Below are positions 1-64,000 of a stretch of DNA of 64,000 nucleotides, one piece after another. This DNA is from Bacteroidetes bacterium HGW-Bacteroidetes-7. GTDB lineage: Bacteria; Bacteroidota; Bacteroidia; Bacteroidales; UBA932. Every line of letters starts with the position of its first letter. The first letter of the stretch is position 1. The position numbers and the translations under genes are program-made. The stretch covers positions 1 to 64,000 of the forward strand of contig PHDA01000012.1 of NCBI GenBank assembly GCA_002842465.1, given 5' to 3'. The notes beneath the pieces are model-generated. The model made no database searches. It worked only from the letters and a program-made list of their open reading frames with translations, and was not told the origin of the DNA.

Positions 1-215
1 CTGAAAAGAACTTCGGTTCCGATCTTCAGTATGTTTCCGGTGGTTTGGGGTTCAGATCAGGCAAAGGTACATTTATTGATTTAGCCTTCCAGAAAAGGCT
101 TAACACAAACGAAAATTACTCATTATACGAAGATTATACAAATCATGCTGCACCAGTTGCAACTCAGGAGTCTTCTGGATGGAAGATACTTATGACACTG
201 GGATTCAGATTTTAA
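1..215 (+). CDS. C-terminal fragment of OmpP1/FadL-type outer-membrane barrel protein
   Basis: An open frame enters from the left edge (codons in frame from base 3) and ends at TAA 213-215. About 70 residues are visible. Alternating hydrophobic and polar beta strands, a GLGFR strand and a final strand ending in G-F-R-F with terminal phenylalanine are typical of an outer-membrane beta barrel that is folded by the BAM machinery. The pattern and the glycine-rich strand resemble the OmpP1/FadL/TodX hydrocarbon or fatty-acid channel family, but the family call rests on the tail only. The stop overlaps the stop of the convergent wbqC gene. Confidence 0.6.
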   Translation, partial: EKNFGSDLQYVSGGLGFRSGKGTFIDLAFQKRLNTNENYSLYEDYTNHAAPVATQESSGWKILMTLGFRF

Positions 216-841
216 TCAATTAAAAGATATCTTAATGATTCAGGGCCTTCGTTAAAGAGGAGGTCAATAGCAGAAAGATTTTCTTTAAAATCAAATTTAT
301 GGGCGAATACCTGATGGTATCGCCCTTTTTTATTTGCGTCAACGAAGGGTGTTTTTTGTTTTGGGTGAATTGAAAAGCGAAAGTCGTCTACTGTTTTCTC
401 AGCGTTAAAAAATTCCGTAAATGAGATATCTGAAGGTAACCCTAAGGAGTCAAGTATAAGTTTGGTCAGGGCAGTATTGAATTCGAAAAGAGTATCAGCT
501 CTGTTTTCATAAAAGGGTCTGAAATCCTCTTTATAATACTCAAAGAAAGGAGATGACTGGTATGCAGAGACTATTGCCCCCCAGTGTGTTTTTTGCCAGT
601 TGACAGAATTGTCAACCTTGATACTTTTTATCGGGACTGAGTGTCCTCCCGATCGATCTACCGGGATGGACAAAGATAAAGGGCCGTTGGCACTTAAAAT
701 GTGACAACGGCTCCTGTAAGATTGTTTTTGATATTTTTCCCACTGCTCAATTTCCCACTTATCTGCCCTTGCAATTACTCTGAAATAATCTACAGGTGGC
801 AGATATGCTGTAGTCAGCAGTGCCATATGAATCTTATTCAT
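212..841 (-). CDS. WbqC-like family protein
   Basis: The 209-residue product matches the WbqC-like family: an N-terminal LLTTAYLPPVDYF segment, KQSYRSRCHI, and an ANG..LSIPV segment, all in the usual order. The family is linked by its genome context to O-antigen or surface glycan biosynthesis, but no reaction is established. Start chosen at ATG 841, which overlaps the lpxA stop by 8 bases (coding GATGAATAA), typical of translational coupling; an upstream in-frame ATG at 856 and a downstream one at 826 are alternatives. It is the last gene of the lipid A operon and ends against the convergent outer-membrane protein gene. Confidence 0.8.
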   Translation of the reverse strand: MNKIHMALLTTAYLPPVDYFRVIARADKWEIEQWEKYQKQSYRSRCHILSANGPLSLSIPVDRSGGHSVPIKSIKVDNSVNWQKTHWGAIVSAYQSSPFFEYYKEDFRPFYENRADTLFEFNTALTKLILDSLGLPSDISFTEFFNAEKTVDDFRFSIHPKQKTPFVDANKKGRYHQVFAHKFDFKENLSAIDLLFNEGPESLRYLLID

Positions 842-1625
842 CAATGGTATCAACACTTCCTCTGATTATGCCCCTTTTTGATGTACGAATGAAATCAACA
901 ATCATCCTTTTTTCTGGTGTCTCATCAAACATTGCCTCAACTTTATCACATGCATCTGTTGTATTGAGGCCGTTATTGTATATTACCTTGTATATGTCCC
1001 TTATTTCGTCAATTTTTTCGTTTGAAAAGCCTCTTCTTTTAAGGCCTATCACATTTACACCACCAAAGGCCAATGGTCTTTTTCCTGCTATAATAAAAGG
1101 TGGTACATCTTTACCAATCATTGAACCTCCTGAAAGCATAGAGTGTGCACCTATTTTGGTAAACTGATGTGCAGCTGAGTGCCCCCCGATTATTACATAT
1201 TCATCAATATCAGAAACACCTGCTATTCCAACATAGCTCACAAGAACTACATTGTCGGCAATATGACAGTCATGGGCAATGTGAGCATAAGACATTATCA
1301 TACAGTTTTTACCAACTTTTGTAGTCCCTCTGCCACTTGTTAATGTTCCTCTGTTTATGGTAACATATTCTCGAATAATTGTGTTGTCACCTATCTCTAC
1401 ATAGGTTAATTCTCCACCAAATTTATAATCCTGTGGCTCGCCTCCGATGATTGCACCGGGATATATCCTGCAATTTTTTCCGATTTTTACGTTGTCCATT
1501 ATTGTTGCATGGGGGCCAATCCAGCTCCCTTCACCAATTTCGACATTTCCGGCAATATATGAGAAGGGATCAATTTTTACATTGGTCCCAATTTTTGCAT
1601 CGGGGTGTATATAAGATAAATTCAT
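834..1625 (-). CDS. lpxA: UDP-N-acetylglucosamine O-acyltransferase LpxA
   Basis: First committed acyl transfer of lipid A synthesis: moves a 3-hydroxyacyl chain from ACP to UDP-GlcNAc in the cytoplasm. The 263-residue length is normal for the family. Residues 1-190 are hexapeptide repeats ([IV]G-x4) that build a left-handed beta helix; the AHIAHDC motif at about residues 114-120 contains the catalytic histidine (H118, equivalent to E. coli H125). The helical C-terminal domain follows. The gene lies 6 bases after lpxC/fabZ and overlaps wbqC, so the set is almost certainly one transcript. Confidence 0.97.
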   Translation of the reverse strand: MNLSYIHPDAKIGTNVKIDPFSYIAGNVEIGEGSWIGPHATIMDNVKIGKNCRIYPGAIIGGEPQDYKFGGELTYVEIGDNTIIREYVTINRGTLTSGRGTTKVGKNCMIMSYAHIAHDCHIADNVVLVSYVGIAGVSDIDEYVIIGGHSAAHQFTKIGAHSMLSGGSMIGKDVPPFIIAGKRPLAFGGVNVIGLKRRGFSNEKIDEIRDIYKVIYNNGLNTTDACDKVEAMFDETPEKRMIVDFIRTSKRGIIRGSVDTIDE

Positions 1626-1631
1626 AAATAT

Positions 1632-3029
1632 CTATTCCTTGTTTTTAATTACCTGGGCAACCATATCGGCTTCGCAGGCAAGCGAATTTCCAACAAATAC
1701 CTCACCTCTCATTGAAACAATGGATCTTCTCAATGGGGCTGTTAATGTTAGAACAATTGTTAGTACATCGCCGGGCACAACCTTCCTTTTAAATTTTGCA
1801 TTATCAATTTTTGCAAAATATGTTGAGTATTTGTCAGGTTCATCAAGGTCTGATAACACCAGAATACCTCCAACCTGAGCCATCGCTTCAATAATCAGGA
1901 CGCCGGGCATTACGGGTTCATCGGGAAAGTGTCCCAGGAAAAAGCCTTCGTTTATTCCGATAGTCTTAATACCAACAACTCTTTCGTGTCCTAGTTCAAT
2001 AATTCTGTCTACCATTAAGAAAGGAGGCCTGTGAGGCAGTAGTTTTTTTATGCCGGCGATATCGATTACAGGTAGATCATCCGGATTATAGCGCGGGATA
2101 CCAGCCAATTTTGCATTCTCTTTTTCAGCAGATTTTATCATAGCTGCAACTTTAGTATTTATTTTATGTCCTGGTTTCACTGCAGAAACCTTACCAATTA
2201 TTTTTACTCCTGATAAAGCAAGATCACCCAATAAATCAGCCAGTTTATGCCTTGCACATTCGTTGGAGAATCTTGGTTCATCAATATTTACATATCCTTG
2301 TTTAACAGACTTAATCTGTTCCCTGCTAAAAATTTTACTTAGATTAACAAGTTCGTCTTCTGAGAGAGGTTTTTCGGCAATTACAATTGCGTTGTCAATA
2401 TCCCCTCCCTTAATAAGATTATTTTTAAAGAGCATCTCCAAGTCGTGCATAAAGACAAATGTCCTGCAGGGGGCAATCTCTTTTGTATAATCGGTATCTT
2501 TAGTATAGCGGGCAAACTGGGTTCCAAGTACCTTTGAGTTGAAGTCAATCATCACATCTGCTGAGAATGTATCATCCGGAAAAATTGTAATTTCCGAACC
2601 AGTTTCCTCATCTTTGTAATGAATTTTCTCCTTTACAACAAACACTCTCTTTACAGCACTCTGCTCAACCAGCCCATCTGACGCAATCGGCTCTGCATAA
2701 GGCGCTGTACTTCCATCAAGAATAGGAACTTCGTCTCCGTCAATTTCTATAAGCACATTATCTGCACCAAGAGCATAAAGGGCAGACATCACATGTTCGA
2801 CAGTTGAGATTCTTGCACCGGAAGCCTCCAGTACGGTACCTCTGTCGGTAAATTTTACATTATCGGCAGAAGCTTCAATTGTAGGTTTTCCCTCAATATC
2901 AGTTCTGCGGAATTTTATACCGTGATTCTCAGGGGCAGGTAAAAGGCGCATTGTTACATTGCTACCTGTGTGTAATCCTTTGCCTCTGAAAGTGTAGATA
3001 TTTTTGATTGTCTGTTGGTTTGCCTGCAT
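1632..3029 (-). CDS. lpxC/fabZ: Bifunctional LpxC deacetylase / FabZ dehydratase
   Basis: Fusion of UDP-3-O-acyl-GlcNAc deacetylase (residues about 1-305) with (3R)-hydroxyacyl-ACP dehydratase (about 325-465), a domain arrangement characteristic of Bacteroidota. LpxC zinc ligands are visible as H79 in STVEHVMSAL and H261/D265 in RHKLAD, with catalytic histidine in GHKINT. FabZ shows LLPHRPPFLMVDR, the active-site H367 in GHFPDEPVMPG and E381 in IEAMAQ. ATG 3029 is preferred because it puts the zinc histidine at the canonical position 79; the longer reading to 3044 would need a GTG start. The fusion couples commitment to lipid A with fatty-acid elongation. Confidence 0.97.
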   Translation of the reverse strand: MQANQQTIKNIYTFRGKGLHTGSNVTMRLLPAPENHGIKFRRTDIEGKPTIEASADNVKFTDRGTVLEASGARISTVEHVMSALYALGADNVLIEIDGDEVPILDGSTAPYAEPIASDGLVEQSAVKRVFVVKEKIHYKDEETGSEITIFPDDTFSADVMIDFNSKVLGTQFARYTKDTDYTKEIAPCRTFVFMHDLEMLFKNNLIKGGDIDNAIVIAEKPLSEDELVNLSKIFSREQIKSVKQGYVNIDEPRFSNECARHKLADLLGDLALSGVKIIGKVSAVKPGHKINTKVAAMIKSAEKENAKLAGIPRYNPDDLPVIDIAGIKKLLPHRPPFLMVDRIIELGHERVVGIKTIGINEGFFLGHFPDEPVMPGVLIIEAMAQVGGILVLSDLDEPDKYSTYFAKIDNAKFKRKVVPGDVLTIVLTLTAPLRRSIVSMRGEVFVGNSLACEADMVAQVIKNKE

Positions 3030-3076
3030 ACAGATTTGGTTCACTCTTAATAACCCACAAAGTTAGAAAATTTCAC

Positions 3077-4072
3077 TTATCTTTTGTGTAACTTTCTGAA
3101 TATTGCATAAGCCTTCATATACTCTTTAGCATCTAAAGCCGGGCTTCCGAGCAAAGTCTTACCCTCCTCCTTCACGCTTGACATTAAGCCTGCCTGAGCA
3201 CCAACTATTGTTTTATTGGCTATAGAGATATGGCCGGCAACTCCAACCTGTCCTCCAAACATACATCCCTCGCCCACTCTGGCCGACCCTGCGAATCCGG
3301 TCTGCCCTGCAATAACAGTATTTTTTCCAATCTCTACATTATGGGCTATCATCACCAAATTATCAATTTTTACCCCCTCTCGAATAATAGTTGACCCGAT
3401 AGATGCTTTGTCAATGGTTGTGTTTGCTCCAATTTCACAATTATCTTCAATTACAACATTACCTGTTTGAGGTATCTTTTTGTAGGTACCATCTTCCATT
3501 GGTGCAAATCCAAATCCATCTGCTCCAATAACCGCGTTGGCATGAATAATACAATTAGACCCAACTTTGCATCCGGCATAAATTTTAACACCCGGGTAAA
3601 GTATTGTATTCGAGCCAACCTCAGCACCTTCACCTATATAACATTGTGGATATATTTGTGTATCTGAGCCAACTATAGCCTTTTTTGAGATAACTGCACC
3701 TGTTCCAATATAGCAACCTTTCCCGGTTTTTGCACTCCAGGCAATTTTGGCTCCAAACGAGCGGCCTCTCTTTCTGTTTGATTTTAGCGAATCAAACAAT
3801 TCAAGAACCGCAGCAATTGCCCTGTATGCATCCTCAACTTTAATCAAGGTGGCATCAACCTCTTTTGAGGGTTCAAACGTCTTGTTTACTATTATTATAC
3901 TCGCACGACAAGTATAGAAAAAACTCTCATATTTTGGATTACCCAGAAATGCAAGAGTGTTTGGTTTTGCAGATTCTATTCTTGCAACTGAGCATACCTT
4001 TACTCCCGGATCACCTGAAATTTCTCCACCAATGTGGTCTGCTATATATTGAGCTGTAAGTTCCATATTCAT
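3077..4072 (-). CDS. lpxD: UDP-3-O-acylglucosamine N-acyltransferase LpxD
   Basis: Third acyl step of lipid A synthesis. The 331 residues contain the N-terminal uridine-binding domain (about 1-100), then a long series of hexapeptide repeats forming the left-handed beta helix, with the catalytic-histidine segment [12 protein letters not shown] and a C-terminal helix ([15 protein letters not shown]). The start ATG at 4072 shares one base with the stop of the upstream HD hydrolase (TAATG), showing tight coupling; ATG 4066 is a second possible start. Confidence 0.96.
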
Positions 4073-5313
4073 TATTTTAATTTAGCCCTGCAAAGAAAGT
4101 GCTTTTTTGTTATCTGTGAAAAGGCTTTAGCCGATAACATATCTGAAATTTTGTACACATCATTTGTGGTGCCGTCCTTGTTAATTATCTTAATCTCTCC
4201 CTCTGCAGAATCATATCCTTTATTTAGAACCTCTCCCTTATTTACAAAATAGCAGATATTTTCTTCTGTTATATCACTGCCAAATATTTGCCAATATTCG
4301 TCACGGAATATGTTACATGCATCATTAAAATGAGTCTCATCAACAGGTTCGTTTGAGAGAATTAGCTTTGGCAATCTTCTTTCCGTCAACATTTTGCATA
4401 ATAACGACAAAACATTATCGTTTGAGTACTGCCACTGTTTTATGGCAGACATAACATCTGTATCATCCAAACGTGTAAACATCTCAAGCACCTCCCTTGT
4501 CGAGAAACTTTCAGGGGTAAATTCTCTGGAAAGAAAATAACAGATGGCTGGCGAACCGGGTAAAACCTCTCCTGATTTGGTCATAGTACGTGCCCGGCGA
4601 AATATTGACATAAGCAGCTGCTCAGCAGCAATAACGGTTTTGTGGAGGTAAACCTGCCAATACATTAACCTTCTGGATATAAGAAACTTCTCAACCGAGT
4701 ATATCCCCTTTTCTTCAATTACCAGATTATTGTGGTCAACCGACATCATTTTAATGATTCTTTCAAGACCAATCATCCCCTCAGCCACCCCTGAAAAGAA
4801 GCTGTCACGCTTTAGGTAATCAAGTCGGTCAACATCAAGCTGGCCAGATATAAGCTGGTGTAGAAATTTTTTCTCATAACTCCCTTCAAAGATAGAAATT
4901 GCTAAATCTAACCTACCATTAAGGCTTTCATTAATCTCCCTCATTAAGGCAAGAGAAATTTCTTCGTGTGAAACTCCGCTTATAATATTGTTTTCCAGCG
5001 CATGGCTGTACGGCCCGTGACCTATATCATGCATCAAAATTGCAGAGAGAGCAGCCTCCTCCTCTACTTGGTCAATTTCAATTCCCTTGATGCGCAAAAC
5101 TACAATAGCCTCCTGCATAAGATGCATGGCTCCAAGTGCGTGTGATAGTCTTGAGTGTGTAGCTCCCGGATATACAAGATTTGTAAAGCCCAGTTGCTTA
5201 ATATCTCTTAACCTTTGAAAATATGGGTGCTCAATTATCTCCTGTACAGTACCTGATGGTATGTTTATGAATCCGTGAACCGGATCGTTGATAATTTTGA
5301 ATCTGCTTATCAT
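4072..5313 (-). CDS. HD-domain phosphohydrolase
   Basis: A 413-residue HD-superfamily metal-dependent phosphohydrolase. The opening [10 protein letters not shown], then [24 protein letters not shown] and the [13 protein letters not shown] metal-binding motif match the dGTPase-like/YdhJ-type family found next to lpxD in many Bacteroidota. The expected role is hydrolysis of a (deoxy)nucleoside triphosphate or related phosphate; the substrate cannot be read from the sequence. It is first in the lipid A operon and is divergent from rimP across about 100 bases. Confidence 0.88.
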
Positions 5314-5343
5314 AATGTAAAATTACAATAATATTAAAAATTT

Positions 5344-5374
5344 TTGCCTATAATCAAAAATATAAATATCTTTG
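5344..5374 (+). promoter_or_regulatory. Promoter for rimP-nusA-infB
   Basis: TTG at 5344-5346, a 20-base spacer and TATCTTTG at 5367-5374 fit the Bacteroidota housekeeping sigma consensus (TTTG / TAnnTTTG). Transcription would begin about 7 bases downstream, leaving a roughly 60-base leader that contains the hairpin at 5400-5422. Confidence 0.65.
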
Positions 5375-5399
5375 CAACGGTTTAGAGCAACAGAGAGAT

Positions 5400-5422
5400 A
5401 AGGGGACAACGGATGTCCCCTT
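5400..5422 (+). promoter_or_regulatory. Hairpin in rimP leader RNA
   Basis: An almost perfect palindrome, AAGGGGACA - ACGGA - TGTCCCCTT, sits 20 bases upstream of the preferred rimP ATG. It is followed by TTATTTATT rather than a solid T tract, so it could be an attenuator, an mRNA-stabilising 5' hairpin or a protein-binding site. The alternative rimP start at 5413 lies inside it. Confidence 0.5.
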
Positions 5423-5442
5423 ATTTATTAAATTTATTTAAG

Positions 5443-5910
5443 ATGATTTTAAAGGAAGATATTTGGGCTCTTATTGGAGATTATCTGGATCAAAACTCTC
5501 TTTTTCCAGTAGAGATAACAATCAGCAAAGAGAATGACATTGAGGTAACGATTGATTCATTCGGCAGGGTTGATATAGCAAACTGTGTGGCAATAAGCAA
5601 GATAATAGAGAAAGGGTTTGATCGTGAGTCCGAAGATTATTCACTGACAGTTACCTCTGCAGGTCTTGACCAATCATTTAAGGTTTTTGAGCAATACAAA
5701 AAATTCCTTAATAAAGATGTGGAGGTTGTCTTAAAAAACGGCAGAAAACAGACAGGTATGCTAACAAGGGCAACAGAAGAGGAGATTGAACTGACATTTT
5801 ATAAATTAGAAAAAATCGAGGGAAAGAAGAAAAAGGAAAAAATCGAAATTGTATCTGTTTTTCCTCTTTCCGACGTTAAAAGCACAAAACCGTTTATTAA
5901 CTTCAAGTAA
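5443..5910 (+). CDS. rimP: Ribosome maturation factor RimP
   Basis: 30S subunit maturation factor of about 155 residues, the normal length. The N-terminal alpha/beta domain shows FPVEITISKENDIEVTIDS and ISKIIEKGFD, and the middle contains the conserved YSLTVTSAGLD (family motif LEVSSPGLD), then a C-terminal SH3-like beta domain rich in lysine. ATG 5443 is chosen over 5413 because the upstream start would lie in the leader hairpin and would add residues atypical of the family. First gene of the rimP-nusA-infB operon, an order conserved across bacteria. Confidence 0.95.
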   Translation: MILKEDIWALIGDYLDQNSLFPVEITISKENDIEVTIDSFGRVDIANCVAISKIIEKGFDRESEDYSLTVTSAGLDQSFKVFEQYKKFLNKDVEVVLKNGRKQTGMLTRATEEEIELTFYKLEKIEGKKKKEKIEIVSVFPLSDVKSTKPFINFK

Positions 5911-5933
5911 AATTTAATAGAAATTTACCTAAT

Positions 5934-7163
5934 ATGGAAGGGTTAAATTTAATCAGCACATTTGCTGAATTTAAAGAGTTAAAGAATATCGACCGCCCTA
6001 CAATGATGAGCGTACTGGAGGATGTTTTCCGCAATCAGCTTATTAAAATGTACGGAACTGCCGATAACTTTGACATTATCATAAACATAGACAAAGGCGA
6101 CTTTGAGATATGGAGGAACAGAGTGGTTGTGGAGGTTGTAGAAGATGCAAGCACACAAATATCTTACGAAGAGGTTTCAAAGATTGACAATTCTTACGAA
6201 ATTGGAGAGGAGTATGTAGAAGAGGTGAAGCTTTCGAGCTTTGGCAGGCGCGGAATACTCAATCTCAGGCAAAACCTTTCCGGCAGAATCATGGATATTG
6301 AAAAAGCAAACCTCTACACCAGATACATGGAGAGAATCGGAGAGATTGTTGTAGGAGAGGTGTATCAAGTGTGGAAAAAAGAGGTGCTGGTTATGGATGA
6401 GGACGGAAATGAACTTCTGCTTCCAAAGACAGAACAGATACCATCTGACTTTTTCAGAAAAGGTGATACAGTAAGAGCAGTTGTCTCAACTGTTGAGATG
6501 AAAAACAATAACCCGATGATTATTCTTTCCAGAACGGCCGAATCGTTCCTTGAAAGGTTGTTTGAGCAGGAGGTTCCTGAGATATTTGACGGTCTCATCA
6601 CGATTAAGAAAATCGTAAGGATACCGGGTGAAAGAGCCAAGGTTGCCGTAGAATCATATGACGAGAGAATTGACCCGGTTGGTGCCTGCGTAGGTGTTAA
6701 AGGTTCAAGGATTCACGGTATAGTAAGGGAACTACGCAATGAAAACATTGACATTATAAACTGGACTGCCAATATGCAGCTTCTTATCCAAAGAGCGCTC
6801 AGTCCTGCTAAGATAATCTCCGTTAAGATAAACGAAGAGGAGAAGAGAGTCGGAGTATTTCTCAAGCCCGGAGATGTTTCCCTTGCAATAGGTAAAGGCG
6901 GCAGCAACATTAAGCTGGCCGGAATGCTTATAGGAATGGAAATTGACGTATTCCGCGATATCGAAGAGGAAGAAGAGGATGTACTTTTGACAGAGTTTAG
7001 TGACGAAATTGATGAATGGATAATTGCTGCTCTCAAAACTATTGGTTGCGATACTGCCAAAAGCGTTCTCGCACTGCCGGTTTCAGAAATAGTGAGAAGG
7101 GCTGACCTCGAAGAGGAGACAGTTATTGAAATACAGAGAATTCTTAGAGAGGAGTTCGAATAG
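5934..7163 (+). CDS. nusA: Transcription termination/antitermination protein NusA
   Basis: RNA-polymerase-binding elongation factor, 409 residues. Order of domains: N-terminal NusA domain (about 1-125, with RPTMMSVLEDVFRNQL), S1 RNA-binding domain (about 130-200), and two KH domains (ERAKVAVESYDERIDPVGACVGVKGSRI, then VSLAIGKGGSNIKLA). The C-terminal tail is acidic and short, as usual in Bacteroidota, without the repeated C-terminal domains of Proteobacteria. It lies between rimP and infB in the same transcript. Confidence 0.97.
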   Translation: MEGLNLISTFAEFKELKNIDRPTMMSVLEDVFRNQLIKMYGTADNFDIIINIDKGDFEIWRNRVVVEVVEDASTQISYEEVSKIDNSYEIGEEYVEEVKLSSFGRRGILNLRQNLSGRIMDIEKANLYTRYMERIGEIVVGEVYQVWKKEVLVMDEDGNELLLPKTEQIPSDFFRKGDTVRAVVSTVEMKNNNPMIILSRTAESFLERLFEQEVPEIFDGLITIKKIVRIPGERAKVAVESYDERIDPVGACVGVKGSRIHGIVRELRNENIDIINWTANMQLLIQRALSPAKIISVKINEEEKRVGVFLKPGDVSLAIGKGGSNIKLAGMLIGMEIDVFRDIEEEEEDVLLTEFSDEIDEWIIAALKTIGCDTAKSVLALPVSEIVRRADLEEETVIEIQRILREEFE

Positions 7164-7172
7164 ATTAACAAG

Positions 7173-7180
7173 AAGGGAGG
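7173..7180 (+). promoter_or_regulatory. Strong Shine-Dalgarno site before infB
   Basis: AAGGGAGG ends 6 bases before the infB ATG at 7187. Such a clear site is unusual here, where most genes have AT-rich leaders with no recognisable ribosome-binding site, and suggests high initiation on infB. Confidence 0.6.
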
Positions 7181-7186
7181 AAATAT

Positions 7187-10100
7187 ATGACAGTTAACGA
7201 AAGCATAAGAATAAACAAAGTTCTCAAGGAGTTCAACATCGGGCTGGGGACCCTTGTTGACTTTCTTAAAAGCAAAAAAATCGAGATTGAAGCCAATCCC
7301 GGTACCAAGATAACACCCGAAATGTACGAACTCGTTCAGAAAGAGTTTGGCAAAGAGTTGCTCATCAAGGAGCAATCAAAGAAGGTCGCTATCACGGTTA
7401 AGGATATTACAGATAAGGCTGAATCCCACAAAGAGGATGACTCAGACTCAGAAGATGAAATGCCTATTAAAGAGGTATTCATTAAAACCACTATTGCAGA
7501 ACCTCCAACTCCCAAGATTATTGGAAAAATCGATCTTTCCTCCCATGAAAGACCAAAGCACACATTCACTCCGGAACCCCATCCGGAAACTGTCATTGCA
7601 AAAGTGGTAACCGAACCTGAAGTTAAACCGGAAGTGAAACGTGAGGTTAAGCCGGAAGCTATAACTGAGGTTAAGGCTGAAGTTAAACCTGAGGTAGTAA
7701 CTGAAGTTAAACCTGAGATAGTAGCTGAAGTTAAACCTGAGATATCAACCAAAGTAACTCCGGAGTTAAAACCAGAAGTTATACAAGATGTCAAAATTGA
7801 GGTAATACCTGAAATTAAAGAAGAGGTAAAACCTGAAGTTAAACAAGAGGTAAAACCTGAAGTTAAAGTTGAGGTTACCCCTGAGGCACAACCTGAGGCA
7901 ATTAAAGAGATTATAATTGAACCTAAACCGGTAATCAAGCCGGAACCAACTTCTGAAGTTAAGCCCGAAGCAGCTAAAGTCCCTGAAGTATCACAGGTGA
8001 AAGAAATACCTGCTGAAAAGCCTGATTATAAATCACAAACAGAAAAAGAACAAAATATTGCGCCTGTGATAGAACACATAGAGACAAAAGTACAGAGGCT
8101 TGTAGGACCAAAAATCAGCGGAACACTTGACCTTTCGCAATTTGAAAAGAAAAAAAGTGAACCCAGACAAAACGGGAACGAAAGTCACAAGGGTAAGAGA
8201 GAGAGAATCAGAAAACCTCAAAAAGAGAAGGTTGATCTCTCAAAAGAGTCTAAGAACACTCCTGCAAGACCACTTCCTGACAGAAACAATATTCAGAAAA
8301 AGAATACAACCGGAAAACCACTTCCTAAAGAGAAGTTTAAACCGGTAAGAACTGAGGTTGACGAAGATCAGGTTCAGAAGCAGATAAAAGAGACCTACGC
8401 CAGAATGACCGAAGGTAAAGGAAAAGCAAAGGGTGCAAAATACAGAAAAGACAAAAGAGATCATGCATCACAAAAGCTTCAGGAAGAGCATGATATTGAA
8501 CAACTTTCAAGCTCAACCCTCAAGGTTACCGAATTTGTAACAGTTAATGACCTTGCCATTATGATGGACGTAGCCGTCATTAAAGTTATTGAGGCATGTA
8601 TGAACTTGGGTCTTATGGTATCCATTAACCAAAGATTGGACGCAGAGGCAATGGTTCTTGTTGCCGAAGAGTTTGGATTTAAAGTTGAGTTTGTGACTGC
8701 AGATATCCAGGATTCAATCCAGGAAGAGGAGGACGCCGAAGGAACCCTTGTAACAAGGCCACCTATCGTTACCGTAATGGGACACGTTGACCACGGAAAG
8801 ACCTCTTTGCTTGACCACATAAGAAAAGCCAACGTAATCGCCGGAGAGGCAGGGGGAATCACCCAGCACATCGGAGCCTATAATGTCAAGATAGCAAACG
8901 GAGAGAGAATCACATTTTTGGACACTCCGGGTCACGAAGCCTTTACGGCAATGCGTGCAAGGGGGGCAAAAGTAACCGACATTGCAATCATCATCATTGC
9001 TGCAGACGACGCAATAATGCCACAAACAAAAGAGGCAATAAACCACGCACAAGCAGCCGGAGTACCAATGATCTTTGCAATCAACAAGATTGACAAGCCC
9101 GGTGCTAATTCCGAAAGAATTCGCGAACAGCTTGCCAACATGAACCTGCTTGTCGAGGACTGGGGAGGAAAATACCAGTGTCAGGAGATATCAGCAAAAG
9201 AGGGTCTCAATGTGGATAAACTCCTTGAAAAGATACTTCTTGAATCAGAATTGCTGGATCTTAAAGCTAATCCTAACAAGAGAGCTAAAGGAACTATTAT
9301 AGAGAGTTCCCTTGACAAAGGAAGGGGATATTTAGCAACCGTTTTGGTACAATCCGGAACTCTGCACATTGGAGACATTCTGCTAAGCGGAAGTAACACC
9401 GGCAGAATAAAGGCTATGTTCAATGAGAGAGGGCAGAAAATAACCGTAGCCGGCCCATCATCACCAGTATCAATTCTCGGACTGAATGGAGCACCTGCTG
9501 CAGGAGAGCTCTTTAATGTAATGGAAGATGAAAAAGAGGCTAGAGATATTGCCAACAAGAGAGAACAGCTTATAAGAATACAGGGGCTAAAAACCCAGAA
9601 ACATATCACTCTTGAGGAGATAGGAAGGCGTATAGCCATCGGAAACTTCCAGGAGCTTAACATCATTGTTAAAGCAGACGTTGACGGCTCTATTGAAGCA
9701 CTATCTGATTCACTTATAAAACTCTCAACAGAAGAGGTACATGTAAATGTAATTCACAAAGCTGTTGGAGCTATTTCGGAATCAGATGTTTTGCTTGCTG
9801 CAGCCTCAAACGCAATCATCATAGGCTTCCAGGTAAGACCATCTACAAGTGCCAAGAAAATTGCCGATAAAGAACAGATAGAAATAAGGCTTTACTCTGT
9901 TATATATGACGCAATTAACGAGGTTAAAGATGGTATGGAGGGTATGCTCGCACCTGAGAAGAAAGAAGAGATTACAGCCACAGCAGAGGTAAGAGAGGTA
10001 TTCAGAATATCCAAAGTGGGTACTATTGCCGGATGTATGGTTAAAGAGGGTAAACTCACCAGAAACGCTAAGGTCAGAATAATTCGTGATGGAATTGTAA

Positions 10101-10261
10101 TCTATGCAGGTTCACTTGGGTCGCTTAAGCGATTCAAAGAGGATGTGAAGGAGGTTGCATCAGGATATGACTGCGGTCTTAACATTGATGGTTACAACGA
10201 TGTAAGAAACGGTGATATTATTGAAGCATACACAATTGTCGAAATAAAAAGAAAGCTGTAA
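7187..10261 (+). CDS. infB: Translation initiation factor IF-2
   Basis: GTPase that places initiator tRNA on the ribosome; 1024 residues. An IF2-N helical domain (about 1-60) is followed by a long charged linker (about 125-430) with dozens of degenerate KPEVK/EVKPE repeats, then a second IF2-N domain (about 440-495) and the GTPase. G1 is GHVDHGKT at 532-539, G3 is DTPGHEAF, and G4 is NKIDKP. Domains II, III and IV follow to the C-terminus. The repeated linker is expanded and low in complexity, as in other Bacteroidota IF-2 proteins, and is mirrored by long meaningless open frames on the opposite strand. Confidence 0.98.
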
Positions 10262-10282
10262 GGTTACTTACAGCTCTCTTTT
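10254..10282 (+). terminator. Intrinsic terminator of the rimP-nusA-infB operon
   Basis: AGCTGTAAG - GTTA - CTTACAGCT makes a 9-bp stem (10254-10275) followed by CTCTTTT. The left arm includes the last codons and stop of infB. The convergent murB gene ends 17 bases beyond it. Confidence 0.7.
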
Positions 10283-10298
10283 CTATATTTTACCCAAG

Positions 10299-11306
10299 TT
10301 AAATAATATTGACCTCCGGTTCAATTTCAATTTTGAATTTGTCCAGTACACACTTCTGAATTGAATGTGCCAGGTTTATTAACTCCACTCCGGAAGCACC
10401 CTCAAAAGCAACAAGAACAAGAGCCTGATTTGGGTGTACACCTACATTTCCAACTCTCTGGCCCTTGAATCCACACTGTTCAATAAGCCACCCGGCAGGA
10501 ATTTTACTGTAACCACTTTGAGCAGGAAATAATTTAAGCGAAGGGTTCTCTTTTTGAAGCGAACTTGCCATTTCTGCAGGAATTACCGGATTTTTAAAGA
10601 AACTACCGGCATTCCCAATCACTTCAGGATCGGGTAGTTTACGTTTTCGTATATCAATGATTGCCTTTCTTACATCATACAATCCAGGTTTTTTTACACC
10701 TGCGAGTTCCGCTGCCACATCTGCATAACCGGCATTAATTACAGGATATTTTGACAACCGAAAAGTTACGTATGTAATAATAGTTTTTGACTTAAGTTCC
10801 CTTTTAAAAATACTGTCGCGATAACCAAACATGCACTCTTCTGCTGAGAGAGAATGCTCTTTATGTGTCTCCAAATCAATAAATTCAACAGAGAGAATTG
10901 TGTCGGCCACCTCAGCTCCATAAGCACCAATATTTTGAACAGGTGACGCACCAACGCAGCCTGGAATATGAGACAGGTTTTCAACGCCTCCCCACCCTCT
11001 ATCAACGCAATAAGCTACAAATGTATCCCAATTTACCCCCGACCCAGCTCTCAGATACACAAAGTTATCATCTTGACCGGTAACAGTAATTGAGGTAATA
11101 TCAGGACGAATTAGCAAACCATCAAAATCCTTTGAGTAAAGCAGATTTGACCCGGAACCTGTAACAAGAACCGGCAACCCTTTAAACCTGATGTCGGAGA
11201 GAATACTCTTTATTGAGCTCACATCAGCAGGTTGGGCAAACCATCTTGCTTTTGCCGGAAGACCCAGCGTATTCAGTCTCTTTAACTCCTTATTCTCCGT
11301 TATCAT
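10299..11306 (-). CDS. murB: UDP-N-acetylenolpyruvoylglucosamine reductase MurB
   Basis: FAD/NADPH enzyme that makes UDP-MurNAc for peptidoglycan. The 335-residue length and the inserted substrate-binding loop fit the type I (E. coli-like) form. Visible motifs: NTLGLPAKARWF at the N-terminus, the FAD-binding PVLVTGSGSNLLY, NLSHIPGCVGASPVQNIGAYG, the catalytic serine in GNAGSFFKNP, IPAGWLIEQCGFKG and the closing catalytic glutamate in EIEPEV. The start overlaps the 3' end of the upstream DoxX gene by 17 bases, indicating an operon tmk-doxX-murB. Confidence 0.96.
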   Translation of the reverse strand: MITENKELKRLNTLGLPAKARWFAQPADVSSIKSILSDIRFKGLPVLVTGSGSNLLYSKDFDGLLIRPDITSITVTGQDDNFVYLRAGSGVNWDTFVAYCVDRGWGGVENLSHIPGCVGASPVQNIGAYGAEVADTILSVEFIDLETHKEHSLSAEECMFGYRDSIFKRELKSKTIITYVTFRLSKYPVINAGYADVAAELAGVKKPGLYDVRKAIIDIRKRKLPDPEVIGNAGSFFKNPVIPAEMASSLQKENPSLKLFPAQSGYSKIPAGWLIEQCGFKGQRVGNVGVHPNQALVLVAFEGASGVELINLAHSIQKCVLDKFKIEIEPEVNII

Positions 11307-12585
11307 CCTTTAATTTTTCAGTTTCTGCAATCCACTCAGATTCAGAATGTTTGTGAATATATACTAAACGGCAAACATACCTCATGATTACAATCATCAA
11401 TAAAATAATAACCGCAGTAAACTCTGCCGAAAGCTGCTCCCTTATTCTTGTTTTTGCTGCAATTAATTCAGGGTCTTCATCAAGAATTGAATCAATATCT
11501 TTGTAAGGCATACCTGCCGATGACCATTTCTTGGTTATTGTGCCATTATAAAAATAGACAACTCCTCCATTTGAACGATTAAATGTTAAAAGAGTTTTGA
11601 AGTCGGTATGATATATATCTGCTTCAATTCCAAAATCTTTTGTAATTTTTGTTGTCTCTCTCCAACCAGATCCGGTGAGAATGGCAACCGGTAAATTATG
11701 GTTCCTTAGGGTGTCAATAAATCTGTTTATTCTAAGTGCCTTTTTCTCTCCAATTATATGCATATATGGCACTGAGATAATAAATAGAGCACCTTCTATT
11801 GCTAAAAGAGAATCGGTTACATAGAGACCATTTATATCCGAAACAGCAAAATCCATAGGTTTAACAAAACCCTTTCCTTTAGACTGTTTAGTTTGGGAAT
11901 CAACAAATGTGAAAGTTGAATCAGGCAGATTTTCAATTGAAAACTCATGGTTTTTACCATCTTTTGAGTATATCAGTACCGTTTCGAATTGGGAAACTTC
12001 TGAATTTAGGGGTACATTTTCGAGTTTTGATGCAACGTTTGTTCCTACCTTAAACTCCATGAAATCTATAAGGGGCAGGTGTCGGTATGAATAAGATGAA
12101 AGACCCATAATCATCATAGCGTAAACAGCCGCAAAGCCCCACTCCCACGCTGCCGGAGCAATCGGAATAAATTTATTCCTTTGAAAATACAGGAATGTAG
12201 CAAAAATCATCAGAACCACATTTTTGAGAAAAGTCTCAAGATTGGTAAGTTTGAGAGCCTCTCCAAAACAACCGCAGTCTGTTATGGGATTAAATATCAA
12301 CAATATGAGGGTAATAAGAGTGAAACCGGCCATAAACCAGAATGCAACTTTGCACGCAAATTTCATTCTTATGCCAAGCAAAATTGCAATTCCCAGAAGC
12401 AGTTCAGCTCCCGAAAGTGCAACACCTACTGTCTGAAACAAAAAATGCCATTCCCCCAGGCCTATCCATTTGAAATACTCCTCTACAATTAACCCGGCAC
12501 CTACAGGATCAATAATCTTTACAAAACCTGAAAAAATAAAGGTGAGACCAACAATGAGTCTCGATAATGCCCTAAGAAATTTCAT
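11290..12585 (-). CDS. DoxX-domain membrane protein (BT_3928 family)
   Basis: A 431-residue membrane protein. Residues 1-140 form a four-helix DoxX-like region (RLIVGLTFIFSGFVKIIDPVG at the start is typical), including a cysteine pair in DCGCFG. A soluble middle region contains a thioredoxin-like pattern (LFIISVPYMHIIGEKKALRINRF) without an obvious CxxC, and a final transmembrane helix lies near residues 388-407. Similar proteins occur beside tmk and murB in many Bacteroidales; their function is not known. Overlaps tmk by 14 bases and murB by 17. Confidence 0.8.
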   Translation of the reverse strand: MKFLRALSRLIVGLTFIFSGFVKIIDPVGAGLIVEEYFKWIGLGEWHFLFQTVGVALSGAELLLGIAILLGIRMKFACKVAFWFMAGFTLITLILLIFNPITDCGCFGEALKLTNLETFLKNVVLMIFATFLYFQRNKFIPIAPAAWEWGFAAVYAMMIMGLSSYSYRHLPLIDFMEFKVGTNVASKLENVPLNSEVSQFETVLIYSKDGKNHEFSIENLPDSTFTFVDSQTKQSKGKGFVKPMDFAVSDINGLYVTDSLLAIEGALFIISVPYMHIIGEKKALRINRFIDTLRNHNLPVAILTGSGWRETTKITKDFGIEADIYHTDFKTLLTFNRSNGGVVYFYNGTITKKWSSAGMPYKDIDSILDEDPELIAAKTRIREQLSAEFTAVIILLMIVIMRYVCRLVYIHKHSESEWIAETEKLKDDNGE

Positions 12586-13237
12586 CGGTTATTAGTTTAA
12601 ATATTTCATCTGCTTTAAGCATATTGCCTAAGTTATCTGAACAATCAATTCTCTTCAGCAGGCCGGCATCGCACTCTTTAAGATACATATCTCTTACCTT
12701 TGACTGAAAGGATATACTCTCCTCATGAATATCCTTTTTGCCTTTAAGGTAATCTCTCTCCTCTCCCTCTCTGGCCTGGTTTAGTTTTTCGTCAACAAAC
12801 CTGAGCGGAACGTCCAGAAAGAGGTTAATATCGGGTTTTGGAATTCCAAAATGGTTATACTCGGTTTCCAGAATCCAGTCTCTAAGCTCTACTGCCTGAG
12901 TTTCATTAGAATATTTTGCACATTGGAAGGCAATGTTCGAAAATAGATAGCGGTCAAGAATCACACAATAACCATCATTAAGCCAGCTCTTTAGCAGAGG
13001 AGCGGCATCTCTTCTGTCCTCGGCATAGAGAAGTGCTATAAGCATTGGGTGAACCTGTTCTATGCCGCCCAGATCGCCTCTTAAAAACCGTGCTATGAGA
13101 TCTCCAAAAAGAGGAGCGTCAAATCTTGGGAAATGCATAAATTTCACCTTTACACCTCTCTCTGTGAAATATTTCTGCAACAAGGCAACCTGCGTAGATT
13201 TACCGGCTCCGTCCAAACCTTCTAGCACCAATAACAT
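12572..13237 (-). CDS. tmk: Thymidylate kinase
   Basis: Phosphorylates dTMP to dTDP. P-loop LEGLDGAGKSTQ is at residues 4-15, the DRYLFSNIAFQ segment carries the DRY/H-type motif, and DVPLRF corresponds to the NMP-kinase base-binding region, followed by the lid (REGEERDYLKGKKD). ATG 13237 is chosen, giving 221 residues. A longer reading to 13276 would cover a -7 box at 13264-13271 and adds 13 residues upstream of the conserved beta strand. Confidence 0.95.
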   Translation of the reverse strand: MLLVLEGLDGAGKSTQVALLQKYFTERGVKVKFMHFPRFDAPLFGDLIARFLRGDLGGIEQVHPMLIALLYAEDRRDAAPLLKSWLNDGYCVILDRYLFSNIAFQCAKYSNETQAVELRDWILETEYNHFGIPKPDINLFLDVPLRFVDEKLNQAREGEERDYLKGKKDIHEESISFQSKVRDMYLKECDAGLLKRIDCSDNLGNMLKADEIFKLITDEIS

Positions 13238-13245
13238 ATTTGTAG

Positions 13246-13271
13246 TATATTTGCGATTCAAAGCAAAGTTA
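13246..13271. promoter_or_regulatory. Back-to-back -7 boxes for folP and tmk
   Basis: TATATTTG at 13246-13253 reads toward folP on the plus strand; TAACTTTG (plus-strand CAAAGTTA, 13264-13271) reads toward tmk on the minus strand. Both match TAnnTTTG. Neither has a convincing -33 element, so strength is unclear. The two predicted transcripts would overlap at their 5' ends. Confidence 0.45.
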
Positions 13272-13302
13272 GACATTTTATCATAAAAACGGTAAATCAG
13301 TT

Positions 13303-14127
13303 ATGATCCTGAACGATGTGCCGAAGATAATGGGCATCATAAATTTGAGTCCTGACTCTTTTTATTCCGGAAGCAGATGTCTCACAGAGGGTGAGTTTGA
13401 AGAGAGGTATGCACTAATGTTATCTCAAGGTGCCAATATCATTGATATTGGAGCATGTTCAACACGTCCGGGATCTGTATCAATATCTGAAGAAGAGGAG
13501 TGGGAGCTGCTTAAGCCTGCATTGAAAAAAATACTTAGAGTATTCCCTGCCTCTGTATTTTCACTGGATACTTTCAGATCATCAATCGTTGAGAGAGCAT
13601 ACGACTTTGTAGGAGATTTCATTATTAACGACATTTCTGCCGGAGAGGATGATAAAAACATGCTTCAAATGGCGGCAAAGTTAGAACTGCCCTATATTGC
13701 AATGCATAAAAAGGGGACTCCGGAAACAATGCAAAGTCTATGTCAGTACCAAGATGTTACCATTGAAGTTACCGATTATTTTAAATCATTCATTGCAAAA
13801 GCAAAAGAAGCAGGCATAAAAGAGATTGTGCTGGACCCAGGTTTTGGGTTTGCAAAAAACACAAGCCAAAATTATACTCTTTTAAACAACCTCTCTGCAC
13901 TTAAACTTAGCAATGGTGAGGGAGGAGAGTACCCCATACTAGTTGGCATTTCACGCAAAAGCATGATCTACAAACTTTTGTCTATAGAGCCCCAAGAGGC
14001 CCTCTGCGCCACAACCGCATTACACCTGCTGGCCCTTCTAAACGGCGCCAATATACTCAGGGTGCATGATGTAAAAGAGGCAAAAGAGGTGCTTACCCTT
14101 TATGAAACTATTAAAAAGAACACATAA
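13303..14127 (+). CDS. folP: Dihydropteroate synthase
   Basis: Folate pathway enzyme joining pABA to the pterin diphosphate; 274 residues, a TIM barrel. The family signatures are present: KIMGIINLSPDSFYSGS at the N-terminus, GANIIDIGACSTRPG, DTFRS, INDISAG, MHKKGTPETMQ, and LDPGFGFAKN followed by VGISRKSMI. No insertion or missing catalytic element is apparent. Gene is 11 bases from purB and probably cotranscribed with it. Confidence 0.96.
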   Translation: MILNDVPKIMGIINLSPDSFYSGSRCLTEGEFEERYALMLSQGANIIDIGACSTRPGSVSISEEEEWELLKPALKKILRVFPASVFSLDTFRSSIVERAYDFVGDFIINDISAGEDDKNMLQMAAKLELPYIAMHKKGTPETMQSLCQYQDVTIEVTDYFKSFIAKAKEAGIKEIVLDPGFGFAKNTSQNYTLLNNLSALKLSNGEGGEYPILVGISRKSMIYKLLSIEPQEALCATTALHLLALLNGANILRVHDVKEAKEVLTLYETIKKNT

Positions 14128-14138
14128 GCTTAACAACT

Positions 14139-15482
14139 ATGCAAAACTCCACATTAACAGCCATCTCTCCAATTGACGGAAGATACCGTTCACAGGTCAA
14201 AGAGCTGGCACTCTACTACTCGGAATATGCACTCATCAGATACAGAGTACTGGTTGAGATTGAATACTTCATAGCCCTTTGTGAGATACCACTCGAGCAA
14301 CTTAAGGGTGTTGACAAGGCTCTATTCTCACAACTAAGGTCGGTTTACCAAAACTTTACCGAGGCCGATGCAAATGAGATTAAAGAGATAGAAAAAACTA
14401 CAAACCACGATGTTAAAGCGGTAGAGTACTTCATAAAGAGAAAATTTGAAGAGATAAATCTTCATGCATACCGTGAATTTGTTCACTTTGGCCTAACCTC
14501 ACAAGATATTAACAACACCTCAGTCCCACTTTCGCTTCTTGAAGGGATAAATCAGGTTTTTATACCGCAGCTTAAGGGAGTTATTGAGACCCTTACAAAA
14601 ATGTCTTCAGAGTGGAAAGATGTGGCAATGTTGGCCCGCACACACGGACAGCCAGCCTCTCCTACCCGTCTGGGTAAAGAGATAGCTGTATTTACAACAC
14701 GTTTGAATGAGCAACTTGACACCCTGGATAAGATTCCGCATGCTGCAAAATTTGGTGGTGCAACAGGTAACTTTAATGCTCACCACATTGCATACCCTCA
14801 GGTTGACTGGAATTCATTTGCAGTGAATTTTTTGGAAAGCAAATTGGGCTTAAAGCGCTCCTACCCAACAACCCAGATAGAGCACTACGACCATTTGGCC
14901 GCTCTTTTTGATAATCTTAAACGGATAAACAATATTCTAATAGATTTTTGCCGTGACCTTTGGACCTATATCTCAATGGAGTACTTCCGCCAGAAGATTA
15001 AAGAGGGAGAGATAGGCTCCTCTGCCATGCCTCACAAAGTAAACCCAATCGACTTTGAAAACGCCGAGGGCAATCTTGGAATTGCAAATGCTTTGTATGA
15101 ACATCTATCTGCCAAACTTCCAATATCAAGACTTCAGAGAGATCTTACCGACTCTACTGTTTTGCGAAACATTGGAGTTCCAATTTCACACTCTCTGCTT
15201 GCAATTAAATCTATTGAGAAAGGGCTTGGCAAGATAATTCTCAACAGAGATGCTTTGAAAAGAGATCTTGAGAACAACTGGGCTGTTGTGGCTGAAGCTA
15301 TTCAAACAATTCTCAGAAGAGAGGCATATCCGAACCCGTACGAAGCTCTTAAAGACCTTACAAGAACAAATAAAAGTATATCCAGGGAGTCAATTGCAGA
15401 GTTCATAGAGAACTTAAATGTAAAAGAGAATGTTAAAGCAGAGTTAAGAGCAATAACACCTGAAAATTACACCGGAGTATGA
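14139..15482 (+). CDS. purB: Adenylosuccinate lyase
   Basis: Purine pathway enzyme, acting on SAICAR and adenylosuccinate. 447 residues of the fumarase/aspartase superfamily: ISPIDGRYRSQ at the N-terminus, TSQDINNTS, ARTHGQPASPTRLGKE, and the signature loop GSSAMPHKVNPIDFENAEGN with the catalytic serine. This is the E. coli-like form with the TNHDVKAVEYF segment. The stop overlaps the start of the downstream M64 peptidase (ATGA), so the two are translationally coupled. Confidence 0.97.
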   Translation: MQNSTLTAISPIDGRYRSQVKELALYYSEYALIRYRVLVEIEYFIALCEIPLEQLKGVDKALFSQLRSVYQNFTEADANEIKEIEKTTNHDVKAVEYFIKRKFEEINLHAYREFVHFGLTSQDINNTSVPLSLLEGINQVFIPQLKGVIETLTKMSSEWKDVAMLARTHGQPASPTRLGKEIAVFTTRLNEQLDTLDKIPHAAKFGGATGNFNAHHIAYPQVDWNSFAVNFLESKLGLKRSYPTTQIEHYDHLAALFDNLKRINNILIDFCRDLWTYISMEYFRQKIKEGEIGSSAMPHKVNPIDFENAEGNLGIANALYEHLSAKLPISRLQRDLTDSTVLRNIGVPISHSLLAIKSIEKGLGKIILNRDALKRDLENNWAVVAEAIQTILRREAYPNPYEALKDLTRTNKSISRESIAEFIENLNVKENVKAELRAITPENYTGV

Positions 15483-16804
15483 TAAATAAATTTAGAAAAT
15501 ATATCCGAGTTTTAGCACTCTTTATAATCCTGTTCATTACCGGAACAACGCTTTACGGCGGAGAAGATTTTGATTCACATTTTACCGGCCAAAGACTGCG
15601 TTTAGATGTTATTTTTGCCGGAGATGCATATTCACAATCTGTTTTTCTGGAGGAGCTGCATAAAGAGCCATACTGGAGCGGACCAAGAGAGAACCTGACC
15701 GATCCGTTTAATTACGGAGAGTATAAATACAGCGTTATTGATAGCAGTGGCAAGGTCATATTTTCAAAAGGGTTTAATAATCTTTTTCAGGAGTGGAGAA
15801 CCACAGCCGAAGCAAAAAACATTAAAAAGGCATTTAACGGTTCTTACCACATTCCATATCCAAGAGAAAGAGTCACAGTAATATTCTATGAACGACTCAA
15901 GGAGAGCGGTGATTTTTCTGAATTAGGCAGGTTCCCCGTTGATCCTGACGACAAACTGATATCATCAGAGCGTCAAAACACATTCAAAACTGATACAATT
16001 CTTTATAACGGAGATCCGGCCAATAAACTTGACATTCTATTTATTGCCGAAGGATATACCCAAGATGAAATGGATAAATTCAGAGATGATGCCCTAAGAT
16101 TTTCAAGGTATCTTTTTGATATAGAACCTTACAAATCAAGGAAAAGCGATATTAACATTTGGGCGCTCAAGTCCCTTTCCAATGAGTCGGGAACAGACAT
16201 ACCACATAAAGATATCTGGAAAAACACTGTGCTTTCCTCAAATTTTTACACCTTCAGAATTGACAGATACCTGACAGCGCCCAACCATAAAATTGTAGCC
16301 TCCGCTGCCTCAAATTCACACTTTGACGCTATGTATGTGATTGTCAATACAGATATATACGGAGGTGGAGGAATCTTCAACTTTTACGGGCTCAGCATGG
16401 CAGACCATCAACTTTCGGCAGCTGTTTTTGTTCACGAACTTGGTCACAGTCTGGCAGGTCTGGGTGATGAATACTACAGTTCGGCAGTTGCATACGAAGA
16501 TTTTTACAACCTCAAGACCGAACCATGGGAGCCAAACTTAACCACACTTGTCGATTTTGACTCCAAATGGAGAGATAAAATCCCTACCGGAACACCCATA
16601 CCAACACCAAACGAAGATATATATAAGGGCGTAACAGGGCTGTTTGAGGGAGGCGGATATATGTCAAAGGGGATTTACAGACCATACCTCGATTGCAGAA
16701 TGAAATCAAATACCGCTGAAAGGTTTTGCCCTGTTTGTACCGAGGCAATTAACCGGATGATAGATTTTTATGCCGGAAAAGCATATTTAAGAAGAGTAGA
16801 ATAA
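15479..16804 (+). CDS. Secreted M64-family zinc peptidase
   Basis: A 441-residue exported protein. The N-terminal hydrophobic stretch YIRVLALFIILFITGTTLYG is a signal peptide. An N-terminal beta domain (about 30-160) precedes the catalytic domain with HELGHSLAGLGDEYY near residue 320, the HExxH...GDE zinc motif of family M64 (named for IgA peptidases). A C-terminal CPVC..INRMIDFY follows. Substrate is unknown; a role in degrading external protein is likely but inferred. Overlaps purB by 4 bases and the HAD gene by 1. Confidence 0.88.
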   Translation: MINKFRKYIRVLALFIILFITGTTLYGGEDFDSHFTGQRLRLDVIFAGDAYSQSVFLEELHKEPYWSGPRENLTDPFNYGEYKYSVIDSSGKVIFSKGFNNLFQEWRTTAEAKNIKKAFNGSYHIPYPRERVTVIFYERLKESGDFSELGRFPVDPDDKLISSERQNTFKTDTILYNGDPANKLDILFIAEGYTQDEMDKFRDDALRFSRYLFDIEPYKSRKSDINIWALKSLSNESGTDIPHKDIWKNTVLSSNFYTFRIDRYLTAPNHKIVASAASNSHFDAMYVIVNTDIYGGGGIFNFYGLSMADHQLSAAVFVHELGHSLAGLGDEYYSSAVAYEDFYNLKTEPWEPNLTTLVDFDSKWRDKIPTGTPIPTPNEDIYKGVTGLFEGGGYMSKGIYRPYLDCRMKSNTAERFCPVCTEAINRMIDFYAGKAYLRRVE

Positions 16805-17496
16805 TGGTGAATAAAGACTACAGATATATTCTTTTTGATCTTGACAGAACGCTTTGGGATTTTGATACAAATGCAAAAAACAATGTATTCAGACTGCTCG
16901 ATGTATATGGCCTCTCTGCTATTGATAAAGATCACTTTTATGAGAGATACGATCAAATAAACCATATTTTGTGGGCAGCCTACGAAAAGGGAGAGCTCTC
17001 AAAGGAGTTGCTAAGATCAGAGAGATTCTACCGCACATTTTTGGAATTTGGAACAGACAATAAAGAGATTGCCTCAGAATTCGGAGAGGAGTACCTTAAA
17101 AGCATGCCACTTCAGAAAGCGCTTATGCCTCATGCAATGGAGGTTCTTACCACTCTGCATGAAAGAGGCGTGAAAATGGCAATCATTTCCAACGGATTTA
17201 AAGAGGTTCAGTACAAAAAACTTGAGAATAGTGGAATTGCAAAATTCTTTGACGCAGTAATGATATCAGAAGAGCAAGGAGTTCACAAACCATCACCAAT
17301 TATTTTTAAAAGGTCCCTCAAAGCAATAGGAGGAGACAAAAAACTCTCACTTATGGTAGGTGATGATTTTGCCAATGATATTGAAGGAGCTATGATTTTT
17401 GGAATTGATCAATTTTTTTACAACTATAAATCTGTTGTCTGTGACGGAGGGCCAACTTACGATTCAAATGACCTGAGAGACCTGATTACATTTTAG
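16804..17496 (+). CDS. yjjG: HAD-family nucleotidase, YjjG-like
   Basis: 230-residue HAD phosphatase. Motif I is FDLDRTLWDFD, motif II is IISNGF, motif III is the K in HKPSP and motif IV is VGDDFANDIEGA. The helical cap and the motif context match the YjjG subfamily, which dephosphorylates pyrimidine nucleotides including noncanonical ones. Start shares one base with the M64 stop (TAATG). It runs 11 bases into the end of the convergent DivIC gene. Confidence 0.88.
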   Translation: MVNKDYRYILFDLDRTLWDFDTNAKNNVFRLLDVYGLSAIDKDHFYERYDQINHILWAAYEKGELSKELLRSERFYRTFLEFGTDNKEIASEFGEEYLKSMPLQKALMPHAMEVLTTLHERGVKMAIISNGFKEVQYKKLENSGIAKFFDAVMISEEQGVHKPSPIIFKRSLKAIGGDKKLSLMVGDDFANDIEGAMIFGIDQFFYNYKSVVCDGGPTYDSNDLRDLITF

Positions 17497-17809
17497 GAAC
17501 AACAATAAAGACATCCTCGCTATCATCTTTAAACATATACTGTTCACGGGCAAATTTCTCAAGAGAGTCGCGATTTGAAGTCAACTCATTAAGTTTCTCC
17601 TCTATAGATTTGATCTCCTGTATATAATATTTTTTCTGAGACTCCTGCTCACTGATGTTTAGAACCACCTTTGACCAGTCAATCAGATTGTTTGAGTCAA
17701 AAAAGGTTATCCATACCACAAAGATTGCGGCTGCGATAAGATATTTGTTCCGAATAACTCTGGCAAAGCGTGAATCCGCAAAATTATGCCACTGCTCTTT
17801 TACTCCCAA
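17486..17809 (-). CDS. FtsB/DivIC-like septum formation initiator
   Basis: 107-residue bitopic membrane protein: one transmembrane helix (about 24-41, YLIAAAIFVVWITFF), the FFDSNNLIDW signature seen in Bacteroidota DivIC proteins, then a coiled coil (about 50-85) and a short FAREQYMFKDDSEDVFIV tail. It should act in the division complex with FtsL and FtsQ. The only usable start in frame appears to be TTG at 17809, since no ATG precedes the membrane helix. Confidence 0.82.
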   Translation of the reverse strand: MGVKEQWHNFADSRFARVIRNKYLIAAAIFVVWITFFDSNNLIDWSKVVLNISEQESQKKYYIQEIKSIEEKLNELTSNRDSLEKFAREQYMFKDDSEDVFIVVPKM

Positions 17810-17824
17810 TTGTTCAATTTTTTA

Positions 17825-17844
17825 CAAAATTAATAATAATTTTG
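17825..17844. promoter_or_regulatory. Divergent -7 boxes for DivIC and nucleotidyltransferase genes
   Basis: TAATTTTG at 17837-17844 reads to the plus-strand nucleotidyltransferase; its mirror (plus-strand CAAAATTA, 17825-17832) reads to the DivIC gene. Both fit TAnnTTTG. The minus-strand leader would be only about 10 bases before the TTG start. Confidence 0.4.
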
Positions 17845-17874
17845 TTGAAGGATATTTTAATATTAAACATAACC

Positions 17875-18783
17875 ATGAATAAACCAATTTTATTGATACT
17901 TGCAGCCGGAATGGGAAGCAGATACGGCGGACTTAAACAGCTTGACGGAGTGGGACCGAACGGTGAAACTATTATGGACTATTCCGTTTATGATGCAGCA
18001 AAAGCCGGTTTCAGTAAGGTTGTGTTTGTTGTAAGAGAATTTTTCAGAGCCGATTTTGAGAAGCGTGTCAGAGAGAGATACGCAGGAAAAATTGAGATTG
18101 AGTTTATTGAGCAGGAGCTAAACAGACTTCCCGAAGGTTTTTCCGTTCCTGAAGGCAGGGAGAAACCATGGGGAACAGGCCATGCGGTTCTGGTAGCAGG
18201 CAAGATTATTGATTCTCCATTTGGAGTTATAAATGCTGATGACTATTACGGGCAAACCTCCTTTGCCGTTCTTGCAGATTACTTAACCAAGAGTGAAGGC
18301 AAGAGAGGTGACTTCTCTATGGTAGGTTTTTGTACCGGCAACACCCTATCGGAATCTGGAGTAGTCTCACGCGGAGTTTGTTCAGTAAACGAAAAGGGAT
18401 ATCTGACCTCGGTAGAGGAGCACCATAACATTAAAAAAGAGAACGACCTGATTTTGGGAGATAACTGCAAAGGAGAGAGAGTTATTATTGACTCCAGACG
18501 TCCTGTTTCAATGAATATGTGGGGTTTCACACCTGATCTTTTCAAAGAGGGAAATGCTCTTTTTTCGGAATTTCTTAAACATAGAGGAGATGATCTTAAA
18601 GCCGAATTCTACATCCCATTTATTGTTAATGAGCTGATAAGGACAAATTATGCCACATGCAGAGTACTCTCAACACCCGACAAATGGTTTGGAGTAACAT
18701 ACAAAGAGGACAGAGAGGCTGTTGCAATAAAAATTGCTCAACTTGTTAAAGAGGGTGCGTACCCTACTCCACTTTTCGTTTAA
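17875..18783 (+). CDS. Sugar nucleotidyltransferase-like protein
   Basis: 302 residues, beginning MNKPILLILAAGMGSRYGG. LAAGMGSRYGG-x-K is the nucleotide-binding signature of the GT-A-fold NTP-transferase superfamily, and INADDYYG supplies the metal-binding aspartates. The MNMWGF and YIPFIVNELI segments recur in a Bacteroidota/Firmicutes subfamily of unproven sugar specificity. ATG 17875 is chosen because it starts right at the first beta strand and follows the predicted promoter; the frame is open for another 35 codons upstream but these cover the promoter. Confidence 0.85.
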   Translation: MNKPILLILAAGMGSRYGGLKQLDGVGPNGETIMDYSVYDAAKAGFSKVVFVVREFFRADFEKRVRERYAGKIEIEFIEQELNRLPEGFSVPEGREKPWGTGHAVLVAGKIIDSPFGVINADDYYGQTSFAVLADYLTKSEGKRGDFSMVGFCTGNTLSESGVVSRGVCSVNEKGYLTSVEEHHNIKKENDLILGDNCKGERVIIDSRRPVSMNMWGFTPDLFKEGNALFSEFLKHRGDDLKAEFYIPFIVNELIRTNYATCRVLSTPDKWFGVTYKEDREAVAIKIAQLVKEGAYPTPLFV

Positions 18784-18810
18784 TTAAACCACTTTACAGA
18801 TTAGAGCCCG

Positions 18811-19671
18811 ATGTTAAAAAAATACTCTACATATCTTCCCGACCTAACACAAAGCTGGCTTCTGATAATGCTTCTTGCGTTGGCAGGTTCACTTCTAGGC
18901 GGGCTTGCAAGTTTCATTCTTACTCTTATTTACCCCGGTTTTTCTGGTTGGGGAGAGCTTATAATGTATCCTATTATTTATATTCCACCTTATATTGCAA
19001 TTCGCTTGTCTCTGAAAAACAGAGCCCAGGCAATTCCCGATACAGAACAGGAGCCCCTTTCTGTGCCAATAAACAGACCCAACTTTGGTAGAATTGGAGC
19101 TTTAGCTACTGTGCTGTTAACTATACCTTTAGTCTTTTCATTTAACATTATCACAGAGCCCCTCACAATGTGGATGGATGTTCCTGAATTCCTTAAACAG
19201 TTTCTTGAGCAGGTACAATCAAACAAAATTAGCAGTTTCATAGCAGTTGTTTTGTTCGCACCTATTCTTGAAGAGATCTTTTGCAGAGGAATCATTCTCA
19301 GAGGATTGCTCGTTCATTTATCGCCGTCAAAGGCTATTTTATGGTCTGCAATAATGTTTGGGATAATGCACTTGAATCCCTGGCAGGCAATTCCGGCATT
19401 CATGCTTGGCCTTCTGATGGGGTGGATATACTACAGAACCCACTCTATCTGGATTGTAATTCTTATTCATCTTGTTAACAACGGTTTCTCATATCTGATA
19501 ACGGTTTTCTACCCCGAACTGCCAGTAGATACAGGTTTTTATGATCTAATCCCGGGGATGTGGTACTTTATTGCATATATTGCAGCTTTCGTTTTTACAG
19601 CATTGGTCCTTCACTTAATGAACAAATATTATGACAAAACTATATCCATTAAAATTCAGCCCAATTCTTAA
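18811..19671 (+). CDS. CPBP-family intramembrane metalloprotease
   Basis: 286 residues with about seven hydrophobic segments. The three CPBP/Abi motifs are in order: EEIFCRGIILRG (EExxxR) near residue 152, FGIMHLNPWQAI (FxxxH) and HLVNNGFSYL (HxxxN). This is the Rce1-like glutamate protease family, which cleaves or processes membrane-associated proteins; substrate unknown. Its 3' end overlaps manA by 41 bases, so the two are probably cotranscribed. Confidence 0.9.
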   Translation: MLKKYSTYLPDLTQSWLLIMLLALAGSLLGGLASFILTLIYPGFSGWGELIMYPIIYIPPYIAIRLSLKNRAQAIPDTEQEPLSVPINRPNFGRIGALATVLLTIPLVFSFNIITEPLTMWMDVPEFLKQFLEQVQSNKISSFIAVVLFAPILEEIFCRGIILRGLLVHLSPSKAILWSAIMFGIMHLNPWQAIPAFMLGLLMGWIYYRTHSIWIVILIHLVNNGFSYLITVFYPELPVDTGFYDLIPGMWYFIAYIAAFVFTALVLHLMNKYYDKTISIKIQPNS

Positions 19672-20590
19672 AGAGAGAGTCTGGGGTGGCGACAACATAA
19701 AAACAAAGCTGGGTAAAGAGTACGACGGAGATGCCACAATTGGTGAAAGTTGGGAGCTGAGCGGAGTACAAGAAGACATCTCATATATTTCCAACGGATT
19801 TCTTGAGGGCAATGACATCAATGACCTCATAGAGACATATTTGGGAGATTTGGTAGGCGATTCTGTTTACGAAAAATACGGAAACGAATTTCCACTGTTA
19901 ATCAAAATTCTTGACATAAAAGAGAGCCTTTCACTTCAGATACACCCGGATGACGAAACAGCAATTGAAAGGCACGCATGCTATGGTAAGACAGAGTGTT
20001 GGTACATACTTGATACGTCACCCGATGCAAAGATATATCTTGGACTTAACCGCCGCCTTACAGCTAAGGAATTTTACGATAAATGCAACGATGAAACAAT
20101 CGTAGATGCTCTCAATGTTATAAAACCGGTTCCGGGAGACATTATTTACATTAAACCTGGTACACTGCACGCTGCAACCGGAGGCATTTTGGTAGCAGAG
20201 GTACAGCAGGTTTCTGATGTCACATACAGAGTTTATGACTGGGGAAGAGAACACAACCCTAAAACGGCAAGAGAGATGCATTTAGATCTGGCTATTGACT
20301 GCATTAACTACGAAAAGCTTGACACAACCAAGTTTATTTTCAAAGGTGGCTCAGTCGAGAATCCATACTTTAAAATTAAGAGAATTGACATAACAGACAT
20401 ATACCGGAATGCAAGTTATTCATTTTCAAGCTTTATAATATATTTCTGCACCCAAGGTGAAGCAACCGTGATTAACGGAATTACTACTGAAACTATAAAG
20501 AAGGGAGAGGTGATACTTATTCCATCAGAGATGGGAGAGTATTCTATTAAAGGGAAATGCACACTTCTTGAGATAACTGCAAAAGGGTAG
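19631..20590 (+). CDS. manA: Mannose-6-phosphate isomerase, class I
   Basis: Interconverts mannose-6-P and fructose-6-P; 319 residues, the short Bacillus-type cupin form. Motifs: KFSPILKERVWGG at the start, PLLIKILDIKESLSLQIHPDD with zinc ligands, GKTECWYIL, and PGTLHAATGGILVAEVQQVSDVTYRVYDW. ATG at 19631 lies within the end of the CPBP gene; the overlap is long but the conserved N-terminus needs it. Confidence 0.93.
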   Translation: MTKLYPLKFSPILKERVWGGDNIKTKLGKEYDGDATIGESWELSGVQEDISYISNGFLEGNDINDLIETYLGDLVGDSVYEKYGNEFPLLIKILDIKESLSLQIHPDDETAIERHACYGKTECWYILDTSPDAKIYLGLNRRLTAKEFYDKCNDETIVDALNVIKPVPGDIIYIKPGTLHAATGGILVAEVQQVSDVTYRVYDWGREHNPKTAREMHLDLAIDCINYEKLDTTKFIFKGGSVENPYFKIKRIDITDIYRNASYSFSSFIIYFCTQGEATVINGITTETIKKGEVILIPSEMGEYSIKGKCTLLEITAKG

Positions 20591-20603
20591 TATAGTCGGA
20601 ATA

Positions 20604-20996
20604 TCAAGCCAGATCATCTTCCGGATCATACTGATCCAGCAACTCATCTATCTCTCTCCTGTCTTTCTTGGTAGGCCTTCCTGTGCCCCGTTCACGATAA
20701 ACAAAGAAACTCTCCCTTGGAGCATTTAGCTTATCAAGCTCCTCCTGAGGTGTTATATTTTCAATATACTCCGGAACAAGCTTGGCAGATAACCTGTTTT
20801 CCAGCTGTTGAAGAACTTTGTATTTAAAGTTGACATTTACCCTTCTCAGATCAATAATATCTCCGGGCTTAACCTCCCTTGAAGGTTTAGCCTCTGTAGA
20901 ATTAACCTTTACCCTTCCACCCTTGCATGCATCTGCAGCATCGCTTCTGGTTTTGAAAATCCTTACAGCCCAAAGATATTTGTCAAGTCTGCTCAT
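20604..20996 (-). CDS. S4-domain RNA-binding protein, Hsp15-like
   Basis: 130 residues. The S4 fold is at residues 1-65: RLDKYLWAVRIFKTRSDAADACKGGRVKVN, then PSREVKPGDII. The C-terminal part is charged and ends with RGTGRPTKKDRREIDELLD, as in the Hsp15/HslR ribosome-associated family, which rescues 50S subunits that carry blocked nascent chains. Third gene of the rplY-pth group, all of translational function. Confidence 0.88.
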   Translation of the reverse strand: MSRLDKYLWAVRIFKTRSDAADACKGGRVKVNSTEAKPSREVKPGDIIDLRRVNVNFKYKVLQQLENRLSAKLVPEYIENITPQEELDKLNAPRESFFVYRERGTGRPTKKDRREIDELLDQYDPEDDLA

Positions 20997-21013
20997 AAAA
21001 AAAATACGAGAGT

Positions 21014-21577
21014 CTATTTTGTGTTGAAAAAATTCATAGCCCTGTCCGGACCTATTGTGACAAATGATATAGCGGCGTCACGTGACTTATCGCAGATTTC
21101 AGGCAAAAGCTTTCTCTCCTGTTCACTCCAACTGCCCAAAACATAATCAACCTGCCTTCCTTTAGAAAAGTTATCTCCTATTCCAAGTCTTAATCTGGTA
21201 AAATTTGAGGTACCAAGAGTTTCTGTAATATCCTTCAAACCATTGTGTCCTCCGTCACTACCCTGCTTTTTCATCCTTAATGTTCCAAGAGGTAGTGCAA
21301 GATCATCTACAATTACAAGAACATTTTCAAGAGGAATCTTCTCTTTTTGCATCCAATAGCTTACCGCTTTACCACTAAGATTCATATAGGTAGATGGTTT
21401 GAGAAGAATAACCTTTCGCCCTTTATGCCTTAATTCGGCAACACTTCCATAGCGGCCACTCTCAAAAATAATATTGGATGCCTGAGACCAGGCATCCAAT
21501 ACTAAAAAACCGATATTGTGACGAGTATCAGCATATTCAACTCCGATGTTTCCTAAACCGACAATCAGATAGCTCAT
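21014..21577 (-). CDS. pth: Peptidyl-tRNA hydrolase
   Basis: 187-residue Pth: YLIVGLGNIGVEYADTRHNIGF with the catalytic histidine, KPSTYMNLSG, VIVDDLALPLGTLR, and KKQGSDGGHNGLKDI. It frees tRNA from stalled peptidyl-tRNA. ATG 21577 matches the family start MSYLIVGLGN; the frame stays open upstream into the 3' end of rplY but adds no conserved residues. Lies 13 bases after rplY. Confidence 0.97.
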   Translation of the reverse strand: MSYLIVGLGNIGVEYADTRHNIGFLVLDAWSQASNIIFESGRYGSVAELRHKGRKVILLKPSTYMNLSGKAVSYWMQKEKIPLENVLVIVDDLALPLGTLRMKKQGSDGGHNGLKDITETLGTSNFTRLRLGIGDNFSKGRQVDYVLGSWSEQERKLLPEICDKSRDAAISFVTIGPDRAMNFFNTK

Positions 21578-21590
21578 ACTCCATAATTTA

Positions 21591-22178
21591 CTATTTACCT
21601 GAGGCAGCAGCAGCGGCAGCAGCTCCAATGGCTGCACGTGTCATCTTAACAGAACAGATGATAGCAGTCTTAGGAGTAAGTACTTGGATATTATCTAATT
21701 TAAGATCGCCAGCAACAATTGATTTACCAATTTTAAGATCTGTAATATCGATATCAATATTATCCGGAAGATTTTTTAATGCAGCAGAAATCTTAATCTT
21801 TCTTGTAGTAAGAATTAGTTTACCACCCTGACGTACACCATCTGAGTTACCTTTAACAACAACCGGAACGCTTATTACTACAGGCCTTGTCTCAGAAACG
21901 GCCAAGAAGTCAATGTGAAGAGGCTCATCTGTTACCGGATGAAACTGCGCACTATGAAATACTGCGTTGTAAGATTTACCGTCAACATCAAGGTTAATGA
22001 TGTATGAGTTTGGAGTGTTAAGGATTGAAAGAAGATCTCTGTCTGATAAAGAGAAATGAAGGTTTTGAATTTCAGGTCCGTAAAGTACGCAAGGTATCTG
22101 ACCCTCTCTTCTCATCGCTTTGATAGCTGTTTTTTTGGTAATCTCTCTTGAGTTACCTTTCAATGAAATTGACTTCAT
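21591..22178 (-). CDS. rplY: 50S ribosomal protein L25 (Ctc form)
   Basis: 195 residues: the L25 5S-rRNA-binding domain (about 1-92, with RREGQIPCVLYGPEIQN) and the TL5/Ctc C-terminal beta domain (about 95-180, with SETRPVVISVPVVVKG-S-GVRQGG). The end is an alanine-rich tail. Start at ATG 22178 is supported by family alignment and by a promoter about 85 bases upstream. First gene of rplY-pth-S4. Confidence 0.95.
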   Translation of the reverse strand: MKSISLKGNSREITKKTAIKAMRREGQIPCVLYGPEIQNLHFSLSDRDLLSILNTPNSYIINLDVDGKSYNAVFHSAQFHPVTDEPLHIDFLAVSETRPVVISVPVVVKGNSDGVRQGGKLILTTRKIKISAALKNLPDNIDIDITDLKIGKSIVAGDLKLDNIQVLTPKTAIICSVKMTRAAIGAAAAAAASGK

Positions 22179-22259
22179 AAAAATAATTTAAAATGTGTTA
22201 CTCAACCCGGAACCAACCGGATCCCATTGCACCAAAAAAGTTTCCTTTTTTAGAGGTCG

Positions 22260-22289
22260 CAAAGATACAAAAAAATTACACCCTTGCAA
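22260..22289 (-). promoter_or_regulatory. Promoter for rplY operon
   Basis: On the minus strand TTG (22289-22287), 19 bases, TATCTTTG (22267-22260): the best match to the Bacteroidota consensus in this window. The leader, about 75 bases, includes GGTTGGTTCC flanked by CCGG and an AAAAAAG/CTTTTTT pair that could form small hairpins. Confidence 0.7.
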
Positions 22290-22297
22290 CACAGAAT

Positions 22298-23464
22298 CTA
22301 TTTAATCATCTCTGCATCAAAATTCCAGTCAAAACCCTTGTAGAATGTATCAAGGAATGAGTTTGAAGGATTCTGTATATAGGTGCTGATGCCTGAGAAT
22401 TTATCAATTTTGATGTCAATAAAATATTCTGTATTCCATTTTGCAACCACAACATTATTGAGTGCTGTCGTAAAATTCTGGTATTCAGAGGGGGTAGCAA
22501 TCTCCTCAATAAGATTTCCTAAATCCCAAAACCATCTCTTATTAAGACGGAAATAGGGCTGAATGTTACCCATGTTCAAAGTTGCAATTTTATCCCTGTG
22601 GTTAGTGAATATTGACTTGGTCACAGAAGAAAGCTGCTTGAGCTGATCTGTCTTGTACAGAGCAATTGTTGCCGACTGATGAACACCTTCGAGAGAGTTA
22701 TAATATTCATAAAAGAGACGGCAAGCCTCCTCAAGATTGGAATTTATCTGGAACAAAGGGTTCATGATATCTCTGTATGGGAAGCCATTTGCAAGAATCT
22801 CTGTTGGCGATGCAATAATATATGTTGCTTTGTCTTTAAGCTCATAAACAGACTCAATTCCACCCATAAAACAACAGTCAAATATTATAAAACTAAAGTG
22901 GTAAGGGAGTGCCGACTTAAGCTCTTTAATCTCCATTTCAACTCCTCTATCCTCTCCAAAGCTTTTTACAATTCCGGCATAAGGGTCTTCAAAATATGTT
23001 CCCTGGAATGTAGAGTTATAATACCCTTGAGGGAGCCAACCTGTTGCATGTGACCACAATATAAGCCCGTACTCCCTTGCAGGAAAAATTGTTTTAACTT
23101 TATTCAGAACAGCTTTAAGAACATCGCCATTGGCAGAGTTCTGATCTTCATAAGCAGCTACAGGATCCTCAGTTACAGTACCGTCAGTCTCTTTGTAAAG
23201 CCTGGTAAGCTTAGGATTGCTGCCGGCAAGATGGGCATAAACAATAAGAATATCCCTGCTGTTTTTATCAGGGATAAAACCCCCTTTTAAAGTAGAAATA
23301 TTTTGTTCTGCATAACTGCTCAAATTATTATTGGCAGCCATATATAGTATTATAACCTTTCTGTAATCATCTTTGCTGAAAGGATTTTTTTCGCAGGAGC
23401 TAATCAACGCCACGGCCGCAGTTATCAGAATAAGAGCGGTATATTTTAGTATTTTTATTTTCAT
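22298..23464 (-). CDS. Clostripain-family (C11) cysteine peptidase, lipoprotein
   Basis: 388 residues. A signal peptide ends at lipobox ISSC (C24), so the protein is probably membrane anchored. The caspase-like fold shows the catalytic histidine in LILWSHATGW and catalytic cysteine in IIFDCCFMGG, the usual C11/clostripain pair. These enzymes typically cleave after basic residues. ATG 23464 is chosen since it begins the MKIKILKY signal peptide; a start 21 bases upstream falls in a -7 box at 23483-23490. Confidence 0.88.
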   Translation of the reverse strand: MKIKILKYTALILITAAVALISSCEKNPFSKDDYRKVIILYMAANNNLSSYAEQNISTLKGGFIPDKNSRDILIVYAHLAGSNPKLTRLYKETDGTVTEDPVAAYEDQNSANGDVLKAVLNKVKTIFPAREYGLILWSHATGWLPQGYYNSTFQGTYFEDPYAGIVKSFGEDRGVEMEIKELKSALPYHFSFIIFDCCFMGGIESVYELKDKATYIIASPTEILANGFPYRDIMNPLFQINSNLEEACRLFYEYYNSLEGVHQSATIALYKTDQLKQLSSVTKSIFTNHRDKIATLNMGNIQPYFRLNKRWFWDLGNLIEEIATPSEYQNFTTALNNVVVAKWNTEYFIDIKIDKFSGISTYIQNPSNSFLDTFYKGFDWNFDAEMIK

Positions 23465-23482
23465 GTGAAAAGATTCATAGTT

Positions 23483-23490
23483 CAAAAATA
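23483..23490 (-). promoter_or_regulatory. -7 box for C11 peptidase gene
   Basis: Minus-strand TATTTTTG (plus-strand CAAAAATA) fits TAnnTTTG and lies 19 bases before ATG 23464. No clear -33 element. Confidence 0.4.
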
Positions 23491-23612
23491 GTTAATTTTT
23501 AGCAAATTTGTGTACGATATCTAAAGGCGAAATTGAAAAATAGCTTAGAGAACACAATTCCGACTACTCATTATCTATTGATTATGTATGTATTATAATT
23601 TTTTTTAATCGC

Positions 23613-23620
23613 TATATTTG
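23613..23620 (+). promoter_or_regulatory. -7 box for TPR/HTH regulator gene
   Basis: TATATTTG, 20 bases before ATG 23640, fits TAnnTTTG; the upstream -33 region is AT-rich without a clear TTG. Confidence 0.45.
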
Positions 23621-23639
23621 CATTAACTAATAAATTGAA

Positions 23640-25274
23640 ATGAAAAAAATCTTGGTATTTTTGCTTGCCGCATTTCTGGTTTCATGCTCTAGTGTGAAGG
23701 AGAACGGATCCCAGAAATTAATTAATCAGAGGCTTACAAATCTAGACAAGCTGATTTACACCTCTCCGGGTAATGTTCTTGATTCTCTTAACAGAATCGA
23801 CAATATGATTCTTAATGAAGAAAACAGAACCTATTCAAAACTTATTCGAAAAATATCCTACGAGTTTCTTAACGGAAAATCAGAACCGGATTCGGCTGAA
23901 CTAATTAAAGCGGAAATATTTAGGTTAAAGGAGGATAATTATAATTTTACAAGAGCCTTGCTTTTTAATGGCATCACCCTGTTTAACTCAAATAGAAGCG
24001 ACTCAACCGCATATATATTGATAAGGGATGCCGAAAACCTCTACACCAGAAGTGGTATAAAAGATTATAATCTTGGAGGAACACTATATCTATATCTGGG
24101 GAAAATGTACCGTGCCAGGAACAAAAAAGATGAGGCTGCAAAAAGCATAAACAAATCTATTGAAATGAGCAGTAAAGCTGCCAACAAAATAACCCTTTTA
24201 AACGGTCGTCTTGAGATGTACTGGATATATTTCGGGCAAAGAAAATATACCGATGCGCTTTCTCAGCTTACTTACTTTGCCGACGAGATAGATTTGCCTC
24301 CGTTTCTCTCATATAATCTAAACAACGCGCTTTATTACTACCATACTGCAAAAACAGATTACACCATTGCCGTAGAGTATCTCAAAAAGACCATGCTTAT
24401 TGCACAAAAAGCAAAACTTGATGTTAACTATTCACAGCTACACTATCTTGTTGCCGCATCTTTTAAACGTCAGGGATATCTTGACAGCACATTGCACTAC
24501 AGCAAACTTTCAGTAGCAGCCATCAAAGATTCTGCATCTATAAACGGCCATTTTTATTATAAATACCTTGCAGATCAATACTCAGACAAGGGCGATTACA
24601 AAGAGGCATGGGAACATTACAAAAAAGCATATAGCATTTATATTAAAGCATTTACAAAAGTATCTCAGGAGAGAGTAACAGAGATAGAGAGAAAATATGA
24701 TATCAAGAGTAAAGAAGCAATAATTAAAACCCTCAAAAACCAGAGAACAATACTGATTTTCATTTTAATATTTGCAACAATCCTGTCTCTTGCTACAGTT
24801 TATATATTAATGCGACTTTTAAAGAGGCATCATCAAAAAGCTGTTCTGGCAGTAAAGGACAAGGTTCATTTTAAACAGGATAACCGAAGATTGTGGATCA
24901 CTTCTGAAATATGTAAAACCACCTCATTTGTATTACCACAGCTTATTGACAGTGTTTATAAAGAGGCTCTAAGGTGCAGAAGAGTATCATCGGAGACATT
25001 CGATAGTCTTAATTCAGTAATTGACCAAGCAAATCTGATGACCAGAAGCGCACTCGCATCAATTACATCTCGGGAAGAATTTATGGAAATGTACACTCAC
25101 CTTCCCAATATGGACAGGCTTACCGACTACGAAAAGCTCATTTATATTCTAAGTGAAGACGGTTTCTCCAATCAGGAAATAGGCGATTTTCTCAATACAA
25201 CACAGTCAAGTATTCGCTCTTTAAAGGGCAGAATTCACAAAAAAATCCAGCATAATAACGGTTCATCAGACTAA
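23640..25274 (+). CDS. TPR membrane protein with C-terminal LuxR-like HTH
   Basis: 544 residues. Signal peptide ends at a lipobox (FLVSC, C16). Residues about 30-345 are tetratricopeptide-like helices (for example DYKEAWEHYKKAYSIY), then a transmembrane helix (about 376-395, ILIFILIFATILSLATVYIL), a linker and a C-terminal helix-turn-helix: LTDYEKLIYILSEDGFSNQEIGDFLNTTQSSIRSLKGRIHKKI. This is a one-component architecture common in Bacteroidales, with an extracytoplasmic TPR sensor and cytoplasmic DNA-binding domain. If the lipobox is used the protein would span from lipid anchor to cytoplasm. Ligand and targets are unknown. Confidence 0.75.
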   Translation: MKKILVFLLAAFLVSCSSVKENGSQKLINQRLTNLDKLIYTSPGNVLDSLNRIDNMILNEENRTYSKLIRKISYEFLNGKSEPDSAELIKAEIFRLKEDNYNFTRALLFNGITLFNSNRSDSTAYILIRDAENLYTRSGIKDYNLGGTLYLYLGKMYRARNKKDEAAKSINKSIEMSSKAANKITLLNGRLEMYWIYFGQRKYTDALSQLTYFADEIDLPPFLSYNLNNALYYYHTAKTDYTIAVEYLKKTMLIAQKAKLDVNYSQLHYLVAASFKRQGYLDSTLHYSKLSVAAIKDSASINGHFYYKYLADQYSDKGDYKEAWEHYKKAYSIYIKAFTKVSQERVTEIERKYDIKSKEAIIKTLKNQRTILIFILIFATILSLATVYILMRLLKRHHQKAVLAVKDKVHFKQDNRRLWITSEICKTTSFVLPQLIDSVYKEALRCRRVSSETFDSLNSVIDQANLMTRSALASITSREEFMEMYTHLPNMDRLTDYEKLIYILSEDGFSNQEIGDFLNTTQSSIRSLKGRIHKKIQHNNGSSD

Positions 25275-25425
25275 AATTCCTGAAACATTTTGCGACAAGA
25301 AAATTATAACAGATTATAGTAGAATTAATTAATTATCTTAAAAACGAAACAATTTATAACAGCACCCGCAACAGAAGCAATCATGATTTTTATTATCTAA
25401 GTTTGGGTTCCGCAAAAATCATGAG

Positions 25426-25508
25426 ACTTCGCTGCAGTTTGTGGGGGTTAAATTAAAATTAAAGTAGTTTCAAATTCATAGTTTCAATTGCATAGACTGC
25501 AGCGCAGT
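25426..25508. repeat. Degenerate inverted-repeat element related to the 52-kb array
   Basis: Arms ACTTCGCTGCAGT (25426-25438) and ACTGCAGCGCAGT (25496-25508) pair at 12 of 13 positions around a 57-base AT-rich loop. The left arm with its flank, CTTCGCTGCAGTTTGTGG, matches 16 of 18 bases of the left arm of element A (CTCCGCTCCAGTTTGTGG) at 52.11 kb. Confidence 0.5.
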
Positions 25509-25516
25509 TTTCTGAA

Positions 25517-25551
25517 AAAAAAGCAGCTCCCTTACCGGAAGCTGCTTTTTT
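25517..25551 (-). terminator. Intrinsic terminator of tricorn-like peptidase gene
   Basis: AAAAAAGCAGCT / AGCTGCTTTTTT stem, 12 bp, with an 11-base interior; ends in a T run on both strands. It lies 20 bases after the stop of the minus-strand peptidase gene. Confidence 0.8.
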
Positions 25552-25570
25552 AATATTTTTCCAAATTATC

Positions 25571-28500
25571 CTATTTGCCTGTACTTTTATCAGGAAATGA
25601 AGGTATCACAGGAGGAAGGTATTTATGCTCTTTAATCTTACTCTTAATAACCTCAATTGCCTTATTAAGTTGCTCATCTTCTCCCATATAATCTTTATAA
25701 GCATCGTTTGAAATTTCAATATCGGGAGAAACTCCTTCGCCTTCGATTATCCAGCCGCTGCCATCGGCAGCAAAAGGTGCATAAGATGGAGTAACAATAG
25801 AACCTCCATCAACTACAGGTATAGATCCGCTATAACCAACTACTCCACCCCAGGTACGTTTTCCAATAACGGTACCAAGACCATTCTTCTGGAATCTGTA
25901 TGGGAAAAGGTCACCATCTGATGCAGAATACTCATTTACCAACAGAACCTTTGGACCGTCAAAGGTTCCCACAGGATTTAACGAGCCCTCTGTTTGATTT
26001 GTGTGCATTGTAAAGAAGGTAATTGTCCTTTGCAGACGTTCAATAATCATTGGAGATACATTTCCCCCACCGTTGCCACGGTCGTCAATAATCAAAGCTT
26101 TCTTACCCAGCTGAGGGTAATAGTGCTTTACAAATTCATTAAGGCCGGGAACTCCCATGTCGGGAATATGAATATATCCAACCTCTCCATTTGTTGCTTC
26201 AGACACCTTTTTAATGTTATTGCGTACCCAGTTAAAATAGTAGAGTGATGACTCGTCGGCAATCGGCTCCACATATACCTTTCTTGACCCTGTTGTTTCA
26301 GGTTTACTATTAACTTCAAGTTCAACTATTGTACCGACAGTGCCGGCAAGAGTTTCGTAAATATCAATGAAAGATGATAGATTTGTTCCATTAACAGCAA
26401 TTATAAATTCGCCCTCTTTAACCTCAACTCCCTGAACAGTTAAAGGCGATCTTGTCTCCTTACTCCAGTTCTCTCCTTGAATAATTCTGTCAACTTTAAA
26501 GTATCCCGACTTGTCTTTCGAAAAACGTGCTCCAAGTAACCCTGTTTGAACTCTTGCAGGCTCGGGCTTCTCTCCATTTTGCGAATATGCATGACCCACG
26601 TTTAACTCTCCAATCATCTCACCTATCAGATAAGTCAGATCTGAACGATGGTTCACATAAGGTACCAATACTGCGTATCGTTTATAAACATCATCCCAAC
26701 TCACTCCATGCATATTCTTTGCATAGAAAAAGTCTCTCATCTGCCTCCATGTTTCGTTATAAATTTGCATCCACTCCTCTTTGTAATTCACAAGCTTCTT
26801 GACACCTGCAAGCGAAATGGGCTTGTTTACCGTAACAGCTGCTTTAGGAACATCAATCACCTGAATATTTGCACCCGGCCCGGATACTGCAAGAGCCTTT
26901 TTATACCCATGGCTGAAAATAATCTGCGCTCCTAGGTCTGTCTCCTTTTTAGCATCAAGATCATAAATCAAGGTACCTCTCCTTGAGTTGTAGTACACAA
27001 GGCTACCTATCATGTGAAGATTATTGTATGATGCCGGAGATACAGGAAGCTCAACAGTCCTGGCAGGAATATTATCAAAATTGTAAACCTGTGTGATTGT
27101 TTTTGCCTGCGTTGCATTTGATGTTTTTGATGTCTGCGTTGCCTGGGCAGGTTTTTTTGAAGCAGTTGCTGCACTCTTTGAGGTTTCAACTGATGGCTCT
27201 GCCTTAACAATGGCAACTGTGTCATTTTTTACAGCAAAAGGTACAAGTGCATCCTTTGTTAAGGGCAAAACATAAATCTTGCTCATATTTGTATATGCGT
27301 GATTCCACTCTGTGTTGCTGTAGGTAGGATTGAAAGTTCTGTTTGAGACAAAAAGAAGATGGTTTCCCTCTTTGCTAAAATTACCTGCAAATGACGAAAA
27401 CCACTCGTCAGTAATTTGAATCTTCTTATCCTCTTTTACATCATAAACCATTACTGTGCTCAGTTGTTTGCCGGGACGGGTATAGACAATATAAGCTGAA
27501 TTTGGTGCCCAGTTGTAATCATTTATCGGACTTATGCCTGATTGCTCAATAACTGTGTTCTTTCCGGTTGCAACATCCAACAGATTAAGGGTATTTCTCT
27601 TCTCGCTCCATAGAATCTTTTTGGAATCAGGAGACCATTCAAAGCCAAATATATATCCCGTAATATCAGTAAGCCTCCTCTCCTTTCCTGTTCTGTTATC
27701 GTAAAAATAGAGATTAAACTCCCCCTCTTTGTCTGAAATATAGGCATAACCACTACCATCAGGAGCCCAATCTGCCCCTTTATCATTGGCATTGCTTGAG
27801 TTTGTAAGGTTATATGTAACACCGCTTTTTGCAGGGATTGAGAAGATGTCACCTCTAGCTGTTGCTAGAATTCTCTCCCCGTTTGGCGACAATGAATATG
27901 AACGAACGCTTTTTGAAAGATCCTTCCATTCAGGACGAGAGTAGTTAACGTCGTTGGCAATAAATATTTTCAACCTCTCATCCTTTTGCGTTTTGGTATT
28001 ATATTTAACCAGGTAGCCACCATTTTCATATATTATGTAATCGCCACCTGCAGATGGGAATTTTATATCATACTCATTGTATTTTGTCAGCAGAATTGTA
28101 TTCTTTGATTTAAGATCATATTCGTAAAGGTTCATGAAGCCGTTTCGGTCTGAAATGTAATAGAGTTTGGCACCATCGGCTGACCACATTGGAAATACAT
28201 CCTGGTTTATGTTTTCAGTAATTTTTTCGGAGCTTTTAGTCTCAAAATTGAAGATTCGAATATCATCTGCCATACCTCCGGTGTATCTCTTCCATGAACG
28301 AAATTCTCTGAATATATAATTGTATGCCAAATATTTACCATCAGGAGAATAATTAGCAAACCCTCCGTTTTTCAAAGGAACAGGTGTAGATAGACCACCT
28401 GTTACGGGAACTGTCATCAATTGCCCTGTAAAATCGTTAAACGAAAAAGATCTTGTCCTGTAAAGAATGTTTTTGCCATCGGGTGTCCAGTCCATTACAA

Positions 28501-28891
28501 CATTATTGGGACCCATTCTGTCACCAACATCATCTCGTGAAAGCGTTGGTGTGTATGTAAGTCTTTTAGGTTCGCCTCCCTCAACAGGTATTACAAAAAC
28601 CTCGGTATTTCCGTCATACTGACCTGTAAAAGCTATCATTTTTCCATCAGGAGAAAATTTCGGGAACATCTCAAAACCAATATGTGAGGTTAGTCTTCTG
28701 GCTACCCCTCCATTATTGCCCGCAATGTACAGATCACCTGCATAAGTGAATACAATATTGTCTCCGTGAATGTCGGGAAATCTCAAAAGCCGGCTCTCAT
28801 TAAGAGGCACAGTTGCGCCGGAGCCATTTGCATAAACGCAACCAATAGTTGCTACAGTTATAAACAATGTTAACAGGAATGTTTTTTTCAT
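25571..28891 (-). CDS. Tricorn-like S41 peptidase with beta-propeller
   Basis: 1106 residues with a signal peptide (FLLTLFITVATIGCVYANG). Residues about 30-560 hold repeated TolB/WD40-like blades (SPDGKMIAFTGQYDGN, SPDGKYLAYN, SPDSKKILWSEKRN), forming one or two propellers. A low-complexity Ser/Thr/Ala/Lys linker (about 560-600) follows, then the tricorn core domain, a PDZ domain (about 770-870) and the S41 catalytic domain. The nucleophile segment SASDGD is at 989-994, preceded by IDDRGNGGG. Expected to degrade peptides in the periplasm or outside the cell. A TTTG-type promoter is not evident upstream. Confidence 0.92.
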   Translation of the reverse strand: MKKTFLLTLFITVATIGCVYANGSGATVPLNESRLLRFPDIHGDNIVFTYAGDLYIAGNNGGVARRLTSHIGFEMFPKFSPDGKMIAFTGQYDGNTEVFVIPVEGGEPKRLTYTPTLSRDDVGDRMGPNNVVMDWTPDGKNILYRTRSFSFNDFTGQLMTVPVTGGLSTPVPLKNGGFANYSPDGKYLAYNYIFREFRSWKRYTGGMADDIRIFNFETKSSEKITENINQDVFPMWSADGAKLYYISDRNGFMNLYEYDLKSKNTILLTKYNEYDIKFPSAGGDYIIYENGGYLVKYNTKTQKDERLKIFIANDVNYSRPEWKDLSKSVRSYSLSPNGERILATARGDIFSIPAKSGVTYNLTNSSNANDKGADWAPDGSGYAYISDKEGEFNLYFYDNRTGKERRLTDITGYIFGFEWSPDSKKILWSEKRNTLNLLDVATGKNTVIEQSGISPINDYNWAPNSAYIVYTRPGKQLSTVMVYDVKEDKKIQITDEWFSSFAGNFSKEGNHLLFVSNRTFNPTYSNTEWNHAYTNMSKIYVLPLTKDALVPFAVKNDTVAIVKAEPSVETSKSAATASKKPAQATQTSKTSNATQAKTITQVYNFDNIPARTVELPVSPASYNNLHMIGSLVYYNSRRGTLIYDLDAKKETDLGAQIIFSHGYKKALAVSGPGANIQVIDVPKAAVTVNKPISLAGVKKLVNYKEEWMQIYNETWRQMRDFFYAKNMHGVSWDDVYKRYAVLVPYVNHRSDLTYLIGEMIGELNVGHAYSQNGEKPEPARVQTGLLGARFSKDKSGYFKVDRIIQGENWSKETRSPLTVQGVEVKEGEFIIAVNGTNLSSFIDIYETLAGTVGTIVELEVNSKPETTGSRKVYVEPIADESSLYYFNWVRNNIKKVSEATNGEVGYIHIPDMGVPGLNEFVKHYYPQLGKKALIIDDRGNGGGNVSPMIIERLQRTITFFTMHTNQTEGSLNPVGTFDGPKVLLVNEYSASDGDLFPYRFQKNGLGTVIGKRTWGGVVGYSGSIPVVDGGSIVTPSYAPFAADGSGWIIEGEGVSPDIEISNDAYKDYMGEDEQLNKAIEVIKSKIKEHKYLPPVIPSFPDKSTGK

Positions 28892-29107
28892 ATATTATTA
28901 TTTATTTATTAGTGGAACAGTCCAAAATATAATAGATCATTACAAATTTAAGAATATCACAGTCAAATCAAATCATTACAAATATTTATTTGTACCTTTG
29001 CAAAACGGAATACTGTCATATACCTTACGTATCCCTGATTAATGTATATCAACAACATCCCAAACCGGTCAAAGTGATCGGTTTATATCATTTTATCATA
29101 TCACTTA
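28892..29107. promoter_or_regulatory. Intergenic region with promoter and long leader of cold-shock gene
   Basis: TACCTTTG (28993-29000) fits TAnnTTTG and would give a leader of about 100 bases before ATG 29108. The leader contains AAACCG...CGGTTT (around 29055-29080), able to form a small hairpin. Long structured leaders are common in cold-shock mRNAs; this is inference here. Confidence 0.45.
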
Positions 29108-29557
29108 ATGGCAAAATCACAAGTAACATTTAACAAAAGAGAAAAAGAGAAAAAAAGACTTAGTAAAAGAGTTGAAAAACAGCAGAAGAAAGAGGATAGA
29201 AAAGCAAACGCACCAGGTGGCGGATTTGATGACATGCTTGCTTTTGTAGACGAAAACGGAATGCTGACAAACACTCCTCCCGATCCAACAAAAAAACACA
29301 AAGTTGACGCAGCAAAAATTGAGGTCTCTATCCCAAGAAGAGAAAATGAAGAAAAAGATCCCATCAGAAAGGGACGTGTAGAATTTTTCAACACTTCAAA
29401 GGGGTTTGGTTTTATCAAAGAGATGGAAACCCAGGAGAAATTTTTTGTTCACGCAAACGGTCTTCTTGAAGATATTCAGGAGAACAACATGGTCACCTTT
29501 GAAGTAGAAAGAGGACAGAGAGGCATGAATGCATTTAATGTTAAGATTATTCGATAA
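29108..29557 (+). CDS. Cold-shock domain protein with basic N-terminal extension
   Basis: 149 residues. The C-terminal cold-shock domain (about 82-149) shows GRVEFFNTSKGFGFIKE (RNP1) and KFFVHANGL (RNP2). The first 80 residues are highly charged (KREKEKKRLSKRVEKQQKKEDRKAN) with a conserved segment GGFDDMLAFVDENGMLTNTPPDP typical of a Bacteroidota-specific Csp subfamily. RNA or ssDNA chaperone, probably with extra contacts from the basic tail. Confidence 0.88.
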   Translation: MAKSQVTFNKREKEKKRLSKRVEKQQKKEDRKANAPGGGFDDMLAFVDENGMLTNTPPDPTKKHKVDAAKIEVSIPRRENEEKDPIRKGRVEFFNTSKGFGFIKEMETQEKFFVHANGLLEDIQENNMVTFEVERGQRGMNAFNVKIIR

Positions 29558-29590
29558 TTCTTCATTAAATTCGTGAATTAATACATTCGT

Positions 29591-30103
29591 ATGATTCACA
29601 TCCGAAATGCATCTGAGGCTGATTTCCCCATTATACAGGAGATTGCCCAAAAGACATGGCCGAAAACCTTTTCAGCCATACTATCTCCCGGGCAAATTTC
29701 CTATATGCTGGATATTATGTACAGCACAGATTCACTAAAAAATCAAACAATCCATAACGGTCACAGATTTTTACTTGCATATCTGCAGGATAGCTCCCGC
29801 AGTGATGTTTGTATAGGCTATGCCTCATACCAACTTAACTATTCAGGAGAAAAAAGAACCAAAATTCATAAAATATATATACTCCCAAAACATCAGGGAG
29901 AGGGTGCCGGAGTCGCTTTAATTAATAGAATTGAAGAGATTGCCGTCTCTGTAGGAGATAATCATGTGTTTCTTAATGTTAATAAAAGCAACCCGGCAAT
30001 AAATTTTTACGAAAAGATTGGCTTTGGTATAATAAAGGAAGAGAAGATACCTATTGGAAACAGGTTTTTTATGGATGACTATGTAATGCAGAAGAGCATA
30101 TAA
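29591..30103 (+). CDS. GNAT-family N-acetyltransferase
   Basis: 170 residues with the GNAT fold: IRNASEADFPIIQEIAQKTW at the start, acetyl-CoA-binding ILPKHQGEGAGVALINRI (Q-x-x-G-x-A), and NVNKSNPAINFYEKIGFGII at the end. The acceptor is unknown. It may be N-terminal-, amine- or peptide-specific. Follows the cold-shock gene by 33 bases and may share its transcript. Confidence 0.87.
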   Translation: MIHIRNASEADFPIIQEIAQKTWPKTFSAILSPGQISYMLDIMYSTDSLKNQTIHNGHRFLLAYLQDSSRSDVCIGYASYQLNYSGEKRTKIHKIYILPKHQGEGAGVALINRIEEIAVSVGDNHVFLNVNKSNPAINFYEKIGFGIIKEEKIPIGNRFFMDDYVMQKSI

Positions 30104-30156
30104 AAAAACAAAACTCAATAATAATTCCTAACTTTATAAAAAGGGGTATAAAGACT

Positions 30157-30801
30157 ATGGATTATTCAAATTATCAAAAAACTTTTCTGTCAGCAATTCT
30201 TAGCGGAGACAGAAACAGCGGATCGGCCATTATCGCGGAGTTGTCAGACAGAGGCTGGTCAGTAGAAGATATTTACGAAAAAATAATACGGGATTCTCTA
30301 TATAAAGTTGGCGATTTATGGGAGAGCGGGCAGATTAGCGTTTCTTCGGAACATCTCGCAAGTGCAATTGTAGAATCTATCCTAAATGAGCAGTACTCGA
30401 GAATAATTTCACAAATCAAAATCAACAAAACCGTTGTTGCTGCTTCAGTAGAAAATGAGATTCATCAGATAGGGCTTAAAATGGTTGCCGATATTTTTGA
30501 AATGTCCGGGTTTAATGTTCACTATCTGGGAGCAAACAATCCATTGGAAGATCTTATTAACTTTATTGATACAGTCAAACCCAACATTCTTGCTGTTTCA
30601 GTAAGTATCAATTACCACATAAAATCACTTGAATTACTTATCGAGGAGATCAGGAAAAAGTATCCTGACCTTATAATTATCGCCGGTGGACAGGGCTTAA
30701 AAGATCAGTACAGAGAGTTTACTATAAAATATCCCAATGTTATGTATCTGCAGGATCTCTACGCACTCGAAGATTTCCTTGGAAAAACACAAATCTCATA
30801 A
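30157..30801 (+). CDS. Free-standing cobalamin-binding protein with CarH-type photoreceptor motif
   Basis: 214 residues without a DNA-binding domain. The N-terminal four-helix B12-capping domain (about 5-85) contains W55-x9-E65-H66 (LWESGQISVSSEH), the W-x9-EH signature of the CarH/LitR photoreceptors that packs against the upper adenosyl group of adenosylcobalamin. The Rossmann B12 domain (about 90-212) has E101-I-H103-Q-I-G106, the DxHxxG lower-ligand motif with E for D, then SVSINYH and AGGQG. The H66-to-H103 spacing (37) is close to that in Thermus CarH (35). The gene is 44 bases upstream of a soluble histidine kinase, which suggests that the two act together as light or B12 sensor and output. 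Confidence 0.8.
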   Translation: MDYSNYQKTFLSAILSGDRNSGSAIIAELSDRGWSVEDIYEKIIRDSLYKVGDLWESGQISVSSEHLASAIVESILNEQYSRIISQIKINKTVVAASVENEIHQIGLKMVADIFEMSGFNVHYLGANNPLEDLINFIDTVKPNILAVSVSINYHIKSLELLIEEIRKKYPDLIIIAGGQGLKDQYREFTIKYPNVMYLQDLYALEDFLGKTQIS

Positions 30802-30845
30802 ACACCCGTTAAAAAAAACAAATCTTCCATTTTTCCAAATATTGT

Positions 30846-32024
30846 ATGTTAACATTAAACAATAAAAATAAATTTGACCTCGTTAAGTGGAAAGATGAGA
30901 TAGAATCAAGTATTCTTGAAAGTAATACGCTTTGTATTGCTATTTTTAAAAAAGATGGGGAGCTCATATTTGCCAACAATGCCATCAGGGTACTCTTCAG
31001 AGATTTAAATCCTGCAAGCAGCTTACTTAACCCCACTTTTGAGACACTATCAAAAAACGATTGCCCATATTGCAATGTTTATAAAGGGTACATCACATTC
31101 GGTGATTACTCCACCGTTAACTCATCAATAATGGCAAATGTTTACAGAAAAGATGACTCTATACTTATTATTGGAGGAGTTGACTCCGAACAGTTGATGC
31201 AGCAGAATTTAATGATGCACAATCTTAATAGAGAGATTGGCAATCTTCAGAGACAATTGATTAAAGAGAAACGTGTGCTTGAAGAGACTCTTGTTAAGTT
31301 AAATAGCACAGTAAAAGAGCTTAACGAAGCCAATGCAACAAAAGACAAATTCTTCTCAATAATTGCACACGACCTTAAAAATCCATTCACCACCATTATT
31401 GGTTTCACAGATTATTTAAAGACAAACCTTAGAACATTGGAGCCTGCAGAGGTAGAGGAAATTGTCGAGATGATGAACACTTCTGGCAACACGACCTATA
31501 AGCTTCTGGAAGATCTCCTTCTTTGGTCAAGATCCCAATTAGGCAAAATCACATTTACACCAGAAAAGACAAGCCTGAGCGAGTTATGGAATGAGGTTGC
31601 CGGACCTATGCTAGTGCAGGCAGAAAATAAAAATATCACTATCAATTTCAATGATAAAGAGAGTTTAGAGTTGTATTGTGACAAAAACATGGTTAAGACA
31701 ATAATTCGTAACCTTGTCTCTAACGCAGTAAAATTCTCATATCGCAACAGCTCCATTGAGATAAATGCTTCTGCAAAAAATGATTTTTCTGAGATAAAAA
31801 TATCAGACAAAGGTGTGGGCATAAGCGCTGATACAATTGATTCTCTATGGATAATAGGATCTAACCATTCAACCTCAGGCACCGAAAGTGAAGAAGGCTC
31901 AGGCTTGGGACTGGTGCTTTGCAAAGAGTTTACCCAGGCAAACGGTGGTAGGATTTGGGTAGAGAGCGAGAAGGGCAAGGGAAGTGATTTTATTTTCACT
32001 CTGCCACTGTATAGTCGAACTTAA
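30846..32024 (+). CDS. Soluble PAS-like sensor histidine kinase
   Basis: 392 residues, no transmembrane segment. An N-terminal PAS-like region (about 24-112, IAIFKKDGELIFANNAIRVLF) leads through a coiled coil (about 115-165) to the HisKA domain with phospho-acceptor H175 (FFSIIAHDLKNPF) and a HATPase domain (N box NLVSNAVKFS, G1 DKGVGIS, G2 GSGLGLVL). The PAS-like region holds a cysteine pair, CPYC. No response regulator is adjacent, so the partner is elsewhere. Position right after the B12-binding protein suggests that protein provides the input. Confidence 0.85.
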   Translation: MLTLNNKNKFDLVKWKDEIESSILESNTLCIAIFKKDGELIFANNAIRVLFRDLNPASSLLNPTFETLSKNDCPYCNVYKGYITFGDYSTVNSSIMANVYRKDDSILIIGGVDSEQLMQQNLMMHNLNREIGNLQRQLIKEKRVLEETLVKLNSTVKELNEANATKDKFFSIIAHDLKNPFTTIIGFTDYLKTNLRTLEPAEVEEIVEMMNTSGNTTYKLLEDLLLWSRSQLGKITFTPEKTSLSELWNEVAGPMLVQAENKNITINFNDKESLELYCDKNMVKTIIRNLVSNAVKFSYRNSSIEINASAKNDFSEIKISDKGVGISADTIDSLWIIGSNHSTSGTESEEGSGLGLVLCKEFTQANGGRIWVESEKGKGSDFIFTLPLYSRT

Positions 32025-32049
32025 ATTATTATTGTTAATTATTAACTAT

Positions 32050-32523
32050 ATGAAAGCATTAATCAGATCAACAATTATCATCACTTTTTTGATGGTTACA
32101 CCAATACTTTTACTTGCACAGAACACAACTAATCAATATGATCAGAATCTTGCAAAAGAGCTGGGTGCCGACGAATATGGTATGAAAAACTATGTTTTGG
32201 TAATACTAAAAACAGGTAGTAACAAGACAACAGACAAAAAGGAGCTTGACTCATTGTTTGGAGGTCATATGAAAAATATGGGGGTGCTTTCTGAAACAGG
32301 TAAACTAATAGTTGCCGGACCTATTGGCAAAAATGGAAACAGTTACAGGGGCATTTTTATTTTAAATGTAAAAGACACGTTGGAGGCACGAAAAATACTA
32401 GCAACAGACCCTGCAGTTAATTCTAAAGTCCTTGAGGCTGATCTTTATAATTGGTATGGCTCTGCAGCTTTACCACTCTATCTGGAGCCACATAAGAAAA
32501 TCCAGAAATCAACCATCAGATAA
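32050..32523 (+). CDS. Exported YciI-like protein
   Basis: 157 residues: signal peptide (IRSTIIITFLMVTPILLLAQ) and one YciI/YCII domain with the pattern YVLVILKTGSN, HMKNMGVLSETGKLIVAGPIG and ILATDPAV. The YCII fold is a dimeric alpha-beta barrel; family members have unclear catalytic roles and export is unusual but common in Bacteroidota versions. ATG 32050 chosen as the signal-peptide start. Followed at once by a terminator. Confidence 0.8.
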   Translation: MKALIRSTIIITFLMVTPILLLAQNTTNQYDQNLAKELGADEYGMKNYVLVILKTGSNKTTDKKELDSLFGGHMKNMGVLSETGKLIVAGPIGKNGNSYRGIFILNVKDTLEARKILATDPAVNSKVLEADLYNWYGSAALPLYLEPHKKIQKSTIR

Positions 32524-32527
32524 AAAT

Positions 32528-32555
32528 AAAAAGCCCCGGTCTACCGGGGCTTTTT
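32528..32555. terminator. Bidirectional intrinsic terminator
   Basis: AAAAAGCCCCGGT - CT - ACCGGGGCTTTTT: a 13-bp perfect stem with a two-base loop as drawn, flanked by A and T runs. Serves the YciI gene (plus) and the cold-shock gene (minus). Confidence 0.9.
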
Positions 32556-32607
32556 AATAATCGGGTTTGAAAAGAGTTATATAATAGTACTTTTCAGTGA
32601 TAAATAG

Positions 32608-32799
32608 CTACGCTAATTTTACATTTACTGCATTTAAACCTCTTTTTCCTTGTTCCAGATCAAATGTTACTTGATCATTGTCTTTGATTTTCGACTTAAG
32701 ACCGGTTACGTGTACGAAGTAATCCGTTCCTGAATTTTCGTCTTTAATAAAACCAAAACCTTTGGTCTCATCGAAGAATTTTACTGTTCCTTTATTCAT
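32608..32799 (-). CDS. Cold-shock protein, CspA family
   Basis: 63-residue single cold-shock domain: GTVKFFDETKGFGFIKD (RNP1) and DYFVHVTGL (RNP2), then VTFDLEQGKRGLNAVNV. This is the short, typical Csp length, unlike the extended copy at 29.1 kb. RNA chaperone; nucleic-acid antitermination role is inferred from the family. Confidence 0.95.
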   Translation of the reverse strand: MNKGTVKFFDETKGFGFIKDENSGTDYFVHVTGLKSKIKDNDQVTFDLEQGKRGLNAVNVKLA

Positions 32800-32926
32800 G
32801 TTGTATTAAAAAAATGTGGCTCAAAGATATGCAATAATTACTTATAATTACAATTTATTTTTCTCCGAGCAGATTAAATTTATATATAGAGCTGATTTTA
32901 TGACAGATGTGTAATTAGTTAACTGC

Positions 32927-33988
32927 TTATTTTTTCATATCATCCATCAGAAGCTTGATGGTCTCTTTGACTGTCATAATCTTTTCAGCTTTATATGCAT
33001 TGCTACCGCAAAAAGCATACCCTCTGTTAAAATTACCACGGAAAGCGTTATATAAAGCAATTATTATGCAATATGGACTCTTGGTATAGTCACATGTTTT
33101 TATGCAGTGGAAATTACACTTTACAGGCTTTTCAAGACCACTTTTTACTCTGTCAAGAAAACGTGAACCTAAAGCTCTTCCAGGAAGACCAACAGGACTT
33201 TTAATAATCTCAATATCCTTTTCCTGAGCTTTTATATAACTGTTTTTGAATTCAACAGACGCATCACACTCCTCTGTTGTAACAAATATGGTTCCCATTT
33301 GTACCGCAGAGGCACCCATGTCCAATATTTTCTGTATTCCTTTTCCATCGTAAATTCCTCCTCCGGCAATTATTGGAATTTTGCGGTTATGGGTCTCTTC
33401 TAATGTCCTAATATGTGACACTAAATCAGGAAGTATCTCTTCAAGTGAAAAGTGCTCATCTGTAATCTGTTCTGATTTAAAGCCCAGGTGACCTCCGGCT
33501 TTTGGACCTTCCAGAACTATTGCATCAGGTACATAATTGTAATTCTTAATCCACTTCTCACAAATAATCATTGCAGCTCTTACCGAGGAAACAATAGGAA
33601 CAAGCTTTGTTGTACTGTCTTTTGTAAGAAACGATGGCAAATCCATTGGAAGGCCTGCGCCTGCAAAAATTATATCTGCTTTGGATGAAATTGCTGTTTT
33701 AACCATATCTGAGAAATTCGTCAGTGCAACCATAATGTTTACACCAATAACTCCCTTAGCTTTCTCTTTTGCTTTTTGTATCTCCTCTTTCAACCCCAGA
33801 ATTGAGGCTTCAAAAAAATCTTTGGACTTTTCTTTGTACAGCAATCCTATTCCTGCACACGAGATAACTCCCACTCCTCCTTCATTTGCTACGGCTGCGG
33901 CCAAACCCGAAAGTGATATACCCACACCCATTCCGCCTTGTACAATTGGTACCGAAAGGTTTAAATTTCCTATAGAAAAATTGTTCAT
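32927..33988 (-). CDS. Nitronate monooxygenase-like flavoprotein
   Basis: 353 residues with an FMN-binding TIM barrel: VPIVQGGMGVGISL at the N-terminus, GVIGVNIMVAL, LEGPKAGGHLGF with the putative catalytic histidine, IPIIAGGGIYDG and GASAVQMGTIFVTTEE. A C-terminal cysteine-rich part (CNFHCIKTC...YC...FCG) is shared by the anaerobe-type subgroup. Related to 2-nitropropane dioxygenase and FabK; substrate not determined, and an enoyl-ACP reductase role cannot be excluded. Confidence 0.85.
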   Translation of the reverse strand: MNNFSIGNLNLSVPIVQGGMGVGISLSGLAAAVANEGGVGVISCAGIGLLYKEKSKDFFEASILGLKEEIQKAKEKAKGVIGVNIMVALTNFSDMVKTAISSKADIIFAGAGLPMDLPSFLTKDSTTKLVPIVSSVRAAMIICEKWIKNYNYVPDAIVLEGPKAGGHLGFKSEQITDEHFSLEEILPDLVSHIRTLEETHNRKIPIIAGGGIYDGKGIQKILDMGASAVQMGTIFVTTEECDASVEFKNSYIKAQEKDIEIIKSPVGLPGRALGSRFLDRVKSGLEKPVKCNFHCIKTCDYTKSPYCIIIALYNAFRGNFNRGYAFCGSNAYKAEKIMTVKETIKLLMDDMKK

Positions 33989-34155
33989 TCTTAAATTCTT
34001 TTTGGCGTGAATATATAAATAAATTCATTGCAAATCGTAAATTAATGATTTTGCCAAAAACATTAATCAAACAATCGGACTATTAGTAAGTTACAAATAA
34101 CAATAATTACACTCGAAGTGTGTAATCATTATAACAGATATCAAAATGTTAAAAT

Positions 34156-36363
34156 TTAGTTAGGAAAAATAACAGGTTTGTAGTTAAGGGAAAAGTAGAA
34201 TTTACTCCCTTTGTCCGGTTCTGAATCAAGATTAATACCGCCTCCCATAAGTTCGGTATATGCCTTTACGATTGACAAACCAATTCCCGAGCCTTCGTAT
34301 GGCCTGGTTAAGCTGTGGTCTGCCTGAACAAAACGATAGAAAATAACCTCCTGACGCTCTTTTGGAATACCTATTCCGGTATCTTCAACGTAAAAATCAA
34401 TAACCTCCTCATTATGCTTGTAACCAATCTTAATATATCCGCTGTATGTATATTTGATTGAGTTCTTTATAAGATTATTAAGAATAGAAATTAATTTGTT
34501 TCTGTCAGTAATAACAAATGCCTGATTATTATCAAGCCCCTTCTCGGCGATAAGCTCTAAACCTCGCTCTGCAGCTTCAGAAGTATATTTACTTATAAAA
34601 TAGTCCAGGATTTCATTGAGATTAACATTATTCTCGTCTAGTTGTATCTGACCTGCCTCAATTTTCGAAACTTCAATAATATCGTTTAATGTAGATAGTA
34701 TTCTTCCACTACTTTTCTTGAGTTGCTCAATATAGGTTTGATGCTCATCAATATTAATGTCTTTAGATTGAATTAGTTCCAAAAAACCTGTAATAGAGTT
34801 CATTGGAGTTCTTATTTCATGGCTGAGGTTGGTCAGAAAAGAAGATTTTAATGTATCACTCTCCTCAGCTTTTTTCTTGGCAATAACAAGCTCCTCTTTA
34901 TTCTTCTTGTCCTGAGTAATCTCCCTGGCACTTCCCACAATACCAATCATCTTGCCTGACGAATCAAAAATGGGGGCTTTGTTTACATCCATGACAAAAT
35001 AACTGCCTCTCAGATAGCCCTCCTCTTCAAATCTTGCAGGCTCTCCAGTTTCAATAACTACCTGATCAGAATCACTGCAGGTTGCACCAAATGTATGCCA
35101 TTGTTTATTACCATGATTTGCAGCGAATTCTCTGTCAAAGAAATACTGATCAGTCTTACCGATTGGCTCAGAAATGTCTGATGCAAAGAGAAAATTATTA
35201 CAGATTGACTTATTGACAAAAATGTATCTTTTTTCAAGATCTTTTGCCCACAACATATCCTGCATATTATCGGACATCATTCTAAACAGGTTGTAAAGCT
35301 GCTGATAATTTTCATTACTCAGTTTTATCTGCCTCTCCTTTAGAATCTCGTTTGTAATATCTCTTATTATCACAAGATTGCTACCGGGGTAATCCTTAAA
35401 CTTTTTCTTTAATACAAGGTATGAGTTTACTCCCAACCTCCCGGGGACATCCAGGCGTGACTCAGATTGGTCACTCATTATTACGCTTACAAAACTTTTA
35501 ACCTTTACATAATCACAATCAATATTTATTCCTGTGATATTTTTTGATTCAACACCAAGAAAACCTCGGGCGGTATCGTTTATATCCTGAACTCTGTTAT
35601 TGGCATCAAGCACTATTATTCCCTCGTCCAATGTTTCAAAAAGGGTCTCTTTTGCAACGGGAATAAGATCAAGAAAACGGTTCCTGTAAATAGCAATAGT
35701 AAACAGAATACCGCTGAATATCATACTTTGAGGAACAAGGTCAAGTCCCGGAACAGGATTCTTTGCTGTTATGTAAAAGACGCTGGCAATCCATGGGCAC
35801 AAAGAGCCAACAAGAAGGTATAACCCTTGAGTTCGGAATGTTGACATTCTCTCGAAAATGAAGGTGAGCAGATATGCCGAAGTTATAAACAGCAAAATAT
35901 AGTTGTAAATCACATTCCCTATCCAGAATGCAATTCCGTGATAGTACTGTGTAAGGTTTGTTGAGGGAGAAATTGGAGCATAACCGGTCCATACAAGCTC
36001 GTGGTATTCATTAGTAAGAGTAAGAATAAAAGTGATAATCGGAACTATCCATAAAGCAACTAAATACTTCTTTTTAAGATACTTATCTTTACCTACAAAC
36101 CTTAAAACCAAAATCAGATAAAGAACAGGTGTTGTGAGAGCTCCAACATAGGCAACTTTTGACCAGAAAATTTTTAATTCAATTGTAGTTGCTGCTGTCT
36201 CAAATATTACAAAAAAAGACCACAACCCTGCAAATAGCATAAGCCATGCAAGTTCTGTAGTACCTCTTTCTCTCTTTCTATTCCAGGCTATGACAGCAAC
36301 AGCAAACGAAACCAGACTTGTAAACAGAAAGAGCAGAGAGAATGTTGTAAAAATGTAATTCAT
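34156..36363 (-). CDS. 7TM-sensor histidine kinase with PAS domains
   Basis: 735 residues. Seven hydrophobic segments at about 1-225 form the N-terminal 7TM histidine-kinase sensor domain. Two PAS regions follow (about 235-335 and 360-480; the second has WAKDLEKRYIFVNKSICN and a PAC-like end), then HisKA with H515 (FLTNLSHEIRTPMNSI) and HATPase with NLIKNSIKYTYSG, DTGIGIPKE and GSGIGLSIV. No receiver domain. ATG 36363 is used; an upstream TTG at 36378 is possible. Signal is unknown. Confidence 0.88.
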   Translation of the reverse strand: MNYIFTTFSLLFLFTSLVSFAVAVIAWNRKRERGTTELAWLMLFAGLWSFFVIFETAATTIELKIFWSKVAYVGALTTPVLYLILVLRFVGKDKYLKKKYLVALWIVPIITFILTLTNEYHELVWTGYAPISPSTNLTQYYHGIAFWIGNVIYNYILLFITSAYLLTFIFERMSTFRTQGLYLLVGSLCPWIASVFYITAKNPVPGLDLVPQSMIFSGILFTIAIYRNRFLDLIPVAKETLFETLDEGIIVLDANNRVQDINDTARGFLGVESKNITGINIDCDYVKVKSFVSVIMSDQSESRLDVPGRLGVNSYLVLKKKFKDYPGSNLVIIRDITNEILKERQIKLSNENYQQLYNLFRMMSDNMQDMLWAKDLEKRYIFVNKSICNNFLFASDISEPIGKTDQYFFDREFAANHGNKQWHTFGATCSDSDQVVIETGEPARFEEEGYLRGSYFVMDVNKAPIFDSSGKMIGIVGSAREITQDKKNKEELVIAKKKAEESDTLKSSFLTNLSHEIRTPMNSITGFLELIQSKDINIDEHQTYIEQLKKSSGRILSTLNDIIEVSKIEAGQIQLDENNVNLNEILDYFISKYTSEAAERGLELIAEKGLDNNQAFVITDRNKLISILNNLIKNSIKYTYSGYIKIGYKHNEEVIDFYVEDTGIGIPKERQEVIFYRFVQADHSLTRPYEGSGIGLSIVKAYTELMGGGINLDSEPDKGSKFYFSLNYKPVIFPN

Positions 36364-36399
36364 CTCTTTTATAAACAACTTAAAACTAAAAAGAGTTCA

Positions 36400-38034
36400 C
36401 TACTCAACAGGCTGTTCAAAAGCCACTTTAGCGTAGTTTAAATTGTAAAAATCATATCTTTTGGTCAAAAGCTTTAGCCTGTCTAGGAATTCGGTATAAT
36501 TCCTATCAGCTTTGGGACTCCAGACAACCTCAGATAGAGCAGCAGCACGCGGGTAAACCATGTACTCTACATGGTCGCTGGTTTTCATATACTCTGTCCA
36601 GACATTACCCTGAGCACCCATAATATATTTTGCCTCCTCAGTTGTTAATGAGTCAGGAACAGGTTCATAAGCATATATTTTTTCCAAAGGAGTGAAGCCA
36701 CCTATTGCCAATGGTTGGGTTTTAGGGTCTGCCTGATAATGATCAAGATAACAATGAGTTCCCGGCGACATAACCACGTTATGGTTCTGCTTGGCAGCCT
36801 CAATTCCCCCGGCCTCGCCTCTCCATGACATTACTGCTGCATTGGGAGCCAGACCTCCTTCAAGAATTTCGTCCCATCCTATTAATATTCTTCCTTTTGA
36901 ATTCAGAAACTTTTCCATTCTCTGTATAAAATAGCTCTGAAGCTCATGTTCATCCTTTAAACCTTCGTCTGCAATTCTCTGCTGACATAATGGGCACTCT
37001 TTCCATTTGGTTTTAGGACATTCGTCACCTCCAACATGTATATACTCCGATGGAAATAGTTCAAGCACCTCAGTCATGACATTTTCAAGGAACTCAAATG
37101 TTGACTCCTTACCGGCACACATCACATCATGGAATATTCCCCATCTGGTTGCAACTTCATAAGGTCCACCAGTGCAGCCCAATTCAGGATATGAGGCCAG
37201 AGCTGCAAGTGCGTGGCCCGGCATCTCAATTTCAGGAACTACAGTAATAAATCTGTCTGCAGCATATTTTACAATCTCTCTGATATCGTCCTGTGTATAG
37301 AAGCCCTCATGTGGAATGCCATCATACTCTTTTGAGGTGCGTGCACTGCCAATGAGAGTCTCCTTTCTTTTTGAGCCTACCTCTGTAAGAAGAGGATATT
37401 TTTTAATCTCAATTCTCCAGCCCTGATCTTCTGTAAGGTGAAAGTGAAATGTATTCATTTTATGCATTGCCATAAAATCAAGGTACTTAAAGACAAACTC
37501 TTTAGGCATAAAGTGGCGGCAAACATCAAGATGAAGGCCACGCCATGCAAATCTCGGATAATCTTGAACAACCGCAAATGGTACCTCAACAATCTCCCTT
37601 GCTCCGCTCTCTGCAGGCATCATCTGAATCAGGGACTGAACACCGTAAAAGAGACCATTCATATCAGATGCCTCAATTAGAACTCCATTTTTGCTTACTT
37701 CTAATCTGTAACCTTCTTTCTCAATTTTTTTACTTTCATTAAGCTTCAGAAAAACAGATTTCTTGCTTTGCCGCGATGCAGCTTGCTGAGCTACATTTTC
37801 CAATTTATAATAATCTGAAAGATGGGTTGCTAAAGTTTCAATTATTAATCCACCCTTCTCAATATCAAAATTGTACTCAATAATGGTACCAGCTGTAATA
37901 TTGAAGAATCCTTCAAAAGTTTTTGCTGATACCGGCTTTGGAATAATATTAAGCGGATCACCCGCATTCACCTTACATCCCAACACACTCAGCAGTGGAA
38001 ATACACACAATGACATAATTTTCAGATATTTCAT
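36400..38034 (-). CDS. Beta-N-acetylhexosaminidase, GH20 lipoprotein
   Basis: 544 residues. Lipobox SVLGC gives lipidated C20. The GH20b domain (about 30-155) precedes the TIM barrel: RGLHLDVCRHFMP, HFHLTEDQGWRIEI, VPEIEMPGHA and the catalytic pair D337-E338 in HVGGDECPK, then MSWRGEAGG and GAQGNVWTEYM. Removes terminal GlcNAc or GalNAc from glycans at the cell surface or in the periplasm. A NahK-like kinase lies about 1.1 kb away on the other strand. Confidence 0.95.
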   Translation of the reverse strand: MKYLKIMSLCVFPLLSVLGCKVNAGDPLNIIPKPVSAKTFEGFFNITAGTIIEYNFDIEKGGLIIETLATHLSDYYKLENVAQQAASRQSKKSVFLKLNESKKIEKEGYRLEVSKNGVLIEASDMNGLFYGVQSLIQMMPAESGAREIVEVPFAVVQDYPRFAWRGLHLDVCRHFMPKEFVFKYLDFMAMHKMNTFHFHLTEDQGWRIEIKKYPLLTEVGSKRKETLIGSARTSKEYDGIPHEGFYTQDDIREIVKYAADRFITVVPEIEMPGHALAALASYPELGCTGGPYEVATRWGIFHDVMCAGKESTFEFLENVMTEVLELFPSEYIHVGGDECPKTKWKECPLCQQRIADEGLKDEHELQSYFIQRMEKFLNSKGRILIGWDEILEGGLAPNAAVMSWRGEAGGIEAAKQNHNVVMSPGTHCYLDHYQADPKTQPLAIGGFTPLEKIYAYEPVPDSLTTEEAKYIMGAQGNVWTEYMKTSDHVEYMVYPRAAALSEVVWSPKADRNYTEFLDRLKLLTKRYDFYNLNYAKVAFEQPVE

Positions 38035-38149
38035 AACTAAAGATTTATAATTTCACCCTCTTAATTTACTTACAATTTATAAAAATAAACTATATGGAAA
38101 TTAATTTATCCATTTTTTTGTTATATTTCGTTCACTTAAACATATAAAT

Positions 38150-38953
38150 ATGAAAAAGACATTTCTCTTAACTCTTTTTTTTGGTATTACCCTCTTTGCA
38201 AGTGCCCAGGCGGCATCAGAGAAAGAGGAGAGCCTCTACGGGTCTGCCTATCAGACAGATTATGAAGTAAAACAGCAGATGAACCTCTTTAAGGTAAACC
38301 TTACTGCTATCCCAATAAGAAATTACTCATTTCAATATGAAAGGGTGCTGTCAAAAAAATTCTCAGCAGCAATTTCGTATAAATTTATGCCTTCCGGTAA
38401 CGTACCATTCAAAAACAGCATTATAAGGATGTCGGATAACGATCCCGATGTAGAAGACATGCTTAATAAGCTCACAATGTCACATTCGGCTATAACTCCG
38501 GAAATCAGGTGGTATGTGGGCAAAAAAGGTTACGGAAGAGGTTTCTACATTGCCCCATTCTACAGATACGCCAAATTCAATGCAGAAAACCTTAGCGTAA
38601 CTTATGAAGAGGGAGGCCTAACCCCGACTCAAAACACTATAACTCTCGAAGGTTCAAATACAGCCAATACATTTGGAATTATGCTTGGAGCACAATGGGC
38701 TCTGGGCAAACACCTTGTACTTGACTGGTGGATTCTGGGACCGCACGTGGGTAAAAGCAAGGGAGATCTTATAGGCAACTCTGCATCTCCAATGTCTACT
38801 GAAGCACAAAATGAGATTAGAGATGCTCTTGAAAGCATAGATATACCATTGATTGAAAAAACCGTAACTGTGACCGCAAACAGAGCAAGTGTTGCTTTTG
38901 ACGGAATGTGGGGAGGTTTGAGGGCAGGTATCTCATTCGGTTTTAAATTCTAG
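38150..38953 (+). CDS. Outer-membrane beta-barrel protein
   Basis: 267 residues: signal peptide (FLLTLFFGITLFASAQA) then a short acidic segment and alternating strands (KVNLTAIPIRNYSFQYERVLSKKFSAAIS) ending in GISFGFKF with terminal phenylalanine. Resembles DUF3575-type barrels of Bacteroidota. Function unknown. Own transcription unit: it ends at a strong terminator. Confidence 0.75.
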   Translation: MKKTFLLTLFFGITLFASAQAASEKEESLYGSAYQTDYEVKQQMNLFKVNLTAIPIRNYSFQYERVLSKKFSAAISYKFMPSGNVPFKNSIIRMSDNDPDVEDMLNKLTMSHSAITPEIRWYVGKKGYGRGFYIAPFYRYAKFNAENLSVTYEEGGLTPTQNTITLEGSNTANTFGIMLGAQWALGKHLVLDWWILGPHVGKSKGDLIGNSASPMSTEAQNEIRDALESIDIPLIEKTVTVTANRASVAFDGMWGGLRAGISFGFKF

Positions 38954-38990
38954 ACATATTTCCAGACACACCGTTTTACCTGAATATCCA

Positions 38991-39029
38991 AAGAGACCGG
39001 GGGAAAAATTACTTTTCCCGGTCTCTTTT
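38991..39029 (+). terminator. Intrinsic terminator of outer-membrane protein gene
   Basis: AAGAGACCGGG (38991-39001) pairs with CCCGGTCTCTT (39017-39027), with AAAA/TTTT extending the stem inside and TTTTGTTT following. Confidence 0.88.
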
Positions 39030-39121
39030 GTTTGAAATAATAACAAAAATGAATTAACATCTGAGCAAAAAATCGTATTTTTACATAACTTAAATTTAAT
39101 CACCAAATTAATCTTTTGTTT

Positions 39122-40246
39122 ATGAACTATGTACCAAAGAGTGTGGTAGAGATGGTAGCTGTAGGGCTCCTTCCGCACCCTGTACTTGAAATTGAAGAGC
39201 TAAGCAGCGGGCTTATCAACGATTCATGGAAGGTTGTTACCAAAGACCCAAAGCACCCCAATTATCTGTTACAGAAAATCAACCACAATGTATTCAGAGA
39301 TGTTGAGAGTCTGCAATACAACATAAAAATGGTAACCGACTACATACGCAACAAGGTTATTTTAAAGGGAATTCAAGATATTGACAGACATGTACTCACT
39401 CCAATATCCATTGGGAAAGGTGACAATACAAAATTATACTACTGGGACAGTAACGGTGACTACTGGCGCATGTTTCTCTTTATTGAGGATAGCCACTCAT
39501 ACGATAAAATGGAGAGTCCTGAGATGGCAGAGGTGGCAGGTAAGGCTTTCGGCCAGTTCCATAAATACCTCAAAGACTTTCCCGGCAAAAGGCTGTGTGA
39601 AGTTATTCCTAACTTTCACAATACACCCGTAAGAATTGAAAACCTCCGCAGAAGAGTTGTACTTAATCCTGCAGGCCGCCTGAAAGATGTGAACAAAGAG
39701 GTAGATTTTCTCATAAATAAAAGTCACGATTTTCTTATGATTGCCGATCTTGGCGAGAAGGGAATTATCCCAACAAGAGTTGTGCATCAGGACACCAAAT
39801 TTAACAACATACTTTTCGACAAAAATGACGAGGTATTATGCGTTGTCGATCTTGACACCGTAATGCCCGGCTACATCTGCTACGACGTTGGAGATGCCAT
39901 TAGAAGCGGCGCCAACACAGGAAAAGAGGATGATGCCGACATTAAGAATGTTGAGCTGGACATGAATCTGGCCAAAGCATTCATGAAAGGATTTCTTGAC
40001 AAGACAAGAATGTTTTTGAAAAAGTCAGAGATAGAGACCCTTGCATTCGGAGCCAAGCTATTGACTTACGAACAAGCTGTCCGCTTCCTGGATGACTATC
40101 TGGACGGAGACAAATATTATAAAACAGACTATCCTGAGCACAACCTGGTAAGAGCCAGAGCACAAATCAAACTTCTGCAGAGCATAGAAAAGCACTACAC
40201 AGAGCTTGACGCGTATGCAAAAAAATGCGGGGTCATCAAATACTAA
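39122..40246 (+). CDS. Sugar kinase of the APH fold, NahK-like
   Basis: 374 residues of the aminoglycoside phosphotransferase superfamily. Motifs: LLQKINHNVFRDVESLQYNI (ATP-binding part), HQDTKFNNILFDKNDEV with the catalytic aspartate, and VVDLDTVMPGYICYDVGDAIRSGANT with the metal-binding DLD. The D-T-K-x-N-N and DLDTVMPG motifs match N-acetylhexosamine 1-kinases of the lacto-N-biose/HexNAc salvage type, rather than antibiotic-resistance enzymes. It probably phosphorylates a HexNAc sugar at C1. ABC transporter genes start 16 bases downstream. Confidence 0.75.
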   Translation: MNYVPKSVVEMVAVGLLPHPVLEIEELSSGLINDSWKVVTKDPKHPNYLLQKINHNVFRDVESLQYNIKMVTDYIRNKVILKGIQDIDRHVLTPISIGKGDNTKLYYWDSNGDYWRMFLFIEDSHSYDKMESPEMAEVAGKAFGQFHKYLKDFPGKRLCEVIPNFHNTPVRIENLRRRVVLNPAGRLKDVNKEVDFLINKSHDFLMIADLGEKGIIPTRVVHQDTKFNNILFDKNDEVLCVVDLDTVMPGYICYDVGDAIRSGANTGKEDDADIKNVELDMNLAKAFMKGFLDKTRMFLKKSEIETLAFGAKLLTYEQAVRFLDDYLDGDKYYKTDYPEHNLVRARAQIKLLQSIEKHYTELDAYAKKCGVIKY

Positions 40247-40262
40247 ACTTAATAATCGCAAC

Positions 40263-41117
40263 ATGATAGAGATAGGCAATCTGGAGTTTACATATCAAAA
40301 CACACAGAAAAAAGCCGTCAAAGATATGTCCTTTAAGGTAAAGGAGGGGGAGGTGTATGGATTTCTCGGACCAAGCGGAGCGGGAAAAACCACAACACAA
40401 AGGCTCATTATCGGGCTTCTACGGAATTATTCCGGCAGCATTAAGATATTCGGCAAAGAGCGTAGCTCATGGGGTAAAGATTTTTACGAGCAAATTGGGG
40501 TAGCATTTGATTTTCCCAATCTGTATCTAAAACTAACACCGGAAGAGAACCTCAAACTTATAGGCGCTTACTATAAAAATGGAATTTCGGACATACCCAC
40601 TATGCTGGACAGAGTAGGTCTCCTCCCCGATAAAAACTCAAGAGTTGAAAGCTTCTCAAAGGGCATGAAGATGAGGCTTAACTTTATCCGCTCCATTATG
40701 CACAACCCAAAGCTTATGTTTTTTGACGAGCCAACCTCCGGATTGGACCCTGTTAATGCACACATTATTAAAGATATAATACTAGAACAAAAGGCTGCCG
40801 GTAAAACAGTATTTCTCACCACACACAATATGACTGTAGCCGAACAACTGTGTGACAGAGTCTCCTTTATTGTAGATGGGAAAATTGTAGTTACAGGCTC
40901 ACCTGCCGATCTTATGATTGAACATGGTAAAAGGCTGCTGAATATCAATTATATAAAAGAGGGAACAGAACATTCAGCTGAGTTTGATCTAAACCACATA
41001 GGGGAGAACGAACAATTTTTGAGCTTAATCAAAAATGAAGAGATCAGAACAATTCACACTTGCGAAGCAACTCTGGAAGATATCTTCATAAAATTAACCG
41101 GAAAAAATCTTCAATGA
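40263..41117 (+). CDS. ABC transporter ATP-binding protein (ABC-2 type)
   Basis: 284 residues. Walker A GPSGAGKTT, an atypical signature ESFSKGMKMRLNF in place of LSGGQ, Walker B LMFFDEPTSGLD and H-loop LTTHNM. A C-terminal accessory segment of about 70 residues follows, as in drug or lipid exporters. ATG 40263 chosen; the longer frame overlaps the kinase gene. The stop overlaps the next permease gene (ATGA). Confidence 0.92.
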   Translation: MIEIGNLEFTYQNTQKKAVKDMSFKVKEGEVYGFLGPSGAGKTTTQRLIIGLLRNYSGSIKIFGKERSSWGKDFYEQIGVAFDFPNLYLKLTPEENLKLIGAYYKNGISDIPTMLDRVGLLPDKNSRVESFSKGMKMRLNFIRSIMHNPKLMFFDEPTSGLDPVNAHIIKDIILEQKAAGKTVFLTTHNMTVAEQLCDRVSFIVDGKIVVTGSPADLMIEHGKRLLNINYIKEGTEHSAEFDLNHIGENEQFLSLIKNEEIRTIHTCEATLEDIFIKLTGKNLQ

Positions 41118-41806
41118 GATTAATAAACGCAATTTGGTCAGACATAAAATTTCAGATAAAACAGGGTTTTTACCTGGTATATCTGATAATCACCATAATG
41201 TACCTGATTATACTCTCGATGCTTCCGGAAAATGTGTTAACAATTGCACTCCCTCTGGTTGTCTTTTCTGACCCTTCAGTCTTGGGGCTCTTTTTTATCG
41301 GAGGAATTATTCTTCTTGAAAAATCCCAGGGTGTACTCATGGTGATGGTTGTATCGCCCCTTAGGACACAAGAGTACATACTCGCTAAAGCTATCTCTCT
41401 GGCACTTGTCTCCGCAATAGCAGCAATAGCAATAACAGCACTTAGCCCAATAAATAACGTAAACTGGTTTTTACTGATACTCTCAACCATATTAACTGCC
41501 GGGCTGTTTACTCTAAGCGGAATAATGATTAATGCAGGGTGCAACAATGTAAACCAATACATGGTCAAAACAATACCATATATGCTACTCTTTGTTCTGC
41601 CATCCTTCTCCCTTTTAGGATTTGAATACTCATATCTTTTTACAGTCGTACCCAGTGTTGCAGCATTAAGACTCTTACTAGGGGCTTATCACGGCATTAT
41701 CTGGTACGAAGCCTTGGGGCTAACTCTCTACCTTTTACTAATGAACTATATCTTTTTCAGGTATTCAGTCAAAATTTTTGAAAACAAAATTGTATATCAG
41801 GATTAA
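41114..41806 (+). CDS. ABC-2 type permease, first subunit
   Basis: 230 residues with six hydrophobic segments (YLVYLIITIMYLIILSM, LGLFFIGGIILLEKSQGVL, AISLALVSAIAAIAITAL and others). E-K-S-Q-G in the second segment is typical of exporter permeases of the fluoroquinolone-export type. It pairs with the ATPase (4-base overlap) and the next permease. Substrate unknown. Confidence 0.85.
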   Translation: MRLINAIWSDIKFQIKQGFYLVYLIITIMYLIILSMLPENVLTIALPLVVFSDPSVLGLFFIGGIILLEKSQGVLMVMVVSPLRTQEYILAKAISLALVSAIAAIAITALSPINNVNWFLLILSTILTAGLFTLSGIMINAGCNNVNQYMVKTIPYMLLFVLPSFSLLGFEYSYLFTVVPSVAALRLLLGAYHGIIWYEALGLTLYLLLMNYIFFRYSVKIFENKIVYQD

Positions 41807-41810
41807 AACT

Positions 41811-42515
41811 ATGATTAATTTGATCCATATAAAAAATGACCTGAAGCAGGTATTTCGAGACCCTGTTATGAGCATACTAATGCTTGCTCCACTGCTGATA
41901 GTTGTTGTTTTTAAGCTCCTTATATTTTTTCTTTTCCCATTTATTGCCACAAAATTTAATTTTGAGTTCAGCCTCTATTACCAATATTTGATGGCCGGAA
42001 TTCTGATACTTATCTCAGGTATGCTAGGTATTGTCATAGGGTTTATGATGCTTGACGATAAAGACGGAAACATTGCCGAACTTATGGCTGTTACTCCCCT
42101 TGGCAGAAGCGGATATCTGGTAAACAGACTATCATTTTCATCAATTCTTTGCTTTATTTACTCAATAATTGCAATATATGTTCTGAATGTAATTGATGTT
42201 CCCTTTTACACCATCCTTTTACTATCGCTACTATCAGCAATATACTCCATTATTATCGGCTTACTTATTTTCTCAGGAGCAGATGATAAAGTCAAAGGGC
42301 TTACATTTGCCAAAGGGTTGAATATGCTTGGAATTTTCGCATTTAGCGACCTCTTTGCACTGAATTGGTTCTCAATATTGTCGCTCATTTTTCCAACATA
42401 CTGGATTACCCGCATAATTGAAAGTCCACACTCCGTTTCAGCCTTCCTGATAGGCACATCAATACATATTATTTGGTTGTCATACTTGATTTACAGATAT
42501 TTGTCAAAAAAATAA
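41811..42515 (+). CDS. ABC-2 type permease, second subunit
   Basis: 234 residues with six hydrophobic segments. NDLKQVFRDPVMSILMLAPLL at the N-terminus and DDKDGNIAELMAVTPLG match exporter permeases; the start at ATG 41811 comes 4 bases after the first permease stop. The two different permeases and the ATPase probably make a heteromeric exporter. Confidence 0.85.
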   Translation: MINLIHIKNDLKQVFRDPVMSILMLAPLLIVVVFKLLIFFLFPFIATKFNFEFSLYYQYLMAGILILISGMLGIVIGFMMLDDKDGNIAELMAVTPLGRSGYLVNRLSFSSILCFIYSIIAIYVLNVIDVPFYTILLLSLLSAIYSIIIGLLIFSGADDKVKGLTFAKGLNMLGIFAFSDLFALNWFSILSLIFPTYWITRIIESPHSVSAFLIGTSIHIIWLSYLIYRYLSKK

Positions 42516-42531
42516 ACAAAACTATCTTTTT

Positions 42532-43305
42532 ATGAACTCTATTATTGAAAGCGTCGCATCCTCAATGGATTGTGACAATGTTGAGCTTGTAGAATACCTG
42601 CCATACATTTTGCAGGATTTTACGGAGATAGGGGCTTGCCCGGAGGTTATAACAGATCTTGTAAAGAGAAACACACACAACTACCCCTCACTAAAAATTT
42701 TGGATCTTGGCTGTGGAAAAGGATCTGTTTCAATTGAACTGGCTCGTGCTTTAAACTGTTTTTGTCATGGAATTGATGCAGTGGAAGGTTTTATAAAGGA
42801 GGCAAAATTATTTGCTTCTGAAAAAGGAGTAGGTGACCAATGCATTTTTGAAACTGCAGACATAAGAGAAAGAACCAAAGAGCTCAAAGATTACAATGTT
42901 ATTGTGCTGGCAGCAACAGGCCCGCTTTTTGGTGACTACGAATCAACACTCAAAGGCGTTTTACCTTGCCTGGCTAATGATGGAATTGTGATAATGGATG
43001 ATTGGTACAAGATAAAGAATGACAATTTCACCCATGTAAGACTATTTGAGAAGCAAGAGATATTGAGGCAGGCAGAGGCAGCCGGAATGTTACTTTCTGA
43101 CGAACATATTCATGAGAAAACCACAGAGCTTGGCAACAGTTACAGTGAGGAGTATGAAAACCTTAAAAAGAGATGCCACGAGCTGACTCAAATGCATCCC
43201 CAAAAGGCAGAGATGTTTAAAAACTACGTAAACAAACAAAGCGAGGAGTACCAAATACTCCAAAACAACGTAATCTGCTCAGCATTAGTATTTAGAAAAA
43301 AATAA
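42532..43305 (+). CDS. Class I SAM-dependent methyltransferase
   Basis: 257 residues. Motif I LKILDLGCGKGSVSIELA (about residues 54-71), motif II HGIDAVEGFI, and FETADIRE. The C-terminal helix-rich part is less conserved. Placed directly after the exporter genes, it could modify the exported compound or a self-protection target, but context alone does not show this. Confidence 0.87.
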   Translation: MNSIIESVASSMDCDNVELVEYLPYILQDFTEIGACPEVITDLVKRNTHNYPSLKILDLGCGKGSVSIELARALNCFCHGIDAVEGFIKEAKLFASEKGVGDQCIFETADIRERTKELKDYNVIVLAATGPLFGDYESTLKGVLPCLANDGIVIMDDWYKIKNDNFTHVRLFEKQEILRQAEAAGMLLSDEHIHEKTTELGNSYSEEYENLKKRCHELTQMHPQKAEMFKNYVNKQSEEYQILQNNVICSALVFRKK

Positions 43306-43310
43306 TCAAA

Positions 43311-43736
43311 ATGGAAACTCAACTCTTAAGAGAACAGGAGATTATTCCAAACGATGAAAATCTGTCGAGAATAATCCCGGGGTTATTTACGCTGTACCAA
43401 AATTTCATATCACTTATTAAGAGTGACAAACACTCCCTTAACACAGAGTGGAACTACTACAAAGACGGCAAAAGCTGGTTATGCAAAGTAACCTACAAGA
43501 AAAAAACAGTATTTTGGTTATCGCTTTGGAATGACTACCTTAAAGTCGGCTTTTATTTCACAGAAGCAACCATTAAAGGAATAGATCAGCTAGAAATTGC
43601 AAAAGAGATAAAAGAGAGCATTAAAGATGTGAAAATGGTGGGCAAGTTGGCTCCATTAATCATTGATATTTCTAAGGATGAGCAGCTTAATGATCTTACC
43701 AAGATAATTGAGTACAAAAAAAGTGTAATGAAATGA
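43311..43736 (+). CDS. DUF3788-like protein
   Basis: 141 residues, soluble, with the pattern GKSWLCKVTYKKKTVFWLSLWNDYLKVGFYF typical of DUF3788. Function unknown. Overlaps the next gene by 4 bases (ATGA). Confidence 0.7.
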   Translation: METQLLREQEIIPNDENLSRIIPGLFTLYQNFISLIKSDKHSLNTEWNYYKDGKSWLCKVTYKKKTVFWLSLWNDYLKVGFYFTEATIKGIDQLEIAKEIKESIKDVKMVGKLAPLIIDISKDEQLNDLTKIIEYKKSVMK

Positions 43737-43999
43737 AAACAGATCCGGTAAAGGTGTTCAGCGGAACATACCTGCAATGCGAAATGGTAAGGAGCCTGCT
43801 CGAAAACGCAGGAATTGAGTCCTATCTCAAAGATGAACTTTTAGGCACAATTGCCCCCTGGTGGGCCGAGCCCGGAGGAGCAGGCGCAGTTAAAGTTTTT
43901 GTCTCAGTAGAAGATGAAGCCCAGGCAACTCTTGTGGTTGAGCAGTACGAGAAAAACATTAATGAAGAGAACGTTGGTGAAGAAAACGAAATTGAGTAA
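43733..43999 (+). CDS. DUF2007-like putative signalling protein
   Basis: 88 residues: VFSGTYLQCEMVRSLLENAGIESYL followed by VKVFVSVEDEAQATLVVEQY. Matches DUF2007, small proteins described as possible signal transducers. Function unknown. Coupled to the DUF3788 gene. Confidence 0.8.
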   Translation: MKTDPVKVFSGTYLQCEMVRSLLENAGIESYLKDELLGTIAPWWAEPGGAGAVKVFVSVEDEAQATLVVEQYEKNINEENVGEENEIE

Positions 44000-44028
44000 A
44001 GCACTAATAATAAAAAAGTAACCGAAAC

Positions 44029-44247
44029 GTGAACAACCCAATTCAGACAAAATCAATAATAACATGTCCACATTGCGGCTATAGCAAGCAAGAGGAGATG
44101 CCACTTAATGCCTGCCAGTTCTTTTATGAGTGTCCAAATTGCAAAAAATTATTAAAACCTAAGAGTGGTGACTGCTGTGTGTTTTGCTCTTACGGAACAG
44201 TAAAATGCCCCCCAATTCAGGATAAATCAAAGGGTTGTTGCGGTTAA
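44029..44247 (+). CDS. Small cysteine-rich zinc-ribbon protein (GDCCVFCSYG family)
   Basis: 72 residues from a GTG start: two zinc-ribbon-like pairs CPHC and CPNC, then GDCCVFCSYGTVKCPPIQ and a terminal CCG. The GDCC-x-FCSYG-x3-CPP motif defines a conserved family of small proteins, often near mercury or metal genes, with no assigned role. No metal genes are seen here. Confidence 0.7.
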   Translation: MNNPIQTKSIITCPHCGYSKQEEMPLNACQFFYECPNCKKLLKPKSGDCCVFCSYGTVKCPPIQDKSKGCCG

Positions 44248-44300
44248 TGTGAGTAATACAAACTTAGATTGTAATCATTTCAACACAAAGCAATTTTAGC

Positions 44301-44795
44301 TTAAAGCAGTTTCAATGCAATCACAGCACAGGCCTCTGCATCAGCCAAAGCGTTATGGTGATTTTCCAAAATATATCCGCAATGGGCCGAAACCGTATGC
44401 AACTGATGATTAACAATTGACTTACCTAACTGCCTTCTTGATGCAGAAAGTGTACAATAAAACTCATAATCAGGGTAATCCAGACAGTAAGTCCTGAAAG
44501 CAGCCCTCAGACATGACTCATCAAAATTCTTATTGTGCGCCACGAGCGGCAATCCCTCAATAAGCGGCTCAATCTCACTCCACACCTTCGAAAAAACCCT
44601 CTCCATCTCGGTATCCTCCCTTGTAAGACCATGCACGCAACTGTTCCTGTAATTATAATAGTTGGGCTCCGGCTGAATAAGGCTGTAATACCTGTCAACT
44701 ATCTCTCCATCTCTTACAATGACCACTCCCACGCTGCAGACACTTGAGGGATATTCGTTAGCTGTTTCAAAATCTATTGCCGCAAAATCTTTCAT
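44301..44795 (-). CDS. DnaQ-like 3'-5' exonuclease
   Basis: 164 residues. The exonuclease motifs are present: ExoI FAAIDFETANEYPSSVCSVG, ExoII LVAHNKNFDESCL, ExoIII H-NALADAEACA with the catalytic histidine. The family acts as proofreading-type or repair exonuclease; association with polymerase III cannot be shown. ATG 44795 chosen: it precedes the first beta strand (MKDFAAIDFET) and gives normal length. Confidence 0.9.
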   Translation of the reverse strand: MKDFAAIDFETANEYPSSVCSVGVVIVRDGEIVDRYYSLIQPEPNYYNYRNSCVHGLTREDTEMERVFSKVWSEIEPLIEGLPLVAHNKNFDESCLRAAFRTYCLDYPDYEFYCTLSASRRQLGKSIVNHQLHTVSAHCGYILENHHNALADAEACAVIALKLL

Positions 44796-44913
44796 TAAAA
44801 ACAAATTGAAGTGAATATTTCTGCAAATATGCATCAATTTTAAAAAGATTTGTAGATTTACACCGTTTTTCAAAAGATTTATAACTCCTCATCACCATTT
44901 TATACTATTGCAT

Positions 44914-45207
44914 ATGAAGATATTGGCAATCGAAAAAGAGATAGAAGGAACCAACTGGAAAGAGGCAAAAGAGACTCTTAAGGCAGAAGCAGAGGCTGTT
45001 TATGAACTTATCCAAAAAAATATTATCAGGGAAATTTACTTTGACGAACTACACAATGCAGTGATGGTTCTTGAATGTAAAGACAAACGGGAGGCAAAAG
45101 ACATTATTAGCAGATTGCCTGTTGTGAAGCATGGTTTGTCTGTCTTTAGAGTAAGTGAACTGCTCCCCTATTCCGGTCTTGAAAGACTTTTTGAAGTCAG
45201 AAAGTAA
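44914..45207 (+). CDS. Small protein of dimeric alpha-beta barrel type
   Basis: 97 residues: MKILAIEKEIEG, ELIQKNIIREIYFDELHNAVMVLECKDKREAKDIISRLPVV and a long C-terminal segment. The pattern of a strand, helix, strand, strand and 'RLPVVKHGL' resembles muconolactone isomerase/YCII-like ferredoxin-fold dimers. Function unknown. Confidence 0.55.
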   Translation: MKILAIEKEIEGTNWKEAKETLKAEAEAVYELIQKNIIREIYFDELHNAVMVLECKDKREAKDIISRLPVVKHGLSVFRVSELLPYSGLERLFEVRK

Positions 45208-45229
45208 CTAAAAACAACATATCCCAAAT

Positions 45230-45283
45230 ATGAATTCAAACAATCCCGGCAACGAAAATTTGCCAGGTACGCTTTTCGTTTAA
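45230..45283 (+). promoter_or_regulatory. osmC leader with micro-ORF and inverted repeat
   Basis: AACGAAAA (45251-45258) and TTTTCGTT (45273-45280) form an 8-bp inverted repeat in the leader of the OsmC gene. It lies inside a 17-codon open frame (MNSNNPGNENLPGTLFV) from ATG 45230 to TAA 45283. It could be a leader peptide, or chance. Confidence 0.3.
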
Positions 45284-45308
45284 GCATAACAATTAACACC
45301 AATAAAAA

Positions 45309-45743
45309 ATGTCAGACAAATCAAAAGAGCTTTTTGCCTCGATTAAGCTCGTGAACGACAGGCTAAATTTCGAGGGCCTTGTCGAAGGTAATAAACCCGT
45401 ATCAATTGACTATACTCCGCCGCTTGGAGACAACCTCGGTTACACCTCTCTGGAACTACTTTTAATGAGCATCTCCTCTTGCCTGGGTACTGCCCTGCTA
45501 ACCTTCTTAAGAAAAATGGGCAAAACCATCGGTAGTTTTGAAATTGAATCACATGGCATTCGCCGACAGGAACACCCAACCGGTTTCAGCAAAATAAATC
45601 TTCACATTACTGTTGCCTCTCCCGATGTAACCGATCTGGATATGAAAAAGATAATACAGCTATCAGAGGAGACCTACTGCCCTGTTTTCGCAATGGTAAA
45701 AGGTAACGTTGACACAGAAACAACATTTGAACTAAAAAGGTAA
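45309..45743 (+). CDS. OsmC-family peroxide-reductase-like protein
   Basis: 144 residues. The two conserved cysteines of OsmC/Ohr proteins are present: SSCLGT (about C57) and EETYCPVF (about C117), with FEIESHGIRRQEHPTGF between. The family reduces organic hydroperoxides by thiol chemistry. The preceding leader carries a small inverted repeat. Followed at once by a membrane protein gene. Confidence 0.9.
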   Translation: MSDKSKELFASIKLVNDRLNFEGLVEGNKPVSIDYTPPLGDNLGYTSLELLLMSISSCLGTALLTFLRKMGKTIGSFEIESHGIRRQEHPTGFSKINLHITVASPDVTDLDMKKIIQLSEETYCPVFAMVKGNVDTETTFELKR

Positions 45744-45764
45744 ATGGTTTATTTGAAACATTTT

Positions 45765-46172
45765 ATGAAAAACACATTAAAAAAGACTAAAACGCTTCAC
45801 ATAATTCTAGGAATTATGTTGGCATTTGGAGCTCTAAACGCTTTTGGTGGAGGGTGGTACGGAATGAGCGGTGCAGAGGGTGTACCCATGGAATGGCTGG
45901 AGGGCAGCCCCTTTAGCTCCTATTTTATACCAAGTTTAATTCTGTTTATTGTAGTTGGAGGATCATTCCTAACAGCATCTGTTATGAATTTCGCCTACAG
46001 CAGGTTTGCCCGAATTGTCTCATTCGGCTCTGTCGGAGTAGTAGCTCTCTGGTTAATTGTACAACTGATAATAATCGGATATGTATCATGGATGCAACCC
46101 GCAACCGCAACCTTCGCATGTGGCGTATTGATTCTTTCAGCATACCTGCCGGCTCAAAAAACAAATAGCTGA
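45765..46172 (+). CDS. Small four-helix membrane protein
   Basis: 135 residues with four hydrophobic segments (LHIILGIMLAFGALNAFGGGWYG, FIPSLILFIVVGGSFLTAS, IVSFGSVGVVALWLIVQLIIIG and FACGVLILSAYL). Unknown function; resembles small DUF-type integral membrane proteins in Bacteroidota. Start at ATG 45765; ATG 45744 is also possible and would directly follow the OsmC stop. Confidence 0.65.
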   Translation: MKNTLKKTKTLHIILGIMLAFGALNAFGGGWYGMSGAEGVPMEWLEGSPFSSYFIPSLILFIVVGGSFLTASVMNFAYSRFARIVSFGSVGVVALWLIVQLIIIGYVSWMQPATATFACGVLILSAYLPAQKTNS

Positions 46173-46325
46173 TATTATGCACCAATTAAAAGAGTGCTTC
46201 ATTAGATTATAATCCTCTTGAAAGAAAAACTATTTCAATCAAAGATTACTTTTGTTATTTATGATGTTGATGATAAGCTGGAAGTTGGTCTATCTTATAG
46301 GAATTCTTTTGTTAAGTAAATTGCT
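46173..46325. other. Left edge of AT-rich accessory island
   Basis: No full gene. An open frame at 46218-46319 on the plus strand (33 codons, TTG start, ending SYRNSFVK) may be a broken gene end. Base composition becomes visibly AT-richer from here to about 49.86 kb. Confidence 0.35.
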
Positions 46326-46916
46326 TTACTGCTTCAATAATTCTTTACAAAGATTATCTGTAAATTCATTTACATTTGTATGAAAAACTGAATAAATTTC
46401 AGAACATTCATCTTTTGATTTAAACTCCAATTTATCTAATGAAATGATCATAGGATTAATAACATTTTGAATATTGTCAATATGTTCTACACAAATATTA
46501 GTACTTAATAATGTATTAAAGTTCTGGATATCTTTTGTAATTCTATTGAATTTGAGAGGTAATGCTATACTTAGATGTGTAACATTTACTTTTTCTTCTT
46601 TTGATAATTCTGGGCACAAATTAAGTAACAGTATTGAGCAATCTTTTAATATGGAATTTGATTGATCCGCTAAACTATTATAAGTCATTAGCTTTATATC
46701 ATTTAACCTTCTAATCTCAGCATCTGATTTACTTAGATAGTACAAAAAATAACTGAAGGGAAATGATAATGTTACAATTATGATTGAAGAAAGAATATCA
46801 TAGAACCCATATGATAATGTGAATACTCTTGCAATTCCAATCCCAGATAAAATTCCTAATATGTAAATACTAGCAGCTATCCCAATGTGTTTATTATTCA
46901 TAGTTATATTTCTCAT
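46326..46916 (-). CDS. Two-helix membrane protein, unknown
   Basis: 196 residues: two transmembrane helices (about 12-31 IGIAASIYILGILSGIGIAR and 38-62 YDILSSIIIVTLSFPFSYFLYYLS), then a long helical soluble domain. No recognised family. ATG 46916 or 46901. AT-rich codon use, like its neighbours in the island. Confidence 0.55.
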   Translation of the reverse strand: MRNITMNNKHIGIAASIYILGILSGIGIARVFTLSYGFYDILSSIIIVTLSFPFSYFLYYLSKSDAEIRRLNDIKLMTYNSLADQSNSILKDCSILLLNLCPELSKEEKVNVTHLSIALPLKFNRITKDIQNFNTLLSTNICVEHIDNIQNVINPMIISLDKLEFKSKDECSEIYSVFHTNVNEFTDNLCKELLKQ

Positions 46917-46984
46917 AATGCATAGTGCTAATTATAACCAATATAGATTTTCTTCATTCTATTCATATCATCAGTCTGTTATTC

Positions 46985-47605
46985 TTATGATTGGATTGCA
47001 GTAACAATTCCATCATCTACATATACATACATGTTTCCATAATAAACATACTGCTTTCTTACTCCATACATCGTTTCTGTTCTGTTAACTCTCTTTAAAA
47101 CAGGTTTATTAATAAGTTTTAATCCTTCTTCTTTCATCCCAACTCTTATTTCTTGATCCCGTATACAACCTGCTGTTATTTCACCATAAGCTTTAACATT
47201 TGCTTCATATATTTTTAGAACTTCATTCATTTTTGGATCTTCAGGTGGGATCTCAATATGTTTTCTGGGAATCCAACCAGTATAATCTTCTCTCAAATAT
47301 TCTGGTTCTACAACACAAACTTTAATCCAGTCGGCACTTTCCTCCAAAATAACAACTTTGCAAGTGTAATTTATCTTCGCTGGTTTTTTACTACTAGAAT
47401 CTTTATCATTTATAAAAACACCTTCATATGTTACACCAGGACCCGTTTTTAACTGGATACTTGCTCCATAGATTTTATGAGTCTCTAATGATGATTCTTT
47501 TTTCAAAACTTCTGAATTGGTATTGCTGACACACGAAACAAGCAGCAATACTCCTACAATCATATTCAAGACAATTGCCAAGAATTTAATATTTGATTTT
47601 CCCAT
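46985..47605 (-). CDS. SH3b-domain lipoprotein, unknown
   Basis: 206 residues: signal peptide with lipobox LLVSC (about C25), then a bacterial SH3-like domain (YGASIQLKTGPGVTYEGVFI...WIKVCVVEPEYLREDYTGWIPRKHIE). The C-terminal part is YGVRKQYVYYGNMYVYVDDG. Bacterial SH3 domains bind peptidoglycan or protein; role unknown. Confidence 0.65.
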   Translation of the reverse strand: MGKSNIKFLAIVLNMIVGVLLLVSCVSNTNSEVLKKESSLETHKIYGASIQLKTGPGVTYEGVFINDKDSSSKKPAKINYTCKVVILEESADWIKVCVVEPEYLREDYTGWIPRKHIEIPPEDPKMNEVLKIYEANVKAYGEITAGCIRDQEIRVGMKEEGLKLINKPVLKRVNRTETMYGVRKQYVYYGNMYVYVDDGIVTAIQS

Positions 47606-48092
47606 AATTTTTAGTTTTGAATTTTACTGCATTAAAGTTAAATATAATATTCTGAACATCAAACACAAAAGGTTTTCAACATACACTGAAGACCTTCACT
47701 TGTTAAAACATATTAACATTGTTCAATTCCGACTACCTTCCCACTTTTTTTTATAGGTTTTTTTAGAAATATATTTTAAAACCAGCCTACTATTTCAGTT
47801 ATAATAATTACTCCAAAGGTTTTAATGAGTACTAACACATGGGCTGCTTAACCATTAAATAATAATCGGCCCCTCAAAAAACAAGGGGATTCTTACACAT
47901 TTTTTGGTGCCGACACTCATTATCTAACTTTACAGTAATTCTTGTTTGCATTGATGTTAGTTTCATAATTAAGTTTTAAAAAATTGATTACAAAGCTACT
48001 AACGCTTAGAGTGTAAGTTTCATTATCAGTAAAATATGTTTAATTTTGAGATTGAGAATGATCCCAGACAAATTATTTAAAACTTCATCATT
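47606..48092. other. Gene-free AT-rich spacer with nested inverted repeats
   Basis: No coding region seen. TAATGAGT (47823-47830) and ACTCATTA (47915-47922) bracket TCGGC (47866-47870)/GCCGA (47909-47913), and inside that CCCCT/AGGGG. The block could fold into a long imperfect hairpin. Nothing else was recognised. Confidence 0.4.
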
Positions 48093-49145
48093 ATGAAATT
48101 TAAAGAATATCAAATAAAGATTCAAATATGGTTTAAAAAACAGAAACCGTTAATGACAAATAATAGATTCTCGGTTTTTGTATCCTTAATTCTATTTGTA
48201 ATATCTGTTATGCTAATTCTGTACGCATATAGATTTGCTAAATATGGGTTATCGAATAATTCTCAGGATTGGGCATATTTTGGATCATTTTTAGGTTCAA
48301 TCACAGGGTTATTAGCTTTTGCTGGAGTTCTATACTCAATTAATGAATCAAAAAAACAAGCAGCAATAAATGATGAAAGAAATATATTCTTTAAAATGCT
48401 AGACCTTTATCAGAATAAAGTTAATAATGTACTCCTAATTAAAGAAGGAGAAAAAACAATTTCAATCAGTGATCTAATTATTGATTATTCAATTATTGCA
48501 ATTATATATAACCGTTTCATTTACAATTTAGAATATTTGGAAACAGATGCCAATTCAAAAAATACTATTTTGACAGGTATTGCACATAGCTTCAATCACA
48601 CATCAGTAGATATTGGTGCATTGGAATCTCAAATATTGTTTTGCAATAAAAACAATTTAATAAAATTCCCACCAGATTTCTCTGATATTAAAAAATCAAT
48701 GGTTTATTTTCGCTTTGCAGAGAAAATTATTGCTGGGGAAAAAAATAGTCTAAACTATGATAATTATTGTTACACTATAATGAAATATGTTGCTAACTGT
48801 TTAAATATGAAGTATGGTCATATTTTTAGTCAATATTATAGAAATGTTTTTAATGTTCTTGAATTCTCTTATAATTCAACTAAAAGAGATTATTATGGCA
48901 ATTTCTTTAAATCTCAATTATCATCTGTCGAATTAGCTTTTTTATTACATTATTCAATAAGTTATGATGCCTTTAAAAAAGCTATAGAATACTTTCAGTA
49001 TTATGATTTTTTTAAATACGTCGAAACTAGCTATTTAATGTTAAATACTCTCAATCCAAATCCATATAGTAAGAAGCCCGAAGAATCCCTTTCAGTTTTT
49101 ATAAAAAAAATATTTCATCAATATAAACTAAACCAAATTAATTGA
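48093..49145 (+). CDS. Putative phage abortive-infection (AbiC-like) membrane protein
   Basis: 350 residues. Two transmembrane helices (about 28-49 and 64-87), then NDERNIFFKMLDLYQNKVNNVLL and, later, YYRNVFNVLEFSYNS followed by YGNFFKSQLSSVELAFLLHYSIS. This is the order of the putative phage abortive-infection family (putAbiC type), which has an N-terminal membrane hairpin, an FF-E/K-LL-x-L segment and a LS-x-E-LALL block. Such proteins are thought to kill or arrest infected cells; this copy is untested. Located in the AT-rich island. Confidence 0.65.
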   Translation: MKFKEYQIKIQIWFKKQKPLMTNNRFSVFVSLILFVISVMLILYAYRFAKYGLSNNSQDWAYFGSFLGSITGLLAFAGVLYSINESKKQAAINDERNIFFKMLDLYQNKVNNVLLIKEGEKTISISDLIIDYSIIAIIYNRFIYNLEYLETDANSKNTILTGIAHSFNHTSVDIGALESQILFCNKNNLIKFPPDFSDIKKSMVYFRFAEKIIAGEKNSLNYDNYCYTIMKYVANCLNMKYGHIFSQYYRNVFNVLEFSYNSTKRDYYGNFFKSQLSSVELAFLLHYSISYDAFKKAIEYFQYYDFFKYVETSYLMLNTLNPNPYSKKPEESLSVFIKKIFHQYKLNQIN

Positions 49146-49209
49146 AAAATAAATAATTTTTGACAGCCAAATATTTGGTTAAATATTGAAAATAAATAAA
49201 TTATGTTTT

Positions 49210-49395
49210 ATGAGTAAATATAAAATACCAAATGATATAGAGAATGAAGCTCGTCTTTATATGACAGAAGTAGTTTCAATGCTTGAAGAAAAGGGAGTAA
49301 TGGAGTATATTAATACTGCTGCATTAAATATGTTAACAAGAAACTATCCAACGTTCATAAAAGCTTCAAGGCAAGTAGAAAAAAATAGATATTGA
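49210..49395 (+). CDS. Short protein, possible P27-type terminase small-subunit remnant
   Basis: 61 residues: YKIPNDIENEARLYMTEVVSMLEEKGVMEYINTAALNMLTRNYPTFIKASRQVEKN. The arrangement resembles the N-terminal half of P27-family phage terminase small subunits (helix, 'L...A...Y...L...G....D...L', helix), but the D/L pattern is weak and the C-terminal half is missing. Could equally be an unrelated small protein. ATG 49210 chosen. Confidence 0.4.
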   Translation: MSKYKIPNDIENEARLYMTEVVSMLEEKGVMEYINTAALNMLTRNYPTFIKASRQVEKNRY

Positions 49396-49429
49396 TTACC
49401 AATAACAAAGAGACACAAGAAACACTAAC

Positions 49430-49795
49430 TTACTTCATAAATACGAAGTAAACAGCTAGTATAAGACAAAAAAAGGCTGCTAAATGATTCCATTGTATCT
49501 GAGTTTTAAATAATACAAAGGAAAAAACTGAAAACACTAAAAGGGTTATTACTTCCTGTATGATTTTTAACTGAACTAAGGTAAATGAACCACCATTTCC
49601 AATATATCCTATTCTGTTTGCTGGTATTTGAACTGAGTACTCAAAAAAAGCAATTATCCACGATCCTAATATTACTAGAAATAGAGGAGTATTAGTAATT
49701 TTTCCCATTTCTTGCAACTTCAGATGTCCATACCAAGCAAAAGTCATAAAAATATTGGCAACTACCAATAATAAAATCGTAATTAAGGAGTTCAT
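49430..49795 (-). CDS. DUF486/DMT-like small membrane protein, full copy
   Basis: 121 residues, four transmembrane helices: LITILLLVVANIFMTFAWYGHL, LFLVILGSWIIAFFEYSVQIPANRIG, KIIQEVITLLVFSVFSFVLF and HLAAFFCLILAVYFVFMK. The AWYGHL and FEY..Q.PANRIG motifs are those of DUF486. Function unknown; possible small transporter. It lies in the AT-rich island with a truncated second copy 48 bases upstream. Confidence 0.85.
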   Translation of the reverse strand: MNSLITILLLVVANIFMTFAWYGHLKLQEMGKITNTPLFLVILGSWIIAFFEYSVQIPANRIGYIGNGGSFTLVQLKIIQEVITLLVFSVFSFVLFKTQIQWNHLAAFFCLILAVYFVFMK

Positions 49796-49843
49796 ATTTA
49801 TCTGATTATGTGCTATTTGTATATTAATAATTATTGACTGGGG

Positions 49844-50020
49844 TTATTTTGTAAATTTATATTCGAAAAGTGCTATCCCCCAGCTGATTAAAATAATCCC
49901 GAAAAGCCCCCACTTACCAAGCTTACTTTCAATATTAAAACGAAGATGGCCATACCAGGCCATTGTCATAAAACTGTTTGAGACAATCAGAAGCAGAATG
50001 CTCAGCAAACCTCTGTTCAT
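49844..50020 (-). pseudogene. Truncated DUF486 gene, 3' half missing
   Basis: A 58-residue reading, MNRGLLSILLLIVSNSFMT followed by MAWYGHLRF and later LISWGIALFEYKFTK. It aligns with the N-terminal half of the complete DUF486 protein nearby and stops right after the conserved FEY, where the family continues with Q-x-PANRIG. No remainder of the gene was found at the left edge of the island. Probably the native copy, cut by the insertion that brought the complete copy. Confidence 0.75.
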
Positions 50021-50062
50021 AAACCTTTTGAATTAACGCGGGCAAAAGTACTCAAAAAATCA

Positions 50063-50070
50063 TATCTTTG
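50063..50070 (+). promoter_or_regulatory. -7 box for DPP III gene
   Basis: TATCTTTG fits TAnnTTTG, 31 bases before ATG 50102. No clear -33 element. Confidence 0.45.
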
Positions 50071-50101
50071 TTACAAACAAAATTGTAAAATATTATAAAC
50101 A

Positions 50102-52111
50102 ATGAAGTATTTAAAAATTATGCTATTTGCTTCGGCTTTAGGGCTTTTCGCGAGCTCTTGTCAAACGGGCAACAAAGAGGTGCAGGAGGAGAAATTCAGA
50201 TACCTGGCCGATGAATTTGCCGATCTGAGAGTTATCAGATACCGCATTCCGGGATGGGACTCGCTCACTTTCAACCAAAAAGAGTATATCTACCACCTAA
50301 GTGAAGCTGCAAAATCGGGAAGAGATATTTTCTGGGATCAGAACTTCAAACACGGTCTAAAGATTCGTAAAGTACTTGAGACCATTTTAGAAAACTACGC
50401 AGGCGAGAAAGAGAGCAACGACTACTCCGAATTTCTGGTTTACGCAAAAAGAGTATTCTTTAGCAACGGAATACACCATCACTATGCAGAGGACAAGTTC
50501 ATTCCCGGTTGCAGTCAGGACTACTTTAAAGGCCTTATGACAGCCAGTGGACAGGAGGAGATGATTGAAGAGATTGTACCTATGCTGTACGATCCCGCCA
50601 TGTACCCTCAGAGAAAAAACATCTCCGGACAGGGCGACTTGCTTTTGGGAAGTTCAGTAAACTTCTATGACGGAGTAAGCAGAAAAGAGGCAGAGGCCTT
50701 TTACGCAAAGATGGAGGATCCCAAAGACCCTCGTCCTATCTCATACGGCCTAAATTCAAGGCTGGTTAAGAGAGACGGAAAGGTGTTCGAAGAGGTTTAT
50801 AAAGTTGGCGGCTTGTATGGCCCGGCTATCGAAAAGATAATCTACCATCTTGAAAAGGCAGCAGTTGTTGCCGAAAACGACACTCAGAGAAATTACATCG
50901 CTCTGCTTATAGAGTATTACAAAACCGGAGACCTCCGCACCTGGGACCTGTACAATGTAGCTTGGGTTGAGGACACTCAAAGTCAGGTTGATTTTATAAA
51001 CGGCTTCATAGAGACCTACAACGACCCATTGGGAATGAAGGCCACTTGGGAGGCTGTTGTAAACTTCAAAGACCTTGAGGCATCAAAGAGAACCGAAATC
51101 ATAAGCGACAATGCACAATGGTTTGAGGATAACTCACCGGTTGACGCACAGTATAAGAAAGAGGAGGTTAAAGGAGTATCTGCAAAGGTTATTACAGTTG
51201 CTCAGCTTGGCGGAGATTGCCACCCTACCTCACCGCTTGGAATCAACCTGCCAAACGCAGACTGGATTCGTAAAGAGCACGGTTCAAAATCGGTTACAAT
51301 TGCCAACATCAGCGAGGCCTACAACATGGCTGCCGATGAGGCTCCAAAAAGCATTACCAACGAATTTTCGTGGGACGAAAGCGAGATTGCACTTCTAAAA
51401 GATTACGGTGCACAAACAGGAAACCTCCACACCGACCTTCACGAATGTCTGGGTCACGGTTCAGGACAGCTTCGCCCGGGAACATCTTCAAATTCACTTA
51501 AGGAGTTCAGCGCACCGCTCGAAGAGGCACGTGCCGACATCTTTGCCCTCTACTATCTGGCAGACCCTAAACTCGTAGAGTTGGGCGTTCTTCCTAACGA
51601 AGAGGCATACAAAGCATCATACATCGCATACATCCGCAACGGTCTCTTCACCCAGTTTGTAAGAGTAGATCTTGGCAAGACTGTGACCCAGGCACACATG
51701 CAGGGACGCAAACTTATTGCCGAGTGGTGCTTCGAAAACGGTAAGGCAGAGAACGTTATCGAGAAGAGAGTTCGCGACGGCAAAACCTACTTCGTGGTTA
51801 ACGACTTTGCAAAACTACGTCAACTCTTTGCAACCCTACTTAAAGAGCTACAGCGCATCAAATCAGAAGGCGACTACGAGGCCGGCAAAAAACTAATTGC
51901 CACCTACGCCGTGAACATCGACCCTGAACTGCACAAAGAGCTTAAAGAGAGATACGCCGCGCTTGACCTCAAGCCTTACGGCGGATTCATCAACCCCGAC
52001 ATCACACCTGTCGAAAAAGATGGTAAAGTGATAGACTACAAAGTTGAATACCCGGCCGACTTCCTGCAGCAAATGCTCGATTACGGTAAAAAGTACTCGG
52101 TGCTGCAGTAA
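50102..52111 (+). CDS. Dipeptidyl peptidase III (M49), lipoprotein
   Basis: 669 residues. Signal peptide with a lipobox-like SSC (about C20). The M49 zinc motif H447-E-C-L-G-H452 is in DLHECLGHGSGQ, with the third ligand in the downstream EEARADIFALYYL. Removes dipeptides from the N-terminus of oligopeptides. Bacteroidota DPP III proteins are close to this length. The stop codon shares its last base with inverted-repeat element A. Confidence 0.93.
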   Translation: MKYLKIMLFASALGLFASSCQTGNKEVQEEKFRYLADEFADLRVIRYRIPGWDSLTFNQKEYIYHLSEAAKSGRDIFWDQNFKHGLKIRKVLETILENYAGEKESNDYSEFLVYAKRVFFSNGIHHHYAEDKFIPGCSQDYFKGLMTASGQEEMIEEIVPMLYDPAMYPQRKNISGQGDLLLGSSVNFYDGVSRKEAEAFYAKMEDPKDPRPISYGLNSRLVKRDGKVFEEVYKVGGLYGPAIEKIIYHLEKAAVVAENDTQRNYIALLIEYYKTGDLRTWDLYNVAWVEDTQSQVDFINGFIETYNDPLGMKATWEAVVNFKDLEASKRTEIISDNAQWFEDNSPVDAQYKKEEVKGVSAKVITVAQLGGDCHPTSPLGINLPNADWIRKEHGSKSVTIANISEAYNMAADEAPKSITNEFSWDESEIALLKDYGAQTGNLHTDLHECLGHGSGQLRPGTSSNSLKEFSAPLEEARADIFALYYLADPKLVELGVLPNEEAYKASYIAYIRNGLFTQFVRVDLGKTVTQAHMQGRKLIAEWCFENGKAENVIEKRVRDGKTYFVVNDFAKLRQLFATLLKELQRIKSEGDYEAGKKLIATYAVNIDPELHKELKERYAALDLKPYGGFINPDITPVEKDGKVIDYKVEYPADFLQQMLDYGKKYSVLQ

Positions 52112-52241
52112 ATCTCCGCTCCAGTTTGTGGTAACCGCTTATATATAAGCGCATTAAAAATGAGCCAGCTTTTTCAGTAAAAGTTGGCTTATTTTTATTT
52201 TATTATAATTCAACAATATACCACAAACTGGCGCGGAGATT
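52111..52241. repeat. Inverted-repeat element A
   Basis: Left arm 52111-52133 begins AATCTCCGCTCCAGTTTG; right arm 52219-52241 ends CTGGCGCGGAGATT. 22 of 23 positions pair around an 85-base interior, which holds the palindrome GCTTATATATAAGC (52137-52150) and the DPP III terminator. The arm shares TCTCCGCGCCA-n-TTT with element C. Confidence 0.85.
52163..52200 (+). terminator. Intrinsic terminator of DPP III gene
   Basis: AGCCAGCTTTT (52163-52173) pairs with AAAAGTTGGCT (52179-52189) with one G-U pair, followed by TATTTTTATTT. Sits inside element A. Confidence 0.75.
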
Positions 52242-52263
52242 GTCGTGTGGCAGCTGCTATGCG

Positions 52264-52292
52264 CCGCAGGCACATACATACACCGCAGGCAC
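52264..52292. repeat. First pair of CCGYAGGCAC repeats
   Basis: CCGCAGGCAC at 52264-52273 and again at 52283-52292, 19 bases apart start to start, in the GC-rich linker between elements A and B. Confidence 0.7.
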
Positions 52293-52309
52293 CGCTACAC
52301 GGAATATTC

Positions 52310-52416
52310 ATCCCTGGGAATTCTTTCCTTTTGCCTCATTTACAGACGATTAACTAAAAGAGCGATTAGCATTTAAAGCACTGATAACCAATGTAAAGGA
52401 AAGAATTCCCAGGGAT
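52310..52416. repeat. Inverted-repeat element B
   Basis: Arms 52311-52331 and 52395-52415 are perfect inverted repeats of 21 bases (22 with the flanking A-T pair). The left arm starts TCCCTGGGAATTCTTT, and includes an EcoRI-like GAATTC. The 63-base loop is AT-rich and has two GATTA units. Arm sequence unlike A and C. Confidence 0.88.
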
Positions 52417-52429
52417 TGTTCGCGCCCGC

Positions 52430-52458
52430 GCCTAGGCACAAACACACGCCGTAGGCAC
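52430..52458. repeat. Second pair of CCGYAGGCAC repeats
   Basis: CCTAGGCAC at 52431-52439 (GCCTAGGCAC from 52430) and CCGTAGGCAC at 52449-52458, with about the same 18-19-base step as the first pair, in the linker between elements B and C. Confidence 0.65.
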
Positions 52459-52481
52459 CTTATGCACTACATACTAAAGAG

Positions 52482-52626
52482 AATTTCTCCGCGCCACTTT
52501 TGGACATATACTTGATTAACAGTCGTTTGAAAAAGAGACTTCTGTAAAAATGCATCAATTTTTAAAAAGTCTAATTTGTAACACACTTAATAACAGATAG
52601 TTGTCCAAATGTGGCGCGGAGAAATT
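52482..52626. repeat. Inverted-repeat element C
   Basis: Left arm 52482-52506 (AATTTCTCCGCGCCACTTTT...) and right arm 52602-52626 pair at 24 of 25 positions around a 95-base AT-rich interior. Core TCTCCGCGCCA is shared with element A. Confidence 0.88.
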
Positions 52627-52662
52627 TGCGAATACACGCATAAACACGCGCACAACGGAATG

Positions 52663-52694
52663 AAAAAAGCCAACCCAAATGGGTTGGCTTTTTT
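52663..52694. terminator. Intrinsic terminator of AGCS symporter gene
   Basis: AAAAAAGCCAACCC - AAAT - GGGTTGGCTTTTTT; 14-bp stem, six bases from the symporter stop on the minus strand. Confidence 0.88.
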
Positions 52695-52699
52695 TGTGT

Positions 52700-54061
52700 C
52701 TACACACACTCGGGGTCCTCGTCGTCAATGTTGCCGGACCAGAGGTATTTGTTGGTCTCTTTGACCAGAACGCGGGAGAGCAGCAGTAGCGCTATGAGGT
52801 TAGGAATGGCCATGAGTGCATTCATGCTGTCGGCGATGCCCCACACGAGGGCCAGGTTGAGAACCGAGCCTACAAACACGGCGGCTATCCAGAACAGTCG
52901 GTAATAGATTATGAGTTTTTTGCCACCAAGGTATTCCACCGCCTTTTCACCGTAGTATGACCATCCGAGAATGGTGGAGAAGGCGAAGGTAACAATGCCG
53001 ACCGTTAAAATTATTGAACCTACATAAGGTATTTTTGAAAAAGCAGCTTTTGTAAGGGCAGCACCCTGAGTATGGTCAATATCGGGGTGAGCAATTACCG
53101 AGCTAACCAAAACCAAACCGGTGAGGGCGCAAACAATAACTGTGTCCCAAAATGTTCCGGTTGAAGAGACTAACGCCTGCCTTACCGGGTTGCGCGTCTG
53201 AGCCGCAGCAGCAACGATAGGCGCCGAACCCAAACCCGACTCATTTGAGAAGAGACCTCTGGCAATACCAAAGCGAGCAGCCATCATGATGGTTGTACCC
53301 ACAAAACCTCCACCTGCCGCTTTAGCAGAAAAAGCCGAATCGACAATCAAATCAAGCGCTTGAAGCACATAAGCCTTGTTCACATAAAGAATAATCAAAC
53401 AGCCGATTATGTAAAAGAATGCCATAAACGGAACCAATGTACCGCAAACTCTGGCAATACCTTTAACCCCAAACAAAATCACAAGGGCAGTAGCAAAACT
53501 CAGCACCAGACCCGTAATATATGGCGAAATCGAATAAGTTTCATTAATAAGAAGAGCTATGGAATTTGCCTGAACGGTATTACCGATTCCAAAGGCAGCA
53601 ACAGCCGTAAAAATACAAAACAAAATGGCCATCCACTTCATTTTCAACCCCTTTTCCAAAGCATACATAGGACCACCAAGCATTGTGCCGTCGGCAGTTT
53701 TCACCCTGTACTTAATCGCAAGCAACCCCTCGGAATACTTGGTAGCAATACCGAACACCCCGGTAATCCAGCACCAGAAAACGGCTCCCGGCCCTCCAAG
53801 AGCAACGGCAGTAGCCACTCCCACGATGTTACCGGTACCAATGGTTGCCGCCAGCGATGTTGCCAAAGCCCCAAACTGGCTTACATCTCCACTACCCGAC
53901 TTGTCTTTCACGACGGAAAGCCTGATTGCCTTGAAAATTTTTCGTTGAGGAAACTTGAGAATTACAGTTAGATAAAGGTGTGTTCCAAGAAGCAGAATGA
54001 TCATAGGCCAACCCCACAAAATCGCACTCACCTGCTCTACGATGGCAGAGAAGTTTTCCAT
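52700..54061 (-). CDS. Alanine/glycine:cation symporter (AGCS)
   Basis: 453 residues, about ten transmembrane helices. GTGNIVGVATAVALGGPGAVFWCWITG and the downstream FSNESGLGSAPIVAAAAQT are AGCS signatures, with GIVTFAFSTILGWSYYGEKAVEYL near the end. Sodium- or proton-coupled uptake of alanine or glycine. Confidence 0.93.
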   Translation of the reverse strand: MENFSAIVEQVSAILWGWPMIILLLGTHLYLTVILKFPQRKIFKAIRLSVVKDKSGSGDVSQFGALATSLAATIGTGNIVGVATAVALGGPGAVFWCWITGVFGIATKYSEGLLAIKYRVKTADGTMLGGPMYALEKGLKMKWMAILFCIFTAVAAFGIGNTVQANSIALLINETYSISPYITGLVLSFATALVILFGVKGIARVCGTLVPFMAFFYIIGCLIILYVNKAYVLQALDLIVDSAFSAKAAGGGFVGTTIMMAARFGIARGLFSNESGLGSAPIVAAAAQTRNPVRQALVSSTGTFWDTVIVCALTGLVLVSSVIAHPDIDHTQGAALTKAAFSKIPYVGSIILTVGIVTFAFSTILGWSYYGEKAVEYLGGKKLIIYYRLFWIAAVFVGSVLNLALVWGIADSMNALMAIPNLIALLLLSRVLVKETNKYLWSGNIDDEDPECV

Positions 54062-54245
54062 AGTTAAAGTTTAAAGTTTGTGTTTAAGTAAGTATCTTTG
54101 CAAAGTTAAAAAAACAAGGGAACCTCGCAATTTTATTTGCAAATTGCAAAACATATGCTCGATATTGAGCAGGAAAAGAGTTAGAGAAATGTGCGTGAAA
54201 TGTGATTGAAATGTGATTGAAATGTGATTGAAATAATTAAGAGAA
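54062..54245. promoter_or_regulatory. Divergent promoter region between AGCS and DUF454 genes
   Basis: TATCTTTG (54093-54100, plus) directly adjoins CAAAGTTA (54101-54108, the minus-strand TAACTTTG), so the two -7 boxes are back to back. The first points to the DUF454 gene with a leader of about 140 bases, the second to the AGCS gene. Confidence 0.5.
54187..54230. repeat. 11-bp tandem repeat, four units
   Basis: Units AAATGTGCGTG, AAATGTGATTG (three times) at 54187-54230, followed by a partial AAATA. It lies in the leader of the DUF454 gene, ending 15 bases before its TTG start. Confidence 0.9.
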
Positions 54246-54617
54246 TTGAAAAAACACATATACGTAGTATTAGCATCAATTTTTGTAGGGCTGGGAACGG
54301 TCGGGATCTTTGTTCCGTTACTTCCAACCACTCCGTTTTTGCTGTTGGCCACCTACCTCTACATGAAGTCATCCAAAAAGAGGCTTAAATGGTTGCTAAG
54401 ACACAAACACTTGGGCCCGTATATTCGCTCATATCTGTCGAGAGAGGGAATTCCGCTAAGGCTTAAAATAAGGACAATCAGTCTTTTGTGGGCAACAATG
54501 CTGTTTGCAATTTTCTTTGCAACCGATAAAACCTTTGTGAGAATAATGCTGGTGGTAATCGCAACGGCGGTTACAATTCACCTGCTTATGAAGAAAACCC
54601 GCAAGAGAAGCTTGTGA
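54246..54617 (+). CDS. DUF454 (YbaN-like) membrane protein
   Basis: 123 residues from a TTG start; two to three transmembrane segments. LGTVGIFVPLLPTTPFLLLATYLYMKSS and the following helix RHKHLGPYIRSYLSREGIPLR are characteristic of DUF454. Function unknown. The 3' end is partly duplicated about 200 bases downstream. Confidence 0.87.
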   Translation: MKKHIYVVLASIFVGLGTVGIFVPLLPTTPFLLLATYLYMKSSKKRLKWLLRHKHLGPYIRSYLSREGIPLRLKIRTISLLWATMLFAIFFATDKTFVRIMLVVIATAVTIHLLMKKTRKRSL

Positions 54618-54846
54618 TTGGAAAACATCAAGAGAAGCTTGTTATTGGTGAAAATTTCAAAAAAGCTCAATATTGAAAAAGGTTGAATTTAAATCATTGC
54701 GCATATCATTGATAATGTGATATTTATAAAATCAACTCGCAATAAAACAATCAATTATTTTTGTAATACTTTCATAATCAAAACACTACAACACAACTTA
54801 AAATACATTCTCCTGAAGAAAACCCGCAAGAGAAATATGTAATTGA
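54589..54846. repeat. Direct repeats of the DUF454 gene 3' end
   Basis: Bases 54589-54609 recur exactly at 54814-54834 (21 bp, beginning TGAAGAAAACCCGCAAGAG). A second unit, CAAGAGAAGCTTGTGATTGG (54602-54621), recurs as CAAGAGAAGCTTGTTATTGG at 54629-54648 (19 of 20). The copies bracket about 200 AT-rich bases with no gene recognised. Confidence 0.85.
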
Positions 54847-54856
54847 CACAAAAAAA

Positions 54857-54878
54857 GGGAGGCAGTTTCCTGCCTCCC
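54857..54878 (-). terminator. Likely terminator of tpx
   Basis: GGGAGGCAG (54857-54865) pairs with CTGCCTCCC (54870-54878). On the minus strand it is followed by a run of T. It is about 100 bases beyond the tpx stop. Confidence 0.65.
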
Positions 54879-54979
54879 CGCTCCATAATAGTTCAAACCT
54901 ACCATCTGTCATCTGATCACCTAACCTAAACCACACCTTTGGTCTGTAATTACAGAGCTTTTAAATCTCAACACATTTT

Positions 54980-55510
54980 CTAAAGAAGCGCCTTTACTGC
55001 AGCAATTGCCAATTCATAGTCCGGCTCGATTGTGATGTCTTTGGTTATCTCTACGTATTTTACTACGCCGGACTTGCCAATTACAACCACTCCTCTTGCA
55101 AGTAACTGATTCTCCTTTACCAGGAAACCGTACTCGAGACCAAATTTGGAGAATTTGTAATCTGAAAGAGTGTGGATGTTGTTAATACCTTCAGCTGCAC
55201 AGAAGCGACCCAGAGCAAATGGGAGGTCTTTTGATATTGTAAGTATTACAACATCGGCAGACAACTCAGTTGCTTTCTTGTTAAAAGCTCTTACCTGGTT
55301 TGCGCACACCGGAGTGTCAATAGACGGGAACACGCTCAGTATAATTATCTTCTCACGAAAGTCAGATAATTTTACATCTTTAAGCGTCAGATCCGATGCT
55401 ACTATTTCTGGAGCAATGTCACCAACTTTTACGGGATTACCCAGTAGCGTAACAGGGTTACCCTTTACTGCAAAAATGTTTTTTCTTTCAATGGTTGTTA
55501 GGTCAATCAT
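54980..55510 (-). CDS. tpx: Thiol peroxidase Tpx
   Basis: 176-residue peroxiredoxin. PSIDTPVCANQVRAFN holds the peroxidatic cysteine and RFCAAEGINNIHTLSD the resolving cysteine, 34 residues or so apart as in Tpx. The N-terminal LLGNPVKVGDIAPE is typical. Reduces hydrogen and organic peroxides with thioredoxin. Start ATG 55510. Confidence 0.95.
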   Translation of the reverse strand: MIDLTTIERKNIFAVKGNPVTLLGNPVKVGDIAPEIVASDLTLKDVKLSDFREKIIILSVFPSIDTPVCANQVRAFNKKATELSADVVILTISKDLPFALGRFCAAEGINNIHTLSDYKFSKFGLEYGFLVKENQLLARGVVVIGKSGVVKYVEITKDITIEPDYELAIAAVKALL

Positions 55511-55580
55511 AATGCCATCATTTAAGGTGTTTTGTAATTTAAGTCGCTATTTAATACAACACAATTTACGAAAAATTGTT

Positions 55581-55588
55581 TAAGTTTG
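55581..55588 (+). promoter_or_regulatory. -7 box for S41 lipoprotein gene
   Basis: TAAGTTTG fits TAnnTTTG, 16 bases before ATG 55605; no clear -33 element. Confidence 0.4.
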
Positions 55589-55604
55589 TGTAAAATATTT
55601 TAAA

Positions 55605-56993
55605 ATGTCAAGAAAAAACAGGTTCAAACTCGTGTTATTGCTACTAGCAGTTTTAACCGCCTTATACACAAATACATCCTGTCAGAAAGATGAGATCCCG
55701 GATGATAACCCACCTGAGCAGACAGACCCGTTAGCAGCCATTAAGACATACACTTATGCCCTAATGACCGACATTTACTATTGGTCAAAAGATGTCCCAA
55801 AAAACATAGCTGCCAAACCAATCAAAACAGTTCAAGCCTACTTTGACACCCTTATTGTACCACAAGACAGGTGGTCATGGATGATGACAGGTCAGGAGTA
55901 TCTCAACTCCGAGGCAGGCGTTTCGGAATCATACGGCATAAGCCTCGGGCAACCGGTTGATCACTATAACGACTACAGTGTAAGGGTAAGATATGTTCAC
56001 CCGAACACACCTATGTCAGAAAACAACATAAAGAGAGGTTACGAACTGACCCACTTAAACGGAACACCCGTAAATACTTTAATATCAAACGGAACGTTCA
56101 ACTCCATTTATGCTCAAAAGAGCAACCAGTTCACATTTAAAAACCACGCCGGACAATCCACAACCTTTACTGCCACTGCAAGAGTGATAACAACCAGGTC
56201 GTACCTCAACAGAATGGTCTTCACAGGTCAGGATTTTGAAGGGCTGCCTCACAGCGTAGGCTACTTTAACTACCTATCATTCAAAGCTACCATGCTGAAT
56301 GATATTGACGACGCAATGGCAATATTTAAAGCAGCCAATGTTAAGGAGCTTATTCTGGACCTCAGGTATAACGGAGGAGGAGACTCAAGGGCAACATCGC
56401 TGCTTGCAAATTATATGGCGCCCGTTTCGGCTGAGAATAAAATACTTGCAAGAAGAGAGCACAACGAAAAATACCGCTCATGGGATAACGATATAGAGAC
56501 ACAAACAATTATCAAAAGAATTGGAGGATCACTCAATATCGACCGCCTCTTTGTACTTACTACCAAAGGATCTGCATCGGCAAGTGAAGTAATTATAAAC
56601 GGACTTAAGCCCGTTATGACTGTCATTCAGGTAGGCTCAACAACCTACGGAAAACCAAACGGAATGTATGTACTTCCATATCCCGAAGGAAACTACACAA
56701 GCCCGCAATATGTGTTTCTGCCAATATGCTTCTTTAGCGTAAACAGTGTAGGATATGGACACTACGTGGACGGATTAATTCCAGACCATTTTCGCCCGGA
56801 CGATCTCTACCACGACTTCGGTCTTAACGACGACTGGGTAAAAGCAGTACTACAGTATGTAAAAGCAGGCACATTCCCTCCGCTTCCTGCAAAATCACAA
56901 ACCGCATTCCCAATGATTGAGGGGATGAAGATTATGGTTGATGAAGAGAGAGCAGACTGGGGAGTTTACACAGCAAAAGCGCCTGTGAAGTAG
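55605..56993 (+). CDS. S41-family peptidase, lipoprotein
   Basis: 462 residues. Signal peptide with lipobox TNTSC (about C26), a helical N-terminal part (YALMTDIYYWSKDVP), a PDZ-like region (YVHPNTPMSENNIKRGYELTHLNG), and the S41 catalytic domain: ELILDLRYNGGGDS and the nucleophile in TKGSASASEVI. Common in Bacteroidota as a cell-envelope peptidase of unknown target. Confidence 0.9.
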   Translation: MSRKNRFKLVLLLLAVLTALYTNTSCQKDEIPDDNPPEQTDPLAAIKTYTYALMTDIYYWSKDVPKNIAAKPIKTVQAYFDTLIVPQDRWSWMMTGQEYLNSEAGVSESYGISLGQPVDHYNDYSVRVRYVHPNTPMSENNIKRGYELTHLNGTPVNTLISNGTFNSIYAQKSNQFTFKNHAGQSTTFTATARVITTRSYLNRMVFTGQDFEGLPHSVGYFNYLSFKATMLNDIDDAMAIFKAANVKELILDLRYNGGGDSRATSLLANYMAPVSAENKILARREHNEKYRSWDNDIETQTIIKRIGGSLNIDRLFVLTTKGSASASEVIINGLKPVMTVIQVGSTTYGKPNGMYVLPYPEGNYTSPQYVFLPICFFSVNSVGYGHYVDGLIPDHFRPDDLYHDFGLNDDWVKAVLQYVKAGTFPPLPAKSQTAFPMIEGMKIMVDEERADWGVYTAKAPVK

Positions 56994-57041
56994 AATTTTC
57001 AACAACTGCTTTTTAATAGCGAATTTTGATAATGTAAAATG

Positions 57042-57067
57042 ACCGCTCTGATATAACTCAGGGCGGT
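57042..57067. terminator. Shared terminator, S41 and YfcC genes
   Basis: ACCGCTCTGA (57042-57051) pairs with TCAGGGCGGT (57058-57067), one G-U pair, six-base loop; T-rich on the plus side (TTACTTTTA). Between two convergent genes. Confidence 0.7.
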
Positions 57068-57075
57068 TTACTTTT

Positions 57076-57113
57076 ATGAGCAAGAAGCTGTTTAATGAGC
57101 TAGAAGCCGTTTA
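57076..57113. repeat. 19-bp tandem duplication over yfcC stop
   Basis: ATGAGCAAGAAGCTGTTTA (57076-57094) and ATGAGCTAGAAGCCGTTTA (57095-57113), 17 of 19 identical, adjoining each other. The second unit contains the stop codon of the minus-strand carrier gene. Confidence 0.75.
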
Positions 57114-58671
57114 GCTCCATGAAAACCGTTGGCAGAAGAAGCAGGAATCCTACGACAATCAGCAGAAGTATAAACGGTAAGATGAGTTTGAACCACTTGC
57201 CGTAAGGGACTCTTGCAATTGTGAGAACCGCAATGAGAATGCCAGAAGTTGGAGTAATCATGTTGGTAAAGCCATCCCCAAACTGAAATGCCAGAACCGT
57301 TGCCTGCCTTGAAACCCCAATCAAATCTGAAAACGGAGCCATTATAGGCATTGTGATAGCAGCCTTTGCACTTGCAGAAGGAATCACAATATTAATGAGC
57401 GTCTGAATCATGTACATAACCCCAAGCGAAGCACTCTTGCCCGTATCGGCCATTGCGCTCGACATTCTGTAAAGCAACGTATCCACAACCTTACCATCCT
57501 CCAGAATCACAATAATTCCGGCTGCCAGACCAACCACCAGGGCAGCGGAAAGAATATCCTTGGCTCCCTCGGTAAGCTTACCCACAATCTCGTTTGCCCC
57601 GTAACCGGCAGCAACCCCGCTCAAAATTCCCAAAGCCAGAAACAGAGCCGAAATCTCACCAATATACCACCCGTAACCCATAACACCAATCACCAAAAAG
57701 ATAATTGTGAAAAACAGAAGGTATAGAACAAAAAAGTGAACCGACTTTTTCAAACCTCTGTAACCTGCAATGGCAAACAGTAATGTGATAACAGGAATCA
57801 GAAACGGAATATCAAACACCGAACTTCCTATTTTAATTGATGTATGCCAGTGAAAAACAGAGAAGAGCACAAGTACCAAAAGTGTAACAAAATAACTAAC
57901 CCAGGCGCTTGTAGGAGTATGATAATCAATAGTCTCCCCCTCCTGCTGAGCAATTTTCTCACGCCAATACGAATCCTCATTAAAAAGCGGAGATTTTTGA
58001 GGACTCTTTTTGACCCTGTTTGCATACCACAAAACCAGAGAAATGGTAATCAGATTAAGAACCACCCAACAGAATAGTCTGTACTCGATACCCGAAAATA
58101 TTGGCAAACCCGCAATATCCTGAGCAATACCAATTGTGAACGGGTTCAGAATAGCTCCCGCAAACCCAACATGGGCAGCAACATACACCATAGCAAGCCC
58201 GGTAATGGAGTCATAACCCATCGAGACCGCAAGAGGAATTATAATTATTGTAAAGGCAATTGTCTCTTCGCTCATACCGAATATTGCCCCGAACATACTG
58301 AACATAAGCATTATGAGCACAATAACAACATTATTTACACCAATATATCGTAAAAACCGATGCCTCTCAAGACCACGGGTAAAAGAGAGAAACGAATAGA
58401 TGCCCGCATCAATGGCCCTGCAGGAGTTTACCACCCAAAAGGCCGCACCAATAACCAGAATAAAGACAATAATACCAGCCTGACGGGTAAAGCCCTTGTA
58501 AAAAGCGGTGAGAATCTGCCAGCTTTGAGGCTGACTCTGAGTGTAGCTGAACTCCAGCGTCTCTTTGTTGTATTCACCACCCGGCACAATAAAGGTGACC
58601 AGGGCGCTAACTATTATCAGGCCAAAAATTATTACAAATGTGTGGGGTATTTTGAATTTCTTCTTTTCCAT
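57100..58671 (-). CDS. YfcC/DcuC-type carrier protein
   Basis: 523 residues with about twelve hydrophobic segments. FKIPHTFVIIFGLIIVSALVTFIVPGG at the start and the PSASAKAAITMPIMAPFSDLIGVSRQ and FGDGFTNMITPTSGIL blocks are typical of the YfcC family of DcuC-superfamily permeases. Likely carries basic amino acids, dipeptides or dicarboxylates; substrate unproven. An imperfect 19-bp tandem duplication covers its stop codon. Confidence 0.9.
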   Translation of the reverse strand: MEKKKFKIPHTFVIIFGLIIVSALVTFIVPGGEYNKETLEFSYTQSQPQSWQILTAFYKGFTRQAGIIVFILVIGAAFWVVNSCRAIDAGIYSFLSFTRGLERHRFLRYIGVNNVVIVLIMLMFSMFGAIFGMSEETIAFTIIIIPLAVSMGYDSITGLAMVYVAAHVGFAGAILNPFTIGIAQDIAGLPIFSGIEYRLFCWVVLNLITISLVLWYANRVKKSPQKSPLFNEDSYWREKIAQQEGETIDYHTPTSAWVSYFVTLLVLVLFSVFHWHTSIKIGSSVFDIPFLIPVITLLFAIAGYRGLKKSVHFFVLYLLFFTIIFLVIGVMGYGWYIGEISALFLALGILSGVAAGYGANEIVGKLTEGAKDILSAALVVGLAAGIIVILEDGKVVDTLLYRMSSAMADTGKSASLGVMYMIQTLINIVIPSASAKAAITMPIMAPFSDLIGVSRQATVLAFQFGDGFTNMITPTSGILIAVLTIARVPYGKWFKLILPFILLLIVVGFLLLLPTVFMELNGF

Positions 58672-58839
58672 TTTCAGGTAAAATATTTCTATAGTTAAAG
58701 TTGTTCCAACTTTTTTAATCTTATCCAGAAGATTTAAAAAATCTTAGTTCGCAAAATTAAGAATTAATAGCAATTCTAACTATTTGATAAAGTCTTGAAC
58801 AATTATTACAGGCAGGTTAAAAATATTTAGCAGAAATGT

Positions 58840-58847
58840 TAAATTTG
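58840..58847 (+). promoter_or_regulatory. -7 box for M28 peptidase gene
   Basis: TAAATTTG fits TAnnTTTG; the transcript would start near 58854, consistent with ATG 58866 rather than 58836. Confidence 0.45.
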
Positions 58848-58865
58848 CAACAAACCAAATTACAA

Positions 58866-60467
58866 ATGAAAAACTTAAAATTTACTCTTCTGGCACTGGC
58901 TTTACTGCTCACATTGCCTACCTACCTGATATCTCAGGACAAAAGCGTTATAGACAAGATAATTGAAAACGGCACCAAAGACAACAGAACAATGCATCAC
59001 CTTGATGTGCTCACCAACAGAATCGGTGGAAGGCTTCTGGGCTCAGATGCATACGAAAATGCCACATACTGGGCAGCAGGGCTGTTCGAAAAGTGGGGTC
59101 TGGAGGTTCAGGTGATTGAGGTGGGAGAGCTGCCTGTAGGGTTCAACAGAGGCCCTTGGTTTGGAAGAATGTTGAGTGAAGATGGAATGACTCTTCATTT
59201 TGCAACCCCTTCGTACACATCGGGAACAAAAGGAGTGCAGAGAGGTCATGTGGTTATGGAGCCAAAGAGTCGTGCCGATTTTGAGAGAATGAAGGGTAAG
59301 CTAAAAGGAGCCTGGGTACTGATTTCAGGCGAGAATGAAGGCTGGCCGATTGATTATTCGGAGTCTGCAGACACAATGAGAGCTAAGATAATAGCCGAGA
59401 ATGACAAAATTGCAAGATATAACGACTCAATAACCCGCATTAACAGGGCAAATCCGGATAAACCAAGACAAGAACTTAAAAAATATAAAGATGCCCCTGC
59501 CCTCTTTTACAAACAGATGAGAGATGCAGGAATTCTGGGCATAATCCAGTCAACTACAGTTCCAATAAGAGTACTGTACGACAGAAAAAACTTTCAGCAG
59601 ATGGATTTTGACAACCTCCCCACCTGCCCGGACATTAAACTCAACGAACATCAGTATAAAATCATTGAGCAAAAGGTTAAGGAGAGACAGTATTTTCAAC
59701 TGGAGTTTGATATAAGAAATCACTTTAAACCGGGCCCCATTAAGTACCACAATGTAATTGGTATTATTCGCGGAACAGAGTTTCCTGACGAATATGTAAT
59801 GTCAGGAGGCCATTTGGATGCATTTGACGTTGCAACCGGAGGAGTTGACTGCGGTACAGGTGTTGCCCCAAATCTTGAAGCAGCAAGGCTGATCATGGAG
59901 GCGGGCGGAAAGCCAAGAAGGTCTATCGCATTTTGCCTTTGGGCAGGCGAAGAGTTTGGGCTGTGGGGTTCAAAACATTGGGTAGAGACAAACAAAGAGA
60001 ATCTGCACAAAGTATCAAACTACTTTAACCGTGACGGAGGCCCAACAATTGCCAACAACTTAACAGTTCCGCCGGCAATGTACGAAGACTTCAAAAAGGC
60101 AACCGAAGATCTGAACAGAATCAACCCTGAATTCCCATTCACACTCAATAAGAGAGTGGGCGAAGCAAGACCAAAACCAATCACTGCCGGCGGTTCAGAC
60201 CACGCCTACTTTGCCTTAAACGGAGTACCAACAATCAGCTTTGGAACCGCCGACCCAAAAGGCTACGACTTTAATTACGGAGAGATTTGGCACACCGAAA
60301 GGGACACCTACAACATGAGCATCCCTGAATACATGGATCACACATCAGTTGTAACTGCAATTGTGCTTTTCAATCTAGCAAATCAGGACAAACTGCTATC
60401 AAGAGAAGATCTTTACAAAGAGCCGGAGCCTGTGAAAAGCCAGCCCGCCACACGCAGAAGGCGCTAA
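58866..60467 (+). CDS. Exported M28-family aminopeptidase
   Basis: 533 residues. Signal peptide (LKFTLLALALLLTLPTYLISQ), then a PA-like insert (about 110-290) and the M28 dizinc core: GGHLDAFDVATGGVDCGTG, WAGEEFGLWGSKHW and GGSDHAYFALNGVPTISFG. Cleaves N-terminal residues or carboxy-side peptides of exported substrates. ATG 58866 fits signal-peptide start and promoter. Confidence 0.92.
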   Translation: MKNLKFTLLALALLLTLPTYLISQDKSVIDKIIENGTKDNRTMHHLDVLTNRIGGRLLGSDAYENATYWAAGLFEKWGLEVQVIEVGELPVGFNRGPWFGRMLSEDGMTLHFATPSYTSGTKGVQRGHVVMEPKSRADFERMKGKLKGAWVLISGENEGWPIDYSESADTMRAKIIAENDKIARYNDSITRINRANPDKPRQELKKYKDAPALFYKQMRDAGILGIIQSTTVPIRVLYDRKNFQQMDFDNLPTCPDIKLNEHQYKIIEQKVKERQYFQLEFDIRNHFKPGPIKYHNVIGIIRGTEFPDEYVMSGGHLDAFDVATGGVDCGTGVAPNLEAARLIMEAGGKPRRSIAFCLWAGEEFGLWGSKHWVETNKENLHKVSNYFNRDGGPTIANNLTVPPAMYEDFKKATEDLNRINPEFPFTLNKRVGEARPKPITAGGSDHAYFALNGVPTISFGTADPKGYDFNYGEIWHTERDTYNMSIPEYMDHTSVVTAIVLFNLANQDKLLSREDLYKEPEPVKSQPATRRRR

Positions 60468-60533
60468 GTTTTTGTGGTGAGATTCAAAAAGAGAATTGAA
60501 CCGAAGAATTGAATCGAAAAACGAAAAAGTGAA

Positions 60534-60566
60534 TTGAGCTGGTTTAACTGAGTTAAATCAGCTCAA
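60534..60566. terminator. Hairpin after batE and M28 peptidase
   Basis: TTGAGCTG-G-TTTAACT and AGTTAAA-T-CAGCTCAA form a long stem with one weak pair. On the minus strand the last batE codons enter the stem and TTCACTTTTTCGTTTTTCG follows. Works as a likely terminator for batE. Confidence 0.6.
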
Positions 60567-61497
60567 TGTCTTCTGAGGCGATCCAGCCCTGGCGGCCGTC
60601 TGCAAGTTCGATGCGCACCCATTTACCAAGTTTCTCAATGATTTGGGCTTTAGTGCCTTCGTGAAGTATAAACAGCGTGGTTCCAGAAACGTCGGGAGAG
60701 CTTCTGATTGTACTTACGGGCATCATGATTACCGCTTCGTGCTCCTTATGGTAGGCGTTGCGCTGGTTCCATGCAAACAGGGTTGCAGTAATGCCGGCAA
60801 GCAAAAAGAGCATTGAGACAAAAAACGAGAGTTTTCTGATTGACGGCCTTGGCCCGTATCTGAAGTTGAGCAGCAAAAGCGCAACCAGAACAAAGAATAT
60901 AATCGAAATTGTAACCCAGGTGTCAGAGGAGAGCTTGTAGTTTAAATCTCTCACCCAGGTTTTAAGAATAAAATCGGGCAGCTCCTCAATTCTGTCAACT
61001 GTAAACTCCTTGGCATGTCTCAGGTTATTCTGAACATCCTTTTCAGAAGGGTTCAGCCTGAGTGCCCTTTCGTAATAGAGAATCGATTTACCTCTGTTGC
61101 CCAACTTAAAGTGGCTGTTTGCAATATTATAAAAGAGTGGCCACGAAGCGTATCCTCTTTTCTCAATCTCAAGAAAGTACTCAAGAGCAAGTGCGTAATC
61201 TGCAGCGGTATAACTCTCGTTTGCACTGTCCCACAGCTCGGTAGCAGGCGTTGTAGCCAGTTGTGCAGTTGAGGGTTTATTCTCATCAGATTGCTCATTT
61301 GTAGCACCCTCCTGTTGAGCCGGTTGTGTCTGAAGCTGGAGTTGCTGCTGACCTGATTGTTCAGATTGGACTGACTGACCTGCCTGATCCGATTGCTCAG
61401 ATTGACCTGCTTGATCGGATTTTAATTCCTCAGCACTAACAAACAATGGCGTTGAAACGAGTATTGCCAATAAAAATATGATGTGCGTTCTCTTCAT
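60553..61497 (-). CDS. batE: BatE: TPR and SH3-domain membrane protein
   Basis: 314 residues. Signal peptide (HIIFLLAILVSTPLFVSA), a glutamine/serine-rich low-complexity segment (SDQAGQSEQSDQAGQS, about 25-75), TPR helices (ADYALALEYFLEIEKRGY and GKSILYYERALRLNPSEKDVQNNLRHAKEF), two transmembrane helices and a C-terminal bacterial SH3 domain (RSSPDVSGTTLFILHEGTKAQIIEKLGKWVRIELADGRQGWI). This order is BatE of the aerotolerance operon, downstream of batD. ATG 61497 follows a GAGAGAT site; ATG 61512 is also possible. Confidence 0.88.
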   Translation of the reverse strand: MKRTHIIFLLAILVSTPLFVSAEELKSDQAGQSEQSDQAGQSVQSEQSGQQQLQLQTQPAQQEGATNEQSDENKPSTAQLATTPATELWDSANESYTAADYALALEYFLEIEKRGYASWPLFYNIANSHFKLGNRGKSILYYERALRLNPSEKDVQNNLRHAKEFTVDRIEELPDFILKTWVRDLNYKLSSDTWVTISIIFFVLVALLLLNFRYGPRPSIRKLSFFVSMLFLLAGITATLFAWNQRNAYHKEHEAVIMMPVSTIRSSPDVSGTTLFILHEGTKAQIIEKLGKWVRIELADGRQGWIASEDIELI

Positions 61498-61514
61498 AAT
61501 TATATCTCTCATAA

Positions 61515-63299
61515 CTAAACCTCCATATCTGAAATAAGTCTTATAGCCCTTGTGTAGTTGGCCTCCATTTCGGAACCTCCCGGATCGGGTGCATAACGGG
61601 CATATTCGCACTGCTCAATTATTGAAAGCAACTCCTGAGTATGTTCTTCTTTTACCTTTTTCTTCTCAAGCTCTGCCCTGATTTTGGTCTGCGATAGGTC
61701 GGCTAGCGAAAGGTTGAGCTTGTCGGAGGTGTAGCCCAGAATTGCTCTGTGAAGCTCCTCGTAAAAGGCGGTGTACAGCCCCTGTTTAAGCAACGACTCT
61801 GCATTTTTGAGTTTGGCCCTTGCAACCTTGTTGGCTCTACGGTTCTTAACTCCCGCAACATCTCTGTTACGCTCAATACGCTTAGACAATATCTTCTCAA
61901 CAACAAAGAAGAGAGCAATTATCAGAAGCATGATTATAAAGTAGGTGGCCGATCCAAGGAAGAATAGGTTGCCCCTTTTGAGCATTGGCGCTTTTGTGTA
62001 TATAAAGCGAATATCGTCAGCAATATTTCTTACAGCCTGCCTGTTTACCCCGGTTTGAACAATCCCTCCCGACGAAGCAGCACCACCGGCATCACGACCG
62101 ACTTTTATTACAAAATCACCCGAAGACTGAGTCACATAGCGCTTTTTGGCAACATCGTAATACGAAAATTCAATTTTTGGAATTGTGTGAACTCCCGGAG
62201 CACGAGGTATAACCGGATATTCAAACTGTTTGTTGCCCGATGTTTTAACATCATAGGCCTCAAACCCGCCGGGGAAATCAATTTTTGGAGCCTCAATAAG
62301 ATTTATATTGCCTGTACCTGTAATGTTGACAATCAGCGAAAATGCCTCGTTTGCATTAACACTGTCACGAGACAACTTTGCACTCATGTTAAAGTCACCA
62401 ACCGCGCCCAGGAACGAAGCCGGGGCACCTGCAGGCAGAGGCTCAACAACCACTCTCACTGTAGGAGCAGTAACCCTCTTTCTTACAGTCTGGTACGAAT
62501 CAAAAAAGTCATCAAAAACACTTCTCGGAGTTGCAGCAGCAGCAGACCTTATCTGAACCTGACAAATAAGCTCGGCATTTTCAATAGCAAGTGTTCCACT
62601 CTGCTGAGGCATAAGCATATATCTGCGCAAAAGGGCAGCATTGTACATTTTACCATTCACACTCTCCCTCACAAATTCAATGCTCTGGGGAGTCTCAATC
62701 TCCTGACTCCAAAAGCCGTTAAAGGCAGGGAACTTAACATCCTCAAAACCTGCAATTGGAACTCTTGTGTATAGCTTTATTGTGGCAACCAGCTGCTCAC
62801 CCTTAACAACCCTGCTCTTAGAGAGCGAAACCCTCAGAAAGACATCGTCATTGCTAATGGCAGGAGACGAACTCTCTTCACTCTTTTTGGCGTTAGGGTC
62901 ACCCTTAACAACCTCAATAGTTACAGGTTGCGAAGAGTAACTCTTACCGTCAACAACAACAGTTGCAGCAGGAATTGTGAACCGACCAACATTATTTGCC
63001 TGAACTATATAGGTATAACTTACCTGAAAGCTCTCGGTTCGCTTTCCGTTAATAATCTGAGTGCTGCTCATTGTTGATGAGGTTGGGCCGGCAAGCACAT
63101 CAAATCCTGTGATGGCAGGGGGCGAAAAGGACTCCGGCTGAGCATTCACATTGAACACCAGACGAAACCTTTCGTCAGCCTCCACTACTCTTGGCACATC
63201 AACCGTTAACGAAGTCTGAGCCGACAATTTGAAGCCGGCCAAAACTATTAAAACAGCAGTAAATAGTATCCTTTTTAAGTTTCTCATATTATCCGGCAT
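61515..63299 (-). CDS. batD: BatD: oxygen-tolerance protein
   Basis: 594 residues. Signal peptide (RILFTAVLIVLAGFKLSAQ), repeated beta-sandwich domains (about 25-440) with the FSPPAITGFDVLAGPTSSTMSSTQIINGKRTESF and ADIS-type segments of BatD, one transmembrane helix (about 455-480, FFLGSATYFIIMLLIIALFFVVEKIL) and a cytoplasmic C-terminal part. Works with BatA/B VWA proteins in the Bat complex. Start MPDN at 63299; ATG 63287 is also possible. Confidence 0.92.
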   Translation of the reverse strand: MPDNMRNLKRILFTAVLIVLAGFKLSAQTSLTVDVPRVVEADERFRLVFNVNAQPESFSPPAITGFDVLAGPTSSTMSSTQIINGKRTESFQVSYTYIVQANNVGRFTIPAATVVVDGKSYSSQPVTIEVVKGDPNAKKSEESSSPAISNDDVFLRVSLSKSRVVKGEQLVATIKLYTRVPIAGFEDVKFPAFNGFWSQEIETPQSIEFVRESVNGKMYNAALLRRYMLMPQQSGTLAIENAELICQVQIRSAAAATPRSVFDDFFDSYQTVRKRVTAPTVRVVVEPLPAGAPASFLGAVGDFNMSAKLSRDSVNANEAFSLIVNITGTGNINLIEAPKIDFPGGFEAYDVKTSGNKQFEYPVIPRAPGVHTIPKIEFSYYDVAKKRYVTQSSGDFVIKVGRDAGGAASSGGIVQTGVNRQAVRNIADDIRFIYTKAPMLKRGNLFFLGSATYFIIMLLIIALFFVVEKILSKRIERNRDVAGVKNRRANKVARAKLKNAESLLKQGLYTAFYEELHRAILGYTSDKLNLSLADLSQTKIRAELEKKKVKEEHTQELLSIIEQCEYARYAPDPGGSEMEANYTRAIRLISDMEV

Positions 63300-63300
63300 T

Positions 63301-64000
63301 TTACCAGTTTTTCTCCTTTTGTCTTCCCTGCAGAACCTTCTCTTTCTCTTTGTTCACCTTCTCCTGAGTCTCCTTCTCTTTGTTCTGTATTGCCTGCAGC
63401 ATCTGCTGGGCAGCCTGAGGAGTTATTGAAGGAGGAGGCTGTTGTTGATCTTTTTTGTCCTGATCCTGATCTTTTTTATCCTGATCCTGCTGGTTATCTT
63501 TATTTTGATCGTCTTTGTTATCTTTATTTTGGTCGTCTTTATTGTCTTTGTTATCCTTGTTTTGATCCTGCTTATCCTGCTCATTTTTAAGCATTTTTTG
63601 AGCATAGGCAAGGTTAGACCTGGTCTCGTCATCGTCAGGGTTTAACCTTAAAGAACTCTTGTAAAAATCAACCGCCTCGGAGTACTTTTTCTGGTCAAGA
63701 GCGTAGTTGCCAAGGTTGTGAAAAACCTTTGGAGCCATAAAATCGTTTGCCAGAGAATCTTTCAGCACCATTACAAGCTTTTCGGCCTCGGCAGAGTTTT
63801 TCTTCTTGTGCAGAACATTGCCCAGGTTGTAAATTGCGTGCACAGATCCCGGATTCTGCTCCAAAGCCCTGCGATACTCAACCTCCGCCTTGTCTAAATC
63901 ACCCTTTGAATAGGCCCTGTTGCCCGAACGTATCTCTCCCCTTTCGGGCTGAGCCGCCAGTGTTACAGCGGCAAAGGTAAACAGTAATATAAAACTATAC
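63301..64000 (-). CDS. batC: BatC: TPR protein (5' end outside window)
   Basis: The open frame runs off the right edge; about 232 residues are visible. It enters with a signal-peptide core (YSFILLFTFAAVTLAAQ) and then TPR units (GNRAYSKGDLDKAEVEYRRALEQNPGSVHAIYNLGN and YSEAVDFYKSSLRLNPDDDETRSNLAYA). A very long D/N/K/Q low-complexity stretch (DQNKDNKDNKDDQNK and so on) precedes PPPSITPQAAQQMLQAIQ. This matches BatC, next to batD (1-base gap). The start codon is likely just outside the window. Confidence 0.88.
   Translation of the reverse strand, partial: YSFILLFTFAAVTLAAQPERGEIRSGNRAYSKGDLDKAEVEYRRALEQNPGSVHAIYNLGNVLHKKKNSAEAEKLVMVLKDSLANDFMAPKVFHNLGNYALDQKKYSEAVDFYKSSLRLNPDDDETRSNLAYAQKMLKNEQDKQDQNKDNKDNKDDQNKDNKDDQNKDNQQDQDKKDQDQDKKDQQQPPPSITPQAAQQMLQAIQNKEKETQEKVNKEKEKVLQGRQKEKNW

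Follow-up and report, generated by a model that had tools for sequence, protein, structure and literature searches.

We identified a stand-alone cobalamin-binding (B12) protein encoded directly upstream of a soluble sensor histidine kinase, and we consider it reasonably probable that the two form a two-protein light-responsive signalling module. The best reading of this pair is a 'split photocobilin' two-component module, represented here by a branch that has no globin, in which, judged from sequence, light would control the kinase through the B12 protein. If true, a conserved B12-photosensor/histidine-kinase pair would add phosphorelay to the outputs of B12 photoreception, in hosts that include Bacteroidales, sulfate reducers and spirochaetes; many such hosts are not regarded as light-responsive. 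The pair lies in the window (the whole 64,000-nt stretch of DNA that was analysed) of a Bacteroidales-like genome (2.39 Mb, 42 contigs, 92% complete), with the following features:

29591..30103, plus strand: flanking GNAT acetyltransferase, ending 53 bases upstream of the B12 gene
30157..30801, plus strand: stand-alone cobalamin-binding protein, 214 aa (open reading frame, Pfam), with a four-helix cap (PF02607, residues 8–77) and a Rossmann fold (PF02310, residues 92–189)
30319..30354, plus strand: W-x9-EH capping motif, WESGQISVSSEH, residues 55–66 (sequence; residue roles from the literature)
30457..30474, plus strand: lower-ligand motif E-x-H-x-x-G, EIHQIG, residues 101–106
30846..32024, plus strand: soluble sensor histidine kinase, 392 aa (open reading frame, Pfam, AlphaFold), with a PAS-like part (~29–111), a helix (114–194), HisKA (166–231) and HATPase_c (279–389)
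32044..32523, plus strand: flanking small protein with a weak YCII match (22.6 bits, cut-off 24)
32527..32556, listed for the minus strand: palindromic terminator-like hairpin (terminator scan)

Both open reading frames, separated by a spacer of 44 bases, were recovered as originally predicted, and the residues claimed for the B12 protein could be read directly in its reading frame: the upper cap W55, E65 and H66 and the lower ligand E101-x-H103-x-x-G106, to which we add G125-x-x-x-P129. The protein matches B12-binding_2 (E 4.8e-14) and B12-binding (E 2.6e-19); no HTH/MerR or other DNA-binding domain exceeded the Pfam cut-off in its 214 residues, in agreement with the claim that a MerR domain is lacking. 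The closest solved structure is CtMerR (8jbs, E 5e-15), followed by the photocobilins (8j2w/8j2x/8j2y, E 4e-13 to 2e-12), with methionine synthase (8g3h) and CarH (5c8a) tied behind these (E 6e-11). CarH is also the top NCBIfam model, at a score (64.7 bits) so far below the cut-off of 400 that the protein is not classed as CarH; on this score and for want of a DNA-binding domain, CarH membership was rejected. The earlier description of a CarH-type domain beside a soluble kinase stands in that the domain is a stand-alone one of CarH/photocobilin type that recurs across phyla, but the nearest architecture is that of the photocobilins.

The six motif residues (W55, E65, H66, E101, H103, G106) are invariant in 34/34 aligned homologues, and W-x9-EH is kept in 73/73 homologues of a wider set; loss of W, E or H in homologues that keep the pair, named beforehand as evidence against the prediction, was seen in neither set. 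At the level of sequence this conservation is more than chance. The 73 leave out L037 (same contig as L080), L023/G019 (a truncated contig, with W-x9-EH), the short copies L004, L007–L022, L024 and L025, which longer stretches superseded, the more distant L064 (with W-x9-EH), L065, L066, and phylum-sample matches for which no locus was returned. Weaker cobalamin-protein matches served as control: W-x9-EH is absent in 11 of them (L001, L003, L027–L030, L032, L034–L036, L066), some of which are cut by the fetched stretch, and present in three MerR-type proteins (L026, L031, L033) and in L064, the fragment L065 being too short to judge.

The light signature of cobalamin domains is given as GxxW, EH, GxxH and GxxxP (PMC11796333), and the adenosyl-capping W and EH are described as part of it (PMC11796333, PMC10979010). 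GxxW, here GDLW, occurs in 73/73 homologues, as does [ED]-x-H-x-x-G, and GxxxP, here GANNP, occurs in 70 (66 by script, 4 by eye), S or A replacing P in the 3 exceptions. GxxH is replaced by NEIH, and its Gly is found in only 10/73. In CtMerR this glycine is reported to touch the corrin via its main chain (PMC11796333), so that its loss need not abolish binding; with the Gly missing in 63/73, mining by the strict signature would skip most of the group. The residue after the capping Trp, E56, occupies the position of the TtCarH bis-His residue H132 and is E in 60, Q in 9, D in 2, L in 1 and F in 1 of the 73 homologues. Because the same position is reported as Arg, Gln and Tyr in the light-responsive CtMerR, SasPcob and AbDPcob (PMC11796333), bis-His ligation is unnecessary for a light response. 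The CarH-like mechanics first proposed are thus retained for the capping W/E/H but not for H132. TtCarH is further reported to require oxygen for effective monomerisation (PMC11796333).

On the model of CarH, CtMerR and photocobilin structures, the B12 protein would bind AdoCbl base-off/His-on via H103, and the adenosyl group would be gripped by W55 and, from across a head-to-tail dimer, by E65/H66. Light would break the Co–C bond and, with E56 in place of H132, the light state would probably be of the CtMerR/photocobilin kind rather than bis-His. The photolysed protein is then predicted to change shape or partner contact and to act in trans on the adjacent kinase, most likely via its PAS domain and LN-x7-R-x-L signal helix, shifting autophosphorylation; the gene for the response regulator probably lies elsewhere, and a phycobiliprotein-like globin would be the third partner in many relatives. 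The genes with their motifs, conservation, linkage and domain architectures are directly observed; we infer AdoCbl binding, photolysis, physical contact and the directions of both the kinase response and the globin history. Action in trans may be expected by analogy, as AbPcob and holo SasPcob are reported to alter the activity of a separate cyclase domain light-dependently (PMC10979010) and AerR to act on CrtJ (PMC9144470).

A kinase with the partner-type N-terminus was found within 2.5 kb of the B12 gene in 48 of the 73 loci; one locus, with a fused globin, has the kinase core only, and none was found in 24. The kinase-paired loci comprise 26 with a stand-alone globin, 14 without a globin, the studied pair included, and 8 with a fused globin. 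Where no kinase was found, 22 loci also have no globin, one has a globin (L044) and one a fused globin; the 22 with neither are 21 members of one clade (support 100/99) and L056, whereby L044 and L056 stop at a contig end and stretches L096–L124 span only ~1.5 kb on each side. Members belong to Bacteroidota, Thermodesulfobacteriota, Spirochaetota, Balneolota, Riflebacteria, Hydrogenedentes, Ignavibacteriota and one archaeal bin, and 47/395 genomes in a sample of the source phylum have a match at E 1e-30 or better. The recurrence of the B12–kinase pair, often with a globin-like third protein, suggests a little-known light-signalling system.

Across the 73 loci, a stand-alone globin gene is found near the B12 gene in 27, and a globin is fused N-terminally to the B12 domain in 10. 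The stand-alone gene (~144–163 aa) is located between the B12 and kinase genes in many relatives, ahead of both in L046, and behind the kinase gene in L054, L055, L057, L058 and L104. An alignment of 15 such proteins has 19 invariant columns, and one of the 15 reaches the Pfam Globin cut-off (L055, 23.2 bits; cut-off 22). The L038 globin model (pLDDT 92.9) gave, in Foldseek, allophycocyanin/phycobilisome chains and smURFP as the first and most of the best rows (probability up to 1.00, TM 0.61–0.67), at E 0.08 and above; heme globins took ranks 2 and 6, and the best 50 rows contained no photocobilin. The stand-alone profile matched no PDB sequence up to E 1 and NCBIfam gave chance-level matches only for the 15 proteins, so that their identity as globins rests on the fold, the one Pfam Globin match and a profile link to the fused domains. 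These are ~140 aa long and match PF00502 Phycobilisome in 4/7 cases; their seven-row profile finds phycobiliproteins at E 1e-6 and the photocobilins 8j2w/8j2x/8j2y at E 1.4e-4 to 1.7e-4. Stand-alone and fused globins align in hhalign at E 1.4e-4 with a probability of only 52%, and a single direct cross-match (L096, E 8e-4) connects them. We assign the third protein with good but not complete confidence to the phycobiliprotein/photoglobin-type globins, its bilin binding being only putative.

Alignments followed by hand (chain offset 6, read from H108) place the bilin-contacting SasPcob Asp270 at Asn60, beside an invariant Asp59, and SasPcob Trp296 at Trp86; Asn60 and Trp86 are invariant in 15/15 stand-alone globins. 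AbPcob, with His at the bilin-contact position, is reported to bind biliverdin more weakly (PMC10979010). Heme oxygenase, searched for as family PF01126, was found in 0/26 genomes with stand-alone globin and kinase, many of which are incomplete bins, in 0/60 relatives and in 0/20 further genomes. It was detected in 3/14 other genomes: one of the 10 with fused globin (L061), one of the 14 that pair a kinase with the B12 gene but lack a globin (L059), and L056. None was found in L044, and this breakdown by class takes in all loci except those of the 21 solitary proteins. Of the 26 genomes, 5 belong to the 60 relatives, 17 to the 20 further genomes and 4 to the 14 others. Since PF01126 is missing from the 26 genomes and Asn occupies the bilin-contact position, the accessory globin may carry no bilin, which raises the question of what, if anything, it binds. 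In L059 (Hydrogenedentes) the heme oxygenase gene directly follows the B12–kinase pair; inspection by eye had suggested that the C-terminal half of its product is a globin domain, which follow-up did not support.

We entertain, tentatively and with less confidence than the two-protein module itself, a widespread three-protein 'split photocobilin' two-component system of largely anaerobic bacteria, consisting of a stand-alone AdoCbl photosensor, a stand-alone phycobiliprotein-like globin without heme-oxygenase-made biliverdin and a soluble signal-helix kinase, of which the source lineage would have kept a reduced B12–kinase form. The globin of such a system could hold another tetrapyrrole, a scavenged bilin or no pigment.

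No globin was detected in the source genome (92% complete) by the 15-row profile search. In the maximum-likelihood tree, the globin-less rows of the source lineage share a 16-row branch (98/83) with 5 globin-bearing congeners; the other kinase-paired groups are mostly globin-bearing. In G002, G008, G009, G016 and G017 the gene order is unchanged and the globin gene separates the B12 gene from that of the kinase. The L062 row is 21% filled, so its placement is meaningless, and the MerR outgroup branch is long. On the 16-row branch, two losses and one loss plus one regain are equally short by parsimony; we prefer loss because the globin occupies the same place in other phyla, and the source lineage has thus probably lost it. 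These natural pairs with and without globin, in the same genus and gene order, make the role of the globin directly testable.

The photoglobin family (Schneider et al. 2022) is reportedly a non-heme globin tied to B12-binding domains in signal transduction. The B12-based photoreception covered by the literature that we compared comprises MerR-type DNA-binding regulators, AerR and a cyclase fusion, and the available text of the open-licence literature searched names no B12-photosensor/histidine-kinase operon, although the photoglobin paper may describe related ones. Photocobilins (SasPcob, AbDPcob; PMC10979010) share the cobalamin domain with its W/EH cap and E/DxH ligand and are likewise described as acting on a separate enzyme through protein contact. 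Their globin is fused, as in 10/73 homologues, whereas it is a separate protein in 26 kinase-paired relatives and missing from the studied B12 protein and genome; the output here is a histidine kinase, a term absent from the main text of PMC10979010. CarH and CtMerR (PMC11796333) share the cobalamin domain, GxxW, EH, ExH and GxxxP, whereas the B12 protein studied here has no DNA-binding domain, Asn for the GxxH glycine and no H132 equivalent. CarH and CtMerR bind DNA, whereas the output of the pair is presumably phosphorelay, and the word 'kinase' is absent from the main text of that paper. AerR–CrtJ (PMC9144470) offers the same arrangement of a stand-alone cobalamin protein acting in trans on a separate regulator, but AerR is described as having a transcription factor as partner and, in LAerR, His10 of an N-terminal extension as upper ligand of the light state. 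The 'pre-2' cluster (PMC10151467) likewise places a stand-alone B12-binding protein beside a stand-alone bilin-binding globin, BBAG-2; as described there, it carries a bilin reductase, no kinase is named, and heme oxygenase is in the cluster or genome, in contrast to the 26 globin and kinase genomes here.

With regard to cofactor and light, the source genome has a PduO-type adenosyltransferase, so that AdoCbl can probably be made; a BtuR-type enzyme was not found in it. A photolyase is present in 14/16 sampled genomes of the genus, the source genome included, and the genus therefore probably meets light. Photolyase does not track the B12 gene, as G003, G005, G006 and G010 have it without a close B12 orthologue. 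The genome also encodes an SQS/PSY-family protein, which alone is no proof of carotenoids.

The main rival to light control, which we regard as unlikely but worth serious attention, is a sensor of AdoCbl availability or cobalamin redox state that signals to the kinase in the dark, light not being the natural signal. Record names (sulfate reducers, sediment bins, an archaeon) suggest that the habitats of many members are anoxic and perhaps dark, and the missing GxxH glycine and bis-His residue, as well as the lack of PF01126 in the 26 globin and kinase genomes together with Asn at the globin bilin contact, would fit such a sensor. It leaves unaccounted for, however, the invariance of the adenosyl-capping W and EH, the co-occurrence with a phycobiliprotein-like globin, which parallels the photocobilins, and the photolyase of the genus, all of which argue for light.

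Whether the adjacent kinase is the output bears on a second rival. Pfam places HisKA, with H175, and HATPase_c in the kinase, and with a highest 19-residue Kyte–Doolittle mean of 0.89 the protein has no membrane segment; H175 and the lack of a membrane segment agree with the earlier claim. The PAS-like region was also claimed; it has no Pfam match, but the AlphaFold model (mean pLDDT 84.6, 23 sequences) contains a PAS-like alpha/beta pattern at ~29–111. Ahead of the catalytic domain, an 80-residue helix carries LN-x7-R-x-L (L127–L138) as well as H175, and the best structural match of the model is HK853. All 23 rows of the kinase alignment share N128, R136, L138 and H175, whereas the catalytic half diverges over much of its length.

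The signal-helix motif LN-x7-R-x-[LFI] is present in 41/46 paired kinases versus 2/32 other kinases in the same stretches. Among the five misses, L062 at 6049 is a non-adjacent kinase and L096 is truncated at the edge of its stretch. Of the 32, L054 is in fact a partner, with the motif and an overlap with the B12 gene, and L088 is a fragment of the broken partner kinase of G024 that lacks the motif. Judged from sequence comparison, the N-terminal region of the kinase accompanies the B12 gene in several phyla, the catalytic half being variable. No response regulator was found among the six proteins of the window scanned with Pfam; receiver-domain proteins lie downstream in the relatives L046 and L063 and, by reading of the sequence, in L059.

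In 60 genomes, the source included, a B12 orthologue is present in all 16 with a kinase match from query residue ≤15 among the matches listed. The B12 gene is missing from G004 (99% complete), which retains a kinase remnant with three stops; in G024 the B12 gene is intact and the kinase is split in two. In G044, the listed kinase aligns from residue 22 (35% identity) and a close B12 gene is missing; in G047 and G058 the B12 protein is of the fused form and the kinase is more distant. The broken kinase of G024 and the 21-homologue clade without a kinase in the fetched stretch indicate that B12 gene and kinase can part. Both observations would suit a B12 protein that senses light with its main output elsewhere, beside a kinase that reads its own PAS ligand and merely shares the operon, and the contact between the two proteins is itself an inferred step. 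We nevertheless hold this arrangement to be improbable, given that the partner-type N-terminus and the signal helix of the kinase track the B12 gene in several phyla despite a variable catalytic half, and that the kinase has decayed in G004, where the B12 gene is missing.

A methyltransferase-type corrinoid protein (MtaC/MtbC-like) next to an unrelated kinase is very improbable and disfavoured: such proteins have the same fold, methionine synthase scores like CarH and NCBIfam corrinoid methyltransferase and methionine synthase models match at E 1e-13 to 1e-8, but all of these lie far below their cut-offs and behind CarH, the 11 control proteins lack W-x9-EH, none of the six scanned proteins of the window is a methyltransferase, and the kinase pairing recurs.

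The putatively light-responsive pair is embedded in a gene order that in close congeners runs peptidase-like, cold-shock protein, GNAT, B12, kinase, nitropropane-dioxygenase-like and 7TM kinase, the labels of the (large secreted) peptidase-like and nitropropane-dioxygenase-like proteins being derived by reading the sequence. The promoter scan was uninformative (15 found, 13.1 expected). Terminator-like sites between 29000 and 33000 number 7 against 2.3 expected, and the hairpin downstream of the small protein is a possible end of the transcription unit. The GNAT protein has the PaiA model as its best NCBIfam match, far below the cut-off of that model, and its gene keeps its position in relatives of the same gene order; several congeners carry a homologue of the YCII-like gene, either after the kinase gene or ahead of the B12 gene.

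At the loci fetched from relatives (L numbers), the following features were annotated or identified:

L017:182-1357, hemerythrin plus PAS protein (PF01814 + PF13596), the gene preceding the B12 protein gene
L059:4473-5804, heme oxygenase (PF01126, E 3.5e-21), Hydrogenedentes bin
G004:C17:4523-5005 (L073), remnant of a kinase gene interrupted by three in-frame stop codons

In L059, the heme oxygenase gene immediately follows the B12–kinase pair and is itself followed by a gene that, by reading of its sequence, encodes a receiver plus PAS protein. Among the neighbours scanned, this is the only bilin-making enzyme adjoining such a pair. The gene preceding the B12 gene in L018 reads like the L017 hemerythrin–PAS gene and is of similar size, while the likeness of the preceding genes in L019–L021 is one of size only; the hemerythrin–PAS protein is possibly an oxygen-sensing companion. 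In L038, L039, L048, and L053, the gene for the phycobiliprotein-like globin is followed by two kinase genes in tandem, the second encoding ~400 aa and lacking the signal-helix motif (LN-x7-R-x-[LFI]) typical of kinases paired with a B12 gene.

B12 proteins carrying the W-x9-EH capping motif also occur with neither kinase nor globin in the fetched stretch: 21 of them (L099–L119 except L104, plus L121) form one clade, and in 7 of 12 inspected loci a PAP2-like membrane protein occurs as a neighbour together with an amylase-like secreted protein (labels by reading). In the congener G004, the kinase remnant is present and the B12 gene absent; the remnant is a decayed copy of the B12–kinase system. 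A globin–B12 fusion with kinase-like neighbours is found in an archaeal (Methanomethylophilaceae) bin (L060), which could reflect transfer or bin contamination.

Within the window, a second kinase gene lies near the pair:

34156-36378, minus strand, histidine kinase of 740 aa in which Pfam places PAS domains and a 7TM input region (PF16927)

Gene-order comparison places a homologue at the equivalent position in close congeners.
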